Source of the DNA: Chthonomonadaceae bacterium | GTDB taxonomy: Bacteria; Armatimonadota; Chthonomonadetes; Chthonomonadales; Chthonomonadaceae | Assembly (NCBI GenBank): GCA_025054835.1 | Contig: JANWZQ010000147.1 | Span: 1-48,489, forward strand | Direction of reading: 5' to 3' | DNA length: 48,489 bases | Shown here: positions 1 through 48,489 of the stretch, one piece after another | Layout of the letters: each line of letters opens with the position of its first letter | Position numbering within the stretch: position 1 is the first letter of the stretch | Notes under the pieces: generated by a model | Told to the model about the DNA's origin: nothing | Databases searched by the model: none | What the model saw: only the letters and a program-made list of their open reading frames with translations | Position numbers and translations under genes: made by a program

Positions 1-1706
1 TGAGAGGGGCCGGAGCTCAACTGGCAGTGGATGTGCCCTTTGAGCGTCAGGTAATCCGGGTTGTTCGGTTCCTCCCGGAGGGCTGTCTCGATGGCCTGCC
101 GGGCACGGGCGAAGTCGGCGCGCCGGTAGTGATAGCGGGCCAGCAGGTAGTAACCCGGCGCAGGATGGCGGGCACGGGCCAGATAGGCGTCGATGGCCTG
201 CTTCATTTTTGCCCCACCGGCCGTATTCCCGTAGATGCGGGCCAGCAACAGGTAGGGCGCTGCCTCCTCCGGGTTCCGGCGCACCGCTTTTTCCGCCAGC
301 ACCTGTGCAGTAGCGTTGCGGCCCATGCGCGTGTGCGCCAGCGCCGCCTTGAGCAGGAAGTCCTGTTCGTCCGGGCATGCAGCGATACAGCGGTCCAGCG
401 CGCGCATGGCCTGCAGATCCTGCTTCATGAGCAGCAGCAGCGCGCCCAGCGTGCATGGGATCGGAGTCCCTTGCAGTGCTTTCAACAGCCGGCGCGCCTG
501 CGCGTGGCCGGGGTCCAGCTCCAGCGCGCGACTCACTTCCAGTCGTGCGCGTGGCAGGTTGCCCGCTTCCCGATGAGCCAGCGCGTACCGGTAATGAGCC
601 TCTGCCGACTGGCCGTTCTGCGCCACACGCAGGCTGGTACGGAACAACCGTTGCGCATCCTGCTCCTGCTTGCGGGCTTCTGCCAGCAGGCGGCGGCCTT
701 CGGCAGTGCGCCCGGTCTGCACGTACAGTTTGCCCAGGAACAGGCGCACCTGCGCGTAGCCCGGGTTCTGCCGGTACACTTCCTCTAATGGCGGGATGGC
801 CTCGGACGGGCGGTTGCGGCGGTGGAAGCAGAGCCCGGTCGTGTAGAGCGCGGTCAGGTGGCCGGGTTGCAGGGTGAGAACCCGCTGGAAAGTCGCCAGC
901 GCCTCATCCAGACGGTTCAGGCCGTACTGCGCCTGTCCGATTTCCGTCAGGATCGCCACGTTGTCTGGCAGGATCGCGACCGCTTCCTGACCGACTGCAA
1001 GGGCGCGATCGTACTGCCGGGAGTTGTTGTACAGCTGCAGCAGAGGGGCCCAGAGCTGTGCATCCTGCGGGTGCCGCTGGCGCACCTGCAGCAGCAACTG
1101 TTCCGCCCGTTTGAAGTCCTCGCGTTGCATGCAGGCGAGCGCGAGGGTGACCGCGACCTGCGGAACGTCCGGGAGGGATTTCAATGCTGGCTCCAGCAGC
1201 GTGATCGCGTCGGAGACCCAGCCGAACGACAGATACTGGTAGGCCAGTCCTACCAGAGCCCGTGGCTCATTCGGGGTGACAGAAAGGATGGCGCGGTAGG
1301 TAGCAACGGCCTCGGCATGCTTGCGGGCACGGTTGTAGATATCTGCGAGCAGCAGGAGCAGCTCTGTGTCGTTCGGGCGCAACTCAAATGCGGATCGCGC
1401 AGCCTCCGCCGCTGCGTCATAGCGCCCCTGCTCGACCAGCAATCGAGCCAGATGCACACGCGCCTCCACATTTCCCGGTTGCGCGCGCACTGTCTGCTCT
1501 GCCTGTGCGATGGCGTCGGCTGCGTTCGGTCGGGCCTCCTGTGCAGGAGTCGCCTCACGTTCGATGCGCAGGGTCTCCTGATGATATCGCCACGCCCAGA
1601 ACAGCACGAACGGCAACACGGAAGTGAGGGCAATCAGGACGCGCAACCGGCCCCGGTCTGCCTGTGTCCGTGCCGCATCGATCTTCGGGTTGTCGGAGTC
1701 CGTCAT
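1..1706 (-). CDS. Membrane-anchored TPR-repeat protein (partial, 3' end outside window)
   Basis: The minus-strand frame starting at the ATG at 1706 stays open to base 1, giving at least 568 residues with no stop, so the C terminus lies outside the window. Residues about 23-40 form one hydrophobic segment (VLIALTSVLPFVLFWAW) after a short charged N terminus, predicting a signal-anchor with the rest outside the cytoplasm. The remainder is a long run of tetratricopeptide repeats, for example around ALVGLAYQYLSFGW and AEAVATYRAILSVTPNEP, with the usual 34-residue rhythm and AxxLDP-type turns. TPR arrays act as protein-binding scaffolds; no enzyme domain is seen. Its start codon overlaps the stop of the CRTAC1-like gene upstream in an ATGA, so the two are translationally coupled. 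The partner and true function are unknown. Confidence 0.85.
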   Translation of the reverse strand, partial: MTDSDNPKIDAARTQADRGRLRVLIALTSVLPFVLFWAWRYHQETLRIEREATPAQEARPNAADAIAQAEQTVRAQPGNVEARVHLARLLVEQGRYDAAAEAARSAFELRPNDTELLLLLADIYNRARKHAEAVATYRAILSVTPNEPRALVGLAYQYLSFGWVSDAITLLEPALKSLPDVPQVAVTLALACMQREDFKRAEQLLLQVRQRHPQDAQLWAPLLQLYNNSRQYDRALAVGQEAVAILPDNVAILTEIGQAQYGLNRLDEALATFQRVLTLQPGHLTALYTTGLCFHRRNRPSEAIPPLEEVYRQNPGYAQVRLFLGKLYVQTGRTAEGRRLLAEARKQEQDAQRLFRTSLRVAQNGQSAEAHYRYALAHREAGNLPRARLEVSRALELDPGHAQARRLLKALQGTPIPCTLGALLLLMKQDLQAMRALDRCIAACPDEQDFLLKAALAHTRMGRNATAQVLAEKAVRRNPEEAAPYLLLARIYGNTAGGAKMKQAIDAYLARARHPAPGYYLLARYHYRRADFARARQAIETALREEPNNPDYLTLKGHIHCQLSSGPS

Positions 1707-3583
1707 GGTCGGAACTCCTGTGGTTGCAAGGTGCCACTGCCCTCCACCAGCGTGTAACTCCGGTTGGCAACTGCGCCGGTCAGGCGGTCTACCGTGCCAG
1801 AGGGCCAGCGCACTTCAATGTCCGCTTGATCCTGCGCTCCGAGGCCAATGTTGGGCCGCAGGTCACTTTGAGACATGTAGCTGGAGCCGCTGCGTACCGC
1901 GTAGCGTTGCGTGAGCCCGCCCGACGTGATCGTGATGGTGGCCCCGATCCCGCAGCGCGCGCTGCGAACGCCCACCAGCCGCAACTTGATCCACCGGTTG
2001 TCCGTGCGAGTGCGATTGATCCACAGACGCGCCGGGCCGTTGTTCTCGGTAACCAGTACGTCCGGCAGTCCGTCGTTGTTCACATCGCCCCATGCGCATC
2101 CCCGCCCTGCGATCCGATCTGTAAACGGCCTGCCGATGCTCTGGCCCACTTCCGTAAACCGGCCATCCCGGAGATTGCGGAACAGCAGGGTCGGTTGCTT
2201 GTAGGTCACCTGTGGCTCACGGGCCTGCACATCGTCCTGCACGTGCCCGTTGACCTGCAGCACGTCCTTCCACCCGTCCAGATCGAAATCACAGAAGAAC
2301 GCTCCGAATCCCAGCACCGAGGCGGTCACCTCTCCGATCCCGGCGTTCAGACGCTCGTCGTGGAACACCTGTGCGGTCTGCTGATGATAGAAAGAGGTCT
2401 GCTGTCCCTGAAAGTTGGTGATGATCAGGGTGATTTTGCCGTTGTTCAGCACATCGGCCGTGTCGATCCCCATCCCGGAGTGCGCACCGCCCTCATCGTC
2501 ATAGGCAACACCGCTCTCCACGCCGATGTCAGTGAACTTTCCGTTGCCCTGGTTGTGGAACAGGAAGCCGGCCACCGTGTCGTTGGCCACGAAAATATCC
2601 ACGTATCCATCTCCATCGAAATCGCAGACCGAGACCCCGAGAGCTTTGGCCAGTGGAGGTGAGGAGGCAATGCCCGCTTCTTTCGACACGTCGCGGAACT
2701 TCCCGTTTCGCTCGTTGCGGTAGAGCACGCAGTTGGCGTTCTCGTAGTTATTCGGGGCGCAGTAGATGTAGGTGCGTTTCTGACCCGCAAAACAGGGCAG
2801 ATCGTCGCTCAGACTGCGGTACTTCACGTAATTGCACACGAACAGGTCGAGCCACCCGTCGTTATCGTAGTCCAGCCAAGCGCAGGAGGTGCCCCATTGC
2901 CCTGCGTTGGCCACCCCCGCCTCCTGCGCGACCTCGCGGAAGACGACGCGCGGCGCGCCCCTGCCGGCTTTTCCCGCCTGCTTCCCTGTTTCGTTGTGGA
3001 ACAGACGGGACCGCCCCAGCACGCCGGTCACGTAGATGTCTTCCCACCCGTCATTGTCATAGTCGCCGACACACACGCCCATACCGTAGAACACATCGCG
3101 ATCCAGACCGGCCGCGCGCGTGATATCCTCGTACTGCGGCACTGGACCCTTCGGTGTCTGTCGCATTACGCCACGGTTGCGGTAGAGCTTGAGCGTGGGG
3201 CGCCCCTGCACGCGGCCTCCGGGGATGGGCGCGTTGTTGACCAGAATGATGTCCTGCCATCCATCGTTATCCACATCGCAGAACGCACCCCCGGAGCCCA
3301 TGGTCTCGATCATGTACTTGCGAGGCGTGCCGGAGTTCTGGTGACGGAAGTTGATGCCGGCCTCCCGGGTGACATCGACCATGCGGATGGTCGAATCCCC
3401 GGGATCCCCGGAACGCGCCGGCAGTGTCGCAGACGCCCCTGCGGGTTCTGCGGAGGGTGTGGTGTTTCCCATGTGCGTTCCGGGGCGGCAGCCGTTTGCA
3501 AGCAAGGCCAGTAACAGCATGCCCGCCCGTCGCAGGGACATTCGAACCGGGTGATGATTGTGTCTTCCAGGGTGACTGCTCAT
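1703..3583 (-). CDS. CRTAC1-like FG-GAP/VCBS beta-propeller lipoprotein with ASPIC/UnbV domain
   Basis: A 626-residue secreted protein. The N terminus has a hydrophobic stretch ending LLLALLANGC, a plausible though imperfect lipobox, so it is probably a lipoprotein. The body holds six calcium-loop motifs of the DxDxDG type (DVDNDG, DYDNDG twice, DFDGDG, DFDLDG, DVNNDG), each followed by a hydrophobic strand, which is the FG-GAP/VCBS propeller pattern. The last 90 or so residues (GIGATITI, YMSQSDLRPNIGLG, VRWPSGTVDRL) match the ASPIC/UnbV domain that closes CRTAC1-like proteins. The family binds calcium and is thought to mediate extracellular adhesion or protein contacts; no enzymatic role is established. 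The start at 3583 overlaps the upstream TPR gene's stop (ATGA). Met15 at 3541 gives a tidier signal peptide and is a real alternative; neither has a strong ribosome site. Confidence 0.9.
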   Translation of the reverse strand: MSSHPGRHNHHPVRMSLRRAGMLLLALLANGCRPGTHMGNTTPSAEPAGASATLPARSGDPGDSTIRMVDVTREAGINFRHQNSGTPRKYMIETMGSGGAFCDVDNDGWQDIILVNNAPIPGGRVQGRPTLKLYRNRGVMRQTPKGPVPQYEDITRAAGLDRDVFYGMGVCVGDYDNDGWEDIYVTGVLGRSRLFHNETGKQAGKAGRGAPRVVFREVAQEAGVANAGQWGTSCAWLDYDNDGWLDLFVCNYVKYRSLSDDLPCFAGQKRTYIYCAPNNYENANCVLYRNERNGKFRDVSKEAGIASSPPLAKALGVSVCDFDGDGYVDIFVANDTVAGFLFHNQGNGKFTDIGVESGVAYDDEGGAHSGMGIDTADVLNNGKITLIITNFQGQQTSFYHQQTAQVFHDERLNAGIGEVTASVLGFGAFFCDFDLDGWKDVLQVNGHVQDDVQAREPQVTYKQPTLLFRNLRDGRFTEVGQSIGRPFTDRIAGRGCAWGDVNNDGLPDVLVTENNGPARLWINRTRTDNRWIKLRLVGVRSARCGIGATITITSGGLTQRYAVRSGSSYMSQSDLRPNIGLGAQDQADIEVRWPSGTVDRLTGAVANRSYTLVEGSGTLQPQEFRP

Positions 3584-4806
3584 GGGGATGGAAGAGCGCG
3601 CGCCAGTTGCCGGGCCTCCGTTATCCGGCCATGCCGCTGCAGGGCAGTGATCAGTTCCCGACGGGCCTGCGTGTCGTGCGGGCGTAGCTGCAGCACCCGG
3701 CGCAGCTCCAGAATGGCCTGCGGTAGCTCATTGTCGGCCAGATAGATCCGGGCCAGTTGCCGGTGCAGTTCGGGGTCGTTCGGGCGTGTGCGCAGGCGGT
3801 TGAGGGTCGTTTCGAACGTGGTGGCGCGGGAGTCCATTACCTGAAACCGTTTCTGCAGCGCTCTGCCTTCCCCGGCACGCCCCTGCTTGATGGCGACCCG
3901 TCCCAGGCAGAAGAGCACATTGCCATAGCCGGGGTCCAGTGCCGCGGCGCGCTCCAGCTGACGTGCGGCCTCGACCAGATCGCCACGCTTCTCGGCCATC
4001 AGACCCAGCTCATAGGCGATCTCCACGCTGTCAGGAACCTCGGATTGCAGGGCGCGCAGGAGAGCCTCAGCCTCATCAGGCTTGCGGTTACGCGCCAGCG
4101 CCTGCGCCAGCAGAATGCGATGCCTGGGCTCCTGTGGCGCACGCGCCACCAGATCGCGCAGAACTGCCTCTGCCCGGCCGACCTGCCCATCCTTCATCAG
4201 GATGGTGGCGTGCAGATTCAGGTACTCCGGGTTGTTCGGGGCCAGTTGCCGCGCTTTCTCCACATCTGGCAGGCCCAGAGCAGGCTCGTTGGAACGGTAG
4301 TGCAGGATCGCGCGGGTAACGTAGCTGCGGGCATCGTCAGGTGCTAGCTGGAACGCCCGGGCACTGGCCTGCTCCGCCTCCCGGCGCCAACCCATCTGGA
4401 TGTACAGGAAGAACCGCCGGTACCATGGCCGCGGGTCCTTCGGGGCAGCCCGGCACCACGCGATCAGGGTGTCCAGCTCCCGATCCAGATAGCGCGTCGC
4501 CCGGTAGATTTCGGCCTCCTGTTCCAGTATCAGAGGCAGGGGAACACCCCTGTTGCGCGCTGCGCGACATAACTGCAACGCGCGCGGATAGTCCTGTGCG
4601 TTCAGTGCGGCCCGAATGTCGGCCACACGCGGGTCCGGATCCGGTGCCCTTCTGGAAACGCGGGCGGTATCCTGTGACGCGGGGGTTACAGTTGCGTTCG
4701 GACGCTCCGGCGCCACGGTCAACGCAGGACGACAGCCTGCGAGGAGCAGCAGGGCCAGAATGGGCGCACCCGGAGGGGTCGCGCGCCGCCGGATAGTCGA
4801 ACCCAT
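3580..4806 (-). CDS. TPR-repeat lipoprotein
   Basis: A 408-residue protein with a clear lipoprotein signal: a charged start, a hydrophobic core and the lipobox LLAGC at about residue 24. After a Pro/Thr-rich linker it is made of TPR-like helical repeats (for example RRFFLYIQMGWRREAEQASA and PEYLNLHATILMKDGQVGRA) up to the C terminus, ending with a repeat near TQARRELITALQRHGR. Lipidation would place it on the outer face of the inner membrane or at the outer membrane. It is the second gene of the chain small collagen-like protein, TPR, CRTAC1-like, TPR, and its stop overlaps the start of the next gene by four bases. TPR lipoproteins paired with CRTAC1-like proteins suggest a surface assembly; that link is inferred from position only. 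Confidence 0.85.
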   Translation of the reverse strand: MGSTIRRRATPPGAPILALLLLAGCRPALTVAPERPNATVTPASQDTARVSRRAPDPDPRVADIRAALNAQDYPRALQLCRAARNRGVPLPLILEQEAEIYRATRYLDRELDTLIAWCRAAPKDPRPWYRRFFLYIQMGWRREAEQASARAFQLAPDDARSYVTRAILHYRSNEPALGLPDVEKARQLAPNNPEYLNLHATILMKDGQVGRAEAVLRDLVARAPQEPRHRILLAQALARNRKPDEAEALLRALQSEVPDSVEIAYELGLMAEKRGDLVEAARQLERAAALDPGYGNVLFCLGRVAIKQGRAGEGRALQKRFQVMDSRATTFETTLNRLRTRPNDPELHRQLARIYLADNELPQAILELRRVLQLRPHDTQARRELITALQRHGRITEARQLARALPSP

Positions 4807-4812
4807 ACCGTC

Positions 4813-5094
4813 CTAGGGGGTGCCTGCAGAACCGGGCGCTGTACCGCTGGAGGCCGGGGCACCGCCTGAGCCGGGCGCACCTGCCGAGCCGGGGGCTCCA
4901 CCTGGACCGGGAGTACCACCAGAGCCCGGGGCGCCGCCACCCGATCCCCCACCACGCATCATCTTGCTCATGTCAATTGGTTCTTTGATCGGCTCATGCT
5001 GCGGGCCTGTCGCCTTGATCCCCCATCCAATCAACAACGCCAGCGCAACAACGATGATAACTGCGGCTACGGCGGGATGAATGTTTTGCTTCAT
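4813..5094 (-). CDS. Small single-pass membrane protein with collagen-like Gly-X-Y tail
   Basis: A 93-residue protein. The start at 5094 is chosen because AGGAG lies at 5103-5107, eight bases upstream; a longer open frame to 5211 lacks such a site and runs into a terminator. Residues about 8-26 (AVAAVIIVVALALLIGWGI) form one membrane helix. The rest is low complexity: a short charged linker (PIKEPIDMSKMMR) and then a Gly/Pro/Ala/Ser tail that includes nine consecutive Gly-X-Y triplets, many ending in Pro, as in a short collagen-like tract. The tail is encoded by an imperfect 18-base tandem repeat. It ends seven bases before the TPR lipoprotein start, so they probably share a transcript. No family is recognised; the collagen-like reading is descriptive. 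Confidence 0.7.
   Translation of the reverse strand: MKQNIHPAVAAVIIVVALALLIGWGIKATGPQHEPIKEPIDMSKMMRGGGSGGGAPGSGGTPGPGGAPGSAGAPGSGGAPASSGTAPGSAGTP
4850..4939 (-). repeat. Imperfect 18-base tandem repeat inside the collagen-like gene
   Basis: Five units of 18 bases begin at 4850, 4868, 4886, 4904 and 4922 on the plus strand, each close to GAGCCGGGNGCNCCNCCT. Each unit encodes six residues of the Gly-X-Y tail. Copies differ mostly at third positions, so the repeat is old or under coding constraint. Slippage here would change tail length in steps of six residues. Confidence 0.75.
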
Positions 5095-5102
5095 AGTAGT
5101 GA

Positions 5103-5107
5103 CTCCT
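5103..5107 (-). promoter_or_regulatory. Ribosome binding site fixing the start of the collagen-like gene
   Basis: AGGAG on the minus strand with eight bases to the ATG at 5094. It decides against the longer frame starting at 5211. Confidence 0.7.
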
Positions 5108-5194
5108 GAAGAACAGCGTCGGTGCGGCACCAGAGAACTGCGCCAGAGGAAGGATCCATCTGTTAACGCGGGGACGACATCCTGGTAAGCAACA

Positions 5195-5226
5195 ACAGGG
5201 AAGGCAGGCAAGCCCGCCTTCCCTGT
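5195..5226 (-). terminator. Intrinsic terminator after the first prepilin-like gene
   Basis: An 11-base perfect stem (ACAGGGAAGGC with GCCTTCCCTGT) has an inner GGC/GCC extension around an AA loop. On the minus strand it is followed by TTGTTGCTT, a moderately T-rich run. It lies 21 bases past the stop of the prepilin-like gene and separates it from the collagen-like/TPR operon. Confidence 0.75.
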
Positions 5227-5246
5227 GAGGTCCAGAACGGGCAGGC

Positions 5247-6047
5247 TCAGAATCTGCCGAACAGGTCCACGGTGGTCTGCGAGCTCATGCGCACCTTGGT
5301 GTGGCCGTCAGCATAACCGATGACCTGCTGGCGGGTGTGCCGCGCGTCGTCCTCCCATGCAGGATCGAACGGTCCCATCCAGGCCGCGTCCGTCCAGAAG
5401 TAAGACTTCAGGGGGCCATTGGAATAGGCCACGCGGCGCAGACGATACCGATTGGCCGGGTTGGCCGGGTTGTTCCAGTCGAAGCAGTTCCAGCACTCCC
5501 ATCCGGTCAGGCTGGTAGCCATGTCCGAGATCAGCAACGTCTCCGCAGGGAGCTGCAACGAAGCGATCTTGGGATAAGAGTAGGTGAGCGGTTCGTGGCT
5601 TCCATAGCTGATGCTCACGTCCAGCAGGATTGGATTGATGCCACTGGCCGCAATCTGCTGTGCGGTCTGGAACTGGAACCAGCCCCAGTGACCGTCCTGT
5701 CGGGTGGTGAACCGGTAGTTAGCATCCGGGCACGTGAAGATCTGATGGTTGCGCACGTAGGGGTAGATCGCGTTCCACCAGACCGTGGTGGCGTTGTTCG
5801 GGAACGTGTTTGCCCCGGAGGCTCCCACGAAGTGCCGGTCCCACTGCCACTGCGGGTAGGTCTCGTCATAATCCTGAGCATACATGTTCATGCCCAGTGT
5901 CAACTGACGGACGTTGCTGGTACAGGACGCTTTCCGGGCCTGCGCGCGTGCCCGTGCAAACACCGGGAACAGGATGGCAGCGAGGATCGCGATGATGGCG
6001 ATGACGACAAGCAGCTCGATCAGGGTGAACCCACGCTTCTCTCTCAA
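5247..6047 (-). CDS. Prepilin-like (type II secretion pseudopilin / DUF1559-type) protein, TTG start
   Basis: A 266-residue protein with a type IV pilin N terminus: [20 protein letters not shown], where a prepilin peptidase would cut after Gly before Phe and methylate it; the Glu at +5 is present. The following helix, the MYAQDYDETYP block and the C-terminal H-X9-DG motif (HTRQQVIGYADG) mark the short prepilin family abundant in Armatimonadota and Planctomycetes. The start is taken as TTG at 6047, because AGGAG sits seven bases upstream and the peptide then begins right at the charged leader. The first ATG in frame (6152) would add 35 unlikely residues. No pilus ATPase, peptidase or secretin gene is nearby. 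Promoter and terminator suggest a one-gene transcript. The exact pilus role is unknown; these proteins often stand alone in many copies. Confidence 0.9.
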   Translation of the reverse strand: MREKRGFTLIELLVVIAIIAILAAILFPVFARARAQARKASCTSNVRQLTLGMNMYAQDYDETYPQWQWDRHFVGASGANTFPNNATTVWWNAIYPYVRNHQIFTCPDANYRFTTRQDGHWGWFQFQTAQQIAASGINPILLDVSISYGSHEPLTYSYPKIASLQLPAETLLISDMATSLTGWECWNCFDWNNPANPANRYRLRRVAYSNGPLKSYFWTDAAWMGPFDPAWEDDARHTRQQVIGYADGHTKVRMSSQTTVDLFGRF

Positions 6048-6054
6048 TGTACCT

Positions 6055-6059
6055 CTCCT
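6055..6059 (-). promoter_or_regulatory. Ribosome binding site for the TTG-started prepilin gene
   Basis: AGGAG within GAGGAGAGG on the minus strand, seven bases before the TTG at 6047. The second prepilin-like gene has the same motif at the same spacing before its ATG. Confidence 0.75.
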
Positions 6060-6333
6060 CTTTTGGTGTGACGACGGACCCGGCTGCGAGCACAGCAGGT
6101 GCGCCTGTGCGGGCACCTTCGTTCCGGGTCGGTTTCCGAAGAAGGACTGCACTCAGCGCCATCAGAGAGGAATTGCAGAATAGAGACAATCAGGAAGACC
6201 TGCGGGCGGCCGATCAGCTCCGTTGCATGCAGGAGTGCCGTGAGCAACACCCTGCGGATGAAACAACTCTGAGCCTGTGGGCCGTCTTCGGCCTCCTGTT
6301 GTCACTGGAGTACTCTGTGACGCTACCGTCGCT

Positions 6334-6363
6334 ATCGTACAGAGATCTTAGATTTGCTGTCAA
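6334..6363 (-). promoter_or_regulatory. Probable sigma70-type promoter for the first prepilin-like gene
   Basis: On the minus strand a perfect TTGACA (6363-6358) is followed after 18 bases by TACGAT (6339-6334), which matches TATAAT at four of six positions. This is the only AT-rich block in the gap. It points at the prepilin-like gene, about 280 bases downstream. Confidence 0.5.
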
Positions 6364-6469
6364 GACAGAATAATGTCTACTTTTGCGGGAGCTTATCAGG
6401 AAGAAACCGATCTGCTTCACGCGCGCATGCCGGGTTTTTCTGTGCCGGCCCTCTGGAGGAGGACAGGGG

Positions 6470-7594
6470 TTACACGGCCGGTCGGGGCAGGGTGCGGTCG
6501 AACTGCGCTAGCGCGGACTCACGGTGGCGCGCACAGCGTTCATACAGGGCGATCAGGGCGTCATACAGGCGATCGGGCTGGCGGCTTGCGTCGGCGGCGC
6601 AGAGCGAGAGCGCATTCAGGTACTCGCGCTCCGCGCCAGCCAGATCCCCGAGCCCGAGCAGGGTGTTCCCGAGTTGCTCGCGCACGTCCGGGTCATAGGG
6701 CTCTTCCTGTGTGATCACGCGCCACAGAGGCGACGCCAGCATGTCCGGAGTGGCATGCTCCGTCAATTGCGACAACCCGTCGGCAGCGACCTCATAGATG
6801 TCCGCCTCGGGATGGTCTGCGCCCAGATCCCATGCATATGTACGGGTGCACAGAAGGAGCAGACGTTGCACCACACCCCACCATCCCTGCACCGCGCGCG
6901 CATAGTTCTCCTGCTCCAGATGCACGTACGCCACGAGGTAGAGCGCATCGCCGAAGTACGGAGCCGCTTCGCAGGCCCGATGAAAGTAGTCCAGAGCGCG
7001 TTCCCGCCGACCCCATGCCAGACGTGCGCACCCCACATGGCACAGGCTCACGGCGTCCATTGGATCCGAGGCAATGAGTCGCTCATATAGCAGGGTGTCG
7101 TTGCCGGGCACGGGGCCGGTAATCAGATCCTCGGGGAGATCCAGAATCCGGGCCAGCTCCCGGCGATCCTGCTCAGCATCTGCGTCTGCCGTATCGTCCG
7201 GCCCCTGCATTTCGGTCTGATAGCGGCCGACCAGCACGCACCGGCGCAGGAAGGCGTCGAAATCCGAGGAGACCGGGCGCAGGAACATCTCGTCCGCTTC
7301 CCAGTAGAGTACTGGCCAGAGGTCCGAGGGCTCGTCGGTCGCGTAGAAGCCATAGATACCCCCCTCATCGATGTCGAGCCCGAAGGGCAGAAACGATGGC
7401 AGCATGCCGAATTCGCGTCCGGTGCCCTGAACAATGGCACGCAGCGTGAAGAACTCGCAGGGAGCCACAAACGGGCAGGTGTAGTGTGTGTACAACTCGC
7501 GGAAAGAGGTGGGCAGAGTGGTCTGCCAGAACTGCTCAACGCGCTTCAGCTCTCGCGTTGCGCGCTCCACACGTCGTTCATTGTGCTGGCTCAT
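6470..7594 (-). CDS. SMI1/KNR4 (SUKH)-like domain protein with C-terminal TPR-like repeats
   Basis: A 374-residue cytoplasmic protein with no signal peptide. Residues about 10-125 fit the SMI1/KNR4 (SUKH) fold: an N-terminal helix ending LPTSFRELYTHY, the central FGLDIDEGGIYGFY strand pair, PVLYWEADEMF, and a closing helix SSDFDAFLRRCVL. Residues about 165-345 are TPR-like helices (AVSLCHVGCARLAWGRRERA, EQLGNTLLGLGDLAGAEREY). SUKH domains are best known as immunity proteins against secreted toxins, often nucleases, and also as general regulatory adaptors. The gene begins 21 bases after a secreted S1/P1-type nuclease gene on the same strand, so they probably form a transcription unit. A protective role against that nuclease is a hypothesis, because nothing toxin-like is seen in the nuclease itself. 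Confidence 0.7.
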   Translation of the reverse strand: MSQHNERRVERATRELKRVEQFWQTTLPTSFRELYTHYTCPFVAPCEFFTLRAIVQGTGREFGMLPSFLPFGLDIDEGGIYGFYATDEPSDLWPVLYWEADEMFLRPVSSDFDAFLRRCVLVGRYQTEMQGPDDTADADAEQDRRELARILDLPEDLITGPVPGNDTLLYERLIASDPMDAVSLCHVGCARLAWGRRERALDYFHRACEAAPYFGDALYLVAYVHLEQENYARAVQGWWGVVQRLLLLCTRTYAWDLGADHPEADIYEVAADGLSQLTEHATPDMLASPLWRVITQEEPYDPDVREQLGNTLLGLGDLAGAEREYLNALSLCAADASRQPDRLYDALIALYERCARHRESALAQFDRTLPRPAV

Positions 7595-7615
7595 GAACCG
7601 GGTTCCTGACGCGTC

Positions 7616-8533
7616 CTAATCTGCGGAAGGGGGCGGCAGGTCAGGGTCGCGGGTCGGCCTGTCCAGAGGTTCTCCTTCATGGACACTGGCAGGAGGGGGC
7701 AGTGGAGGACGTCCTGCGTCAATCCATGCCGACATCCAGAGCGAGGCGAGATCGCGCCCGCTTTCTTCCAGACATCGGATCGCCAGGCGCCGCACCTGTT
7801 GCCCCAGCGTCTGATAATATGTGTCGCCGTAGCTTCGGTCCCGGGCAACTGCCTGCAGGTCGGCCCGTAGCACGTCCGCGCTGCGCTTCATGCTGCGGCG
7901 CGCCCACGCAAACGCCGCGGCTACCGGGTCGGCGATGCGCGTGGCTCTCTGCGGCCGCAGGTCCTCCAATCGAATCTGCCGTTCCACCAGAACACTCTCG
8001 AACCGCGCGTGGATCCCTTTCTGGCCCGTCAGCTGCCCATCGTAGTTGGTCACCGCATGAAACGGCACGTGGATGTCGGCCACATAATGTCCCAGAAACG
8101 TGGAGATCTCCACGATAGCGCGCGCATTGCGCTCACGAAACGCCCGCACCAGCTTACCGTAGAACTGTCCGATCCGCCATGGTACAAGGCCCACTTTCTC
8201 GAGGGTCTCTCTGCCATAGAGCCCGACAGCCACCCAGTAGTCTTGCGGGAAGCGGAGCGCTTCCTCCAGACCGAAGTAGTCCAGATCAATGAAGTGGTGC
8301 GGCGCCTCCGAGCGATTGGCATTTCTCCACTGATCCGGATCCACAGAATGGTGCACGATCCACGCCCGGTTGGCCTGGTAGAACGGTCGCAACGCCTCCG
8401 GTAAGCTGTCCACAGCCAGGGCATTGGCGTAGCGGTGTCCTGCGACGCCCCAGGCATATCCCGCTGTCGGCACGCACCACAGCAGCAGAAAAAGCCCGGC
8501 GACAACCCTGTTGCAACGCAATTGCCGGATCAA
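7616..8533 (-). CDS. Secreted S1/P1-type zinc-dependent nuclease
   Basis: A 305-residue protein with a signal peptide (hydrophobic LFLLLWCVP, cleavage near GYA-WG). In this family the mature N-terminal Trp itself binds zinc, and here cleavage would expose AWGVAGHR in exactly that way. Further zinc-site motifs follow: HHSVDPDQWR, HHFIDLDYFG and GHYVADIHVPFH, giving the expected set of His and Asp ligands, then an N-x-D-G-Q segment. The family cleaves single-stranded DNA and RNA and 3'-nucleotides, usually outside the cell to scavenge phosphate and nucleosides. It also resembles zinc-dependent phospholipase C in fold, so substrate is not certain. It is transcribed away from the creatininase gene and leads the pair with the SUKH-TPR gene. 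Confidence 0.85.
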   Translation of the reverse strand: MIRQLRCNRVVAGLFLLLWCVPTAGYAWGVAGHRYANALAVDSLPEALRPFYQANRAWIVHHSVDPDQWRNANRSEAPHHFIDLDYFGLEEALRFPQDYWVAVGLYGRETLEKVGLVPWRIGQFYGKLVRAFRERNARAIVEISTFLGHYVADIHVPFHAVTNYDGQLTGQKGIHARFESVLVERQIRLEDLRPQRATRIADPVAAAFAWARRSMKRSADVLRADLQAVARDRSYGDTYYQTLGQQVRRLAIRCLEESGRDLASLWMSAWIDAGRPPLPPPASVHEGEPLDRPTRDPDLPPPSAD

Positions 8534-8770
8534 CGAATCACTCCCTGCATCCTGACGTATCCCACGATACTGACACGAGAAGCCTTCCCGGGAAACCCTC
8601 CCGGTACTTCCGCTCCCCGGAAAGATCGTATGGCGCCTCCACGCCTAGAGTATACCCCTGCGGGCGCAGGAAAAGTAGAACCATGCAGGGAAACCCTGAT
8701 AATACAACCTGTACAGGAACGTACGGGAGCATATACCCTTACCTGAACTCTTCAGAGAGCCTGCCGCACC

Positions 8771-9625
8771 ATGGACGCACTGGACAAGATCTACTACGAT
8801 GAGCTTACCTGGCCGGAGATCAACCAGGCCGTGCAGGCCCGCAAGGTCCTGCTGCTGCCTATCGGGAGCACCGAGCAACACGGGCATCATCTGCCCCTCG
8901 ATGTCGATAATTTTCTGGCACGCAGTGTCTGTGTAGCCGCGGCCCGGAAAGCCCCGCGTGAGCTGCTGGTTATGCCCACGATCCCCTACGGCTACAACGA
9001 ACATGCGCTGGACTTCCCGGGCACCATTCACGTGACCTACCATCATTTCATCGAGTACTGCCTGGATGTGTGCAAGAGCGCCGCGTACGCGGGGTTCGAT
9101 CGCATCATTCTGGTAGACGGGCACGGCTCCAACGAGCACCTCTGCGAGTTCATCGCGCGCCGCGCCACGCTGGAGACCCATGCGCTGGTCGCTTCCACGC
9201 TCTGGGTCAATCTGGCTGCCGAGGCCTTTGAGGCCGTGCGCGAGTCGCCAACGGGGGGCGCCGCGCACGCCTGCGAACTGGAGACCTCCGCCTACCTGTA
9301 CCTCGACGCGTCCCGGGTGCAGATGGAGCATGCCCGGGATCATTACGGGGGCGCTGCCGGACGGCAGGGATCGCCCTTCCTGTCTGTGGATATTACCCGG
9401 GGATGGGGGCCGGTCAAGCTGGTGCAGTGGACCAGCAGCGCCACACCTACCGGCGTCTCCGGGGCCCCGACGCTCGCCACCAGAGAGAAAGGGCGTATCC
9501 TGATTGAAACGGCCGCCGACAACCTGGTCGCCTTCGCGCGTGAGTTCCGGGCCATGGAGAAGGGGCAGCGTGTCGACCACAGGGTGGTTCGACCGGAACT
9601 GCCGCAGCTGCCGCTGCTGGACTGA
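8771..9625 (+). CDS. Creatininase-family amidohydrolase
   Basis: A 284-residue cytoplasmic protein. Family motifs are clear: PIGSTEQHGHHLPLDVDNF near residue 36, which supplies metal-binding Glu, His and Asp; the central LVDGHGSNEH; and HACELETSAYLYLD with a further metal-binding Glu. The family hydrolyses cyclic amides such as creatinine, or acts on formamidopyrimidine and peptide-like substrates; members near sugar genes are usually of unknown substrate. The start at 8771 has only a weak AGAGAG upstream. It stands alone: 237 bases separate it from the divergent nuclease gene and 161 from the next gene. A perfect CCTGTACAGG palindrome lies 54 bases before the start. Creatinine itself as substrate is not implied. 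Confidence 0.85.
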   Translation: MDALDKIYYDELTWPEINQAVQARKVLLLPIGSTEQHGHHLPLDVDNFLARSVCVAAARKAPRELLVMPTIPYGYNEHALDFPGTIHVTYHHFIEYCLDVCKSAAYAGFDRIILVDGHGSNEHLCEFIARRATLETHALVASTLWVNLAAEAFEAVRESPTGGAAHACELETSAYLYLDASRVQMEHARDHYGGAAGRQGSPFLSVDITRGWGPVKLVQWTSSATPTGVSGAPTLATREKGRILIETAADNLVAFAREFRAMEKGQRVDHRVVRPELPQLPLLD

Positions 9626-9773
9626 AGCCTCCCCGCGATCACTGCAGAGCACCTGCTACGGCCGGGTGTGCACGCTCCGGGGTATACTGGAAGAAGAGAT
9701 CCACAACGAGATCAGAACCTGTTCCCTGCCGGAGTGATTGCTGCTACCCCGGCATACTGGAACCCTCAACGAA

Positions 9774-9778
9774 AGGAG
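9774..9778 (+). promoter_or_regulatory. Ribosome binding site choosing the GTG at 9787
   Basis: AGGAG lies eight bases before GTG 9787 but only two before the upstream in-frame GTG 9781, so the downstream codon is the better start. Confidence 0.6.
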
Positions 9779-9786
9779 AGGTGAAC

Positions 9787-10209
9787 GTGTCCACCCGCGC
9801 TCTGATCGAGCAGATCATGGGCCAGCGTCGCTTCGCCGTCTCCGGCGTATCGCGCAATCCAGAAGAGTACGGATACCGGGTCTACAAGGCCCTCAAGGCC
9901 GCGGGATACACGGTATTTGCCATCAATCCCAATACGGATGAGATCGACGGCGATCTGTGCTATCCCTCGCTGGACAACGTGCCCGGCCCCATCGACTGCC
10001 TGGTAACGGTCACGCCGCCGGAAGTCACGCAGGAGACAGTGCAACTTGCTGGCCGACTCCGGATCCCATATGTCTGGATGCAACCCGGCTCCGAGTCCAC
10101 AGCAGCCATCAATCTGGCCCGTGCCAACGCCATGCACGTGATTGCAGGAGGGCCGTGCATCATCGAAGTCGCTGCGGCACGCCGGCGCCGGGAACTACAG
10201 ATGGCCTGA
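9787..10209 (+). CDS. CoA-binding (succinyl-CoA synthetase alpha-like, YccU-type) protein
   Basis: A 140-residue single-domain Rossmann protein. The pattern FAVSGVSRNPEEYGYRVYKA near the N terminus, INPNTDEIDGDLCYPSL in the middle and VWMQPGSES before the last third match the CoA_binding family related to the N-terminal domain of succinyl-CoA ligase. These proteins bind CoA or a nucleotide; the YccU-type stand-alone members have no firmly known reaction. The start GTG 9787 is preferred on ribosome-site spacing. Upstream, TATACT at 9683-9688 resembles a -10 box, but no -35 was found. The gene is short and probably monocistronic. Confidence 0.8.
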   Translation: MSTRALIEQIMGQRRFAVSGVSRNPEEYGYRVYKALKAAGYTVFAINPNTDEIDGDLCYPSLDNVPGPIDCLVTVTPPEVTQETVQLAGRLRIPYVWMQPGSESTAAINLARANAMHVIAGGPCIIEVAAARRRRELQMA

Positions 10210-10255
10210 CCCTCCCTCCGAGCGGGGCCATGCTGCAGAGTGAGAGGCAACGTCC

Positions 10256-12625
10256 ATGCGCGTGCGTCTTCTTCACGTTCCCTGTGCCCTGATGGCGCTC
10301 TCCACGACACTCCCGACGGAGGCGGACATGCGCATCGCCTGGCGCGGAACTCCTCGCTGTCTCATCATAACGCAACCCGGCGCGACTCCTGCCGAGCAGT
10401 ATGCGGCGCGCGAACTGGCCGATGCTCTCCAGCGCGTCACCGGAGCGCAGTTCACGATCCGTCAGGTCGCGGAGGCTCCTTCAGAACCGATCATTCTCGT
10501 TGGTCCGGGTCCACTGGCGCAACGCCTCTTTCCGGAAGTCTCCCTCGCCACCTTTGGCCCGGAACAGTATACCGTGCAGACCCGCAACGGCCGGCTTCTG
10601 CTCGCTGGCGGCAGGCCACGGGGCACCCTGTACGCGGTGATGTCCTTCCTGCAGGAGCAGTGCGGTGTCCGATGGTGGACTCCCTGGGCAGCGCACTACC
10701 CGCGTCGCGCCACACTGGCAGTCAAGGATCTGCGTATCACGGGTCAACCGGCATTCGAGGCGCGCGACCCCTTCTGGTTTCACGCCTTCGACACCACATG
10801 GGCCGTTCGCAACGGATCCAACAGTGCCTCCGCCCGTCTGCAGGAGCAGCACGGAGGAAAGATCGTCTACAAAGGCTTCGTGCACACGTTCTACTCTCTG
10901 GTGCCCCCGGAACAGCATTTCAAGACGCACCCGGAATGGTACAGCGAGAAGGACGGAAGGCGTTACGTGGAAGGCGGACAGCTCTGTACCACGAACCCGC
11001 AACTGCGCGATTTCATCGTCGAGCGTGTGAAGGAATGGCTTCGGGAGACTCCGGAGGCCTCCATTGTCTCTGTGTCCCAGAACGACTGGTACGGCGCCTG
11101 CCTCTGTGCTAACTGCCGTGCGCTCGACCAGCAGGAAGGTACGCACGCCGCTTCAGTGCTGGCGCTGGCCAACTACGTTGCCGGGAGGATTGCACCGGAA
11201 TTCCCGCAGGTCGCCATCGATACGCTGGCCTACCAGTACACCCGCAAGGCCCCGAAGACCCTTCGCCCCCGGTCCAGTGTGATCGTGCGCCTCTGCTCCA
11301 TCGAGTGTAACTTTGCCGTGCCACTCGCGCATCCGGCCAATCAGGCCTTCGCCACAGACCTGCGAGATTGGAGCCGTCTCAGTCACCGTCTGTACATCTG
11401 GGACTACACCACCAACTTCGCGCACTATGTCCTGCCGCACCCCAACTGGTTCTCTCTTGGCCCCAATATCCGCTTTTTTCACCAACACGGGGTGCGCGGG
11501 GTCTTTGAACAGGGAGCCTACCAGTCCAACGGCGCTGAGATGGCGGAATTGCGCGCCTGGGTGCTGGCGCGTCTCCTCTGGAACCCGTATCAGGACGATC
11601 GGAAGCTCATCAAGGAGTTCCTGAACGGGTACTATGGCCCCGCGGCAGCCCGTTACATCTGGCAGTACATGACACTCATGCACCGGGCAGCCCGCAACTT
11701 CAATCTCACCTGCTACACCAATCCTCTTGTCGCGCCCTTCCTTCGATTCCCGGTGCTTGCGAAAGCGGAGCGGCTCTGGCAGCAGGCGCTGGAGGCTACG
11801 CGCAACGACCCGGAGCGATTCTGGAGAGTACAGCAGGGGCATCTTCCGGTACGCTATGCGTTTCTGGTGCGCTGGCCGGCGCTGCGACGCGAGTGTCGCC
11901 GGTTGAACGCGCCGTGGCCTCTGCCCGCCTCGCGGAAGGCCGTGGCACAGGAGTGGCTGGCCGTTGCTACGGGGCCCGGGCCGGCCGGATGGTCGCCCAT
12001 GACGCATGTCAACGAGGCCGGCCTGACACCACAGCAATTCGTACAACGCTTCGCAGAGGATCCAACAGAACCCGAGGAAGATGCGAAACCTGCTGTTGCA
12101 TCAGCGGCCACACGCCGCCGGAAACACCCCGCACCACCACCTGATATCCCGCTGGAAGCGCGCAGAGGCGCCGTGGATGTTCAGGATCTGCGCGCCCGAT
12201 TGCATGGAGAAGGGGATCTGGTGGAAATCCTGCCCGACCCGGCGGCATCCGACGGCATGGCCGCCCGGATGCCCGGTAACCACAGGGAGTGGGCCTTTCA
12301 GGTCCATATGGCCGATCTCCCGCCGTCTGTGCGGACCGGCCGATGGCAGATCTACGCCGTCGTGCGTGTAGAGCTCAACCCCGGGGCGCAACCCGGCGAT
12401 ACGGTCTTCGCCGCCGGTGTGTACGACACGGAGAACCGGGTTTCGGGCGGAGAGATCCGGGTGACTGCCGGGGAGGTTGCCAGCATGTATCGCGCCTACC
12501 ATATTGCAACCCTGTTAGCAGGCCCGCAGTACTACATCTGGGTTGCGCCCCCGGCCAGCGACGCGGTGAAGGCTCTCTGGATCGACCGCATTTACCTTGT
12601 TCCAGCCCGTGAACGGGCACAGTGA
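10256..12625 (+). CDS. Secreted DUF4838 protein, glycosidase-like
   Basis: A 789-residue protein with a modest N-terminal signal (LLHVPCALMALSTTLPTEA). Residues about 30-150 look like the GH67 N-terminal type domain (AARELADALQRVTGAQF and GTLYAVMSFLQEQCGVRWW). The core, about 175-470, is DUF4838, recognised by VSQNDWYGACLCANC, FFHQHGVRGVFEQGAY and the surrounding barrel-like strands. A Pro-rich linker near residue 620 leads to a beta-rich C-terminal domain of about 130 residues, perhaps carbohydrate-binding. DUF4838 proteins are related to alpha-glucuronidase-like families but have no proven activity. The CxCxxC motif recurs in the secreted protein at 19042. It converges on the ABC importer operon, and its substrate is unknown. 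Confidence 0.85.
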   Translation: MRVRLLHVPCALMALSTTLPTEADMRIAWRGTPRCLIITQPGATPAEQYAARELADALQRVTGAQFTIRQVAEAPSEPIILVGPGPLAQRLFPEVSLATFGPEQYTVQTRNGRLLLAGGRPRGTLYAVMSFLQEQCGVRWWTPWAAHYPRRATLAVKDLRITGQPAFEARDPFWFHAFDTTWAVRNGSNSASARLQEQHGGKIVYKGFVHTFYSLVPPEQHFKTHPEWYSEKDGRRYVEGGQLCTTNPQLRDFIVERVKEWLRETPEASIVSVSQNDWYGACLCANCRALDQQEGTHAASVLALANYVAGRIAPEFPQVAIDTLAYQYTRKAPKTLRPRSSVIVRLCSIECNFAVPLAHPANQAFATDLRDWSRLSHRLYIWDYTTNFAHYVLPHPNWFSLGPNIRFFHQHGVRGVFEQGAYQSNGAEMAELRAWVLARLLWNPYQDDRKLIKEFLNGYYGPAAARYIWQYMTLMHRAARNFNLTCYTNPLVAPFLRFPVLAKAERLWQQALEATRNDPERFWRVQQGHLPVRYAFLVRWPALRRECRRLNAPWPLPASRKAVAQEWLAVATGPGPAGWSPMTHVNEAGLTPQQFVQRFAEDPTEPEEDAKPAVASAATRRRKHPAPPPDIPLEARRGAVDVQDLRARLHGEGDLVEILPDPAASDGMAARMPGNHREWAFQVHMADLPPSVRTGRWQIYAVVRVELNPGAQPGDTVFAAGVYDTENRVSGGEIRVTAGEVASMYRAYHIATLLAGPQYYIWVAPPASDAVKALWIDRIYLVPARERAQ

Positions 12626-12694
12626 GACAGGGCATGCGGGGTTGTGTGTACCGATCGCAAACCGGGCCGCGTGGTTGAGAATGCACGGGGCCGC

Positions 12695-13840
12695 TCACGT
12701 GGAGTAGGGGTCGGCTGCATCGCGCAGAGCGTCCCCCACAAAGTTGTAGCCGATCACCACCAGCACCACCGGAACGGCTGGCAGCAACAACCACGGGTAG
12801 TGCAGCACCACGGTCACGCGTTGCGCCTCCTCCAGCAGGACTCCCCAGCTCGTCAGCGGGGGACGGATCCCGAGGCCCAGGAAGCTCAACGCCGTCTCTC
12901 CAAGGATCATGCCCGGGATCGCCAGGGTCGCCACCACGATGATGTGGCTGTACGCGGTTGGCAGGAGGTGCCGGGTCAGGATATACCAGTGTCCTGCACC
13001 GGCTGCGCGTGCCGCCAGCACAAAGTCCTGCTCGCGCATGGCCAGCACCTTGCCGCGCACCTGCCGCGCCAGGCCGCCCCACCCCAGCAGAGACAGGATC
13101 ACCGTGATCCCGAAGTACACCTGTATCCCCGTCCAGTGTGGAGGCAGGGCCGCCGCCAGAGCCATCCACAGCGGGATCGCAGGAAACGCCGAGAGCAACT
13201 CGATCAACCGTTGCATCAACAGGTCGACTACCCCGCCCCAGTAACCGGAAATCGTGCCCAGGATCGAGCCCAGCAGCACACTCAGCAGCACACCCACCAG
13301 CCCTACCGTCAACGAAATACGCCCCCCGTAGAGGATCCGGGACAGCAGATCCCGACCCATGCGATCAGTGCCCAGCAGGTACATCGGCCCATCCGACCCG
13401 ATCAGGTGCAGGTCACACGGGAAGATCCCCCACAGCCGGTAGGGATCTCCGCGGTGCAACAGCCGTACTGGATAACGTCGGGAGATATCCTGAGTAAAGA
13501 TCAGCTCGCGCGTCTCCGGGTCGCGCGTCTGGGTCAGGCCGTATACAAACGGCGGCCATGAGAAGCCATCCGGGCCACGGAAGTGGATCGTCTGCGGGGG
13601 CACGTAGCGCAGGCGCGCATTATCCCGGTTCGCGTCGTAGGGCGCGAAGAACTCGGCAAACAGCGCCATCCCGTAGAAGACCATCAACACCGTGCCGCCA
13701 ATCAGCGCCAGCTTGCTACGCCGGAACCGGCGCCAGACCAGCTGCCGATAGCTGAGCTGACCGGGATCGACGCTGGCATTCGCCACGAGATTGCCCCTGT
13801 CTGGCGTGAGGTCCACCGCACGTGCATCATGCTCACTCAT
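12695..13840 (-). CDS. Opp/Dpp-type ABC transporter permease (OppC-like) with long periplasmic insert
   Basis: A 381-residue inner-membrane permease and last gene of the importer operon. The first membrane helix (about 45-65) is followed by APYD, and the characteristic LGTDRMGRDLLSRI motif comes at about 156-170. The 85 residues between them are much longer than in typical OppC, where about 20-25 are found, and contain FRGPDGFSWPPFVYGLTQ and RYPVRLLHRGDPYRLWG. The EAA-type loop is AARAAGAGHWYILTRHLLP, which docks on the ATPases. I recall similar inserts in a subset of bacterial oligopeptide/oligosaccharide importers. Its start overlaps the end of the OppB-like gene by eight bases. Confidence 0.92.
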   Translation of the reverse strand: MSEHDARAVDLTPDRGNLVANASVDPGQLSYRQLVWRRFRRSKLALIGGTVLMVFYGMALFAEFFAPYDANRDNARLRYVPPQTIHFRGPDGFSWPPFVYGLTQTRDPETRELIFTQDISRRYPVRLLHRGDPYRLWGIFPCDLHLIGSDGPMYLLGTDRMGRDLLSRILYGGRISLTVGLVGVLLSVLLGSILGTISGYWGGVVDLLMQRLIELLSAFPAIPLWMALAAALPPHWTGIQVYFGITVILSLLGWGGLARQVRGKVLAMREQDFVLAARAAGAGHWYILTRHLLPTAYSHIIVVATLAIPGMILGETALSFLGLGIRPPLTSWGVLLEEAQRVTVVLHYPWLLLPAVPVVLVVIGYNFVGDALRDAADPYST

Positions 13841-14822
13841 AGCGGATCCTCGGATCGGCCCATGCCAGCGCGATATCTGCCAGCAGGTTGCCGATGATCA
13901 GCAGAAGGCTCATGAACAGGATAATCGTTCCCGCCAGATACATATCCTGATCCTGCAACGCCTGCAGGAGCAACGGCCCCACGGTAGGCAGGTTCAGCAC
14001 AATGGAGACGATCGTGGTTCCGGAGAGGATCTCTGGCAGGCTCATGCCCATCATGCTGATCAGGGGATTGATCGCGATACGCGCCGCGTGCCGCACCACC
14101 ACCACGCTTTCCTTCAGGCCTTTCGCCCGCGCGGTGCGCACAAACGGCTCACCCAGCACATCCAGCAGGTTCCCGCGCATCACCCGCATCAATGCCGCCG
14201 TGCCGTTGAGCGAGATCACGATCAACGGCACCCACAGGTGATTCAGCAGATCCATCACCTTGCCCCAGGACCACCCGCTCATCTGCTGATAGTAGGGTGA
14301 GAACAGGCCAAACAGGGGTACCCCGAACACCTGATACACCACCACGATGATCACCAGCGCGATCAGGAAGCCCGGTAACGACATCCCGAAGAACGCCAGC
14401 AACGTCAGCATGTTATCCGACCAGTGGTAGCGGTGTGTGGCTGAATAGATCCCGATCGGGATCGCCAGCGCGTAGGTGAAGAGTAGCGAGCCCACCGAGA
14501 GCATCACGGTAAACCCCAGCCGCTCGTAGATCAACTCATTAACCGGCTTCTCGTATCGAAACGAGTCGCCGAAATCGCCCCGGACGAACCCGCTCACCCA
14601 CTTCCAGTAACGCTCGGGCATGGGGCGATCCAGCCCGTACTGCTTGCGCAATTGCTCGGCCTGCGCCAGCGAACTGCTGTCCCCGTACTGCTGTTCCAGC
14701 TGCGCGATCCGCTCGTCCAGATAGTCTCCCGGAGGCAACTGAATGATGACGAACGACAGGATCGAGATCGCGATAAGCGTGGGAATGGCCAGTAACAGGC
14801 GCCGGACAATGTAGTGGATCAT
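13833..14822 (-). CDS. Opp/Dpp-type ABC transporter permease (OppB-like)
   Basis: A 329-residue inner-membrane permease. It begins [19 protein letters not shown], the usual OppB first helix, then has an external segment containing QYGLDRPMPERYWKWVSGF and GDFGDSF, five further helices and the EAA-type coupling loop ARAKGLKESVVVVRHAARIA. Length fits the family. Together with the OppC-like permease it forms the membrane channel for a substrate delivered by the binding lipoprotein at 14819-16798. It overlaps that gene by four bases (ATGA) and the OppC-like gene by eight. Confidence 0.94.
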   Translation of the reverse strand: MIHYIVRRLLLAIPTLIAISILSFVIIQLPPGDYLDERIAQLEQQYGDSSSLAQAEQLRKQYGLDRPMPERYWKWVSGFVRGDFGDSFRYEKPVNELIYERLGFTVMLSVGSLLFTYALAIPIGIYSATHRYHWSDNMLTLLAFFGMSLPGFLIALVIIVVVYQVFGVPLFGLFSPYYQQMSGWSWGKVMDLLNHLWVPLIVISLNGTAALMRVMRGNLLDVLGEPFVRTARAKGLKESVVVVRHAARIAINPLISMMGMSLPEILSGTTIVSIVLNLPTVGPLLLQALQDQDMYLAGTIILFMSLLLIIGNLLADIALAWADPRIRYE

Positions 14823-16798
14823 GGTCGTGACCCCGTTGCCGAAAGGTGCGCCATCTGGCCGGGTGGAGACCAGTTGTCCGGCGCGAAGAAGAACGTCTCC
14901 GGGTAGCTTGTTGCCGGGGTGGCCGGCGCCCAGGGCCCCATGGTGCGCATCTCTACGGGCACATTACGGAACCGGTTTTTGGCGATAATGATCGCCGGGG
15001 TGTCGCTCACCGTGCCGATGGCGAATAACCCTTCCTCCGTGTGCAGGCGGATCGCCTCCAGCACCAGAGCGTGCGCCCGGTTGATGTCTCGTTCGCGCTT
15101 GATCGCGTCATAGATGTCCAGCAGACGTTTCATGATCCCTTCGGGGGGCTCTCCCTCCTTGCCACCCGTTTTGTACCACTTCCCCACCTGTGCATGCCAG
15201 TACACGTCCGTGGTCGGGAACACCCAGTCCGGATAGGTGAACAGGTCCATCTCTGCCTCGCCGTGCACCGAGATTTCGAACTGACCCAGCTTCTGTCGCA
15301 GGGAGAACTGCGCCGAAGGCCAGTTGCGCAGACGCACCTCGATACCCAGCTTTTCCCACCCGTCCCGCACGATGACGGCCTCATCGATCTCGTAGCTTGT
15401 GATACTGGCGGGTGGCAGATCGATGGTCAGCTGCAGACGCTTTCCGTCCGGGCGGAGCCGGTAACCCTGCGCGTCCCGGCGCGTCAACCCCATGGCGTCC
15501 AGATAGCGATTGGCCTGTTCCAGGTCGAAAGCGGCGTACGAACGTGCCCAGCGTTCAAAAACCGCGCGTCCTTCCGGCGTGTTGAAATGCCACGCCTCCC
15601 GACTGATGGTCGCCTGTTTGGGCGTCGCCAGACCGCGCCATGCCACTTCATTGCACTTTTCCCGATCCACGGCCAGTGATAGGGCCTTGCGGAAGCGCAC
15701 GTCCCGCACCAGTGACCGCAGTACCGGGTCCGGGGGAGACCAGTTCACCAGAAAGGAAGTCATCCCTCCCGAGGCCTCGCTCCAGAGGATCACCCGGTAG
15801 TCCCCGCTCCTGCGGCCATGCATGTACAGCCCCAGATCCCGGGGGTCTACCAGACGGAACTGCGCGTCTACCTCCCCGGCAAGGATCTTCAACACCCGCA
15901 CCTGCGCGTTAGGAACGTACACTGCCTCCACACGGTCGATGTAGGGCAGTTGCCGCCCCAGAGGGTCCGTCATGTAGTAGTAGGGGTTGCGCTCGAACAC
16001 CATTTTGAACCCCCCGTCCTCGATGGCTTTCAACTTCCAGGGCCAGAGCGTCGGGCGATCCGGGTTGAAGTGCGAGCGGTTCTTCTTGTCGAAGACCTTG
16101 TAATCGGTATAGGCCGGGTTGTACTTCGGGTCAAATTGCTTCAGGTAGTGCTTGGGCGTGTTGTACTCATCGCTCCACCAGAATCCGGTAGCCAGATGCA
16201 GAGGCACGTACCAGTTAGGCCCTGCAAACTTGAGCACGAACGTGTACCGATCCGGGGTCTCCCATCGGGGCATCTTCCCGTTGACCAGCGCCCAGAAGGG
16301 CCATGTCAACCGTTGTTTCTGCTCTGTGCAAAGCTCCGCCCAGTAGGCCAGATCCTCTGAGGTGAACTCCACCCCATCCGACCATTTCAGGCCCCGGCGC
16401 AGATGAATGGTGAGACGAGTCCCATCCGCGCTGTACTCCCATCGTTTCGCCGTACCGGGTTCCAGCCCGGAGGCGTCCCACTTCCAGCGCATCAGGGGAG
16501 CATAGCCAGCGATCATCTTGTACATCCCCAGGTCCGGGTTATCCACCATCATGTGCCATGTGCCCCCGTAATAACCGGGCCCCTCGCAGGGATGCACTAC
16601 CAGGGGTTCCTCGGGCAGGCGTTGCTCCAGTGGGGGCAATTTCCCGGCTCGCACCAGGGCGGTCAGCATGGGCGATTCCCGGGCTTGCAACCCCCCATCC
16701 GGGTGTGGACGCGATGTGGGCTCCGGCGCGCGGCACCCCCCTGTCCACAGCAGGAGCCCTGCGAACAGGAATGTGTAGACACAGAAGCGGTACTTCAT
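14819..16798 (-). CDS. Family 5 extracellular solute-binding lipoprotein of the ABC importer
   Basis: A 659-residue SBP_bac_5 protein with lipobox WTGGC at about residue 22, so it is anchored outside the inner membrane. Family signatures include [36 protein letters not shown] and the later [17 protein letters not shown]. At 659 residues it is about 100 longer than classic OppA. Members bind peptides, nickel chelates or, in several thermophiles and soil bacteria, oligosaccharides; sequence alone does not settle which. The neighbours (DUF4838, glycosidase-like barrel, sugar dehydrogenase) favour a carbohydrate, as inference. The gene sits between the ATPase and permease genes, overlapping each by four bases. 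Confidence 0.93.
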
Positions 16799-17847
16799 GG
16801 CGCACTCTCCTCACAGGCAGCGGGCTCTGACCCCTGCATTCCCTGCAGAGCCAGCTCATCAGCGAGGTGACAGGCTACGGAATGATCGGGCCCCACAGCG
16901 CGCAGCACCGGTTCCTCCTGTGCACAGATCGGGCGCGCGTACCGGCACCGCGGGTGGAAACGGCATCCCGACGGTGGGGACGCCGGGCTCGGAACATCGC
17001 CCCCCAGGCGGATCCGTTGTCGCGCACGCTGGACATACGGGTCTGCTACCGGCACCGCCGAGAGCAGGGCCTCCGTGTAGGGGTGGCGTGGTGTGGCGAA
17101 CAGAGTGTGTGTGGCTCCAATCTCCACGATTTTGCCCAGATACATCACGGCCACCCGGTCACTGATGTGCGCCACCACTCCCAGATCATGCGCGATGAAG
17201 ATGTAAGCAAGTCCGAACTTTGCGCGCAGGTCCGTCAGCAGGTTCAGGATCTGCGCCTGCACGGACACGTCGAGTGCCGATACGGGCTCGTCGGCGACCA
17301 CCAGATCGGGGTGCAACGCCAGGGCGCGGGCGATCCCGATCCGCTGGCGCTGGCCGCCGCTGAACGCGTGCGGGTAGCGGCGGGCATCGCTGGCGCGCAG
17401 GCCCACAGCCTCCAGCAGCGCGCAAACCCGCTCCTGCAACGCGCGTCGTCCCCGGCACACCCGATTCACCACCAGTGGCTCCGCGAGGATGTCTCCGACC
17501 GTCATGCGCGGATTGAGGGAGGACTGCGGGTCCTGAAACACCATCTGCATGCGCGGGCGCAGGCGCTTCAGCTGGGAGGCGGACAGGGTCGTCAGATCGA
17601 CCGGGCCTGCATCGGTGTGTAGCCATACGTGGCCCTGCGTGGGCTCGATCAGGCGCAGCAGGCACCGACCCACAGTTGTCTTCCCGCACCCGCTCTCGCC
17701 CACAATGCCCAGCGTCTCCCGGCGACGCAGAGTGAAGCTCACGCCATCTACCGCGCGCACCTGCCCGACCACCCGGCGCAACAGTCCGTGTCGGATCGGG
17801 AAATGCTTGCGCAGGTCTTCGACCTCCAGCAGCAAATCGTCATGCAC
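16795..17847 (-). CDS. Opp/Dpp-type ABC transporter ATPase (OppF-like)
   Basis: A 350-residue ATPase. Walker A is [12 protein letters not shown], the signature is [19 protein letters not shown] and Walker B is [14 protein letters not shown] with the switch His in YIFIAHDLG. The C-terminal oligopeptide_HPY region ([19 protein letters not shown], with four Cys) is typical of Opp/Dpp ATPases, where related Cys clusters can bind an Fe-S centre. It pairs with the OppD-like ATPase to drive import. It overlaps the OppD-like gene by eight bases and the binding-protein gene by four. Confidence 0.95.
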
Positions 17848-18856
17848 CGTTTTTGCTCTCCTGACGCGCCCAGCACCGCACCCGGTGTCCCGGTGTCATC
17901 TCATGCAGATCCGGTATCTGCTGACACTGTGCGAACTGCTCAGCACATCGTGGGCCGAAAGCGCACCCTGCTGGCATCGCCAGCAGGCCGGGTACCGTGC
18001 CGGGGATCGCGTACAGAGGACCCTGCGCTCTGCGTCCCGGAGAGGGAACAGAGCGCAACAACCCGCGTGTGTATGGATGCTGCGGGCGGTAGAACACGGC
18101 CTCCGCAGATCCATGCTCCACGATCTGTCCGGCATACATCACAATCACCTCGTCCGCCAGATCCGCGATCACGCCCAGATCATGACTGATCAGCAGCACC
18201 GCCATGCCCATCTCGGTCTGCAGATCCCGGATCAGATCGAGGATCTGCGCCTGTACGGTCACGTCGAGCGCTGTCGTCGGCTCATCGGCGATCAGCAGTT
18301 TCGGGTTGCAGGAGAGGGCCATGGCGATCATCGCCCTCTGTCGCATGCCACCTGAGAGTTGATGCGGGTAATCGTTCACGCGCAGGTGGGGCGCGGGAAT
18401 GCCCACACGCGCCAGCATCTCCACGGCGCGGGCGTGCGCTGCCTGCCGGGAGAGCCTCTGATGCAGGCGCACCATCTCGGCAATCTGCTGCCCTACCGTG
18501 TAGACCGGGTTCAACGAGCTCATCGGCTCCTGAAACACCATGGCGATCTGCGCACCCCGGATCGCACGGATCGCGTCGCTGTGCGGGGGAAGCGTGGCGA
18601 TATCGAGGGGAGGCGCGTCGGGCTTCGCGTAGAAGAGCATCTGTCCGCTCACAACACGCCCGGGAGGCGGGATCAACTGCAACAGCGCCAGACCGGTCAT
18701 GGTCTTGCCGCACCCGCTCTCGCCCACCAGACCCAGCGTCTGGCCACGGCGCACCGTGAAGCTCACGTTGTGCACCACCCGCGCCACCCGCTCTTCCATC
18801 GGGAAGACGACCTGCAGATCACGCACATCAATCAGGGTATCGGCATCAGGAGACAT
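17840..18856 (-). CDS. Opp/Dpp-type ABC transporter ATPase (OppD-like), first gene of the operon
   Basis: A 338-residue ATPase with Walker [15 protein letters not shown], signature [19 protein letters not shown], Walker [17 protein letters not shown] and the switch region [10 protein letters not shown]. The C-terminal [18 protein letters not shown] segment is the OppD-type Cys-rich tail. As the first gene of the minus-strand importer operon it is divergent from the secreted barrel protein at 19042. GGAGA lies about 11 bases before the start. The intervening 185 bases hold a 9-base inverted repeat that could be an operator shared by both directions. Confidence 0.95.
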
Positions 18857-19041
18857 CGACAGGGATCTCCGTTCACTGGCAGGACGCGGCTTCTTTTTGG
18901 CGCAATAGCTGTAGATTCCTGCCGCAGTCCTGCTCGTCGGCGGTCAGGCGAGGCTCTGACGCAACCCGGCAGGACTGTGCGCGGATGGCGGCGAAACACT
19001 ACCGCGTGTTCGTCGGGGGCTCATGCGTGACGGAGGGGGCA

Positions 19042-20193
19042 ATGAGCAATGTCTTTTTGACCGCAGTCCTGATGGGGCTTCTCTGCCTCTGCCTGAGCGC
19101 GCAGCAGACCGGGCTATCACCACGCCCGCACGTGCAGGTGCGCGGTATCTACGGGGGCATGCCTGCCTCGCTCATGACAGACGGGAAGACACTGGCCGAT
19201 CACGGCGTTAACGCCGTCTGGATCCACTCCGGCGCGCTGAACGCAGAGGAGATTGCCCGGATCAAGCAGCAGGGCGCCCGGGTCTTTGCGGAATTCAACA
19301 CGATGCACGAGGCCGGCTACCTGAAGGAGCACCCCGATGCGGCACCCATCGGTCCCGACGGCATGGTCTCTCCTCCGCCGGGCGGATGGCAGGGCATCTG
19401 CCCCACCCACCCGGGCTATCGCGCCGAGCGCATGGCCGCCTTCCGCAAAATCCTTACAGACTATGACATTGATGGGATCTGGCTGGACTATCACCACGGT
19501 CATGCAAACTGGGAGCAGGCGCAACCCGAATTGCCGGACACCTGCTTCTGCACGCGTTGCCTGACGCAGTTTCAGAGAGATACTCGCATCAGTCTGCCCG
19601 AAGCCTCCACTGCAGAGAAAGCCACGTTGTTGCTGGGTGTCTACCGTGCCCAATGGGTGCAGTGGCGTTGTGACGTCTTCACGAGCTGGGTGCGGGAGTT
19701 CCGCGCTATTCTGAATGCGGTACGGCCGGGCGCCCTGCTGGGCACGTTTCACTGCCCGTGGGCCGATGTTGACTACGACGGCGCCCTGCGTGACAAACTG
19801 GCCATCGATCTGAAAGCGCAGGCTCGCTACCTGGATGTCTTCAGTATCATGCCCTATCACGCGCGCTTCGGGCACGCCGATGATCCGGAGTGGATCTCGC
19901 GGCAGATCGCATGGCTGGGCAGATACTTGGGGGTGCGGGGGCGCCCGCGCGAACGCCTGAAGATCTGGCCGATCGTACAACTGGCGGACTGGGGCGAGAA
20001 GGTGCCGGTGGCGCAGGTGCACACCGTGCTGGAGCACGCCACGCGCCCGCCCGCTACCGGCGTGATGGTTTTTGCCTGGGGTGGCTTGCAGACGCAGCCT
20101 GAGAAGGTCGAGGCAATGGCCGCGTTCTACCGCACTATTCGCCCGGCATCCGCTCCACGCGCCCGTCCGCCGCGCCGCCCCGCTGGAGGGTGA
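19042..20193 (+). CDS. Secreted glycosidase-like barrel protein
   Basis: A 383-residue protein. The start ATG 19042 follows GGAGGGGG closely and gives a compact signal peptide (FLTAVLMGLLCLCLSAQQ); the longer frame from 18985 would place a charged leader before it. The pattern matches hypothetical glycosyl-hydrolase-like TIM barrels: HGVNAVWIHSGAL, ARVFAEFNTMHEAGYL, TDYDIDGIWLDYHH (a candidate catalytic Asp), then FCTRCLTQFQRDT with a CxCxxC motif, DVFSIMPYHARFG and TGVMVFAWGGLQ near the end. Substrate and activity are unknown. It is divergent from the importer operon and 141 bases before a sugar-type dehydrogenase, so a role in carbohydrate use is likely but unproven. Confidence 0.75.
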   Translation: MSNVFLTAVLMGLLCLCLSAQQTGLSPRPHVQVRGIYGGMPASLMTDGKTLADHGVNAVWIHSGALNAEEIARIKQQGARVFAEFNTMHEAGYLKEHPDAAPIGPDGMVSPPPGGWQGICPTHPGYRAERMAAFRKILTDYDIDGIWLDYHHGHANWEQAQPELPDTCFCTRCLTQFQRDTRISLPEASTAEKATLLLGVYRAQWVQWRCDVFTSWVREFRAILNAVRPGALLGTFHCPWADVDYDGALRDKLAIDLKAQARYLDVFSIMPYHARFGHADDPEWISRQIAWLGRYLGVRGRPRERLKIWPIVQLADWGEKVPVAQVHTVLEHATRPPATGVMVFAWGGLQTQPEKVEAMAAFYRTIRPASAPRARPPRRPAGG

Positions 20194-20334
20194 GTGCGGG
20201 GCACCCGGTACCACCCGGGATGCACATGCAATCGGGGACGTGAACTGCCCGCATGCAGAGGGACAGGCCTCTGTTCCTGCACCGGAGCGATCTGGTTGAC
20301 TACCTGCCGGAGACGGCAGCAACGGAGAATAACG

Positions 20335-21462
20335 ATGGCACTTCGAGTCGGACTGGTTGGCCTTCGTGGCATCGGAGTCACCCATGCCAGTGCGTACAAA
20401 AACGACCCTCTGGGGGAACTGGTCGCTGTGTGTGATGTGATCCGGGAGCGAGCCGACAGTGTGGCTGAGCAGTTTGGCGTACGAGCCTACTACCGCCTGA
20501 CGGACCTGCTGCGCAACGAGGAAGTGGATATCATCGACGTGACTACCGGTGGCTACGAGAACGGCAGCTGGCACTTTGAGCCCGTCATGGAGGCGATTGA
20601 GGCCGGCAAGCATGTGCTGGTGGAGAAGCCGTTGTCCAACGACATCCGTGAGGCGCGTCAGATGGTGGCGCGGGCTACCGAGAAGGGCGTGTACCTCGGA
20701 TGCAATCTCAACCATTACTTCACGCCCCCGGCCGAGCGCGCCCGACAGTACATGGACGAGGGCCGGGTGGGAGAACTGGTCTACTGCCTCCACAAGATGG
20801 GCTTCTCGGCGGGCGAGGGCACCTACCAGCCCAATCGCAATGCCCGCTGGTGGGACCTGCCCTACGCGCATTTCAAAGCGTTCCTCTCGCACCCGTTCAG
20901 TGTGATGCGCCACTTCTGCGGGGACATCACGCACGTGCAGGCATTCGTCAATCGCCCCGGCGTGCGCCGCACCGCGCGCGATGTAATGCTCTCCACTGTG
21001 AGCATCCATGTGCGGTTCGCCAACGATTGTGTGGGGTACCTGTTAAGTCAGCGTGGAGATGCCACCTATGGTCTGGGCGGGTGGTGGAGCCTGGAAGTGG
21101 CTGGCACGCGGGGCACGTTCTGCATCGAGAACTGCATCGAAAAAGTGACGTTCTGGCCCGCGCCCGGCACCGGGGAAGCAGGCGACCCGGCGAAGATGTC
21201 CGGGGGCACCTCCGGGGGACCGGAAGTGACACACTCGGGGATCACGGATTTCTCGCAAACGTTCCCGCGCCGGATCCACGCGTTTCTGGAGGACATCACC
21301 AACGGCGTGCACCCGGAGAACCTGCGCGCTTCCGGCCGGGACGCGCTGGCCGCTCTGGAGTACACCTGGGCCGCTATGGAGTCGTATGAACTCGGCGGAG
21401 CACTGGTGCGGCCGCATCCCCTGCCGCCCCTGCATGGGGACCCGAGAACGATGGTGGACTGA
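20335..21462 (+). CDS. Gfo/Idh/MocA-family oxidoreductase
   Basis: A 375-residue cytoplasmic NAD(P)-dependent dehydrogenase. The start ATG 20335 has CGGAGAA upstream and puts the Rossmann strand VGLVGLRGIGVTHASAY at the N terminus. The family Lys motif is VLVEKPLSN, and the C-terminal half has the expected beta-sheet domain (YGLGGWWSLEVAGTRGTF). Family members oxidise or reduce sugars, inositols and sugar acids or act as glycosidases with NAD. The exact substrate cannot be told. The position after the secreted barrel gene suggests processing of a sugar product. The longer upstream frame to 20194 is not supported by a ribosome site. Confidence 0.9.
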   Translation: MALRVGLVGLRGIGVTHASAYKNDPLGELVAVCDVIRERADSVAEQFGVRAYYRLTDLLRNEEVDIIDVTTGGYENGSWHFEPVMEAIEAGKHVLVEKPLSNDIREARQMVARATEKGVYLGCNLNHYFTPPAERARQYMDEGRVGELVYCLHKMGFSAGEGTYQPNRNARWWDLPYAHFKAFLSHPFSVMRHFCGDITHVQAFVNRPGVRRTARDVMLSTVSIHVRFANDCVGYLLSQRGDATYGLGGWWSLEVAGTRGTFCIENCIEKVTFWPAPGTGEAGDPAKMSGGTSGGPEVTHSGITDFSQTFPRRIHAFLEDITNGVHPENLRASGRDALAALEYTWAAMESYELGGALVRPHPLPPLHGDPRTMVD

Positions 21463-21612
21463 CGGCTCCTACCGCAGGCCTCCTCCGGCTACCCGGCTTC
21501 CGTTCGCAATCCCTGTGAACATTTTTACCGTTCCGGAAGTCAAACGGTATAGCCCCCCGAATTTCCGGGTACGGTTTTCCCTTCGAATGTGGAATATCCA
21601 TGTGAACTGCGG

Positions 21613-21642
21613 CATCACATGGGATCTCTGCGGGGATACAAT
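21613..21642 (+). promoter_or_regulatory. Possible promoter for the 74-residue protein gene
   Basis: TACAAT at 21637-21642 is preceded after 17 bases by ATCACA (21614-21619), which matches TTGACA at four of six positions. It would start transcription near 21649, shortly before the ribosome site AAAGGAAG. Upstream lies a 7-base inverted repeat (21526-21549). Confidence 0.35.
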
Positions 21643-21670
21643 CCACAGGACGGGGAAAGGAAGCAAGACA

Positions 21671-21895
21671 GTGAAAGAAAGGGAGCGAGAACGGAGCCTC
21701 TGGCTCACGGAAGAAGAAGCGATGGGGCTGCTGGACGTGGCGTTGCTATGCCCGGGGGATCTGACCCCGGCGCAGCGTTCTGCAGTGATCAAGCTGAGTG
21801 ACTTCTGCCGGCAGTTTCTGCGCTCGGAAGACGCACGCTCCACGCGGGTCAGTCCCCCGATGGGTGCGCTGCGCGCCCTGCAGTGCGAGTCCTGA
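21671..21895 (+). CDS. Small hypothetical protein (74 residues)
   Basis: The start is GTG 21671 with AAGGA about nine bases upstream; an open frame extends further 5' but without a start site. The protein opens with a charged run (VKERERERS) and then LWLTEEEAMGLLDVALLCPG, LTPAQRSAVIKLSDFCRQFL, a compact helical pattern with two Cys and no membrane segment or signal. I do not recognise the family. The TxEE-x-GLL-x-AL arrangement could be a small helical regulator, but that is a guess. It has its own likely promoter and a strong shared terminator, which supports a real gene rather than chance. Confidence 0.6.
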   Translation: MKERERERSLWLTEEEAMGLLDVALLCPGDLTPAQRSAVIKLSDFCRQFLRSEDARSTRVSPPMGALRALQCES

Positions 21896-21944
21896 AGTCC
21901 AGTTCGTCCCCGTCATTCTGGCAATTATTCGGTGGTCGTGCAGA

Positions 21945-21979
21945 AAACGGCCTCACTCCGGCAAGGAGTGAGGCCGTTT
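21945..21979. terminator. Strong bidirectional terminator between the small gene and hisS
   Basis: A perfect 15-base stem (AAACGGCCTCACTCC with GGAGTGAGGCCGTTT) around the loop GGCAA. On the minus strand the stem runs into TTTTCTG. It lies 50 bases after the plus-strand small gene and 28 bases after the hisS stop, so it can end both convergent transcripts. Confidence 0.9.
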
Positions 21980-22006
21980 CGCTTCTGTCTGCAAGCGCAG
22001 CATGGC

Positions 22007-23299
22007 TCAGGCCAGAGTGCGCAGGGTGGGGATCAGCGCATCGAGTGCTACTGCACGTTGTTCCTTGGTACTCTGATCGCGCAGCTGGATGACTCCCTGC
22101 GTGGCCTCTGTGTCGCCGAGGATCAGGGTGTACCGTGCGCCGAGTTCGTCCGCACGCTTGACCTGCGCGGGGAAGCGATGGCTCCGGTAGTCCATGTCCG
22201 CAGGGAATCCCGCACGCCGCAGATCGGCCAGGATCTGCACCGCGAGAGGACGCACCACGGTCGGATCACCCAGAGTGATCAGAAAAACGAAGGGGCTTTC
22301 GTCGGGCACAGGCAGAGCAATGCCGAGCTCATGCAGGGCGATCAGGCAACGCTCCATGCCGAGACCAAAGCCGATGCCGGGCACGGAGGGACCGCCACAG
22401 TCCTGTACGAGATGATCGTAACGCCCTCCACCCCCGAGAGCGTTCTGCGCGCCGAGCCGATCGCTGGTGATTTCAAAAACGGTATGGGTGTAGTAGTCGA
22501 AGCCGCGCACCAGGCGATGGTCGACCTGAAAAGGAATGCCCATCCGGGTGAGGTAGCGCTGGAGCGTTTCGAAGTGCTCCCGGCTTTCCGGATCCAGATA
22601 GTCAACAAGGCGTGGCGCGTTGGCGAGCAGGCGCAGGTCGTTTTCATCCTTGGTGTCCAGCATGCGCAGGGGATTACGCTCGAAGCGTTTCTGTCCTTCC
22701 GGACTCAACTGCGCGAGGAAGGGGCGCACGTAGTCCCGGAGCGCCTCGCGGTAGGCCGGTCGGGTCTGCGGGGTGCCCACCGAATTGATCCGCAGTTGCT
22801 GCCCGGTGATGCCCAGCTGCTCGTAGAAGGTCATGGCGAGCGCAATCACTTCTGCGTCCATCGCAGGATCAGCGGCTCCGAAGGCCTCCACCCCCAGCTG
22901 CTGGTGCTGCCGATAGCGCCCCTTCTGGCCGTGCTCGTAGCGGAAATTCTGCCCGATGTAGTACAGCTTGAGTTGCGGGTGCGCCGTGAACAGGTTGTGC
23001 TCGATGCAGGCGCGCGCAGCGGGAGCAGTGCCCTCTGGTTTGAGTGTGACGCTGCGGTTACCCTGATCGGTAAAGGTGAACATCTCCTTGGAGACGATGT
23101 CGGTAGCCTCACCGATGTTGCGTACAAACAACTCGGTCGGCTCGAGGACCGGGGTGCGGATCTCCCGGTAACCAAAGCGGCGGCAGACCTCGCTGAAGAC
23201 GGTCTCCACATAGCGCCATCGGGCCGCATGGAGCCAGGGGTCCCGATCCGGCGGGAACGGCAGGACATCGTACATGTCGGGCAGGCGCCTGTAGCGCAT
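22007..23299 (-). CDS. hisS: Histidyl-tRNA synthetase
   Basis: A 430-residue class II synthetase that charges tRNA-His. Start ATG 23299 is chosen because AAGGAG lies about ten bases upstream and the protein then begins MRYRRLPDMYDVLP, the usual HisRS opening; a frame from 23341 adds 14 implausible residues. Motif 2 is LYYIGQNFRYEHGQKGRYR, the HisA-type motif is LVRGFDYYTHTVFEI, and motif 3 is GIGFGLGMERCL. The C-terminal anticodon-binding domain (QILADLRRAGFPADMDY) is complete. A -10 box TATAAT lies just upstream, and a strong terminator follows. Confidence 0.97.
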   Translation of the reverse strand: MRYRRLPDMYDVLPFPPDRDPWLHAARWRYVETVFSEVCRRFGYREIRTPVLEPTELFVRNIGEATDIVSKEMFTFTDQGNRSVTLKPEGTAPAARACIEHNLFTAHPQLKLYYIGQNFRYEHGQKGRYRQHQQLGVEAFGAADPAMDAEVIALAMTFYEQLGITGQQLRINSVGTPQTRPAYREALRDYVRPFLAQLSPEGQKRFERNPLRMLDTKDENDLRLLANAPRLVDYLDPESREHFETLQRYLTRMGIPFQVDHRLVRGFDYYTHTVFEITSDRLGAQNALGGGGRYDHLVQDCGGPSVPGIGFGLGMERCLIALHELGIALPVPDESPFVFLITLGDPTVVRPLAVQILADLRRAGFPADMDYRSHRFPAQVKRADELGARYTLILGDTEATQGVIQLRDQSTKEQRAVALDALIPTLRTLA

Positions 23300-23339
23300 T
23301 ACACGGGGTCTCCTTGTCGGGAATGTGCCGGCGGACATC

Positions 23340-23345
23340 ATTATA
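23340..23345 (-). promoter_or_regulatory. -10 box of the hisS promoter
   Basis: A perfect TATAAT on the minus strand, 41 bases before the hisS start. No TTGACA-like -35 is present at the right distance; that position is GC-rich and lies at the edge of a palindrome, so an activator or a weak -35 is possible. Confidence 0.45.
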
Positions 23346-23410
23346 CTTCATAGTTGCTGGCTTCCCGAGGGGGCGAGCGCCCCGCATCGGGCAGTCCGGA
23401 GCGGGCAAGG

Positions 23411-23416
23411 TATAAT
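23411..23416 (+). promoter_or_regulatory. -10 box of the FGGY kinase promoter
   Basis: A perfect TATAAT on the plus strand, 44 bases before the kinase start. As with hisS the -35 is poor. In such GC-rich DNA two divergent perfect -10 boxes 65 bases apart are unlikely by chance. Confidence 0.45.
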
Positions 23417-23459
23417 GGGAGCATCCCGCAACAGAGACGGGTAAGGAGATCGGGCGGGC

Positions 23460-25004
23460 ATGTTGCTGGCACATGACATCGGTACTACGGGGAACAAGGC
23501 CACACTGTTTGACGCCTCGGGGGCTGTGCTCGGCGCCGCATTTGCCCCGTATGCAACGCGATACCCTCGGCCGGGATGGGCCGAGCAGGATCCGGAGGCG
23601 TGGTGGCGCGCGGTATGTCTCTGCACGCGACAGTTGCGGGACCAGTGCCCGGAGGCTATGGAACGGCTGGAGGCCGTCGGGTTCTGCGGGATGATGAATG
23701 GCTGTCTGCTGGTGGACGCACGCGGGGTGGCTCTGCGCCCGTGTCTGATCCATGCGGACCTGCGCAGTCAGGAGCAGTGTGAGCGGATCGCGCGCGCAAT
23801 TGGCGCTGAGACAGCTTATCAGAAGACCGGGAACCGGATCGCACCCTACTTCACCCTGGGGAAGCTGGCCTGGCTGGTAGAGCATGAGCCAGATGTGGTG
23901 CGGCAGGCGCGCTGGTGTCTGCAGGCCAAAGATTACATTGTGGGGCGAATGACCGGCGTGTGGGGCGTCACCGACGCATCGGACGCCTCACTGACCGGTT
24001 GTTTCGCACTGGAGAAGGGCGTGTGGGATGCCGATCTGGTGGCGGCCGGCGGGTTTTCGCAGGAACTGTTGCCACAGGTGCTTCCTTCTGCGCAGGTGAT
24101 TGGCCGGGTGCACGCTGACGCCGCCACAGCAACGGGATTGCGCCCCGGTATCCCGGTGGTGCTGGGTGGCGGGGACGGCGCGTGCGCCACGGCAGGCGCG
24201 GGTGCGGTACGACCCGGTGACACGTACCACTACCTCGGGGGCACGTCATGGGTGGCTGTGGTGACAGACCGCTACATGCCCGACCCGACCGGACGCGTGT
24301 CGGTGTTCTGCGGATTGGAGCCGGGCCAGTGGGTGACCTATGGCACGGTGCAGTCGGCTGGAAGTAGCGTGGACTGGTTCCAGTCCGCGATCGGGGTGGG
24401 ACCCGATGCCAGTACCGACGCGTTCGCAGCCCTGGAGCAGATAGCGGCTTCCGCGGCGCCGGGATGTGATGGCCTGTTCTTCCTGCCCTATCTGGCCGGA
24501 GAGCGCTCCCCGATCTGGGATGCGCGAGCGCGCGGTGTCTACTTCGGACTGACAACCGCCCATGGCCGGGCGGAGCTGGCCCGGGCCGTTCTGGAAGGCG
24601 TGGCGTTTGCGCTCCGGAGCAATCTGGTAGCCCTGGAGGACCTGGGCCACATGCCGGAGAGCGTACGAGTGCTGGGAGGCGGCATGCGCAGTGCGCTCTG
24701 GCGGCAGATCTTTGCCGGGGTCTACGGGAGGCCATTACGCCCGATGATCCGGTTGCTGGAAGCGACCTCCTGCGGGGCCGCGATGGCAGCGGCCGTGGCC
24801 ATCGGTCTGTTCCCGGACTACACGACCGCAGCCGCGTGCTTTGCTCCGGAAGGGGAGGAGGAAGCGCCGGACCCGACGTTGTGCGCGGTGTATGCCCGCG
24901 CATTCGCCTTTTTCCAGACGCTTTATCCCGCTCTGGCGGCACGTTTTGCCGCGCTGAGTGCGCTCATGGCCGGTGATGCCGGATATGAGGAGCCACACGT
25001 ATGA
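23460..25004 (+). CDS. FGGY-family carbohydrate kinase, xylulokinase-like
   Basis: A 514-residue sugar kinase. The N-terminal phosphate loop is AHDIGTTGNKATLFD, followed by PGWAEQDPEAWW; the middle has VVLGGGDGACATAGAGAV and YHYLGGTSWVAV; and the C-terminal half has LPYLAGERSPIWD and LGGGMRSALWRQIFA, all as in xylulokinase-type FGGY kinases. These phosphorylate a pentulose or other sugar with ATP before it enters central metabolism. The exact sugar cannot be fixed from sequence. TAAGGAG lies upstream. Its stop overlaps the start of the large barrel gene by four bases, so the kinase and a secreted glycosidase-like protein are translated from one message. Confidence 0.9.
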   Translation: MLLAHDIGTTGNKATLFDASGAVLGAAFAPYATRYPRPGWAEQDPEAWWRAVCLCTRQLRDQCPEAMERLEAVGFCGMMNGCLLVDARGVALRPCLIHADLRSQEQCERIARAIGAETAYQKTGNRIAPYFTLGKLAWLVEHEPDVVRQARWCLQAKDYIVGRMTGVWGVTDASDASLTGCFALEKGVWDADLVAAGGFSQELLPQVLPSAQVIGRVHADAATATGLRPGIPVVLGGGDGACATAGAGAVRPGDTYHYLGGTSWVAVVTDRYMPDPTGRVSVFCGLEPGQWVTYGTVQSAGSSVDWFQSAIGVGPDASTDAFAALEQIAASAAPGCDGLFFLPYLAGERSPIWDARARGVYFGLTTAHGRAELARAVLEGVAFALRSNLVALEDLGHMPESVRVLGGGMRSALWRQIFAGVYGRPLRPMIRLLEATSCGAAMAAAVAIGLFPDYTTAAACFAPEGEEEAPDPTLCAVYARAFAFFQTLYPALAARFAALSALMAGDAGYEEPHV

Positions 25005-28000
25005 AGCAGAGTGTGATGCGAATGGCAGGTACAGGCCCGATGCGGCTGCTCGGACTGGTGCTGACAGCCCTGATAGCTCTGCCCAACAGGGGAGGAGCGC
25101 AACCGGCACCGGCGGGCCCCCGGTTACTGTACGGCGTGAACGTGGTGTGGGGCGACAACGGTGGTGGAGCCGGCTGGGACCGTGATGGGGGAAAGAGGGC
25201 GCGTGCCCTGGTGGACCTGATGAAATCGGCCGGGGTGACCAACACACGGGTGGGAATTGCGTGGGGCGACGTGGAGCGCGTACGCGGAAGGTACGACTGG
25301 AGTGGCACCGACCGTTTCCTGCGGTTCGTGCGATCGCAGGGGCTGGTGCTGACCTGCGTGGTGGCCGTGATCCCGGACTGGGCCGGGGATCCGGACCCGG
25401 CGGTGCGAGGGCTCTTCGCTGCCCGGGGAGTGCCACATCTGCGCGGCGTCATGGCTCCGGACCCGAAGTTCTACGCAGACTTCGGCCGCTTCGCTTACGC
25501 GCTGGGGCAGCGCTACCGGGGAGTGATCCAGCGATGGGAGTTCTGGAATGAGCCGGACGGAATGGGCATGCCGATCGTGGTGCGCAACGACGCAGGGCAA
25601 CCCGTGGATCTCCGTTACGGGGGCGATCCGGCGGTCTACACGCGCCTGCTGGCCATTTTCTCCCGCAACGTCAAGCGGGCCGATCCCTCCTGTCAGGTGG
25701 CCATTGGCGGACTGGCCACGCATCGCACGGACTTCCTTCGCGGGATCTACGCGCATGGGGGACAGAAATTTTTTGACGCCGTGGCACTGCACCCGTACAG
25801 CACATCCGGGCCGTTGAATTTCCGCTGGATCGAGGAGTGCCGGCGTGTGCTGGAGCAGAAGGGGGACGGGCACAAGAAATTCTGGCTGACCGAGTGGGGG
25901 TGGAGTACCTACCCGGACGATCCGGGGGGAGTGACGGAAGGACATCAGGCGCGTCTGGTGCGTGAGAGCCTGCAGGAGATGCGCCGGCGGCCCTACATCG
26001 AGCAGGCCTGTTACCACACGTTGAACGACTGGCGCACCGACGAGGGCGACCCGTTAAGCCTGATGAGTATGGGACTGTGCCGACGGGACCTGCGGCCGCG
26101 ACCGGCCTTCATGGCATTTCAGGAAGCTGCGCTGGGACGTTCCATGCCAGAACGCGCAGCGCGACGTGTGGCGTGGGTGGCGGATCTGCCGGCGTCGCTG
26201 GCAGTGGCGCACGTGGACGTAGGAATGGACCGGGTAGAGGGGGCCCTGTCGCGCGGGTGGCTCGGCGTATCGTTCCCGGCCCTGTCGGAACTGCAGTCCC
26301 TGCTACCCCGGATGAAGGCACTGGGCGCGCCCTTCGTGCGGCTCAACCCGTTTGCCGCACGAGAAATAATGGCGCTGTCTGCAGACGGCACACCGGAAGT
26401 CCGATGGGAGCAGGTGGATGCGCTTCTGGAGCGCGTGGCTCAGGAAGGAGGCCAGACGATCCTGGCAATGGTACCCCCGGTGGGTCTGTCGCCGGATCGG
26501 TGGAAAGATCTGGTGACGCAGGCAGTGCAGCGCTACGGCAGAGAGACCCGCTTCAGAGTGGTGCGCTGGGAGATGGCCGTGCCGCAACGCACAGCGGGCG
26601 AGACAGAGCATCTGATGCGGGTCTACGCACCCGTGTTCGCGCGCGTGGTGCGCACGCTCCTGCCAACAACACCGGTCGGGTTCCATGTGCTGGTGGGCGG
26701 GGATCCCATAGGAGCGATGTATCGCCTGGCGAGCGCATGCACCGAAGCAGGGATCACCTTCCATTCCTTTTCGTGGCGATCGGCGGGCAGCGCAGAGGAA
26801 CTGGGCCCCGTGGTGCGTCGCCTGCGAGGCGTGCTGGCGGCGTTCCCGGGGTTGCGGCACGTGTACCTGCTGCCGGAATGCACCGCCTTCGCATCGCCGG
26901 CACAGGTGATGGCGGTAACGGCCCGCATGAAAGACATCGCGCCGGCCTCAGAGCCGAACGGCGCACCGGGCTTTCTGATCGCTGCAGAAGGGTTATCAGA
27001 ACCCTCTGGAGAGCGCCTGTGGCGGGCGCTGGAGTGGATCAATCGGGTTGCGGGATCGCGCCTGCCTGTGTCGACAGACTGGAGTGGAGTGCGATGTCTG
27101 GCGGCACGTCATGCGGACGGGGCAACAGTGCTGGCATGGCGTGAAGATACAGATACGCAGGATACAGCGGTGCATCTGCGCCTGCGAGACCTGCCACTGC
27201 AGTCCCGGCATGGCCTGAGGGTGTCGCGCTACGTGCTGTCCGGTGCAGGGGCCGTGGCCGTCACCGATACGCCGGGGGGAGCCGGAGGCGGTCTGGTTCT
27301 GCCAGTGGTTTTGCGTGCCGGGGAAGCGGCGCGATTGGAGCTCGTGCCGCGGCGTTCGCCCGCCCCGTTGCAGGTGTCGCTCTCCGTGCCTCGTTTCGTC
27401 TGGTATAGCGGGGAGTCACCGGAGGTACTGGTAACGATACGCAACGTCTCCGATCGGTTGCAACCCTCCGGGATCATGCTGAGCAGTCCGGTGCCCGGTG
27501 TGGTGCCTGTGGCCCTGGCAAAGACACCGTCGGTGCTGCTGCCGCCGGGCCGCTCCCGGCTGGTGCGTTTCCGGCTGAACGCGCCCGCAGTGGCGGAAGA
27601 CACGGACGTCACGGTGAACGTGCGCGTGGGAGCCGACAGTCATGCAGCCACAGGATGGCGCGTGGCGGCGTCTCTGGCGGCGGAACTGGAAACGCCACGA
27701 CTGGACATGGAGGCGCTGGACGATCCCGTGCGTGCGCGCGTCCGGGTAACAAACCGCGGGAAGACAGGGCAGATGGTGACCGTGCGCGCCGGAGACGAAG
27801 CGCGGGTAGAGGCGTTGATCCCGGGCGGGGGGCAGCAGACGTTGCAGGTGCAGCTGAAAGCCCCGGAGCGGACGCCGGGACTGTACGCCGTACCCATCAC
27901 CCTCGAGAACGGGGGGCGAGTTCTGAGTGCGCTATCCGTTCTGGTAGGAGTGCCGGTAGCCTGCCGGTATATGCGTGCGCAGCCAGAGATCGATGCGGAC

Positions 28001-28576
28001 CTGAAGGAGTGGACCGACGCCTTCCCGATCGGTATGGGGCAGGCAGAACAGGTCCGCCTGAAGATGTGGGGAGGATTGAGGGACCTGTCGGCGATCGCCT
28101 ATACCGGGTGGGACACACGCTACCTGTACGTGGCCTGCGCAGTGGCAGACGATGTTCCCGGCACATCGTATCCCGCGATGGACCTGTGGCGTGGCGACTC
28201 TTTGCAGGTGGCTGTTTCGGCCCTGCGGCGTTCGGCAGGAGCTGGCGGTGGATACGGCCCGGGTGATCATGAGTTCGGGTTCGCCCTGATAGCGGGAGAA
28301 CCCGTCGCGGTGCGGTTTCACGGGGAGAATGGGCGCGTCGGGCCCGTGTCAGAGATACGCGTGGCAGTACGGCGCGACGGGGACCGGATGTTCTACGAGG
28401 TCGCAATCCCCTGGAAGGAGCTGGCGCCCGTCCGCCCCGAGCCCGGCACCGTGCTCGGCCTCTCTCTGCTGGTGAATGATGACGATGGGCACGGGCGGGG
28501 CTACATCGAGTGGGGGGGCGGCATCGGGGACGTAAAGCGCCCCGAGCAGTTTCCGCCCCTGCGGCTGGTGCGGTAA
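25001..28576 (+). CDS. Large secreted tandem-barrel glycosidase-like protein with NEW3-type and CBM9-like domains
   Basis: A 1191-residue protein with a signal peptide (LLGLVLTALIALPNRGGAQ). Residues about 40-390 form a GH5/GH39-like TIM barrel: RWEFWNEPDG carries acid/base Glu184 and FWLTEWGWST carries nucleophile Glu298. Residues about 395-700 repeat the same layout, but the acid/base site reads VVRWEMAVPQ, with no Asn-Glu, while Glu626 in VYLLPECTAF lines up with Glu298. About 780-970 are beta-sandwich repeats like the NEW3 domain of alpha-galactosidases. The last 200 residues (EIDADLKEWTDAFPIGMG, WDTRYLYVACAVADD, FYEVAIPWKELAP) match CBM9/DOMON-like sugar-binding domains. Substrate unknown. 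Overlaps the kinase gene by four bases. Confidence 0.85.
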   Translation: MKQSVMRMAGTGPMRLLGLVLTALIALPNRGGAQPAPAGPRLLYGVNVVWGDNGGGAGWDRDGGKRARALVDLMKSAGVTNTRVGIAWGDVERVRGRYDWSGTDRFLRFVRSQGLVLTCVVAVIPDWAGDPDPAVRGLFAARGVPHLRGVMAPDPKFYADFGRFAYALGQRYRGVIQRWEFWNEPDGMGMPIVVRNDAGQPVDLRYGGDPAVYTRLLAIFSRNVKRADPSCQVAIGGLATHRTDFLRGIYAHGGQKFFDAVALHPYSTSGPLNFRWIEECRRVLEQKGDGHKKFWLTEWGWSTYPDDPGGVTEGHQARLVRESLQEMRRRPYIEQACYHTLNDWRTDEGDPLSLMSMGLCRRDLRPRPAFMAFQEAALGRSMPERAARRVAWVADLPASLAVAHVDVGMDRVEGALSRGWLGVSFPALSELQSLLPRMKALGAPFVRLNPFAAREIMALSADGTPEVRWEQVDALLERVAQEGGQTILAMVPPVGLSPDRWKDLVTQAVQRYGRETRFRVVRWEMAVPQRTAGETEHLMRVYAPVFARVVRTLLPTTPVGFHVLVGGDPIGAMYRLASACTEAGITFHSFSWRSAGSAEELGPVVRRLRGVLAAFPGLRHVYLLPECTAFASPAQVMAVTARMKDIAPASEPNGAPGFLIAAEGLSEPSGERLWRALEWINRVAGSRLPVSTDWSGVRCLAARHADGATVLAWREDTDTQDTAVHLRLRDLPLQSRHGLRVSRYVLSGAGAVAVTDTPGGAGGGLVLPVVLRAGEAARLELVPRRSPAPLQVSLSVPRFVWYSGESPEVLVTIRNVSDRLQPSGIMLSSPVPGVVPVALAKTPSVLLPPGRSRLVRFRLNAPAVAEDTDVTVNVRVGADSHAATGWRVAASLAAELETPRLDMEALDDPVRARVRVTNRGKTGQMVTVRAGDEARVEALIPGGGQQTLQVQLKAPERTPGLYAVPITLENGGRVLSALSVLVGVPVACRYMRAQPEIDADLKEWTDAFPIGMGQAEQVRLKMWGGLRDLSAIAYTGWDTRYLYVACAVADDVPGTSYPAMDLWRGDSLQVAVSALRRSAGAGGGYGPGDHEFGFALIAGEPVAVRFHGENGRVGPVSEIRVAVRRDGDRMFYEVAIPWKELAPVRPEPGTVLGLSLLVNDDDGHGRGYIEWGGGIGDVKRPEQFPPLRLVR

Positions 28577-28586
28577 GGAGAGTGTC

Positions 28587-29588
28587 ATGCGGTTCCTGTA
28601 CCTGCCAGTGGTATCCGTGACCTGCGTGCTCTTCATGATCACCGGCTCATCAGGTGCCCTGTTAGCGCTGGAGAAACCGGTCCCGCTACGGCCCCTGCAG
28701 GGCGTGCGGCGCGTGCTGTTTCTGGGCGACAGCATCACGTATGCGGGTGGCTATGTGGAATGGATCGATGCCTGCCTGTTCCGGTACGCGCCAGAGCAAC
28801 GCTATGAGCTGATCAATCTGGGCCTGCCCAGCGAGACGGTCTCGGGACTGTCGGAGCCGGGGCATGCCGGAGGCGCCTTCCCCCGGCCAGATCTGCATGA
28901 GCGCCTGGAACGTGCATTGACGCGTCTGCATCCCGACATGGTGGTGGCCTGCTACGGAATGAACGACGGGATTTATCATCCGTGGGACGCAGGTCGGTTC
29001 GCGAGGTACCGTGCGGGGATGCAACGTCTGCAGGAGACCGTGCGCCGGGCCGGAGCAACGCTCTGGGTTGTGACGCCACCGCCTTTTGACGCGCATCCCG
29101 TTCGAGCACGGGCGTTGCCCGCCGGCCAGTCAGGTTACTCCAGCGATAGACCATTCGAAGGATACGATGCTGTGCTGGCGCGCTACGCCGCATGGTTGCG
29201 AGGCAAGCGGCGCGCAGGGTGGAAAGTGATCGACGTGCACGCGTCGTTGCGCGCTGTCCTGACCGCCAGACGGCAGCAGGACCCGGACTTCGTTCTGGCC
29301 GGCGACGGTGTGCATCTGGAGGCATACGGGCACCGTCTGGTAGCTCGGGAGATCCTGCGGGCATGGGGTGCATCCTCGATGGCTCTCTTGGAACTGGAAA
29401 GAGCTACGCTGCTGCCGGCAGACGGTATGGCGCTGGTGCGGGAGCGCCAGCAGATCCTGCGCGACGCGTACCTGAGCGCTGTGGGGCACCGGCGCCCGGG
29501 ATTGCCAGCGGGTATGCCTGTTGCAGAGGCCGAGGCGAAAGCACGACAGCTGGAGGAGCGCATCCGGGAAATGGTACGCACGCGTTGA
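28587..29588 (+). CDS. Secreted SGNH/GDSL-type hydrolase
   Basis: A 333-residue protein with a hydrophobic N terminus (VVSVTCVLFMITGSSGALLA) predicted to be exported. SGNH blocks are complete: FLGDSIT (catalytic Ser49), GLPSET (Gly), CYGMND (Asn), and GDGVHL (Asp and His). The family includes carbohydrate esterases that remove acetyl groups from xylan and other glycans, as well as lipases. It starts ten bases after the tandem-barrel gene, so deacetylation of the same polymer is a reasonable inference. The C-terminal 70 residues (EAEAKARQLEERIREMVRT) are a charged helix. Confidence 0.87.
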   Translation: MRFLYLPVVSVTCVLFMITGSSGALLALEKPVPLRPLQGVRRVLFLGDSITYAGGYVEWIDACLFRYAPEQRYELINLGLPSETVSGLSEPGHAGGAFPRPDLHERLERALTRLHPDMVVACYGMNDGIYHPWDAGRFARYRAGMQRLQETVRRAGATLWVVTPPPFDAHPVRARALPAGQSGYSSDRPFEGYDAVLARYAAWLRGKRRAGWKVIDVHASLRAVLTARRQQDPDFVLAGDGVHLEAYGHRLVAREILRAWGASSMALLELERATLLPADGMALVRERQQILRDAYLSAVGHRRPGLPAGMPVAEAEAKARQLEERIREMVRTR

Positions 29589-29614
29589 GCGGGTGACGCG
29601 CCTGGAAGTAACGC

Positions 29615-29642
29615 AGGGCGTGAGGAAGCCCCCCCACGCCCT
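29615..29642. terminator. Hairpin between the SGNH hydrolase and second prepilin genes
   Basis: An 8-base perfect stem (AGGGCGTG with CACGCCCT) around a 12-base loop lies between two convergent genes. Neither side has a long T run, so its strength as an intrinsic terminator is uncertain. Confidence 0.55.
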
Positions 29643-29674
29643 CTACGCATTTCAACCCTGTGGAGCAGTGGAGA

Positions 29675-30460
29675 TCACTGGCCCGGAGGATAAACGGGAC
29701 GCCACGGGCTGAGAGCGCTTCCGCTGGAGCTGTAGTAGACGGGTCGCCCCTGCCCGTTGTAGCGGGAAGAGTCGGTGGGCACGCGGGCGTCGCGCATCCA
29801 CTTGACATGGCCATCCACGTAGGCCAGATTCATTCCGTTAGTGTGCTTCATGAAGATCTCATCGTCCTCCAGATCCACATCGTTGGAGTCGACATCGGTA
29901 TCAAAGGTGCTCTCCATGAACAGGTACTCTTCCGCAGGGCGTCCCCATGCGGCAAGGCTGATGAAGCCAAGGCCGGTCTCACCGATGACAGAGTCGTTGA
30001 TGCAGTAACTGTTGTGCCAGGCCCACCGGCCATCAGGACGCCGTGTTAGATTGAACAGGGTGGCCAGATCCCACCCGTGAAAGATACGCGCCTGCTGAAC
30101 AACACTGTCACTCACCAGCTGCAGGTTGATGTTGCTGGGACAGGAGTAGATATTGCCCCGGGCATCCGCCCAGTTTCTGGGTGCGCCTTTGATGTAGGGC
30201 ACAAGGACGAACATCCAGAGATCATCCATGAGCTGGGGGCGAGATGGGTCCGGATCCTGCGAGGGGAATGTCTCGTCATAGTCCTGAACATACATCATCA
30301 TGCCGAGAGTGAACTGCTTCATGTTGGAAATGCAGGTTGCCTGACGCGCCTTCTCCCGGGCCTGTGCGAATACCGGGAACAGAATGGCTGCCAGGATCGC
30401 AATGATGGCGATGACCACCAGTAATTCGATCAGGGTGAAACCTCTCGATTTGCAGTGCAT
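29675..30460 (-). CDS. Prepilin-like (type II secretion pseudopilin / DUF1559-type) protein, second copy
   Basis: A 261-residue protein starting at ATG 30460, with AGGAG at 30468-30472 seven bases upstream. The leader is very short (MHCKSRG) before the pilin helix [14 protein letters not shown], with Glu at +5. The following [11 protein letters not shown] block and C-terminal [13 protein letters not shown] (H-X9-DG) are shared with the copy at 5247. Over the first 60 residues the two are nearly identical, and they diverge strongly afterwards, as expected if the globular head has been specialised. No pilus machinery is nearby. A terminator-like hairpin lies past its stop. Confidence 0.92.
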
Positions 30461-30655
30461 ACATGCTCTCCTTTGCGTTTTCTAGAAGTAGATCCACGTT
30501 GTGGTGACTCGACAGGGAGGACGACTGCGGCATGGCAGGATGTCTGAACGCATAATGTGTACCTCTTGTCTTTTAAGAGAGTATTAAGATCCGGGATCGG
30601 GACGATTTCTGGTTGAAAGAACAGGTGCAGGCAGCCAGACAGACACCGTGGAGGA

Positions 30656-31729
30656 TCAGGAACGATAGGCGCGGCGGTGAATGGTCTCCCACGTTTCTTC
30701 CGGGATGGAGAGGAACAGATCAACCAGTTCCGGATCAAACTGCGTGCCCCGACAACGACGGATCTCTTCCCGGGCGACAGCAAAAGGCTGTGCAGGACGA
30801 TAGGGCCGGCCAGCCGTGATGGCGTCCAGGGCGTCCGCAATGGCGAACAGGCGGGCACCGGGCGGGATCTGCGCCCCGCGCAGGCCATCTGGATAGCCGG
30901 TGCCATCCCACCGCTCATGGTGATGCCGGACAATCAGCGCAGCCTGCTGCAGAGCGGGGATCGGGGCACACATCTGATAGCCAGTGAGAGCATGCCTGCG
31001 CATCTCATCCCACTCTTCTGCAGTGAGTGGCCCGGGCTTGTACAGAATATGGTCGGGGATCGCGATCTTTCCGATGTCATGCAGGAGAGCGCCTCGTTCG
31101 ATGTGAGTGCGCTGGTCGGTCGGAAGAGCGAGCCGGTCGGCGAGCGCCATGGTGTATGCGGTGACACACTCGGAGTGCCCGGGCGCCTCGATATCACGGG
31201 CGTTGATGGCCGTGAGGAGGGTATCCAGCACGGCCTCCAGAGTGATCGGGGAGGTCGCCTTCTGTGGACGCACACACGTGTGCTGCACATTGTGCCGGGT
31301 GATGTTCCGCTCGAGGATTATGGGTAGGTTGTGCGGGTCAGTCGTCGCCGACAGGAAGTCGCTGGCCCCGGCGTAGATTGCCTGCCGGGCCAGATCCACG
31401 CTGGCCTGCTCCGCAATCAGAATGACGGGCAGATCCGGGTGGAGCTGAAGGGCCTGCGCCATCAGCTGGAAACCGTCCCCATCGCTCTGCTGGACATCGC
31501 AGAGCAGAATATCACAGTGGTCCCGGGCAAGCAGAGCACAGGTCTCGCGGGCAGTGGCCGTGCACCAGACCTCATACCCGGCGGCCAGCAACACCGACCG
31601 GAACGCTTGCTGGCGCGGGGAGGGCTGCATGGCCAGCAGAACGCGCACCGTGGAACAGTCTGCAACAGGGCCGGGAGACCCGATCTCCGCCGGGTTGCTA
31701 CGGGATGCCGGTCCCATTATGACGTGCAT
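30656..31729 (-). CDS. HD-GYP phosphodiesterase with degenerate receiver domain
   Basis: A 357-residue protein. Residues about 28-145 have a receiver fold with the acceptor-position Asp78 (LLCDVQQSDGDG), but the acidic pair normally at the end of strand 1 is replaced (VLLAMQPSPR), and the Thr/Ser and Lys switch sites are not seen, so phosphorylation is doubtful. Residues about 175-350 are a complete HD-GYP domain: LLHDIGKIAIPDHIL, RRHALTGYQ, HHHERWDGTGYP and AIADALDAITAGRPYR, with all metal and substrate residues. It would hydrolyse c-di-GMP. AGGAGG at 31730-31735 touches ATG 31729 but is 12 bases from Met5 (31717), so the true start may be 31717. The gene overlaps the GGDEF-like gene upstream by 32 bases. 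Confidence 0.88.
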   Translation of the reverse strand: MHVIMGPASRSNPAEIGSPGPVADCSTVRVLLAMQPSPRQQAFRSVLLAAGYEVWCTATARETCALLARDHCDILLCDVQQSDGDGFQLMAQALQLHPDLPVILIAEQASVDLARQAIYAGASDFLSATTDPHNLPIILERNITRHNVQHTCVRPQKATSPITLEAVLDTLLTAINARDIEAPGHSECVTAYTMALADRLALPTDQRTHIERGALLHDIGKIAIPDHILYKPGPLTAEEWDEMRRHALTGYQMCAPIPALQQAALIVRHHHERWDGTGYPDGLRGAQIPPGARLFAIADALDAITAGRPYRPAQPFAVAREEIRRCRGTQFDPELVDLFLSIPEETWETIHRRAYRS

Positions 31730-32300
31730 CCTCCTGCGCGTGCTGCTGCAAAACCGAGTAGAGCGCAGTGCTGTTGCCCCTGCGCTGTGCCCGGCGTAGC
31801 GTGGCGATAGCCCGGGCGATCAGATCCCGGGCGTCCTGAATGTCGATGGTCAGGCCTGCCAGCCCAAAGCTGAGGGTCAGCCACGCCTGATCCGCCTCAC
31901 GCGCATAGGCGATCATGGCGTTTCGGAGGCGTTCGGCAAGGGCGCGTGCCTGCGACTCGTTCATAAGCGGGCAGGCCAGCAAGAAGACTGGCAGACCGCA
32001 GGCATCGGTGGCGTCGGTCTGACCGATCACATCATAGGTGCGCGTCTCCTGCTGAACACACCGGACTACCGCACGCCCGACCAGACCCATGTCCTCCCGA
32101 CGGAATGTCGTCAGCATGGGGTTTTCGTCGATGGCGAAAGCAATCAGGGTCAACGGATTATTGGTGCGAGTAACCAGTTCCATCATGGATTGAACGTAGG
32201 CCCGCAGGGCTTCTTCGGTGACTGCCTGCGTGTGCGGGTCCGACGGCAGCAGACTATCCAGGCGCACGATCCCTATCTCCTGTCCTCCTGTGTCTTTCAT
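31698..32300 (-). CDS. Degenerate GGDEF-domain protein, probably not a cyclase
   Basis: A 200-residue protein whose fold pattern follows diguanylate cyclases: LTLIAFAIDENPML in place of the metal-binding strand, a helix with VVRCVQQETRTYDVIG, a strand FLLACPLMNESQARALAERL, then LTLSFGLAGLTID and the final helix AIATLRRAQRRGNS. The GGDEF signature position instead reads about ACGLPVFL, so the loop that binds GTP is lost. A ribosome site is not obvious before ATG 32300. It lies 75 bases after pyrD and overlaps the HD-GYP gene, so the two are probably made together. It may bind a nucleotide or act as a partner domain for the HD-GYP protein. No sensor or membrane part is present. Confidence 0.7.
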   Translation of the reverse strand: MKDTGGQEIGIVRLDSLLPSDPHTQAVTEEALRAYVQSMMELVTRTNNPLTLIAFAIDENPMLTTFRREDMGLVGRAVVRCVQQETRTYDVIGQTDATDACGLPVFLLACPLMNESQARALAERLRNAMIAYAREADQAWLTLSFGLAGLTIDIQDARDLIARAIATLRRAQRRGNSTALYSVLQQHAQEDARHNGTGIP

Positions 32301-32375
32301 ACCGGGTTGCGCGTTACGGTGAGGAAAGCATACGCAGAAGCATTATCGGCGTACTCTGCGCCGCTCTCTATCTCA

Positions 32376-33464
32376 TTACGCGTGGACGCCAATGATTTCC
32401 GAGAGATGCTGCACCCCGTCGCGGTCCATGAGGCGGAGCAGGCCCTGATTGATGTGCCGGGGGAGGCAGGGGCCTTCGTAGACGAGCGCAGTGTAAAGCT
32501 GTACCAGCGAGGCCCCTGCCTGCAGGCGGGCGTAGGCATCCTCGGGTGTGGAAATGCCGCCCACGCCAATGATGGGCAGCTGCCCACGGGTGAGGCGATA
32601 CAGAAGGCGAACCACCGCAGTGGCTCGATCTCGAAGAGGCCGGCCGCTGAGACCGCCCGTGCGTGGAACGCCCACCAGCGCCTCCGGACGTTCCAGCGTG
32701 GTGTTGGTGGCGATGATACCGGCGATCTGACGCTGTACCGCAACCTCGGCCACGTCCTGCACGTCCGGCTCCGTCATGTCCGGGGAGATCTTGACGAAGA
32801 TCGGCACAGGGCGGGAACCATGGCGATTGGCAAGCGCGTTCGCCTCGGCGCACAGCATCTCCAGCAGGACATCCAGACGTTCTCGCTCCTGCCACTGACG
32901 CAGACCCGGCGTGTTGGGAGAAGAGACGTTGAGAACGACAAAATCCGCGAAACGGGCCAGACGTCGGAACCCTGTGCGATAGTCCTCCAGCGTCTCATCG
33001 TAGCCTGTGACCTGCCGGTTCTTCCCGAGGTTGATGCCGAGTGGCACCGGTAACGGACGTTTCTGACGGCGAAGCCACGCGAGGCGTCGGGCGACCGCTT
33101 CGGATCCCTCACTGTTGAAGCCGAGGCAGTTGATCAGTGCGCCGTGTTCCGGCACGCGGAAGAGCCGGGGCCTTGGATTGCCGGACTGAGGGCGTACGGT
33201 CACAGTGCCAATCTCAACGAAGCCGAACCCGAAGTAGGGCCAGACGGCAATGGCCTTGCCGTTCTTGTCGCAGCCCGCTGCCAGCCCGACGGGGTTCGGG
33301 AACTGCAACCCGGCTACCTGCAGGCTCAGACGCGGAGAGGAGAACGGGCGGACCGTGCGCAGAGCAATGCCATGGATCCGGGCAAGCAGCTCCAGCGTGC
33401 GCTCGTGCGCGGTCTCAGGATCCTGCAGGAACAGCAGAGGGCGCAGGATGCGGCGATAGAACAT
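32376..33464 (-). CDS. pyrD: Dihydroorotate dehydrogenase (quinone, class 2)
   Basis: A 362-residue FMN enzyme of pyrimidine synthesis that oxidises dihydroorotate with quinone at the inner membrane. Start ATG 33464 gives the usual class 2 opening MFYRRILRPLLFLQDPETAH; AGAGAG lies seven bases upstream. The N-terminal helices that reach the membrane are followed by NPVGLAAGCDKNG, the INCLGFNSEGS loop, the NVSSPNTPGL segment whose Ser is the class 2 catalytic base, KISPDM, and the FMN-phosphate binding GVGGISTPEDAYARLQAGAS. It sits between the prolyl oligopeptidase and GGDEF-like genes on one strand, with gaps of 66 and 75 bases. Confidence 0.96.
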   Translation of the reverse strand: MFYRRILRPLLFLQDPETAHERTLELLARIHGIALRTVRPFSSPRLSLQVAGLQFPNPVGLAAGCDKNGKAIAVWPYFGFGFVEIGTVTVRPQSGNPRPRLFRVPEHGALINCLGFNSEGSEAVARRLAWLRRQKRPLPVPLGINLGKNRQVTGYDETLEDYRTGFRRLARFADFVVLNVSSPNTPGLRQWQERERLDVLLEMLCAEANALANRHGSRPVPIFVKISPDMTEPDVQDVAEVAVQRQIAGIIATNTTLERPEALVGVPRTGGLSGRPLRDRATAVVRLLYRLTRGQLPIIGVGGISTPEDAYARLQAGASLVQLYTALVYEGPCLPRHINQGLLRLMDRDGVQHLSEIIGVHA

Positions 33465-33530
33465 GATGGTGCTCTCTGAAGCCAGGGACACTACCGGGCA
33501 TCCCCGACGCGTTCCATGGGTGCTGGCGCC

Positions 33531-35681
33531 TCAGCGAGGATACCCGTCTGGGCCCGGTTCTGGAGCGGGTGGTGCTGCAGGTGGGGGAACGCCAAGCTGC
33601 CACAGAAGAAATCCGATCTCCCGGGCCTGGTCAACGATCTGCTGGCCCAGCGGCTTGCCTCCAGAGTGCCCTGATCGGGTCTCGTAGTGGAGCAGGACCG
33701 GGTGGCCGGAACCGGTAGCGTGCTGGAGCAGAGCGGTCATTTTCCGGGCGTGGAGCGGTGCAACCCGGGTATCCAGATCGCCGGTGGTGAAGAGCACTGC
33801 CGGGTACTTCTCTCCGGGGCGAACGTGATGGTACGGGGAGTAGGCGTACAGCGTTTTGAACTGCTCGGGGTCCTCCGCAGTGCCGTACTCGGGGATCCAT
33901 TGCGGCCCCTGCAAGAACCGGTGGTAGCGCAACATGTCGAGCAGAGGTACCGCGCAGATGGCGGCGCGAAACAGGGATGGGCGTTGCGTGATGGCCACAC
34001 CGACCAGAAGGCCGCCATTGCTGCCCCCCTGCACGGCAAGTTTCTCCGGGCGGGTAACGCCGTTCTGAATGAGCCATTCGGCGCAGGCATACAGGTCATC
34101 AAAAACGTTCTGCTTCCTGTCCAGCATGCCGGCACGGTGCCATGCCTCTCCGAATTCCCCTCCGCCCCGGAGGTTAGCCACAACGAATACGCCTCCCTGT
34201 TCCGCCCAGACAACCGCCTGTGTAGACCAGTAAGGGACGAGGCTGACGTTGAAGCCCCCGTAGGCATAGATGACGGTCGGGCGCGCGCCGTCCCACACAA
34301 GCCCTTTGCACTGGACGAGGAACAGGGGCACCCGGGTGCCGTCCTTCGAAACAGCCCACACCTGCCGGATCTCAAAGTCCTCTGTGCGAAGCGGCACCTC
34401 GGGCTTCGCCCAGACGCTGCTGGTGCTGTTCGGCACATCGTAACGGTAGATGGTCGGAGGCGATGTGAAAGTCTGAAACGTGTAGAACCCCTCGGTCGCG
34501 TCCCACCGCCCGTAGGGCACAGTCGCGGTGCCGGTGCCGGGCAGGGGCAGGTCTCCGATGTGTTTCCCATCCAGGTGGTAGATCCGGATCTGCGTCTGCA
34601 CGTTGTGCAGGTACTGGACAAAGAGTTTGCCCCCGGTGAGTGCATAGTCCTCGATCGCATCGGAGGCCTCAGGAACGATCTCACGCCAGCGCTCCGGTTG
34701 CGGTGCCTCCAGATCGATCTCAACGATACGGCGGTTGGGTGCCTGCCAGTCGGTCTGCGCGATCAGACGATCATCGGCAAAACGAGCAACGATGGTTGCG
34801 TTGAGCCCGGTGACCAGTGGGCGGATCGGGCCATCAGCGGTGAGATCTTTCAGGTACAGATCGTTGCGCGACCACCCGTGCCAGACGGTGAGCAGGAGCC
34901 ACCGCCCGTTTTCGGAAACGCGCACACTGATGATGTCCTCGGGCTTTGTGTCCTTGCCAAAAACCTCGACGTCTGCCGCAGTGTCCGTGCCCAGCGCGTG
35001 GTAGTAGACCCGGCGCCCGACCAGAGGCGTGAGCCGGGAGTAGTAACATCCTTTGCGGTCACGCGTGAAATCCAGCCCCTCGTAGAAGGACCGGGGCAGA
35101 CGATCGGGCAGCTCCTTTCCGGTTGCGACATCAAGGAAGCGGATCTCCGACTGGTCGTCACCCCCCTGCTGGATGGCGTACGCGACCAGATCGCCGTCGT
35201 GACTGATGTCCACAAAGTAGACCGATGTCGTGTGATCCGTGCTCAACGGGTGCGGGTCAACCAGAACGCGCTCAGGGCCCTGCAACCCCTCGCGCACGTA
35301 GAGAATGTTCTGCTCGTCCTGCGGACGGCGTCGGCTGTAGAAGTAACGGTTGGTGCGCGCGGTAGGGATCCCGTAGACGTCGAAGCGCCGGAGTGCGGTG
35401 AGACGCGCCTCGAGGGGCTTGCGATGCGGCAGAGGGTCCAGAAGCGCATCCGTGTACGCGTTCTGCGCGTCAATCCAGGCCCGGGTCTCCGGGCTCTCCT
35501 GATCTTCAAGCCATCGATAGGGATCCGTGATCGCAACACCATGGAGGATCTCCGTGACGTCCTCGCGCCGTGTGACGGGAGGGCGCGGTGTTTCCTCCGA
35601 CCCGGCGGCCGTCAGGGCGGCCAGGATCAACGGGATCAGCAATAGCAACGCCAGAGGCAACTGGCGAAAACACGTTTCCAA
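33531..35681 (-). CDS. Prolyl oligopeptidase (peptidase family S9A), exported, TTG start
   Basis: A 716-residue serine peptidase. It starts with TTG at 35681, nine bases after AGGAG (35691-35695); no ATG is available nearby. A signal peptide (LPLALLLLIPLILAALTAAG) predicts export. Residues about 40-440 form the N-terminal propeller that restricts entry to short peptides, starting with PYRWLEDQESPET. The alpha/beta hydrolase part has GGSNGG (Ser554), GDLDTRV (Asp637) and SGHSGGK (His672) in correct order. It cleaves after proline in small peptides. It follows the RNA methyltransferase gene by six bases. Confidence 0.95.
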   Translation of the reverse strand: METCFRQLPLALLLLIPLILAALTAAGSEETPRPPVTRREDVTEILHGVAITDPYRWLEDQESPETRAWIDAQNAYTDALLDPLPHRKPLEARLTALRRFDVYGIPTARTNRYFYSRRRPQDEQNILYVREGLQGPERVLVDPHPLSTDHTTSVYFVDISHDGDLVAYAIQQGGDDQSEIRFLDVATGKELPDRLPRSFYEGLDFTRDRKGCYYSRLTPLVGRRVYYHALGTDTAADVEVFGKDTKPEDIISVRVSENGRWLLLTVWHGWSRNDLYLKDLTADGPIRPLVTGLNATIVARFADDRLIAQTDWQAPNRRIVEIDLEAPQPERWREIVPEASDAIEDYALTGGKLFVQYLHNVQTQIRIYHLDGKHIGDLPLPGTGTATVPYGRWDATEGFYTFQTFTSPPTIYRYDVPNSTSSVWAKPEVPLRTEDFEIRQVWAVSKDGTRVPLFLVQCKGLVWDGARPTVIYAYGGFNVSLVPYWSTQAVVWAEQGGVFVVANLRGGGEFGEAWHRAGMLDRKQNVFDDLYACAEWLIQNGVTRPEKLAVQGGSNGGLLVGVAITQRPSLFRAAICAVPLLDMLRYHRFLQGPQWIPEYGTAEDPEQFKTLYAYSPYHHVRPGEKYPAVLFTTGDLDTRVAPLHARKMTALLQHATGSGHPVLLHYETRSGHSGGKPLGQQIVDQAREIGFLLWQLGVPPPAAPPAPEPGPDGYPR

Positions 35682-35687
35682 GGCTGG

Positions 35688-36611
35688 CTACTCCTGATAG
35701 TGCGTACAATCGCTCCGGTCCCGACGTTCCGGGCCAGAGCCCGCCGATACGGTATGCGCCTGCCGATAGACCTCATAGAGCAGAATGCCGGCAGCCACAC
35801 CAACGTTGAGCGAGTCCTGACCGGGCATCATCGGGATGCGCAGGCGCAGAGAACAGGCCTCCAGCGTTTCCGGATGGAGCCCGGACTGCTCATTACCAAC
35901 CACAATCGCAACAGGGCGGGGAAGCGCACAACGGAACAGTTCGGCCTCGCCATGCAGCGCAGCCCCGACCACCGTGACGCCCCGGGCGCGCAGATGGCGC
36001 AGGCAGGCAGGCAGATCATCGGCAGTGAGCAGGGACACACGGCCCACAGCGCCTCGCGCAGCGCGCACGCAGTGCTTGTGGAACGGATCTGTTTGCTCGC
36101 CGGCGCAGAGCACCGCGCTGGCCCCTGCGGCATCCGCCGTGCGCAGAAGCATCCCCAGATTGTCCGGATTGTTGATCGCTTCCGCCACCAGCAGCACGGT
36201 GTCCGGGCGGATCGGATGCTGCTCGGCAGGCCGCGCGCGCACGGTGAGAACGGCCAGCACGTTCGGCGTCGGACGGGTTGTGGTCACCCGGGCGATCAGG
36301 CCCTCACCGGCCTGATAGCAGGACACCGCGCGTTGCTGCGCCATTTCCAGCAGCACAGGACCATCAGGATCCCGGAGCAATGAGGGAGCAAACAGCAAGT
36401 TGTCCACTGGCAGGCGGTCGGCGAGAGCACGACGGACCAGCAGAGGCCCTTCCACCACCGCCTGCCCGCGTCGTTGCCGGCCGGCGTGGTGCGCAAGCTC
36501 GGCGTACTGTGCCAGCACCGGGTGCCTGCTCCCGGTGATCGCGATAACGCCGGTCACTTCTGTCGGCGTGTGGTGTTCCCTGCGTACTGGCCCCATATCC
36601 TTGCAGATCAT
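35688..36611 (-). CDS. SpoU/TrmH-family RNA 2'-O-methyltransferase
   Basis: A 307-residue SPOUT methyltransferase. After an N-terminal RNA-binding domain (VEGPLLVRRALAD, typical of the SpoU_sub_bind type) come the three knot motifs: NNPDNLGMLLRTADA, AIVVGNEQSGLHPE and IPMMPGQDSLNVGVAAGILLYE. It methylates a ribose in rRNA or tRNA with S-adenosylmethionine. The start is uncertain: ATG 36611 and ATG 36596 are both possible and neither has good spacing to a ribosome site; the open frame to 36920 overlaps the divergent reductase and is not credible. It heads the minus-strand run with the peptidase, pyrD and the c-di-GMP pair. Confidence 0.88.
   Translation of the reverse strand: MICKDMGPVRREHHTPTEVTGVIAITGSRHPVLAQYAELAHHAGRQRRGQAVVEGPLLVRRALADRLPVDNLLFAPSLLRDPDGPVLLEMAQQRAVSCYQAGEGLIARVTTTRPTPNVLAVLTVRARPAEQHPIRPDTVLLVAEAINNPDNLGMLLRTADAAGASAVLCAGEQTDPFHKHCVRAARGAVGRVSLLTADDLPACLRHLRARGVTVVGAALHGEAELFRCALPRPVAIVVGNEQSGLHPETLEACSLRLRIPMMPGQDSLNVGVAAGILLYEVYRQAHTVSAGSGPERRDRSDCTHYQE
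35691..35695 (-). promoter_or_regulatory. Ribosome binding site for the TTG-started prolyl oligopeptidase
   Basis: AGGAG on the minus strand, nine bases before TTG 35681. It lies inside the last codons of the upstream methyltransferase gene. Confidence 0.7.
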
Positions 36612-36673
36612 TACGGGATGCGGCCCGTCAATTCCTGCGTGCCACACAGGCAGCCTTCTGTTCGTAAGTGTTG

Positions 36674-36720
36674 CAGGAACCACATGCAGGGAGCACGGCT
36701 CTGCAGCCACACGGTTCCTG
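36674..36720 (+). promoter_or_regulatory. Stem-loop immediately before the aldo/keto reductase ribosome site
   Basis: An 8-base perfect outer stem (CAGGAACC with GGTTCCTG) encloses a second small stem (GAGC with GCTC). Four bases later comes the AAAGGAGG ribosome site. The arrangement could shield or expose the start, but no known riboswitch is recognised. Confidence 0.4.
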
Positions 36721-36723
36721 AAA

Positions 36724-36729
36724 AGGAGG
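36724..36729 (+). promoter_or_regulatory. Ribosome binding site fixing the GTG start of the aldo/keto reductase
   Basis: A perfect AGGAGG, eight bases before GTG 36738. It rules out the longer frame to 36474, which lies opposite the methyltransferase gene. Confidence 0.8.
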
Positions 36730-36737
36730 AGACCGGA

Positions 36738-37667
36738 GTGCCAGCAATGTTGGGTCAGAGAGGGATAGAGAAAGAAGTACGGGTCGATAGGGAAGTGCTG
36801 CAACAGCCGATGCCACGCCGCATACTGCAGGGCACGGGATGGGAGGCCAGCGTGCTGACCCTCGGGGGAGTGCGATGGCCGGAGACCTGCAACGATGCGG
36901 AAGCAGTAGCGCTGGTGCACCGGGCCATCGAGTTAGGGGTGAACACGTTCGACACCGCCCACACCTACTGTGGCGGAGAGAGTGAGCGCAAACTCGGCAT
37001 GGCGCTGGAGGGAGTGCGCGCGCAGTTCTGGATCAACACCAAGGTGATCGACCGCACGTACGATGGTGCCATGCGCCAGATGGAGACCTCGTTGCAACGG
37101 TTGCGTACCGACTACGTGGATCTGATGTTCGTCCACTCGCTGGACAACGAGGAGCAGTATCATCAGATCATGGCGCCCAACAGCGTGCTGCGGGCCATCG
37201 AGGAGTTGCGTGCTGCCGGGCACATCCGCTACGTGGGCGTCTCCGGGCACTGGGTGCGTGACGTGTTGGCACGTATTCTGCAGGAATATGCGTTCGATGC
37301 CGTTCTGTTCCCCGTCGGGGTATTTAACCTCGCCTACGAGTACAGTTTTCTGGATACGGTGCTGCCCGTGGCCCGTGCGCGTCAGATGGCCACCCTCGGA
37401 ATGAAGGTGTACGGAGCCGGACGGATCAAGCATGCGCGCTCCATCGTGCCGTATCTCCGGTACAGCCTGCACCAGCCAGTGGACACGCTGGTGATCGGTG
37501 CAGACAGCGTGACACATCTGGAGCAGACCGTGCACGTGATCAAGCAAGAGCTTCCCCCGCTGAGCGAACCGGAGATCCATGCATTATTACCCGAGGCCCT
37601 GCAGATCACGCAATCGTGGGACGCAGGCGAGTTCAACTACGTACAGGGATACCTCAGGTCCGGATAG
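36738..37667 (+). CDS. Aldo/keto reductase family protein, GTG start
   Basis: A 309-residue NAD(P)H-dependent reductase on a TIM barrel. The tetrad is visible: Asp and Tyr in NTFDTAHTYCGGESE, Lys in WINTKV, and His in DLMFVHSLD. Family spacing RTDYVDLMFVH and GHIRYVGVSGH is kept. The nucleotide-phosphate end (PVDTLVIGADSVTHLEQTV) is present. It reduces aldehydes or ketones of unknown identity. The start GTG 36738 has an excellent ribosome site. It is divergent from the SpoU gene, with a structured leader. The dockerin gene begins 69 bases later. Confidence 0.9.
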   Translation: MPAMLGQRGIEKEVRVDREVLQQPMPRRILQGTGWEASVLTLGGVRWPETCNDAEAVALVHRAIELGVNTFDTAHTYCGGESERKLGMALEGVRAQFWINTKVIDRTYDGAMRQMETSLQRLRTDYVDLMFVHSLDNEEQYHQIMAPNSVLRAIEELRAAGHIRYVGVSGHWVRDVLARILQEYAFDAVLFPVGVFNLAYEYSFLDTVLPVARARQMATLGMKVYGAGRIKHARSIVPYLRYSLHQPVDTLVIGADSVTHLEQTVHVIKQELPPLSEPEIHALLPEALQITQSWDAGEFNYVQGYLRSG

Positions 37668-37736
37668 GCCCGCACGGTACCGCTGTTTCCCGCCGGGTGC
37701 GTGCTTCCGGGTGAGATCCACAGGGAGGTTCAAACC

Positions 37737-40346
37737 ATGCGAAAGAGGATCCGGCTCCTGTGCCGGATTGTGACTGGGTTGATGGCTCTTGGTGGCGTCA
37801 CCGGCGCAGGAGACGCGTCAACGGTCGGAAAAGGAAGCCCGGCGCGGCCTGTGACCGCGACTGTCGTGGACCCTGCGCTGCTGGAGTGGCCCCGGCTCGA
37901 TCGAGTACTGTTCGGCAGGGCACCGAAAGAGTGGCGTGTGAGCCTGCCCCCCGGCAGGATGGCAGCCGTGCCGGGGTTGCTGTCCATGCGGTCTGCAACG
38001 GAGATCCTGGGCCCTGAAGACCCGGGGCCTCCGGACGAAGCGCGTGACCCCGCGGAGCTCACCCCCCGGCCATGGGTAGGCGAGATGGGGGTCACGGAAA
38101 CTGTAGCCGAGATCATGGCGCGCGATCCCCTGCAGTTCCCGCAGGAGGTGCTGGTGCGGCCCGTGCTGATCAAGCCGGACTGGCGGAACCTGCCGCAGGC
38201 ACCGGATGCGCCGTACGTGGCGCAGTGGCCTCCATCCGGAGGCCCGAACGCGTTCACAGGCGGGCGCGTGCGCTTCGATCCCCAGACCCTGAGCACGGAC
38301 TTCCTTGGAGTCGCCTTCTCGGAGTCCGGGTTCCTGCCTCCAGACTCCATGGGGGGCGTTAGCCCCTCGCAGGTAGTGGTCTGTACCAACGGACGGATCC
38401 GGGTGTTCAGCAAGACGGGCACGCCGGGCGCACTGAATACCTCATTGAACAACTTCTTCAACTCGGTGCGCAACGGGGTGAACACCACAGACCCCCGGGT
38501 GCGCTTCGATCCGACTTCCGGCCGGTGGATCATCGCCTGCATTAACATTGCATTCCCGAACCGGGTACTGATCGCCGTCAGCAGCAGCGACGTGATCACC
38601 AACACCAGCAGCTTTACCTTCTTTCAGTTCCAGCAGGATCAGGTGAACACCACGGGCAATACCGGGCAACTGGCCGACTACCCGACCATGGGCGTGGACG
38701 CGAACGCAGTGTACATCGGGGCGAACATGTTCACCTCGAGCGGATCGTATCAGGGCACCTCAGCGTGGGTGGTACGCAAGAGCTCCATTCTCGGGCCCGG
38801 CCCGATTGTGGTGACCGCGTTCCGCAATCTCGGCCTGCGCACTCCCCAGGGCGTCAACAACTCCGACCCGGCAGCCACGCAGGGCTACCTGATTGGCTGT
38901 GATCCCAGCTTCTTCGGACGGCTCAACATCCGGCGGATCAACGACCCGGGAGGTAACCCGACGATCTCCAGCAACATCAACCTGACCGTGCCGGCCACAC
39001 AGTTCCCCGGTGGACAACCAGCACTGGGTAGCTCCTGGCCACTGGATGCTCTGGACGACCGGCTCTTCGCGGCCGAGATCCGGAAAAATCGGATCACCGG
39101 GGTCTCCACGCTCTGGACCGCGCACAACTTCCGGGTCAACACCAGCGGGATCGCCAGCACGGACAGCGACGCGCGCAATGCGTCCCGATGGTATGAGATC
39201 CAGAACCTGAGTGGCACCCCATCCCTCCGTCAGTCCGGTACCGTGTTCGACAACGCGGCCTCTAGCGCACAGGGCTTCTGGATCCCCAGCATCATCATGA
39301 CCGGGCAGGGCCATGCCGTCATGGCCATGAACGTTGCCGGCCCCAATCGCCGGGCCGATATCGTGTTCGCTGGCCGGTTGTCCGGCGATCCACTGGGCAC
39401 GCTGCGCGCCCCGGTCACGGCATTCACCTCCACGGCTAACTATAACGCGCAGGCAGGAGGCGTGCAACGCTGGGGCGACTACTCGATCACCGTGGTGGAC
39501 CCGGCGGATGATATGACCGTGTGGACCTTCCAGCAGTACGTGAACGCCACCAACTCCTGGGCCGTGCGCGCCATTCGCCTGCTGGCGCCTCCACCGGCCA
39601 CGCCCACAGCGGCCGCGCCCGGCACCGTCACACAGGGAGCCACCGGCGTCACCGTGGTTGTCACCGCAACTGCGGTCAATGGATCGGGCTTCTTCGACCC
39701 GGGACCGGGTTTTCCCAATCGGTTGCAGGCGACGGTGAGCGGTACGGGCGTCACGGTCAACAGTGTGACGTTCAACAGCCCGACACAGATCACGCTCAAC
39801 CTGACCGTGGCCGACAACGCGCCCACCACTGTGCGTACCCTCACGATCACCAACCCGGACGGGCAGACAATCACCTCGGCCCCCCTGCTAACGGTGGAAG
39901 CGGCAACGGTCACGGTGTCCGGCACCATCACGCTGGAGGGAGCTGTGAACATGGCACAGCCACTCACCTTCGAATTCCGGCCGCAACCTTCTGGCACGCC
40001 GTTCACCCGTTCGATAACGCCCGGCATCACCGGTGCGTACACGGTCAGCAATGTGCCGCCGGGCACCTATCAGGTTGCCATCAAGGGCAGCAAATGGTTG
40101 CGCCGGGTGATCTCTGTGAACGCGACAGCATCGGTCAGCAACGCAGATGCGACCCTGCTGGCCGGGGACGCCAACGACGACAACGCGGTCGATGTGCTGG
40201 ACCTGAACGCGTTGATCACGGCATTTGACGCTGCCGGGGGCGATCCCAACTGGAACGCCGGGGCAGATCTCAACGGCAATGGCGTGGTGGACGTGCTGGA
40301 TCTGGATCTGCTGATCCGCAACTTTGACCTGCTCGGTGATCCCTGA
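37737..40346 (+). CDS. Large secreted protein with IPT/Ig-like, prealbumin-like and dockerin type I domains
   Basis: An 869-residue protein starting at ATG 37737 behind AGGGAGG. The N terminus (LLCRIVTGLMALGGVTG) is a signal peptide. Residues about 190-610 are a large beta-rich region (FSESGFLPPDSMGGVSP, DPRVRFDPTSGRWIIA) of a type seen in secreted proteins with no known enzyme role. Residues about 640-720 look IPT/TIG-like (VTFNSPTQITLNLTVADN), and 725-790 resemble a carboxypeptidase-regulatory beta-sandwich (GAYTVSNVPPGTYQVAIKG). The last 65 residues form a dockerin type I: two calcium loops, GDANDDNAVDVLDLNAL and DLNGNGVVDVLDLDLL. Dockerins bind cohesins; no cohesin gene is in the window. 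Outside cellulosomes dockerins occur in many adhesion proteins. A terminator follows. Confidence 0.85.
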   Translation: MRKRIRLLCRIVTGLMALGGVTGAGDASTVGKGSPARPVTATVVDPALLEWPRLDRVLFGRAPKEWRVSLPPGRMAAVPGLLSMRSATEILGPEDPGPPDEARDPAELTPRPWVGEMGVTETVAEIMARDPLQFPQEVLVRPVLIKPDWRNLPQAPDAPYVAQWPPSGGPNAFTGGRVRFDPQTLSTDFLGVAFSESGFLPPDSMGGVSPSQVVVCTNGRIRVFSKTGTPGALNTSLNNFFNSVRNGVNTTDPRVRFDPTSGRWIIACINIAFPNRVLIAVSSSDVITNTSSFTFFQFQQDQVNTTGNTGQLADYPTMGVDANAVYIGANMFTSSGSYQGTSAWVVRKSSILGPGPIVVTAFRNLGLRTPQGVNNSDPAATQGYLIGCDPSFFGRLNIRRINDPGGNPTISSNINLTVPATQFPGGQPALGSSWPLDALDDRLFAAEIRKNRITGVSTLWTAHNFRVNTSGIASTDSDARNASRWYEIQNLSGTPSLRQSGTVFDNAASSAQGFWIPSIIMTGQGHAVMAMNVAGPNRRADIVFAGRLSGDPLGTLRAPVTAFTSTANYNAQAGGVQRWGDYSITVVDPADDMTVWTFQQYVNATNSWAVRAIRLLAPPPATPTAAAPGTVTQGATGVTVVVTATAVNGSGFFDPGPGFPNRLQATVSGTGVTVNSVTFNSPTQITLNLTVADNAPTTVRTLTITNPDGQTITSAPLLTVEAATVTVSGTITLEGAVNMAQPLTFEFRPQPSGTPFTRSITPGITGAYTVSNVPPGTYQVAIKGSKWLRRVISVNATASVSNADATLLAGDANDDNAVDVLDLNALITAFDAAGGDPNWNAGADLNGNGVVDVLDLDLLIRNFDLLGDP

Positions 40347-40371
40347 AACGTTCCGGTCGCATCGCTGTGGC

Positions 40372-40402
40372 GAGAGGGAGGCGTGCGTCACGCCTCCCTC
40401 TC
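40372..40402 (+). terminator. Strong terminator after the dockerin protein gene
   Basis: A perfect 14-base stem (GAGAGGGAGGCGTG with CACGCCTCCCTCTC) around a 3-base loop, 25 bases past the stop. The tail TGTTGTG is only weakly T-rich, but the stem is very stable. Confidence 0.85.
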
Positions 40403-40660
40403 TGTTGTGCCGGCTGATGTGAAAGCGGGGCAGGGTGAAGAGCCGGTCAGGGTGTGCCGATAATGAGTGGGGGAAGAGCGCCATCTTGAACCCATGGTTC
40501 GGTTCCGCCTGCCTCTGCTCCATGCCACCCTGTGCACGCAGGTGGAACCGGGCAACCCCGGTTCAGCACAGCACCCATTCTGGCATCGCACTGCGATCCG
40601 GGACACGCGTCTTCGCCCGAACAGGCCACGCGATCCCCTTCCAATGAGAAACAGCAACGT
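40403..40660. other. Leader region before the flagellar operon
   Basis: This gap has no convincing gene on either strand. It contains a sigma28-type promoter candidate at 40436-40463. The fliM start then lies about 190 bases downstream. Nothing else was recognised. Confidence 0.5.
40436..40463 (+). promoter_or_regulatory. Candidate sigma28 (FliA-type) flagellar promoter
   Basis: GCCGATAA at 40456-40463 equals the sigma28 -10 consensus at all eight positions. Upstream, TGAAGAGC (40436-40443) resembles the -35 TAAAGTTT, with a 12-base spacer against the usual 11. The -35 match is partial. The site lies ahead of the first gene of the fliM-flhB operon. Confidence 0.45.
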
Positions 40661-41743
40661 ATGTCCGAGATCCTCTCTCAGGCCGAAATAGAAGCCCTGC
40701 TCGCATCGCTAACCGGTGACGGCACCGAGGCGCCGGCCGCGTCGGCATCCCCGACACCGGTACGTGAGCCAGTGAGAAGCGCAGCACCGGCGCCAGTGCC
40801 GGGCCTTTCCAAACGCGAGAACCGTACACTGATCGCCTATGAGGTCTACGATTTCCGCCGACCGGACAAGTTCGGCAAGGATCAGCTGCGCACCATGCAG
40901 ATGCTGCATGAGACGTTTGCGCGGCTCTTCGCCGGCTCGCTATCCGCGTACCTGCGCACGCCGGTGCACGTGGACCTCGTCTCCGTGGAACAGATCCCCT
41001 ACGACGAGTACATGCGCTCGCTGACAAGCAGTCTCATCAACGTGTTCAGCATGGCCCCGCTCGCCGGGCAGGCGATCCTGGAGATGGAGTTCGGTCTCAT
41101 CCTGTCCATGATCGATCGCCTGCTGGGGGGGCCGGGGAGCATGGAGAAAAAATCCAATGCGCTCACCGACATCGAGAAAGCGCTGGCCGAGAGCATCATC
41201 AACCGCGCCCTGAAAGACTTCCGCGCGGCATGGGAAGGGATCGCTCAGTTCACTCCAAAGCGCGAGATCATGGAGACGCAGAGCCAGTTCGTGCAGATCG
41301 TTCCCCCGAACGATGTGGTCGTCTCCATCCTCTTCGAAGTCAAACTGGGAGAACTGCGGGGCGCAATGTCCTTCTGCATTCCCTATCTGGTGCTCAAGCC
41401 GATCACCGATAAGCTCAGCGCGCAACGGTGGTTCAACACCAGCGTGAAAAAGAGCACCGGCAAGTACGCCCCGCTGCTGGCACGCCGCCTGGAGAAGACA
41501 GGCGTCACCTGCGTCGTGCGTCTGGGCTCCGCGTCGATCTCAGTACAGCAACTGCTGCAACTCAAGCCCGGCGACGTGATCGCGCTCAACCGGCAGCAGA
41601 ACGAGGAAGTGGAGATCCTCATTGGCAGAAACGTCAAGTTCTACGGTCGTCCCGGCATTCGCGGCAAAAAGCTGGCGGTCTACATCAGCCGCGTCAACAC
41701 GGAAGTGGAAATGTTACCTGCCCGCAGCGAGAAAAAACCGTAA
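40661..41743 (+). CDS. fliM: Flagellar motor switch protein FliM
   Basis: A 360-residue C-ring protein. The N terminus MSEILSQAEIEALLASL is the CheY-binding LSQxEIDALL peptide, and an Ala/Pro-rich linker follows. The middle domain (MQMLHETFARLFAGSLSAYL) carries the GGPG loop (RLLGGPGSM) that contacts FliG. The C-terminal SpoA-type domain (VQQLLQLKPGDVIAL) binds FliN. Start ATG 40661 puts the CheY peptide at residue 1; no strong ribosome site is seen. It is the first gene of the flagellar operon. It sets rotation direction in response to chemotaxis signals. Confidence 0.96.
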   Translation: MSEILSQAEIEALLASLTGDGTEAPAASASPTPVREPVRSAAPAPVPGLSKRENRTLIAYEVYDFRRPDKFGKDQLRTMQMLHETFARLFAGSLSAYLRTPVHVDLVSVEQIPYDEYMRSLTSSLINVFSMAPLAGQAILEMEFGLILSMIDRLLGGPGSMEKKSNALTDIEKALAESIINRALKDFRAAWEGIAQFTPKREIMETQSQFVQIVPPNDVVVSILFEVKLGELRGAMSFCIPYLVLKPITDKLSAQRWFNTSVKKSTGKYAPLLARRLEKTGVTCVVRLGSASISVQQLLQLKPGDVIALNRQQNEEVEILIGRNVKFYGRPGIRGKKLAVYISRVNTEVEMLPARSEKKP

Positions 41744-41768
41744 CCTCTGCACTGGAGTGAGATAGCCC

Positions 41769-42770
41769 ATGTCCGATCTGACCCTTTCCCGGAAAACCGC
41801 GTTGAGCGATCTGTTCGCTGCGCTCGCCCCCAATCTGGCGCTGGCCCTCTCCGAACAAATGGGCCAGATGGTGGAGATCGCCCCGCCACTGGTGGACACG
41901 GTGCCGGTATCCGACCTGCTCGCTTTCTCAGAAACGGTGGCGCACACTGCGTTCACGCTCACGACGTCGGCCCCTGTCGAGGGCATCCTGCACTTCACGC
42001 CAGAGGTCGCGCGTCAGTGGATCGCCCTGATGGAAGGAAGTGCCCTGGAAGACGTTCCAGAGGCTCCGGGCGAGGCACAGGTCACCCGACTGGGCACGGC
42101 TGTGAGTGGCCTGCTGCGCGGTATGGCCATCGCGCTGACCAATCGCACAGGCGAGACGGTAGACGTGGAGGCCGCGACAACGGCCATTGGCCCGCTGGCC
42201 CTCCCACCGGTGTTCGCCGCCATGAAAGAGGCCATCCGCATAACACTGGAAGCGAATATCCCGGAGCAACCCCCGGCAACACTGACCCTGCTTCTGGCGC
42301 CCGAATTCGTCTCCGCCTTCCTGCCAGAACAGGAAGAGCCCGCGGACCCGGCAGTCGCTGGCATGCCGACTCAGGAAGAGCTGGCCGGCATCCTCGGTGG
42401 CATGGATGTGGCCGGCGAGGCCCCGGTAACCCCGAATGCCCCCGGATTCCCGGACTGGGGAGGAGGGAGTGCCTCTGGCAACGCAGGAGCAGATGCCGGC
42501 ATGCCTCGTGGACTGGACCTGATACTGGACATTCCCCTGGAGGTCACGGTCGAGCTCGGGCGAGTACAGATGCTGATCCGGGACGTGCTGGAACTCTCCT
42601 CCGGCTCCATTGTGGAACTCGATCGTGTGGCCGGAGAGCCCGTGGACCTGCTGGTCAACGGGCGCCTCATGGCCCGGGGCGAGGTGGTGGTGATCGAGGA
42701 CAACTTCGGCATTCGGATCACGGAAATCATCAGCCCGGCAGACCGTGTGGCCGGGCTGGGAAAGCGTTAA
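41769..42770 (+). CDS. fliN: Flagellar motor switch protein FliN/FliY-type, long form
   Basis: A 333-residue protein, about three times the length of a minimal FliN. The C-terminal 85 residues ([48 protein letters not shown]) are a standard SpoA/FliN domain that completes the C-ring. Residues about 10-195 make an alpha/beta domain reminiscent of the CheC-like part of FliY, though clear CheC phosphatase motifs (ExxN) were not found. A Gly/Ala/Pro-rich linker joins the halves. It starts 25 bases after fliM behind CTGGAGTG. Whether the front domain dephosphorylates CheY cannot be told. Confidence 0.9.
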
Positions 42771-42774
42771 CGCC

Positions 42775-43707
42775 ATGAAACGCGCTCTGCTCCTGCTCCT
42801 CTGTGGTGTGCTGGTCCTCCCGGGTGCACGGGAAGTGTGCGCGCAGCGATCGACTGCCGGAGTGCCCCCGCCTGTGGAGGACACACTGCAGGTGCACCCA
42901 CCCGGCATCCCCGTTCCCGCCACAGATCCACAGAACAAACCGGCCACGCGCGCGCGGCCAGCAGAAAGCGCCCGACTCGATACGCCACTGCCGCAAGCAC
43001 CCCCCGTGTCGCCATCGGCCCGCAAATCGGAGACGCGGGCAACCGAACGCTCCTTAGCCCCGTCCGATCCTGTGCTGGCGCAGACCCGGCCTGACATGCC
43101 CGCGCCTCCAGAAAAGCCGGCAGTACGCACGCAGGATAACCCGTTCGCCCCCATCGCCGATGGCGGACGCATGCTGGTCTACCTGATACCCCTGCTGCTG
43201 CTGATTGTCGGAGGCCTCCATCTACTCCGCCTGCTTGCCTTCAGGAAACAGGGAAACGCACCGCAATCGGGACGGGGAAGCCTTCTGGAGCGTCTGCTCG
43301 GAGGCCTCTACCTGCACCGGGCACAGCAACATGCCGGGGCCAGCATCCGCCTGATCGAATCGGTGCCGCTGGGCAACGGACATCTCCACCTGCTGGAGGT
43401 GCGCGACCGTCTGCTGCTGCTGGGCGCGACCGGGGGCAGCATGAGCCTGCTGGCAGAATGGGAGCACCCGGCAGTAGCACGTGACGATGGTTTCCATCAC
43501 CTGCTGCAGGCCGCCACCGCAGATCTGAGTGGTCTGGATCTCGCCCCGTCTGAACTGCCAGCCCGGGCCCTCATCGGCACGCTGGAGGATGAGATGCGTG
43601 AGACCGGTACTGCGCTGGAACGACGCGCACGGCGCCTCCGAACCGTTCTGGAACTGCAGTCCGGCGATGAGCAGCCCGACGAGGACACGCAGGCACATGA
43701 CAGGTAA
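42775..43707 (+). CDS. fliO: Flagellar biosynthetic protein FliO-like
   Basis: A 310-residue protein identified by position between fliN and fliP and by layout. A signal peptide (ALLLLLCGVLVLPGAREVCA) leads a Pro-rich external segment of about 115 residues, longer than in typical FliO. One membrane helix (LVYLIPLLLLIVGGLHLLRL, about 140-160) is followed by a cytoplasmic FliO domain: SIRLIESVPLGNGHLHLLEV and LLLLGATGGSMSLLAEW. FliO helps assemble the FliP ring of the export gate. The start ATG 42775 lies four bases after the fliN stop; its end overlaps fliP by 11 bases. Confidence 0.85.
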   Translation: MKRALLLLLCGVLVLPGAREVCAQRSTAGVPPPVEDTLQVHPPGIPVPATDPQNKPATRARPAESARLDTPLPQAPPVSPSARKSETRATERSLAPSDPVLAQTRPDMPAPPEKPAVRTQDNPFAPIADGGRMLVYLIPLLLLIVGGLHLLRLLAFRKQGNAPQSGRGSLLERLLGGLYLHRAQQHAGASIRLIESVPLGNGHLHLLEVRDRLLLLGATGGSMSLLAEWEHPAVARDDGFHHLLQAATADLSGLDLAPSELPARALIGTLEDEMRETGTALERRARRLRTVLELQSGDEQPDEDTQAHDR

Positions 43708-44533
43708 CGAGCTTTCTGGAACACGCCATTGCAGACTGTGGGGTGCGTGTGCGCCAGTACCGGCACGCGTTCTGCGCATTGCTCCGGGTGCATGGCTCCT
43801 GATACTGCTCCTGATGCTCTGTGCCCTGCGCGCGGATGCGCAGAGCGCCAGCACGGTCACGATCCCGAAAGTATCGCTGGGCGTGGAGGCCTCGAAAAAT
43901 CCGAAGGACGTGGCGGTCACCCTGCAACTCCTCCTGCTGCTGACCGTGCTGACCCTCGCGCCCTCCATTCTGATCATGACCACGGCGTTCACCCGGATCG
44001 TGATCGTCTTCTCCATCCTGCGCAGCGCCATGGGAACCCCGCAGATCCCGCCCAATCAGGTCCTGATCGGACTGGCGCTGTTCCTGACCTTCTTCGTCAT
44101 GCAACCGACATTTCAGCAAATCCATCAGGATGCGTTGCAACCCTACTTCGACAACCGGATCTCGCTGACACAGGCGCTCGACCGCGCCGAACGACCCATT
44201 CGGAACTTCATGATCCGACAGACCTACACCAGCGATCTCACCTTCTTCATCAACCTGTCCCGGGGACCGCGGCCCAGCACCCCGGAGGACGTCGGGCTCC
44301 TCACCCTGATCCCGGCCTTCCTGACCAGCGAGCTCAAAACGGCGTTCATCATCGGGTTCTACATCTACCTGCCATTCCTCATCATCGATATGGTGGTCGC
44401 CAGCACCCTGATGAGCATGGGCATGATGATGTTACCCCCGATTGTGGTGTCGCTGCCCGCAAAGTTGCTCCTGTTCGTGCTGGCCAACGGATGGACCCTG
44501 CTGATCGGGTCGCTGGCGCAGGGGTTCCGATGA
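43697..44533 (+). CDS. fliP: Flagellar export gate protein FliP
   Basis: A 278-residue inner-membrane protein. The start ATG 43697 overlaps fliO and is followed by a charged leader and signal-like helix (GAWLLILLLMLCALRADAQ). Family motifs are clear: LAPSILIMTTAFTRIVIVFS, IPPNQVLIGLALFLTFFVM, TLIPAFLTSELKTAFIIGF, and MGMMMLPPIVVSLPAKLLLF. FliP forms the core ring of the flagellar type III export channel with FliQ and FliR. FliQ begins ten bases later. Confidence 0.96.
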   Translation: MTGNELSGTRHCRLWGACAPVPARVLRIAPGAWLLILLLMLCALRADAQSASTVTIPKVSLGVEASKNPKDVAVTLQLLLLLTVLTLAPSILIMTTAFTRIVIVFSILRSAMGTPQIPPNQVLIGLALFLTFFVMQPTFQQIHQDALQPYFDNRISLTQALDRAERPIRNFMIRQTYTSDLTFFINLSRGPRPSTPEDVGLLTLIPAFLTSELKTAFIIGFYIYLPFLIIDMVVASTLMSMGMMMLPPIVVSLPAKLLLFVLANGWTLLIGSLAQGFR

Positions 44534-44543
44534 GGAGAAACGA

Positions 44544-44816
44544 ATGACCCAGGGCGACGTGATGGAAGTGGGGCGTCATGCCCTGCTGGTGGCGTTGAAA
44601 CTGGCGCTGCCAGTGCTGCTGTTCGGGCTGATTGCCGGCGTGCTCGTCAGCATCTTTCAGGCCGTAACACAGATCCAGGAATTCACTCTGACCTTCGTGC
44701 CCAAATTGCTGGCGGTGGTGCTGGCCCTGGCCCTGTTCGGACCCTGGATGCTGACCACCATGACCAGCTTCATGGTCTACGTGTTCAACCACATGCCCCC
44801 GGTCACCGGAAAATAG
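44544..44816 (+). CDS. fliQ: Flagellar export gate protein FliQ
   Basis: A 90-residue protein with two membrane helices, the standard FliQ size. MEVGRHALLVALKLALPVLL forms the first helix and LLAVVLALALFGPWMLTTMT the second, with the conserved ATQIQEFTLTFVPK-like loop between (VTQIQEFTLTFVPK). It packs around FliP in the export gate. Spacing to fliR is seven bases. Confidence 0.96.
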   Translation: MTQGDVMEVGRHALLVALKLALPVLLFGLIAGVLVSIFQAVTQIQEFTLTFVPKLLAVVLALALFGPWMLTTMTSFMVYVFNHMPPVTGK

Positions 44817-44823
44817 AGCGCGA

Positions 44824-45603
44824 ATGGACAGCATCGCAGTCGGTGTGCGCGAATTCCACACGTTCCTGCTGGCTCTGGCGCGGGTGAGTGGCGTTGTGGC
44901 CGTCGCCCCGCTGCTGGGCAATCGGGCCGTGCCGGCCACAGCAAAAGCCGGGTTCGCCCTGCTGCTTGCCATCGCGCTCACGCCCCTTGCGCTGCCACAC
45001 GCAGCACCCCTGCCCGGACACCTGTGGCAGCTGGTCGGTCAACTGACAACAGATCTGATCTTTGGACTGGCACTGGGGTACCTGGCGCGCCTGCTCTTCG
45101 CAGCTGTCGAAATGGCCGGCTATCTTATCGACACACAGATGGGGTTCGGCTTCATCAACCTGCTCGATCCCTTCTCCGAGCAGCAGTCCTCGGTGCTCGG
45201 CGCGTTCCAGTTGCAACTGGCCACCACACTCTACCTGCTGATGAACGGTCACCTGCTGCTGATCGGCGCCATCGCTGAGAGCTTCACAGCCATCCCACCC
45301 GGCAGCTTCACCCCGCGACCTGCGTTCAGCATGGCGATCCTGCCCCTGCTCACCACCACGTTCGGTCTGGCAATGCGCCTTGCTCTACCCGCCTGTGGCG
45401 TGCTCTTCATCATGGACGTGGCGTTTGGCCTGATCGCCCGGCTGGTGCCACAGATCAACGTCTTCATTGTGGGCATCCCGGCCAAAATACTGATCGGGCT
45501 GGTCACCGTCACACTGCTCCTGCCGGTAATGGCCATCGCGGTAGGGCAGCTGGTAGCCGGCGCGCAGGGGGGCCTGTCTGTGCTCATCGAGAGCAGCCGG
45601 TAG
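44824..45603 (+). CDS. fliR: Flagellar export gate protein FliR
   Basis: A 259-residue membrane protein with six predicted helices. The motifs RVSGVVAVAPLLGNRAVPAT at the N terminus, GYLIDTQMGFGFINLLDPFS, and LIARLVPQINVFIVGIPAKI near the end are those of FliR. It caps the FliP/FliQ channel. It sits in canonical order after fliQ and 23 bases before flhB. Confidence 0.96.
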   Translation: MDSIAVGVREFHTFLLALARVSGVVAVAPLLGNRAVPATAKAGFALLLAIALTPLALPHAAPLPGHLWQLVGQLTTDLIFGLALGYLARLLFAAVEMAGYLIDTQMGFGFINLLDPFSEQQSSVLGAFQLQLATTLYLLMNGHLLLIGAIAESFTAIPPGSFTPRPAFSMAILPLLTTTFGLAMRLALPACGVLFIMDVAFGLIARLVPQINVFIVGIPAKILIGLVTVTLLLPVMAIAVGQLVAGAQGGLSVLIESSR

Positions 45604-45626
45604 CGAACCTCTGAACGGAGAGCGAT

Positions 45627-46718
45627 ATGGCAGGGGGCGAAGAGAGAACGGAAGCGGCAACCCCGAAGCGACGTGGAGAAGCACGGCGCCGGGGGGAGGT
45701 CGCCAGATCCGTCGAACTCACTTCCATCGTTGTTCTGCTCGGATTGCTCTTCGCGCTGGGGCCGCTGGGCAGTGCCGCCGGACGCACAATCAGCGCCTAC
45801 TTCACGCTCATCCTCTCCCGACAGGACCTGACCCGCATGGACAGCCAGACAGTGATGGCACTGGGCGCTCAGGCGTTCCAGACCCTGTTGCGCGCCTTCG
45901 GCCCGCTCGCGCTGGTCGCTGCCCTGATCGGCGTGGTGATCAACCTCGTACAGGTCGGCCCTCTCTGGGCCACCGAACGCCTGCGCCCCGACTTCAACCG
46001 GATCAATCCCCTCGTGGGTGCCCAGCGGTTCTTCTCGGCTTACGCGCTGGTGGAACTGGTCAAATCCTGCCTCAAAATCGGCCTGATCGGTTACATCGCC
46101 TGGAGCACCGTGCAGGGCAACTATCCCCGGCTCATCATAGTTGCCCGCATGGAGACCATGCAGGGCGTGGCGATGGTCCTCGATGTGATGCTGCAGATGG
46201 CCTTCCGGATCGTGACAGCCATGCTGGTGCTCGCCGCGCTGGACTACGCCTTCCAGCGCTATCAGCATGAGAAACAACTGCGCATGACCAGAGATGAAGT
46301 GAAGCAGGAGTTCCGCCAGATGGAGGGAAGCCCGCAGCTAAAATCGCGCATCCGGGCGCGCCAGCGAGAAATCGCCCGGAAGCGCATGATGGCCGAAGTG
46401 CCGCGAGCAGATGTCGTGATCACCAACCCGACGCACTTCGCGGTTGCCCTGCGCTACGATCCAGCCATCGCCAGCGCGCCTGTAGTGGTGGCCAAAGGGC
46501 AGGATCTGCTGGCACAGAAGATCCGCGAGCTGGCACAGACCCACGACGTGCCCATCGTGCAGAACCCCCCGCTGGCGCGCGCGCTCTACCGTCAGGTGGA
46601 TCTCGGCAAGCAGATCCCCCCGGAACTCTACGCCGCTGTCGCCGAAGTGCTCGCCTTCGTCTACCAGATCAACCGGGCCCGTCGCGAGCGAATGGAGCGC
46701 GCCATGGCCACACAATAA
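45627..46718 (+). CDS. flhB: Flagellar export switch protein FlhB
   Basis: A 363-residue protein with the early ERTEAATPKRRGEARRRGEV segment, four membrane helices and a cytoplasmic domain. The autocleavage site NPTH (Asn267-His270) is intact in VVITNPTHFAVALRYD. FlhB switches export from rod-hook to filament substrates after cleavage. It is the last gene of the operon; flhA, usually adjacent, does not follow. The next gene has its own promoter. Confidence 0.97.
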   Translation: MAGGEERTEAATPKRRGEARRRGEVARSVELTSIVVLLGLLFALGPLGSAAGRTISAYFTLILSRQDLTRMDSQTVMALGAQAFQTLLRAFGPLALVAALIGVVINLVQVGPLWATERLRPDFNRINPLVGAQRFFSAYALVELVKSCLKIGLIGYIAWSTVQGNYPRLIIVARMETMQGVAMVLDVMLQMAFRIVTAMLVLAALDYAFQRYQHEKQLRMTRDEVKQEFRQMEGSPQLKSRIRARQREIARKRMMAEVPRADVVITNPTHFAVALRYDPAIASAPVVVAKGQDLLAQKIRELAQTHDVPIVQNPPLARALYRQVDLGKQIPPELYAAVAEVLAFVYQINRARRERMERAMATQ

Positions 46719-46772
46719 CCGCCTGCGTCCTCCGGGCGCCCACCCGGCCTCACGGGCGAGCAATGGCCTGCC

Positions 46773-46801
46773 TTGACGCCGGCCCCGGCTTCGGCTACAA
46801 T
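46773..46801 (+). promoter_or_regulatory. Sigma70-type promoter for the CBS-domain gene
   Basis: TTGACG (46773-46778) and TACAAT (46796-46801) match consensus at five of six positions each, with the ideal 17-base spacer. Transcription would start near 46808, about 40 bases before the CBS gene. This separates it from the flagellar operon. Confidence 0.7.
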
Positions 46802-46846
46802 AAGGCGACAGTATGGGCGTACCAGCGCAGCAGGAGAATAGAACCG

Positions 46847-47314
46847 ATGAAGGAATTGACCGCGCAGGAGATCATGACGAGAGAGGTCATCACCGTGCCA
46901 CCCACGGCAACCCTGCGCGAGGCCGCGCAACTGATGGCCGAAAAGCAGATCAGTGGCATGCCGGTCGTGGATGATGCGGGCCATCTGGTGGGCATCCTCA
47001 CGGAAGCCGACATCCTGGACCCGGACAAACGCCACACAGCCATCCCGCGCACCGGTGCCTTCGGCATCTTCCTCATCCCCGAAGAGCAGCTGCGCAGAGC
47101 CTACGATGATGGCCTGGCCCTGACCGTAGACAAACTGATGACCCGGAAGGTCGTCACCGTTACGCCCAATACCCCCATTTCGGAGCTGATGCGCCTGATG
47201 GTGGTACGGCGGATCAATCGTCTGCCTGTGATGGACGGAGACAGGCTCGTCGGCATTGTGACCCGTGAGGACGTGCTCCGCGGCATGCTGCGCGGGCACC
47301 AATCGGCAGAGTAG
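46847..47314 (+). CDS. Tandem CBS-domain protein
   Basis: A 155-residue protein made only of two CBS domains. The start ATG 46847 has AGGAG ten bases upstream. The first repeat is AQEIMTREVITVPPTATLRE to SGMPVVDDAGHLVGILTEAD; the second is DKLMTRKVVTVTPNTPISE to NRLPVMDGDRLVGIVTRED. Between them, RTGAFGIFLIPEEQLRR is a short linker. CBS pairs bind adenosyl nucleotides such as AMP, ATP or c-di-AMP and report energy state. The partner enzyme or channel is not evident. The LOG-family gene follows 39 bases later. Confidence 0.9.
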   Translation: MKELTAQEIMTREVITVPPTATLREAAQLMAEKQISGMPVVDDAGHLVGILTEADILDPDKRHTAIPRTGAFGIFLIPEEQLRRAYDDGLALTVDKLMTRKVVTVTPNTPISELMRLMVVRRINRLPVMDGDRLVGIVTREDVLRGMLRGHQSAE

Positions 47315-47353
47315 GGAGGCGTAGCAGAAAATCCAGATCGATGGAGAAGAGGA

Positions 47354-48160
47354 TTGGCAACGGCGCCAGAACAGCACCCGGAAAGCACCGGCACGCCCCG
47401 TGTGGAGCCGGCTCCATCCGGAAGAGCCAGCAAAAAGCATCAGGCAGAACGCCTGTTTCTCTCAGGACCGCAACGACGCGGATTTGAATTGCGACTTGCG
47501 CTGGACATCTTTCTGGAATTCATCCGCGGGTTCCGCCGCCTGCATTTCGTCGGACCCTGTGTTACCGTGTTCGGTTCTGCACGCTTTCAGGAAGACCACC
47601 CCTACTACGCCATGGCCCGTGAGGTAGGAGCACGGCTGGCAGAGGCCGGTTTCACAGTCATGACCGGAGGTGGGCCCGGTATCATGGAGGCTGCCAACCG
47701 GGGCGCGAAAGAGGCACAGGGCTACTCCGTCGGGTGCAACATCCGCCTGCCACACGAGCAGGCGTCCAACCCGTACCTGGATGTGATGGTGGAGTTCGAC
47801 CACTTCTTCGTCCGCAAAACCATGCTCATCAAATATTCCTATGCCTTCATCGCCCTGCCCGGAGGTTTCGGCACCTTCGACGAGGTATTCGAAGCGCTCA
47901 CCCTGATCCAGACAGGCAAAATCCAGAACTTTCCGGTAGTACTGATGGGACGGCACTACTGGCAACCCCTGCTGGACATGCTGGACAACCGACTCCTGCA
48001 GGAGAAAACCATCGCGCCAGAAGACCTGAACCTGCTCTACGTCACCGACTCACCCGAAGATGCGGTAAACTACGTGCGCGACATCGGCCTCAGCCGATTC
48101 GGCCTCACCTACGGCCCACGGATCAAACGACGCTGGTTCCTGCTGGAATGGGGACGATAG
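47354..48160 (+). CDS. LOG-family (TIGR00730) Rossmann protein, TTG start
   Basis: A 268-residue protein. The start is TTG 47354, seven bases after GGAG; no in-frame ATG comes before the core. A charged 45-residue leader precedes the Rossmann domain: [54 protein letters not shown] and [18 protein letters not shown]. The PGGxGTxxE motif is the family active site. Members are nucleoside-5'-monophosphate phosphoribohydrolases, including cytokinin-activating LOG proteins, and the long-leader type is common in bacteria. The exact nucleotide is not known. Confidence 0.88.
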
Positions 48161-48213
48161 TCCCCGCCGGAAATCGAGCAGCACACGCGTGCATCGGGTA
48201 TTGGAGAGAGGAA

Positions 48214-48489
48214 ATGCTGCAGATACGTCGCATCGGCTGGCTCTTCTCAATCATAGCGCTCCCGACAGGAACGCCATCGCTGGCGTCCGCAACACCGACC
48301 CCTGCGCAGATCGACTTTAACCGGGACGTTCGCCCGATTTTGTCGCAGCACTGCTTTGCCTGCCACGGCCCGGACGCCCGCACCCGCATGGCCGCCCTCC
48401 GCCTCGACACCCGGCAAGGCGCCACCCGCACCCTCCCCTCCGGACGCCGTGCCATCGTGCCCGGACACCCCGACCGCAGCGAACTGATC
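48214..48489 (+). CDS. Planctomycete-type cytochrome c domain protein (partial, 3' end outside window)
   Basis: The frame from ATG 48214, behind GGAGAGAGGAA, stays open for 92 codons to the window edge. A signal peptide ([20 protein letters not shown]) leads into [20 protein letters not shown], which has the CxxCH heme motif of the Planctomycete cytochrome C (PSCyt1) domain, and then LRLDTRQGA and [13 protein letters not shown], both domain signatures. In full-length relatives this domain is followed by DUF1549 and DUF1553 domains or a propeller; that part is outside the window. It would be an exported c-type heme protein. Confidence 0.85.

Follow-up and report, generated by a model that had tools for sequence, protein, structure and literature searches.

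The gene at positions 25001 to 28576 of the window, the 48,489-nucleotide stretch of Chthonomonadaceae bacterium DNA analyzed here, raises the question of how one secreted protein came to carry two TIM barrels and what the second barrel does once part of its active site is gone. The gene encodes a glycoside-hydrolase-like protein of 1,191 amino acids, for which full-length orthologs exist; all features given below lie, like the gene itself, on the forward strand. A first-pass annotation of this DNA had proposed that the second barrel arose by internal duplication of the first, then lost catalysis, and was perhaps kept for substrate binding. The open reading frame and every motif on which that proposal was built were recovered at the residues given, namely, Glu184 and Glu298 in barrel 1 and Val527-Pro528 and Glu626 in barrel 2. 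The N terminus (about residues 1 to 34, MKQSVMRMAGTGPMRLLGLVLTALIALPNRGGAQ; positions 25001 to 25102) reads as a putative Sec signal peptide.

Barrel 1 (residues 41 to 388; positions 25121 to 26164) was assigned by AlphaFold2 modeling, Foldseek, and profile searches to the PslG-like, GH39-related TIM barrels, with an intact catalytic dyad. The model (residues 36 to 392) is a (β/α)8 barrel predicted with high confidence (pLDDT 90.9, pTM 0.89), in which Glu184 (positions 25550 to 25552), within RWEFWNEPDG (residues 178 to 187), follows strand β4 (residues 178 to 181), and Glu298 (positions 25892 to 25894), within WLTEWGW (residues 295 to 301), lies at the end of β7 (residues 293 to 299). The best Foldseek matches were to PslG (5bx9, 9g17, and 4zn2; E = 4e-19), and the barrel 1 hidden Markov model (HMM), searched against PDB sequences, matched 5jvk best and PslG as well. 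When the two halves were searched against Pfam, barrel 1 gave weak matches to Glyco_hydro_cc, GH42, and GH5, and barrel 2 of the window gave no useful match. The alignment with PslG pairs Glu184 with Glu165 and Glu298 with Glu276, which are, respectively, the acid/base and the nucleophile of that enzyme (PMC11912335). Barrel 1 is PslG-like in that it is a TIM barrel nearest to PslG with catalytic glutamates at β4 and β7. Its catalytic face is also its best-conserved part (0.685 versus 0.445 for the rest, with none of 300 random sets as high in the comparison across f1, the family of the window protein). We consider it quite likely that barrel 1 of the window protein is catalytic.

The second unit (residues 394 to 802; positions 26180 to 27406) comprises a degenerate GH39 TIM barrel (about residues 420 to 685) and a GH39-type β-sandwich (about residues 697 to 783), as indicated by AlphaFold2, Foldseek, and HMM comparison with PDB. 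Its model (residues 394 to 802) is again a confident (β/α)8 barrel (pLDDT 87.2, pTM 0.85), so that both halves are predicted TIM barrels, as had been claimed; the limits given for the barrels were taken from these models, each built from 13 sequences. The best 20 Foldseek matches were all GH39 enzymes, with α-L-iduronidase and GH39 β-xylosidases closest, and all 12 matches of the barrel 2 HMM to PDB at a threshold of 1e-6 were of GH39 type, including GH39 xylosidases and CmGH1. Pfam, NCBIfam, and HMM scans with the window barrel 2 alone returned nothing useful, and its GH39 identity was revealed only through relatives: profile PF01229 had no match to the window barrel 2 in the Pfam scan but matches the barrel 2 orthologs in genomes G017, G018, G027, G028, and G030 (E = 1e-15 to 3e-28). 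Because these orthologs match PF01229, the window barrel 2 is GH39 by descent. A match to Imm1 in the window barrel 2 (E = 0.11) was set aside as noise.

Barrel 2 retains the GH39 fold, that is, a (β/α)8 barrel with the GH39 β-sandwich accessory domain, and a glutamate in the nucleophile position, but it has lost the acid/base residue. Within VVRWEMAVPQ (residues 520 to 529), Val527-Pro528 (positions 26579 to 26584) occupies the Asn-Glu slots at the end of β4, with Pro528 immediately after the strand (residues 520 to 527 in the model). The remnant nucleophile Glu626 (positions 26876 to 26878), within LLPECTAF (residues 623 to 630), lies at the end of β7 (residues 622 to 627). Because Glu298 and Glu626 both end β7 in the models, Glu626 holds the topological position of Glu298, in agreement with the first-pass annotation. 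The Asn-Glu pair is missing from all seven barrel 2 copies of f1, an acid/base loss common to seven genomes, and four cleft-side active-site loops are deleted in this family (after residues 494, 532, 632, and 648), the same loops that bear the −1 subsite residues in GH39. Glu626 is retained in six of the seven copies; in the remaining f1 member, G005, the nucleophile is lost as well. Two f1-specific, invariant residues, Arg522 and Pro625, lie beside the old site on the old catalytic strands. The branch leading to the f1 barrel 2 is long (1.36 changes per column versus 0.23 for the window barrel 1 tip), and identity across f1 genera is low (27 to 32%). Loss of catalysis in barrel 2 is well supported, and barrel 2 is very probably not a normal retaining glycosidase.

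Downstream of the barrels, the protein carries Ig-like and weakly NEW3-like β domains (residues about 790 to 985; positions 27368 to 27955; weak matches) and a CBM9-like domain (residues 1024 to 1171; positions 28070 to 28513). The CBM9-like domain was confirmed in the window protein through PF06452 (E = 2.1e-9; 37.9 bits, above the cutoff of 23.4) and in the scan of all nine members. An Ig-like family was matched in four of these nine and NPCBM_assoc in one (E = 0.02), so that of the two kinds of appended domain named originally, the CBM9-like one is secure and the NEW3-like one is weak.

The flanking genes offer a weak hint regarding substrate. Upstream lies a gene for the xylulokinase XylB (positions 23460 to 25004; TIGR01312, above the cutoff), whose stop shares a 4-base overlap with the ATG of the two-barrel gene, and downstream, after a spacing of 10 bases, a gene for a secreted SGNH/GDSL hydrolase (positions 28587 to 29588; PF13472, E = 1.9e-15). 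A xylulokinase together with a secreted SGNH hydrolase weakly hints at pentose-rich glycans. A conserved operon was considered and rejected: the neighbors of the orthologs have nothing in common with the window except the gene itself, and the flanks differ. Because the neighborhood is not kept in the orthologs, these two genes serve as a weak hint only, and a xylan-type substrate for the window protein is possible but rather doubtful.

Are the two barrels copies of one another? The two alignments match each other by hhalign with a probability of 96.6% (E = 5.7e-10) over 242 colinear columns at 14% identity, which bears out the earlier observation that the same elements recur in the same order. 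This colinearity exceeds chance, and the similarity is remote; it reflects shared clan-level ancestry (GH39/GH-A). Internal duplication of a single barrel, followed by decay of the second copy, would explain the colinear match, but each barrel has stand-alone relatives of its own. A tree of 67 rows places the fused copies of barrel 1 in a single clade (99/88) beside stand-alone PslG-like barrel 1 proteins; those of barrel 2 likewise group together (96/90), beside a stand-alone GH39-Ig-CBM9 protein of genome G222. The branch separating the two sets has full support (100/100) and a length of about one change per column, and joining both barrels in one clade costs 189 log-likelihood units (AU test, P = 2.4e-53 under the model used). 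Barrel 1 is thus PslG-like and barrel 2 of the GH39 xylosidase/iduronidase type; the copies are not mutual closest relatives, and tandem duplication was rejected as hardly tenable. Fusion is almost certainly the correct reading. The sequence evidence shows that a PslG-like barrel 1 was joined in front of a GH39-β-sandwich-Ig-CBM9 protein, and this probably happened once, in an ancestor of the Chthonomonadales in which both dyads were intact.

The presumed building blocks and the fused form were sought across genomes. The two-barrel protein, or a piece of it, is present in 12 of 31 Chthonomonadales genomes (Armatimonadota). The two-barrel form is absent from the other genomes among the 291 of the phylum, and a scan of 84,980 species, seeded by the barrel 1 motifs, returned it only at loci matching the Chthonomonadales genomes. 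Stand-alone barrel 1 genes occur in G043, G056, and G216 (361, 360, and 372 codons, respectively); they are 48% identical to the window barrel 1 and have both glutamates. G222 encodes barrel 2 with the β-sandwich, Ig, and CBM9 tail without barrel 1 (925 to 946 codons), also with both glutamates. In G005 and G007, barrel 2 is retained and no barrel 1 relative was found at 1e-15. Barrel 1 of G012 is broken, which may be an assembly fault.

Loss of catalytic residues is confined neither to the window nor to barrel 2. Both dyads are intact in G017, in which the protein spans two overlapping contigs (L009 and L044; WNEPDG and TEWGW in barrel 1, SNEPNG and GEWNAD in barrel 2). Family f3 is mixed: G028 and G030 have an intact barrel 2, whereas in G018 and G027 its acid/base residue is gone. 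Barrel 1 has lost its acid/base residue in three relatives, Glu184 being replaced by Lys in G015, Ala in G027, and Asp in G028, and its nucleophile in one, with Ala in place of Glu298 in G018. On the tree, three changes are needed for the barrel 1 acid/base, one for the barrel 1 nucleophile (in the fused clade), two for the barrel 2 acid/base, and one for the barrel 2 nucleophile (G005), a total of at least seven losses, striking either barrel. All the genomes are drafts or metagenome-assembled, so that single-residue losses could include errors, although seven genomes share the f1 loss. Five proteins (G005, G007, G015, G018, and G027) lack a complete dyad. As a control, the other GH39 copies of the phylum keep Asn-Glu in 48 of 48 cases and the nucleophile in 46 of the 46 covered, in a comparison that also holds the fused G017 copy. 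The earlier statement that the second copy had lost catalysis is supported for barrel 2, in which the acid/base is gone and the nucleophile Glu kept, and dyad loss also extends beyond that barrel.

Where the barrel 1 dyad is broken, the catalytic face is still better conserved than the rest: 22 to 23 of 27 invariant face residues are kept in G015, G018, and G028, and 16 in G027. In the first three of these genomes, barrel 1 may plausibly bind without cleaving. Tentatively, the two-barrel family as a whole may be on its way from bifunctional hydrolase to noncatalytic secreted glycan-binding or structural protein, a reading that rests on at least 5 of the 12 genomes without a complete dyad, the at least seven losses, and a barrel 1 cleft face and a fold kept by selection.

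What keeps barrel 2 in the protein is a separate matter. Within genus g4, dN/dS is 0.07 to 0.17 for barrel 2, 0.09 to 0.14 for barrel 1, and 0.08 to 0.11 for the CBM9 domain, values that are rough, with dS above 1. Because the barrel 2 values lie near those of barrel 1 and CBM9, barrel 2 is constrained by purifying selection. Across f1, the strands are its best-conserved part (0.37 versus 0.28 for the barrel), and the catalytic face scores 0.227 versus 0.268 for the rest, a value that 282 of 300 random sets equaled or exceeded; of 500 sets of random barrel positions, only 29 were as low. Within g4, the face is as conserved as the rest (0.739 versus 0.733), which leaves room for a new surface function of barrel 2 in that genus. 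These patterns bear directly on the suggestion that barrel 2 serves substrate binding. In its fuller form, barrel 2 would be a lectin-like pseudoenzyme holding a glycan in a reshaped pocket and helping barrel 1 or CBM9 to hold the substrate. Purifying selection would fit such a role, the invariant Arg522 and Pro625 together with the kept Glu626 could mean a repurposed pocket, and the conserved face in three of the four relatives with a broken barrel 1 makes binding without cleavage plausible for barrel 1. However, the f1 face of barrel 2 is conserved no better than random positions and the loops of the −1 subsite are deleted, so that binding through the old cleft finds no support, and we regard the lectin-like role as unlikely.

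A barrel 2 that is still an enzyme, with Glu626 as nucleophile and acid/base help from another residue, the substrate, or solvent, has a precedent in CmGH1, which is weakly active without either glutamate (PMC6933502), and could account for the presence of Glu626 in most f1 copies. Yet the activity of CmGH1 is very weak, and in f1 the Asn, the acid/base Glu, and the four cleft loops are all absent, the nucleophile is gone from G005 too, and the face is unconserved across genera; such an altered mechanism is very unlikely. The long barrel 2 branch, the low identity across f1 genera, and the repeated dyad losses in both barrels could instead be taken as signs of a decaying relic, under little constraint and simply carried inside the gene. 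This is highly improbable given the low dN/dS, the reading frames open in all f1 copies, the conserved strands, and the retention of barrel 2 in G005 and G007 without barrel 1. Because the face is unconserved, four loops are deleted, and the fold and strands are kept by selection, a structural role is favored over old-cleft binding: judged from these sequence comparisons, barrel 2 seems somewhat more apt to be mainly structural than to act as a lectin in its old cleft.

Our preferred overall explanation, held with moderate confidence, is a protein of fused GH39-type barrels in which barrel 1 is a working enzyme and barrel 2 is dead but structurally kept. Barrel 1 would act as a retaining, probably endo-acting polysaccharide glycosidase in which Glu184 is the acid/base and Glu298 the nucleophile, and CBM9 would keep the protein attached to the glycan. 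Barrel 2 would no longer cleave and probably would not bind sugar in its old cleft; its core and β-sandwich may join barrel 1 to the Ig-CBM9 tail and position the one relative to the other. Because G005 and G007 keep barrel 2 with no barrel 1 relative at 1e-15, it cannot serve in those genomes as a linker for barrel 1. Barrel 2 may alternatively be kept for another structural or interaction role.

Automatic annotation would either record the window protein as a glycosidase or overlook barrel 2 entirely, and domain counts are an unsafe guide to the sugar-cutting capacity of Armatimonadota. The family allows a dead domain to be traced from the ancestor-like, intact G017 protein to close relatives that show the loss by degrees, and lets one ask why a catalytic domain persists after catalysis in a fusion whose partner may still work. 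Literature searches turned up no tandem GH39 or two-GH39 protein and nothing relevant on dead glycosidase barrels, neither result being proof of absence; a PslG-like GH39 joined to a degenerate GH39 of xylosidase type, with the dyad lost repeatedly and on both sides, was not found in the literature searched.

Among known systems, PslG of Pseudomonas aeruginosa (GH39; 5bx9, 4zn2, and 9g17) resembles barrel 1 in fold, in coverage of nearly the whole profile, and in its glutamate pair. It differs in sequence (about 21% identity to barrel 1) and in lacking fusion to another GH39 barrel; nothing here implies that the window protein acts on its substrate, Psl. The best PDB HMM match of barrel 1, 5jvk, is labeled "uncharacterized" in its PDB file, and we take it to be BcGH39 of Bacteroides cellulosilyticus WH2; the match is split into two separated stretches and, unlike the window protein, includes no second GH39 barrel or CBM9. 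Barrel 2 shares the two-domain fold of the GH39 β-xylosidases (1px8, 2bs9, and 6uqj) and α-L-iduronidase (4kgj and 5ndx), from which it departs by Val-Pro in place of Asn-Glu, the deletion of four cleft loops, and the absence of a PF01229 match. CmGH1 of Croceicoccus marinus (5z3k), among the closest PDB matches of the barrel 2 profile, is likewise a natural GH39 protein without the canonical catalytic glutamates: Gln157 and Tyr264 replace both, its pNP-glucosidase activity is weak, and the Q157A variant has wild-type activity (PMC6933502). CmGH1 is a single barrel that lost both glutamates and stayed weakly active, whereas the window barrel 2 lost the acid/base alone along with its cleft loops. 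In Phytophaga beetles, dead GH28 glycoside hydrolases are kept and matter to the same pathway (PMC6549527); unlike barrel 2, these eukaryotic pseudoenzymes are separate duplicated genes of another fold, unfused to an active domain. Both GH39 proteins without canonical glutamates, as in CmGH1, and dead glycoside hydrolases with a role are thus already known.

In the window, the genes for a xylulokinase, the two-barrel protein and a secreted SGNH hydrolase lie in that order at 23460-29588 and appear to form a three-gene unit, with an ATGA overlap at the junction of the first two. This arrangement was not conserved among relatives. Elsewhere in the window, a single run of overlapping genes on the minus strand (12695-18856) encodes a complete oligopeptide-type ABC importer with two permeases, two ATPases and a binding protein of 659 amino acids. 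A GHL10-like putative hydrolase (402 amino acids; matches under Pfam cut-offs) is directly followed by a Gfo/Idh/MocA oxidoreductase on the plus strand (18985-21462).

The orthologue in genome G012 (L007/L043, contig C434) carries a deletion and a frameshift that break barrel 1, and the segment ahead of the nucleophile is gone; this reflects either gene decay or an assembly fault. In two genomes with orthologues of family f3 (G018 and G028), genes judged similar by eye lie immediately 3′ of the two-barrel gene (L133, 11679-12755; L135, 5064-6104), the likeness being a coiled-coil-like start.

In the family f1 genomes, the two-barrel gene and the canonical PF01229 (GH39) protein, called at 1e-20, were mutually exclusive (two-barrel gene in 7 genomes, PF01229 protein in 5, none with both, n = 17), the genomes contrasted being G001, G004, G009, G010 and G011 versus G000, G003, G005, G007, G012, G015 and G016. 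This exclusion may reflect phylogeny only.

Three stand-alone PslG-like, barrel 1-like proteins from Chloroflexota (L071, L075 and L079; two of the three titled Caldilineales) read TAWGW in place of the expected TEWGW, such that the nucleophile Glu is replaced by Ala while the acid/base Glu is retained. Judging from these motifs, they possibly represent another pseudoenzyme clade.

Follow-up and report, generated by a model that had tools for sequence, protein, structure and literature searches.

The locus studied here raises the question of how an HD-GYP phosphodiesterase is controlled when its own receiver domain is degenerate and the gene overlapping it upstream encodes a GGDEF protein devoid of the GGDEF signature. 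The window, a stretch of 48,489 nucleotides (contig JANWZQ010000147.1), belongs to a 3.7-Mb genome of a Chthonomonadaceae bacterium of the phylum Armatimonadota (G000). The first-pass annotation described two overlapping open reading frames (ORFs), which we found at the positions given in Table 1, and proposed that two degenerate parts around an intact phosphodiesterase indicate control by binding rather than by phosphorylation or c-di-GMP synthesis. Read from the sequence, the stop codon of the GGDEF-like gene falls within the HD-GYP gene, and an AGGAGG (31730 to 31735) abuts the first ATG of the latter (31729), 12 bases upstream of its second in-frame ATG (31717). Translational coupling of the two genes is therefore likely, and the overlap remains with both starts.

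Table 1. Position of the two genes and of their domains and motifs in the window
Feature	Position	Strand	Basis
GGDEF-like gene, 200 aa	31698..32300	-	ORF; catalytically degenerate GGDEF fold (predicted)
REC-HD-GYP gene, 357 aa	30656..31729	-	ORF; Pfam HD_5 and Response_reg; 41-member orthologue group
Gene overlap, 32 bases	31698..31729	-	3' end of GGDEF-like gene, 5' end of HD-GYP gene
I-site motif R87-T-Y-D90 (PleD R359xxD362)	32031..32042	-	R and D invariant in 10/10 members
Hairpin DATDACGLPVF replacing GGDEF (residues 96 to 106)	31983..32015	-	Alignment with PleD and the genome's own canonical GGDEF proteins
R124 (PleD R390, further I-site arginine)	31929..31931	-	Invariant in 10/10 members
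Pseudo-receiver domain (about residues 27 to 150)	31280..31651	-	Alignment of 40 readable orthologues
HD-GYP phosphodiesterase domain (about residues 163 to 345)	30695..31243	-	All eight metal ligands

The upstream protein scored 15.9 bits against Pfam GGDEF, below the cutoff of 23.8, while a weak-or-better match was obtained for 9 of the 10 members of its family, and the family profile matched solved diguanylate cyclases with an E value of 7.1e-10. An AlphaFold2 model computed from the window protein and five relatives (pLDDT, 79; pTM, 0.76) had GGDEF domains as its nearest solved structures, the top one being the c-di-GMP-bound 3ign (Foldseek E value, 1.3e-10; VIA-align Z, 21.6; RMSD, 2.6 over 160 residues). 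By its predicted structure, the protein thus has the GGDEF fold that had been read from its residue pattern, with modeled strands 91 to 98 and 104 to 111 flanking the hairpin site. No GGDEF signature was found anywhere in the 200 residues, nor was GG(D/E)EF present in any of the 10 family members, among which the former hairpin was longer and variable; the single exceptions at these positions were a D at PleD E370 (G004) and an E at PleD E371 (G007). Using PleD as the reference (two MAFFT runs, with its sequence matched to the PDB), the equivalents of D327, D344, G368, G369, and R446 were lost in all 10 members and the position of N335 was deleted in all of them. As aligned, the GGDEF-like protein lacks the residues for c-di-GMP synthesis.

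The I-site motif R87-T-Y-D90 had been overlooked by the first-pass annotation. According to the accessible text of PMC7288161, the PleD I-site has four residues, R313 among them. Three of the four were matched in the GGDEF-like protein (R359, D362, and R390 by R87, D90, and R124, respectively), and these three positions are among only 18 invariant columns in the family. The fourth, R313, has L or M in its column; three residues away lies an invariant arginine (R45), and that it stands in for R313 is a guess. Also invariant is D58, the second Asp of the strand-1 DxD, the first Asp being lost. For comparison, the equivalents of R359, D362, and R390 were all present in 6 of the 11 distinct canonical GGDEF domains of the genome (an alignment of 12 rows, one protein being represented twice through two loci, drawn from those of the 14 Pfam GGDEF matches that carry a GGDEF-type signature).

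Such a combination has precedents. In the part of PMC3509222 that is accessible, SgmT and PopA are described as binding c-di-GMP via the I-site next to a degenerate A-site; in SgmT, the R763A mutation abolished binding, which was competed by c-di-GMP and not by GTP. Like SgmT (Myxococcus) and PopA (Caulobacter), the GGDEF-like protein has a dead A-site together with RxxD and the further I-site arginine, so that no synthesis is expected, and its aligned residues fit the pattern of degenerate A-site plus intact I-site RxxD of these receptors. It differs from them in two respects: the GGDEF hairpin is rebuilt, and the domain, which in SgmT and PopA is fused to a kinase or receiver, is here a stand-alone protein of ca. 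200 amino acids encoded with an HD-GYP phosphodiesterase.

Searching 291 genomes of the phylum with a family profile, we found 10 members of the GGDEF-like family, each scoring at least 268 bits, the next match (75.7 bits) falling in a larger GGDEF ORF. The gene was the immediate upstream same-strand neighbor of an HD-GYP orthologue in 10 of 10 genomes, with a gap of at most ca. 60 bases by the ORF starts used (approximate for G002 and G016, whose start sites are uncertain). All members come from one bacterial family, where they occur in 10 of the 17 genomes searched (12 of which have a full-length HD-GYP orthologue), and therefore their conservation is partly shared descent. They span eight genera with open frames, and because both protein families are conserved across genera, the pair is more than chance. 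Running the family profile on every ORF of at least 80 amino acids in 46 neighborhood loci (nine pairs, 31 orthologue loci without partner, and six paralogue loci) retrieved, at an E value of 10 or better, no further GGDEF-like gene beside the nine known. In two genomes (G003 and G015), the HD-GYP gene lacks the partner; directly before it lies a gene that we take to be PRC/CBS transporter-like. Since the order is transporter-like, GGDEF-like, HD-GYP in G016, which belongs to the same genus, and in G002, the arrangement points to loss of the middle gene in G003 and G015, where the partner is thus dispensable.

The downstream protein was recognized by Pfam as HD_5 (129.5 bits) and Response_reg (48.3 bits). 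A profile built from 18 orthologues delimited a group of 41 in the 291 genomes, all at 439 bits or more, with the next match at 347.7 bits. Its best solved relatives were PmGH (4mcw), a trinuclear c-di-GMP phosphodiesterase, and 5z7c, a cGAMP-specific phosphodiesterase that was the best by sequence. The metal ligands of PmGH, given as E185, H189, H221, D222, H250, H276, H277, and D305 in the accessible text of PMC4159591, correspond to E181, H185, H217, D218, H246, H270, H271, and D299, and all eight were conserved in 41 of 41 orthologues, the window protein included, as was the GYP motif. The catalytic set is therefore complete, as first annotated; only the position of PmGH D183 varied (D in 31, E in 8, and N in 2). 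Given that the nearest solved relatives are c-di-GMP and cGAMP enzymes, the sequence leaves the substrate open, and we consider the protein a predicted phosphodiesterase, probably of c-di-GMP. In its model, the REC and HD-GYP folds were matched in the PDB as separate domains only, and the HD-GYP half was weak in large part (pLDDT of ca. 50 to 70 over residues 161 to 180 and 201 to 290).

Contact between the two products would resemble that of RpfG (Xanthomonas), a REC-HD-GYP protein that works with GGDEF proteins. As described in the accessible portion of PMC3749722, the HD-GYP domain of RpfG binds GGDEF proteins, and this requires the GYP motif and a DxD motif in the GGDEF partner. The former is present here; as for the latter, if the strand-1 DxD is meant, the GGDEF-like family has lost the first Asp and kept D58. 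RpfG differs in having a receiver phosphorylated by RpfC and GGDEF (cyclase) proteins as partners, whereas the window receiver is degenerate and its partner, encoded in an overlapping gene, has no GGDEF. Four other ORFs of the genome (on C76, C16, C62, and C143) combine a canonical GGDEF with an HD-GYP domain in one frame, in three of them with GGDEF first, so that contact between the separate proteins is plausible as well. The GGDEF-like proteins and their partners showed no correlation in pairwise distance (Spearman coefficients of 0.00 for REC and 0.13 for HD-GYP over 45 pairs), so that coevolution as judged by distance was rejected; this argues against a tight complex, albeit on only ten rows.

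Known I-site receptors and the binding between HD-GYP and GGDEF proteins, taken together, make the GGDEF-like protein most likely a c-di-GMP sensor acting with the phosphodiesterase. Our main reading, to which we assign a probability of ca. 0.45, is a two-gene c-di-GMP control unit in which an I-site receptor protein acts with an HD-GYP phosphodiesterase whose receiver has decayed. The upstream protein would be a dead diguanylate cyclase pared down to its product-binding I-site, most likely binding c-di-GMP through R87, D90, and R124 and acting in trans, presumably by contact, with the enzyme from the overlapping gene. Control would presumably run from the level of c-di-GMP to its breakdown by, or the placement of, the HD-GYP enzyme. 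Points against this reading are the uncorrelated distances, the two genomes that do without the partner, the unmatched R313, and a conservation inflated by common ancestry in a single family.

A somewhat unlikely alternative is that the GGDEF-like protein is a scaffold or localization partner only and binds no nucleotide. Its I-site residues, which could be kept for structure, would then serve the fold or an interface. This would agree with the loss of key catalytic and GTP residues in all 10 members, with the lengthened and variable hairpin, and with the complexes of RpfG and GGDEF proteins that, in the accessible text of PMC3749722, control motility without c-di-GMP synthesis. It accounts poorly for the invariance of three I-site positions in a family whose catalytic-site residues vary freely. 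By sequence, c-di-GMP control via the I-site is a plausible reading.

Turning to the receiver, the positions equivalent to what we take to be the key residues of CheY (D12, D13, D57, T87, and K109) are M34, Q35, D78, A106, and A128. Four of the five are replaced and D78 alone is kept, and the alignment with the 39 other readable orthologues recovered no intact acidic pocket, in agreement with the first-pass description of a receiver without acidic pair, Thr, and Lys. By this alignment, the window receiver lacks the residues for canonical phosphotransfer. The fold itself was modeled with a pLDDT of 86 to 93 over residues 31 to 100, 80 over 101 to 110, and 61 over 111 to 120. In the genome's paralogous REC-HD-GYP protein (locus L054, G000:C185), the receiver is intact (DDD, D, T, and K).

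Intact receivers were found in 34 of the 40 readable orthologues, scoring as intact that of G028 (E-D for D-D) and omitting G177, where the gene is cut by a contig end, and G012, present as two fragments only, at contig ends. The six degenerate ones belong to G000, G002, G007, G020, G025, and G196; the Asp is also gone in G002, G007, and G196, and the Lys is retained in G020 and G025. The G196 receiver (L134), from a distant family without the GGDEF-like gene, has a D-P pair, N for Asp, S for Thr, and N for Lys. A tree built from just the HD-GYP domain required five changes to account for receiver decay, and well-supported branches force at least three of these. That all degenerate receivers go back to one origin was rejected (single clade of the six, AU test P value of 0.002); clades of G000, G002, and G007 (P value of 0.022) and of G002 and G007 (0.039) were weakly rejected, and one of G000 and G196 was not (0.31). 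Given that these groups were named after the tree had been seen and that branches are long, the count of decay events should be read as three or more rather than as exact. An rpoB tree of 13 genomes of the family separated G000 from G002 in 98% of bootstraps, no starred branch forcing this split and G007 having no rpoB match. By these trees, receiver decay is a repeated event that occurred at least three times.

The first-pass annotation had treated the two degenerate parts as one joint feature, which the comparison did not support. The partner is dead in 10 of 10 pairs, yet the receiver is intact in 7 of them, and in G020, G025, and G196 it has decayed with no GGDEF-like neighbor. We asked whether receivers decay more often beside a partner (3 of 10, versus 3 of 30 lacking one) and rejected such a link, the one-sided hypergeometric probability of ca. 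0.15 being not significant. With dead partners beside intact receivers, the pair evolved with phosphorylation in place, and the dead cyclase partner probably predates the decay of the receivers. As far as the alignments and trees go, pseudo-receivers have thus arisen repeatedly in particular lineages, and the one in the window is not the counterpart of the degenerate GGDEF-like protein in a matched pair. Control by binding stands as the natural reading for the window protein, where phosphotransfer and synthesis residues are gone and phosphodiesterase residues complete.

In the two-gene control unit that we favor, the observed parts are a conserved pair, lost catalytic residues, kept I-site and phosphodiesterase residues, and repeated receiver decay. 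The receiver would be the original second input, driven by phosphorylation, and in the window lineage and several others it would have become a fold-keeping pseudo-receiver, leaving binding as the remaining input. A more specific version, unlikely as it stands, is that the stand-alone cyclase relic, with nothing but its product-inhibition site left, is a separate c-di-GMP-sensing subunit of the HD-GYP phosphodiesterase that triggers breakdown in trans in response to the product. The phosphorylation input would then be dispensable, which would explain receiver decay in some lineages.

It is also conceivable, if rather improbable, that both degenerate parts are decaying, with some lineages losing the input side while their HD-GYP enzyme turns constitutive. 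Among the 40 receivers, the six degenerate ones hold the top six places in divergence (Mann-Whitney P value of 1e-4, relatedness uncorrected), and the HD-GYP domains attached to them diverge more than those of the intact members (P value of 6e-6, relatedness likewise uncorrected), as erosion would have it, and the partner gene is missing from G003 and G015. However, the catalytic residues of these six divergent domains are untouched, with ligands and GYP motif intact throughout the 41 orthologues, the GGDEF-like family retains open frames and its 18 invariant columns over eight genera, and the receiver fold is mostly predicted with confidence. Continued kinase control by slow phosphorylation of the pseudo-receiver on D78 is very improbable: the residue is retained in the window protein, and the accessible text of PMC12632262 allows that Asp-retaining receivers may be less efficient versions, but both metal-binding acids, the Thr, and the Lys were lost together, and the Asp itself is gone in three of the other degenerate receivers. 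There is next to no probability that the degenerate GGDEF domain binds GTP and thereby controls the enzyme, as in CC3396 of Caulobacter, where, in the accessible text of PMC7288161, such a domain is a GTP sensor for an attached EAL domain, since the equivalents of D327, N335, D344, and R446 are missing in all 10 members.

CC3396 does resemble the window pair in placing a degenerate GGDEF domain beside a phosphodiesterase, and differs in acting in cis, as a GTP sensor, on an EAL-type enzyme, whereas the window pair would act in trans, has lost the GTP residues, and is of the HD-GYP type. With the GTP-contacting residues gone, GTP control of the pair is unlikely, and the partner, on its residues, probably serves as a receptor for c-di-GMP and not for GTP.

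The pseudo-receivers to which the window receiver is comparable (PF00072 class, without phosphotransfer residues) make up ca. 6% of bacterial receivers, and their switching is an open question, according to the accessible text of the review PMC12632262, in which neither "HD-GYP" nor "phosphodiesterase" was found. Unlike those reported, the present case is one orthologue group with repeated decay from intact relatives, so that intact and decayed receivers on the same enzyme offer natural pairs for studying how pseudo-receivers switch. A search by title or start of abstract, with most subscription journals outside its coverage, retrieved no described pair of degenerate GGDEF and HD-GYP proteins, and a search of the same literature for Chthonomonas together with c-di-GMP retrieved no paper. 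A dead GGDEF protein with its I-site kept would be a clean case of a separate phosphodiesterase subunit sensing c-di-GMP, and the gene pair may form a self-adjusting c-di-GMP switch in a poorly studied bacterial group.

Other neighbors of the HD-GYP gene vary. Some 200 bases downstream in the window lies a gene with an N-terminal methylation motif (29675 to 30460, minus strand), which we take to be prepilin-like, and the orthologue in G193 is flanked by a similar one; prepilin-like genes are abundant in Armatimonadota, and this proximity may have no significance. In family f3 (L047, L049, and L050), the orthologue is preceded by a different gene, presumably Lon-protease-like. Upstream of the orthologues of genus g23 (L125 to L127, L129, L131, and L132) lies a small ORF on the same strand that shares a conserved "EFY.A.DG..WLM" motif.
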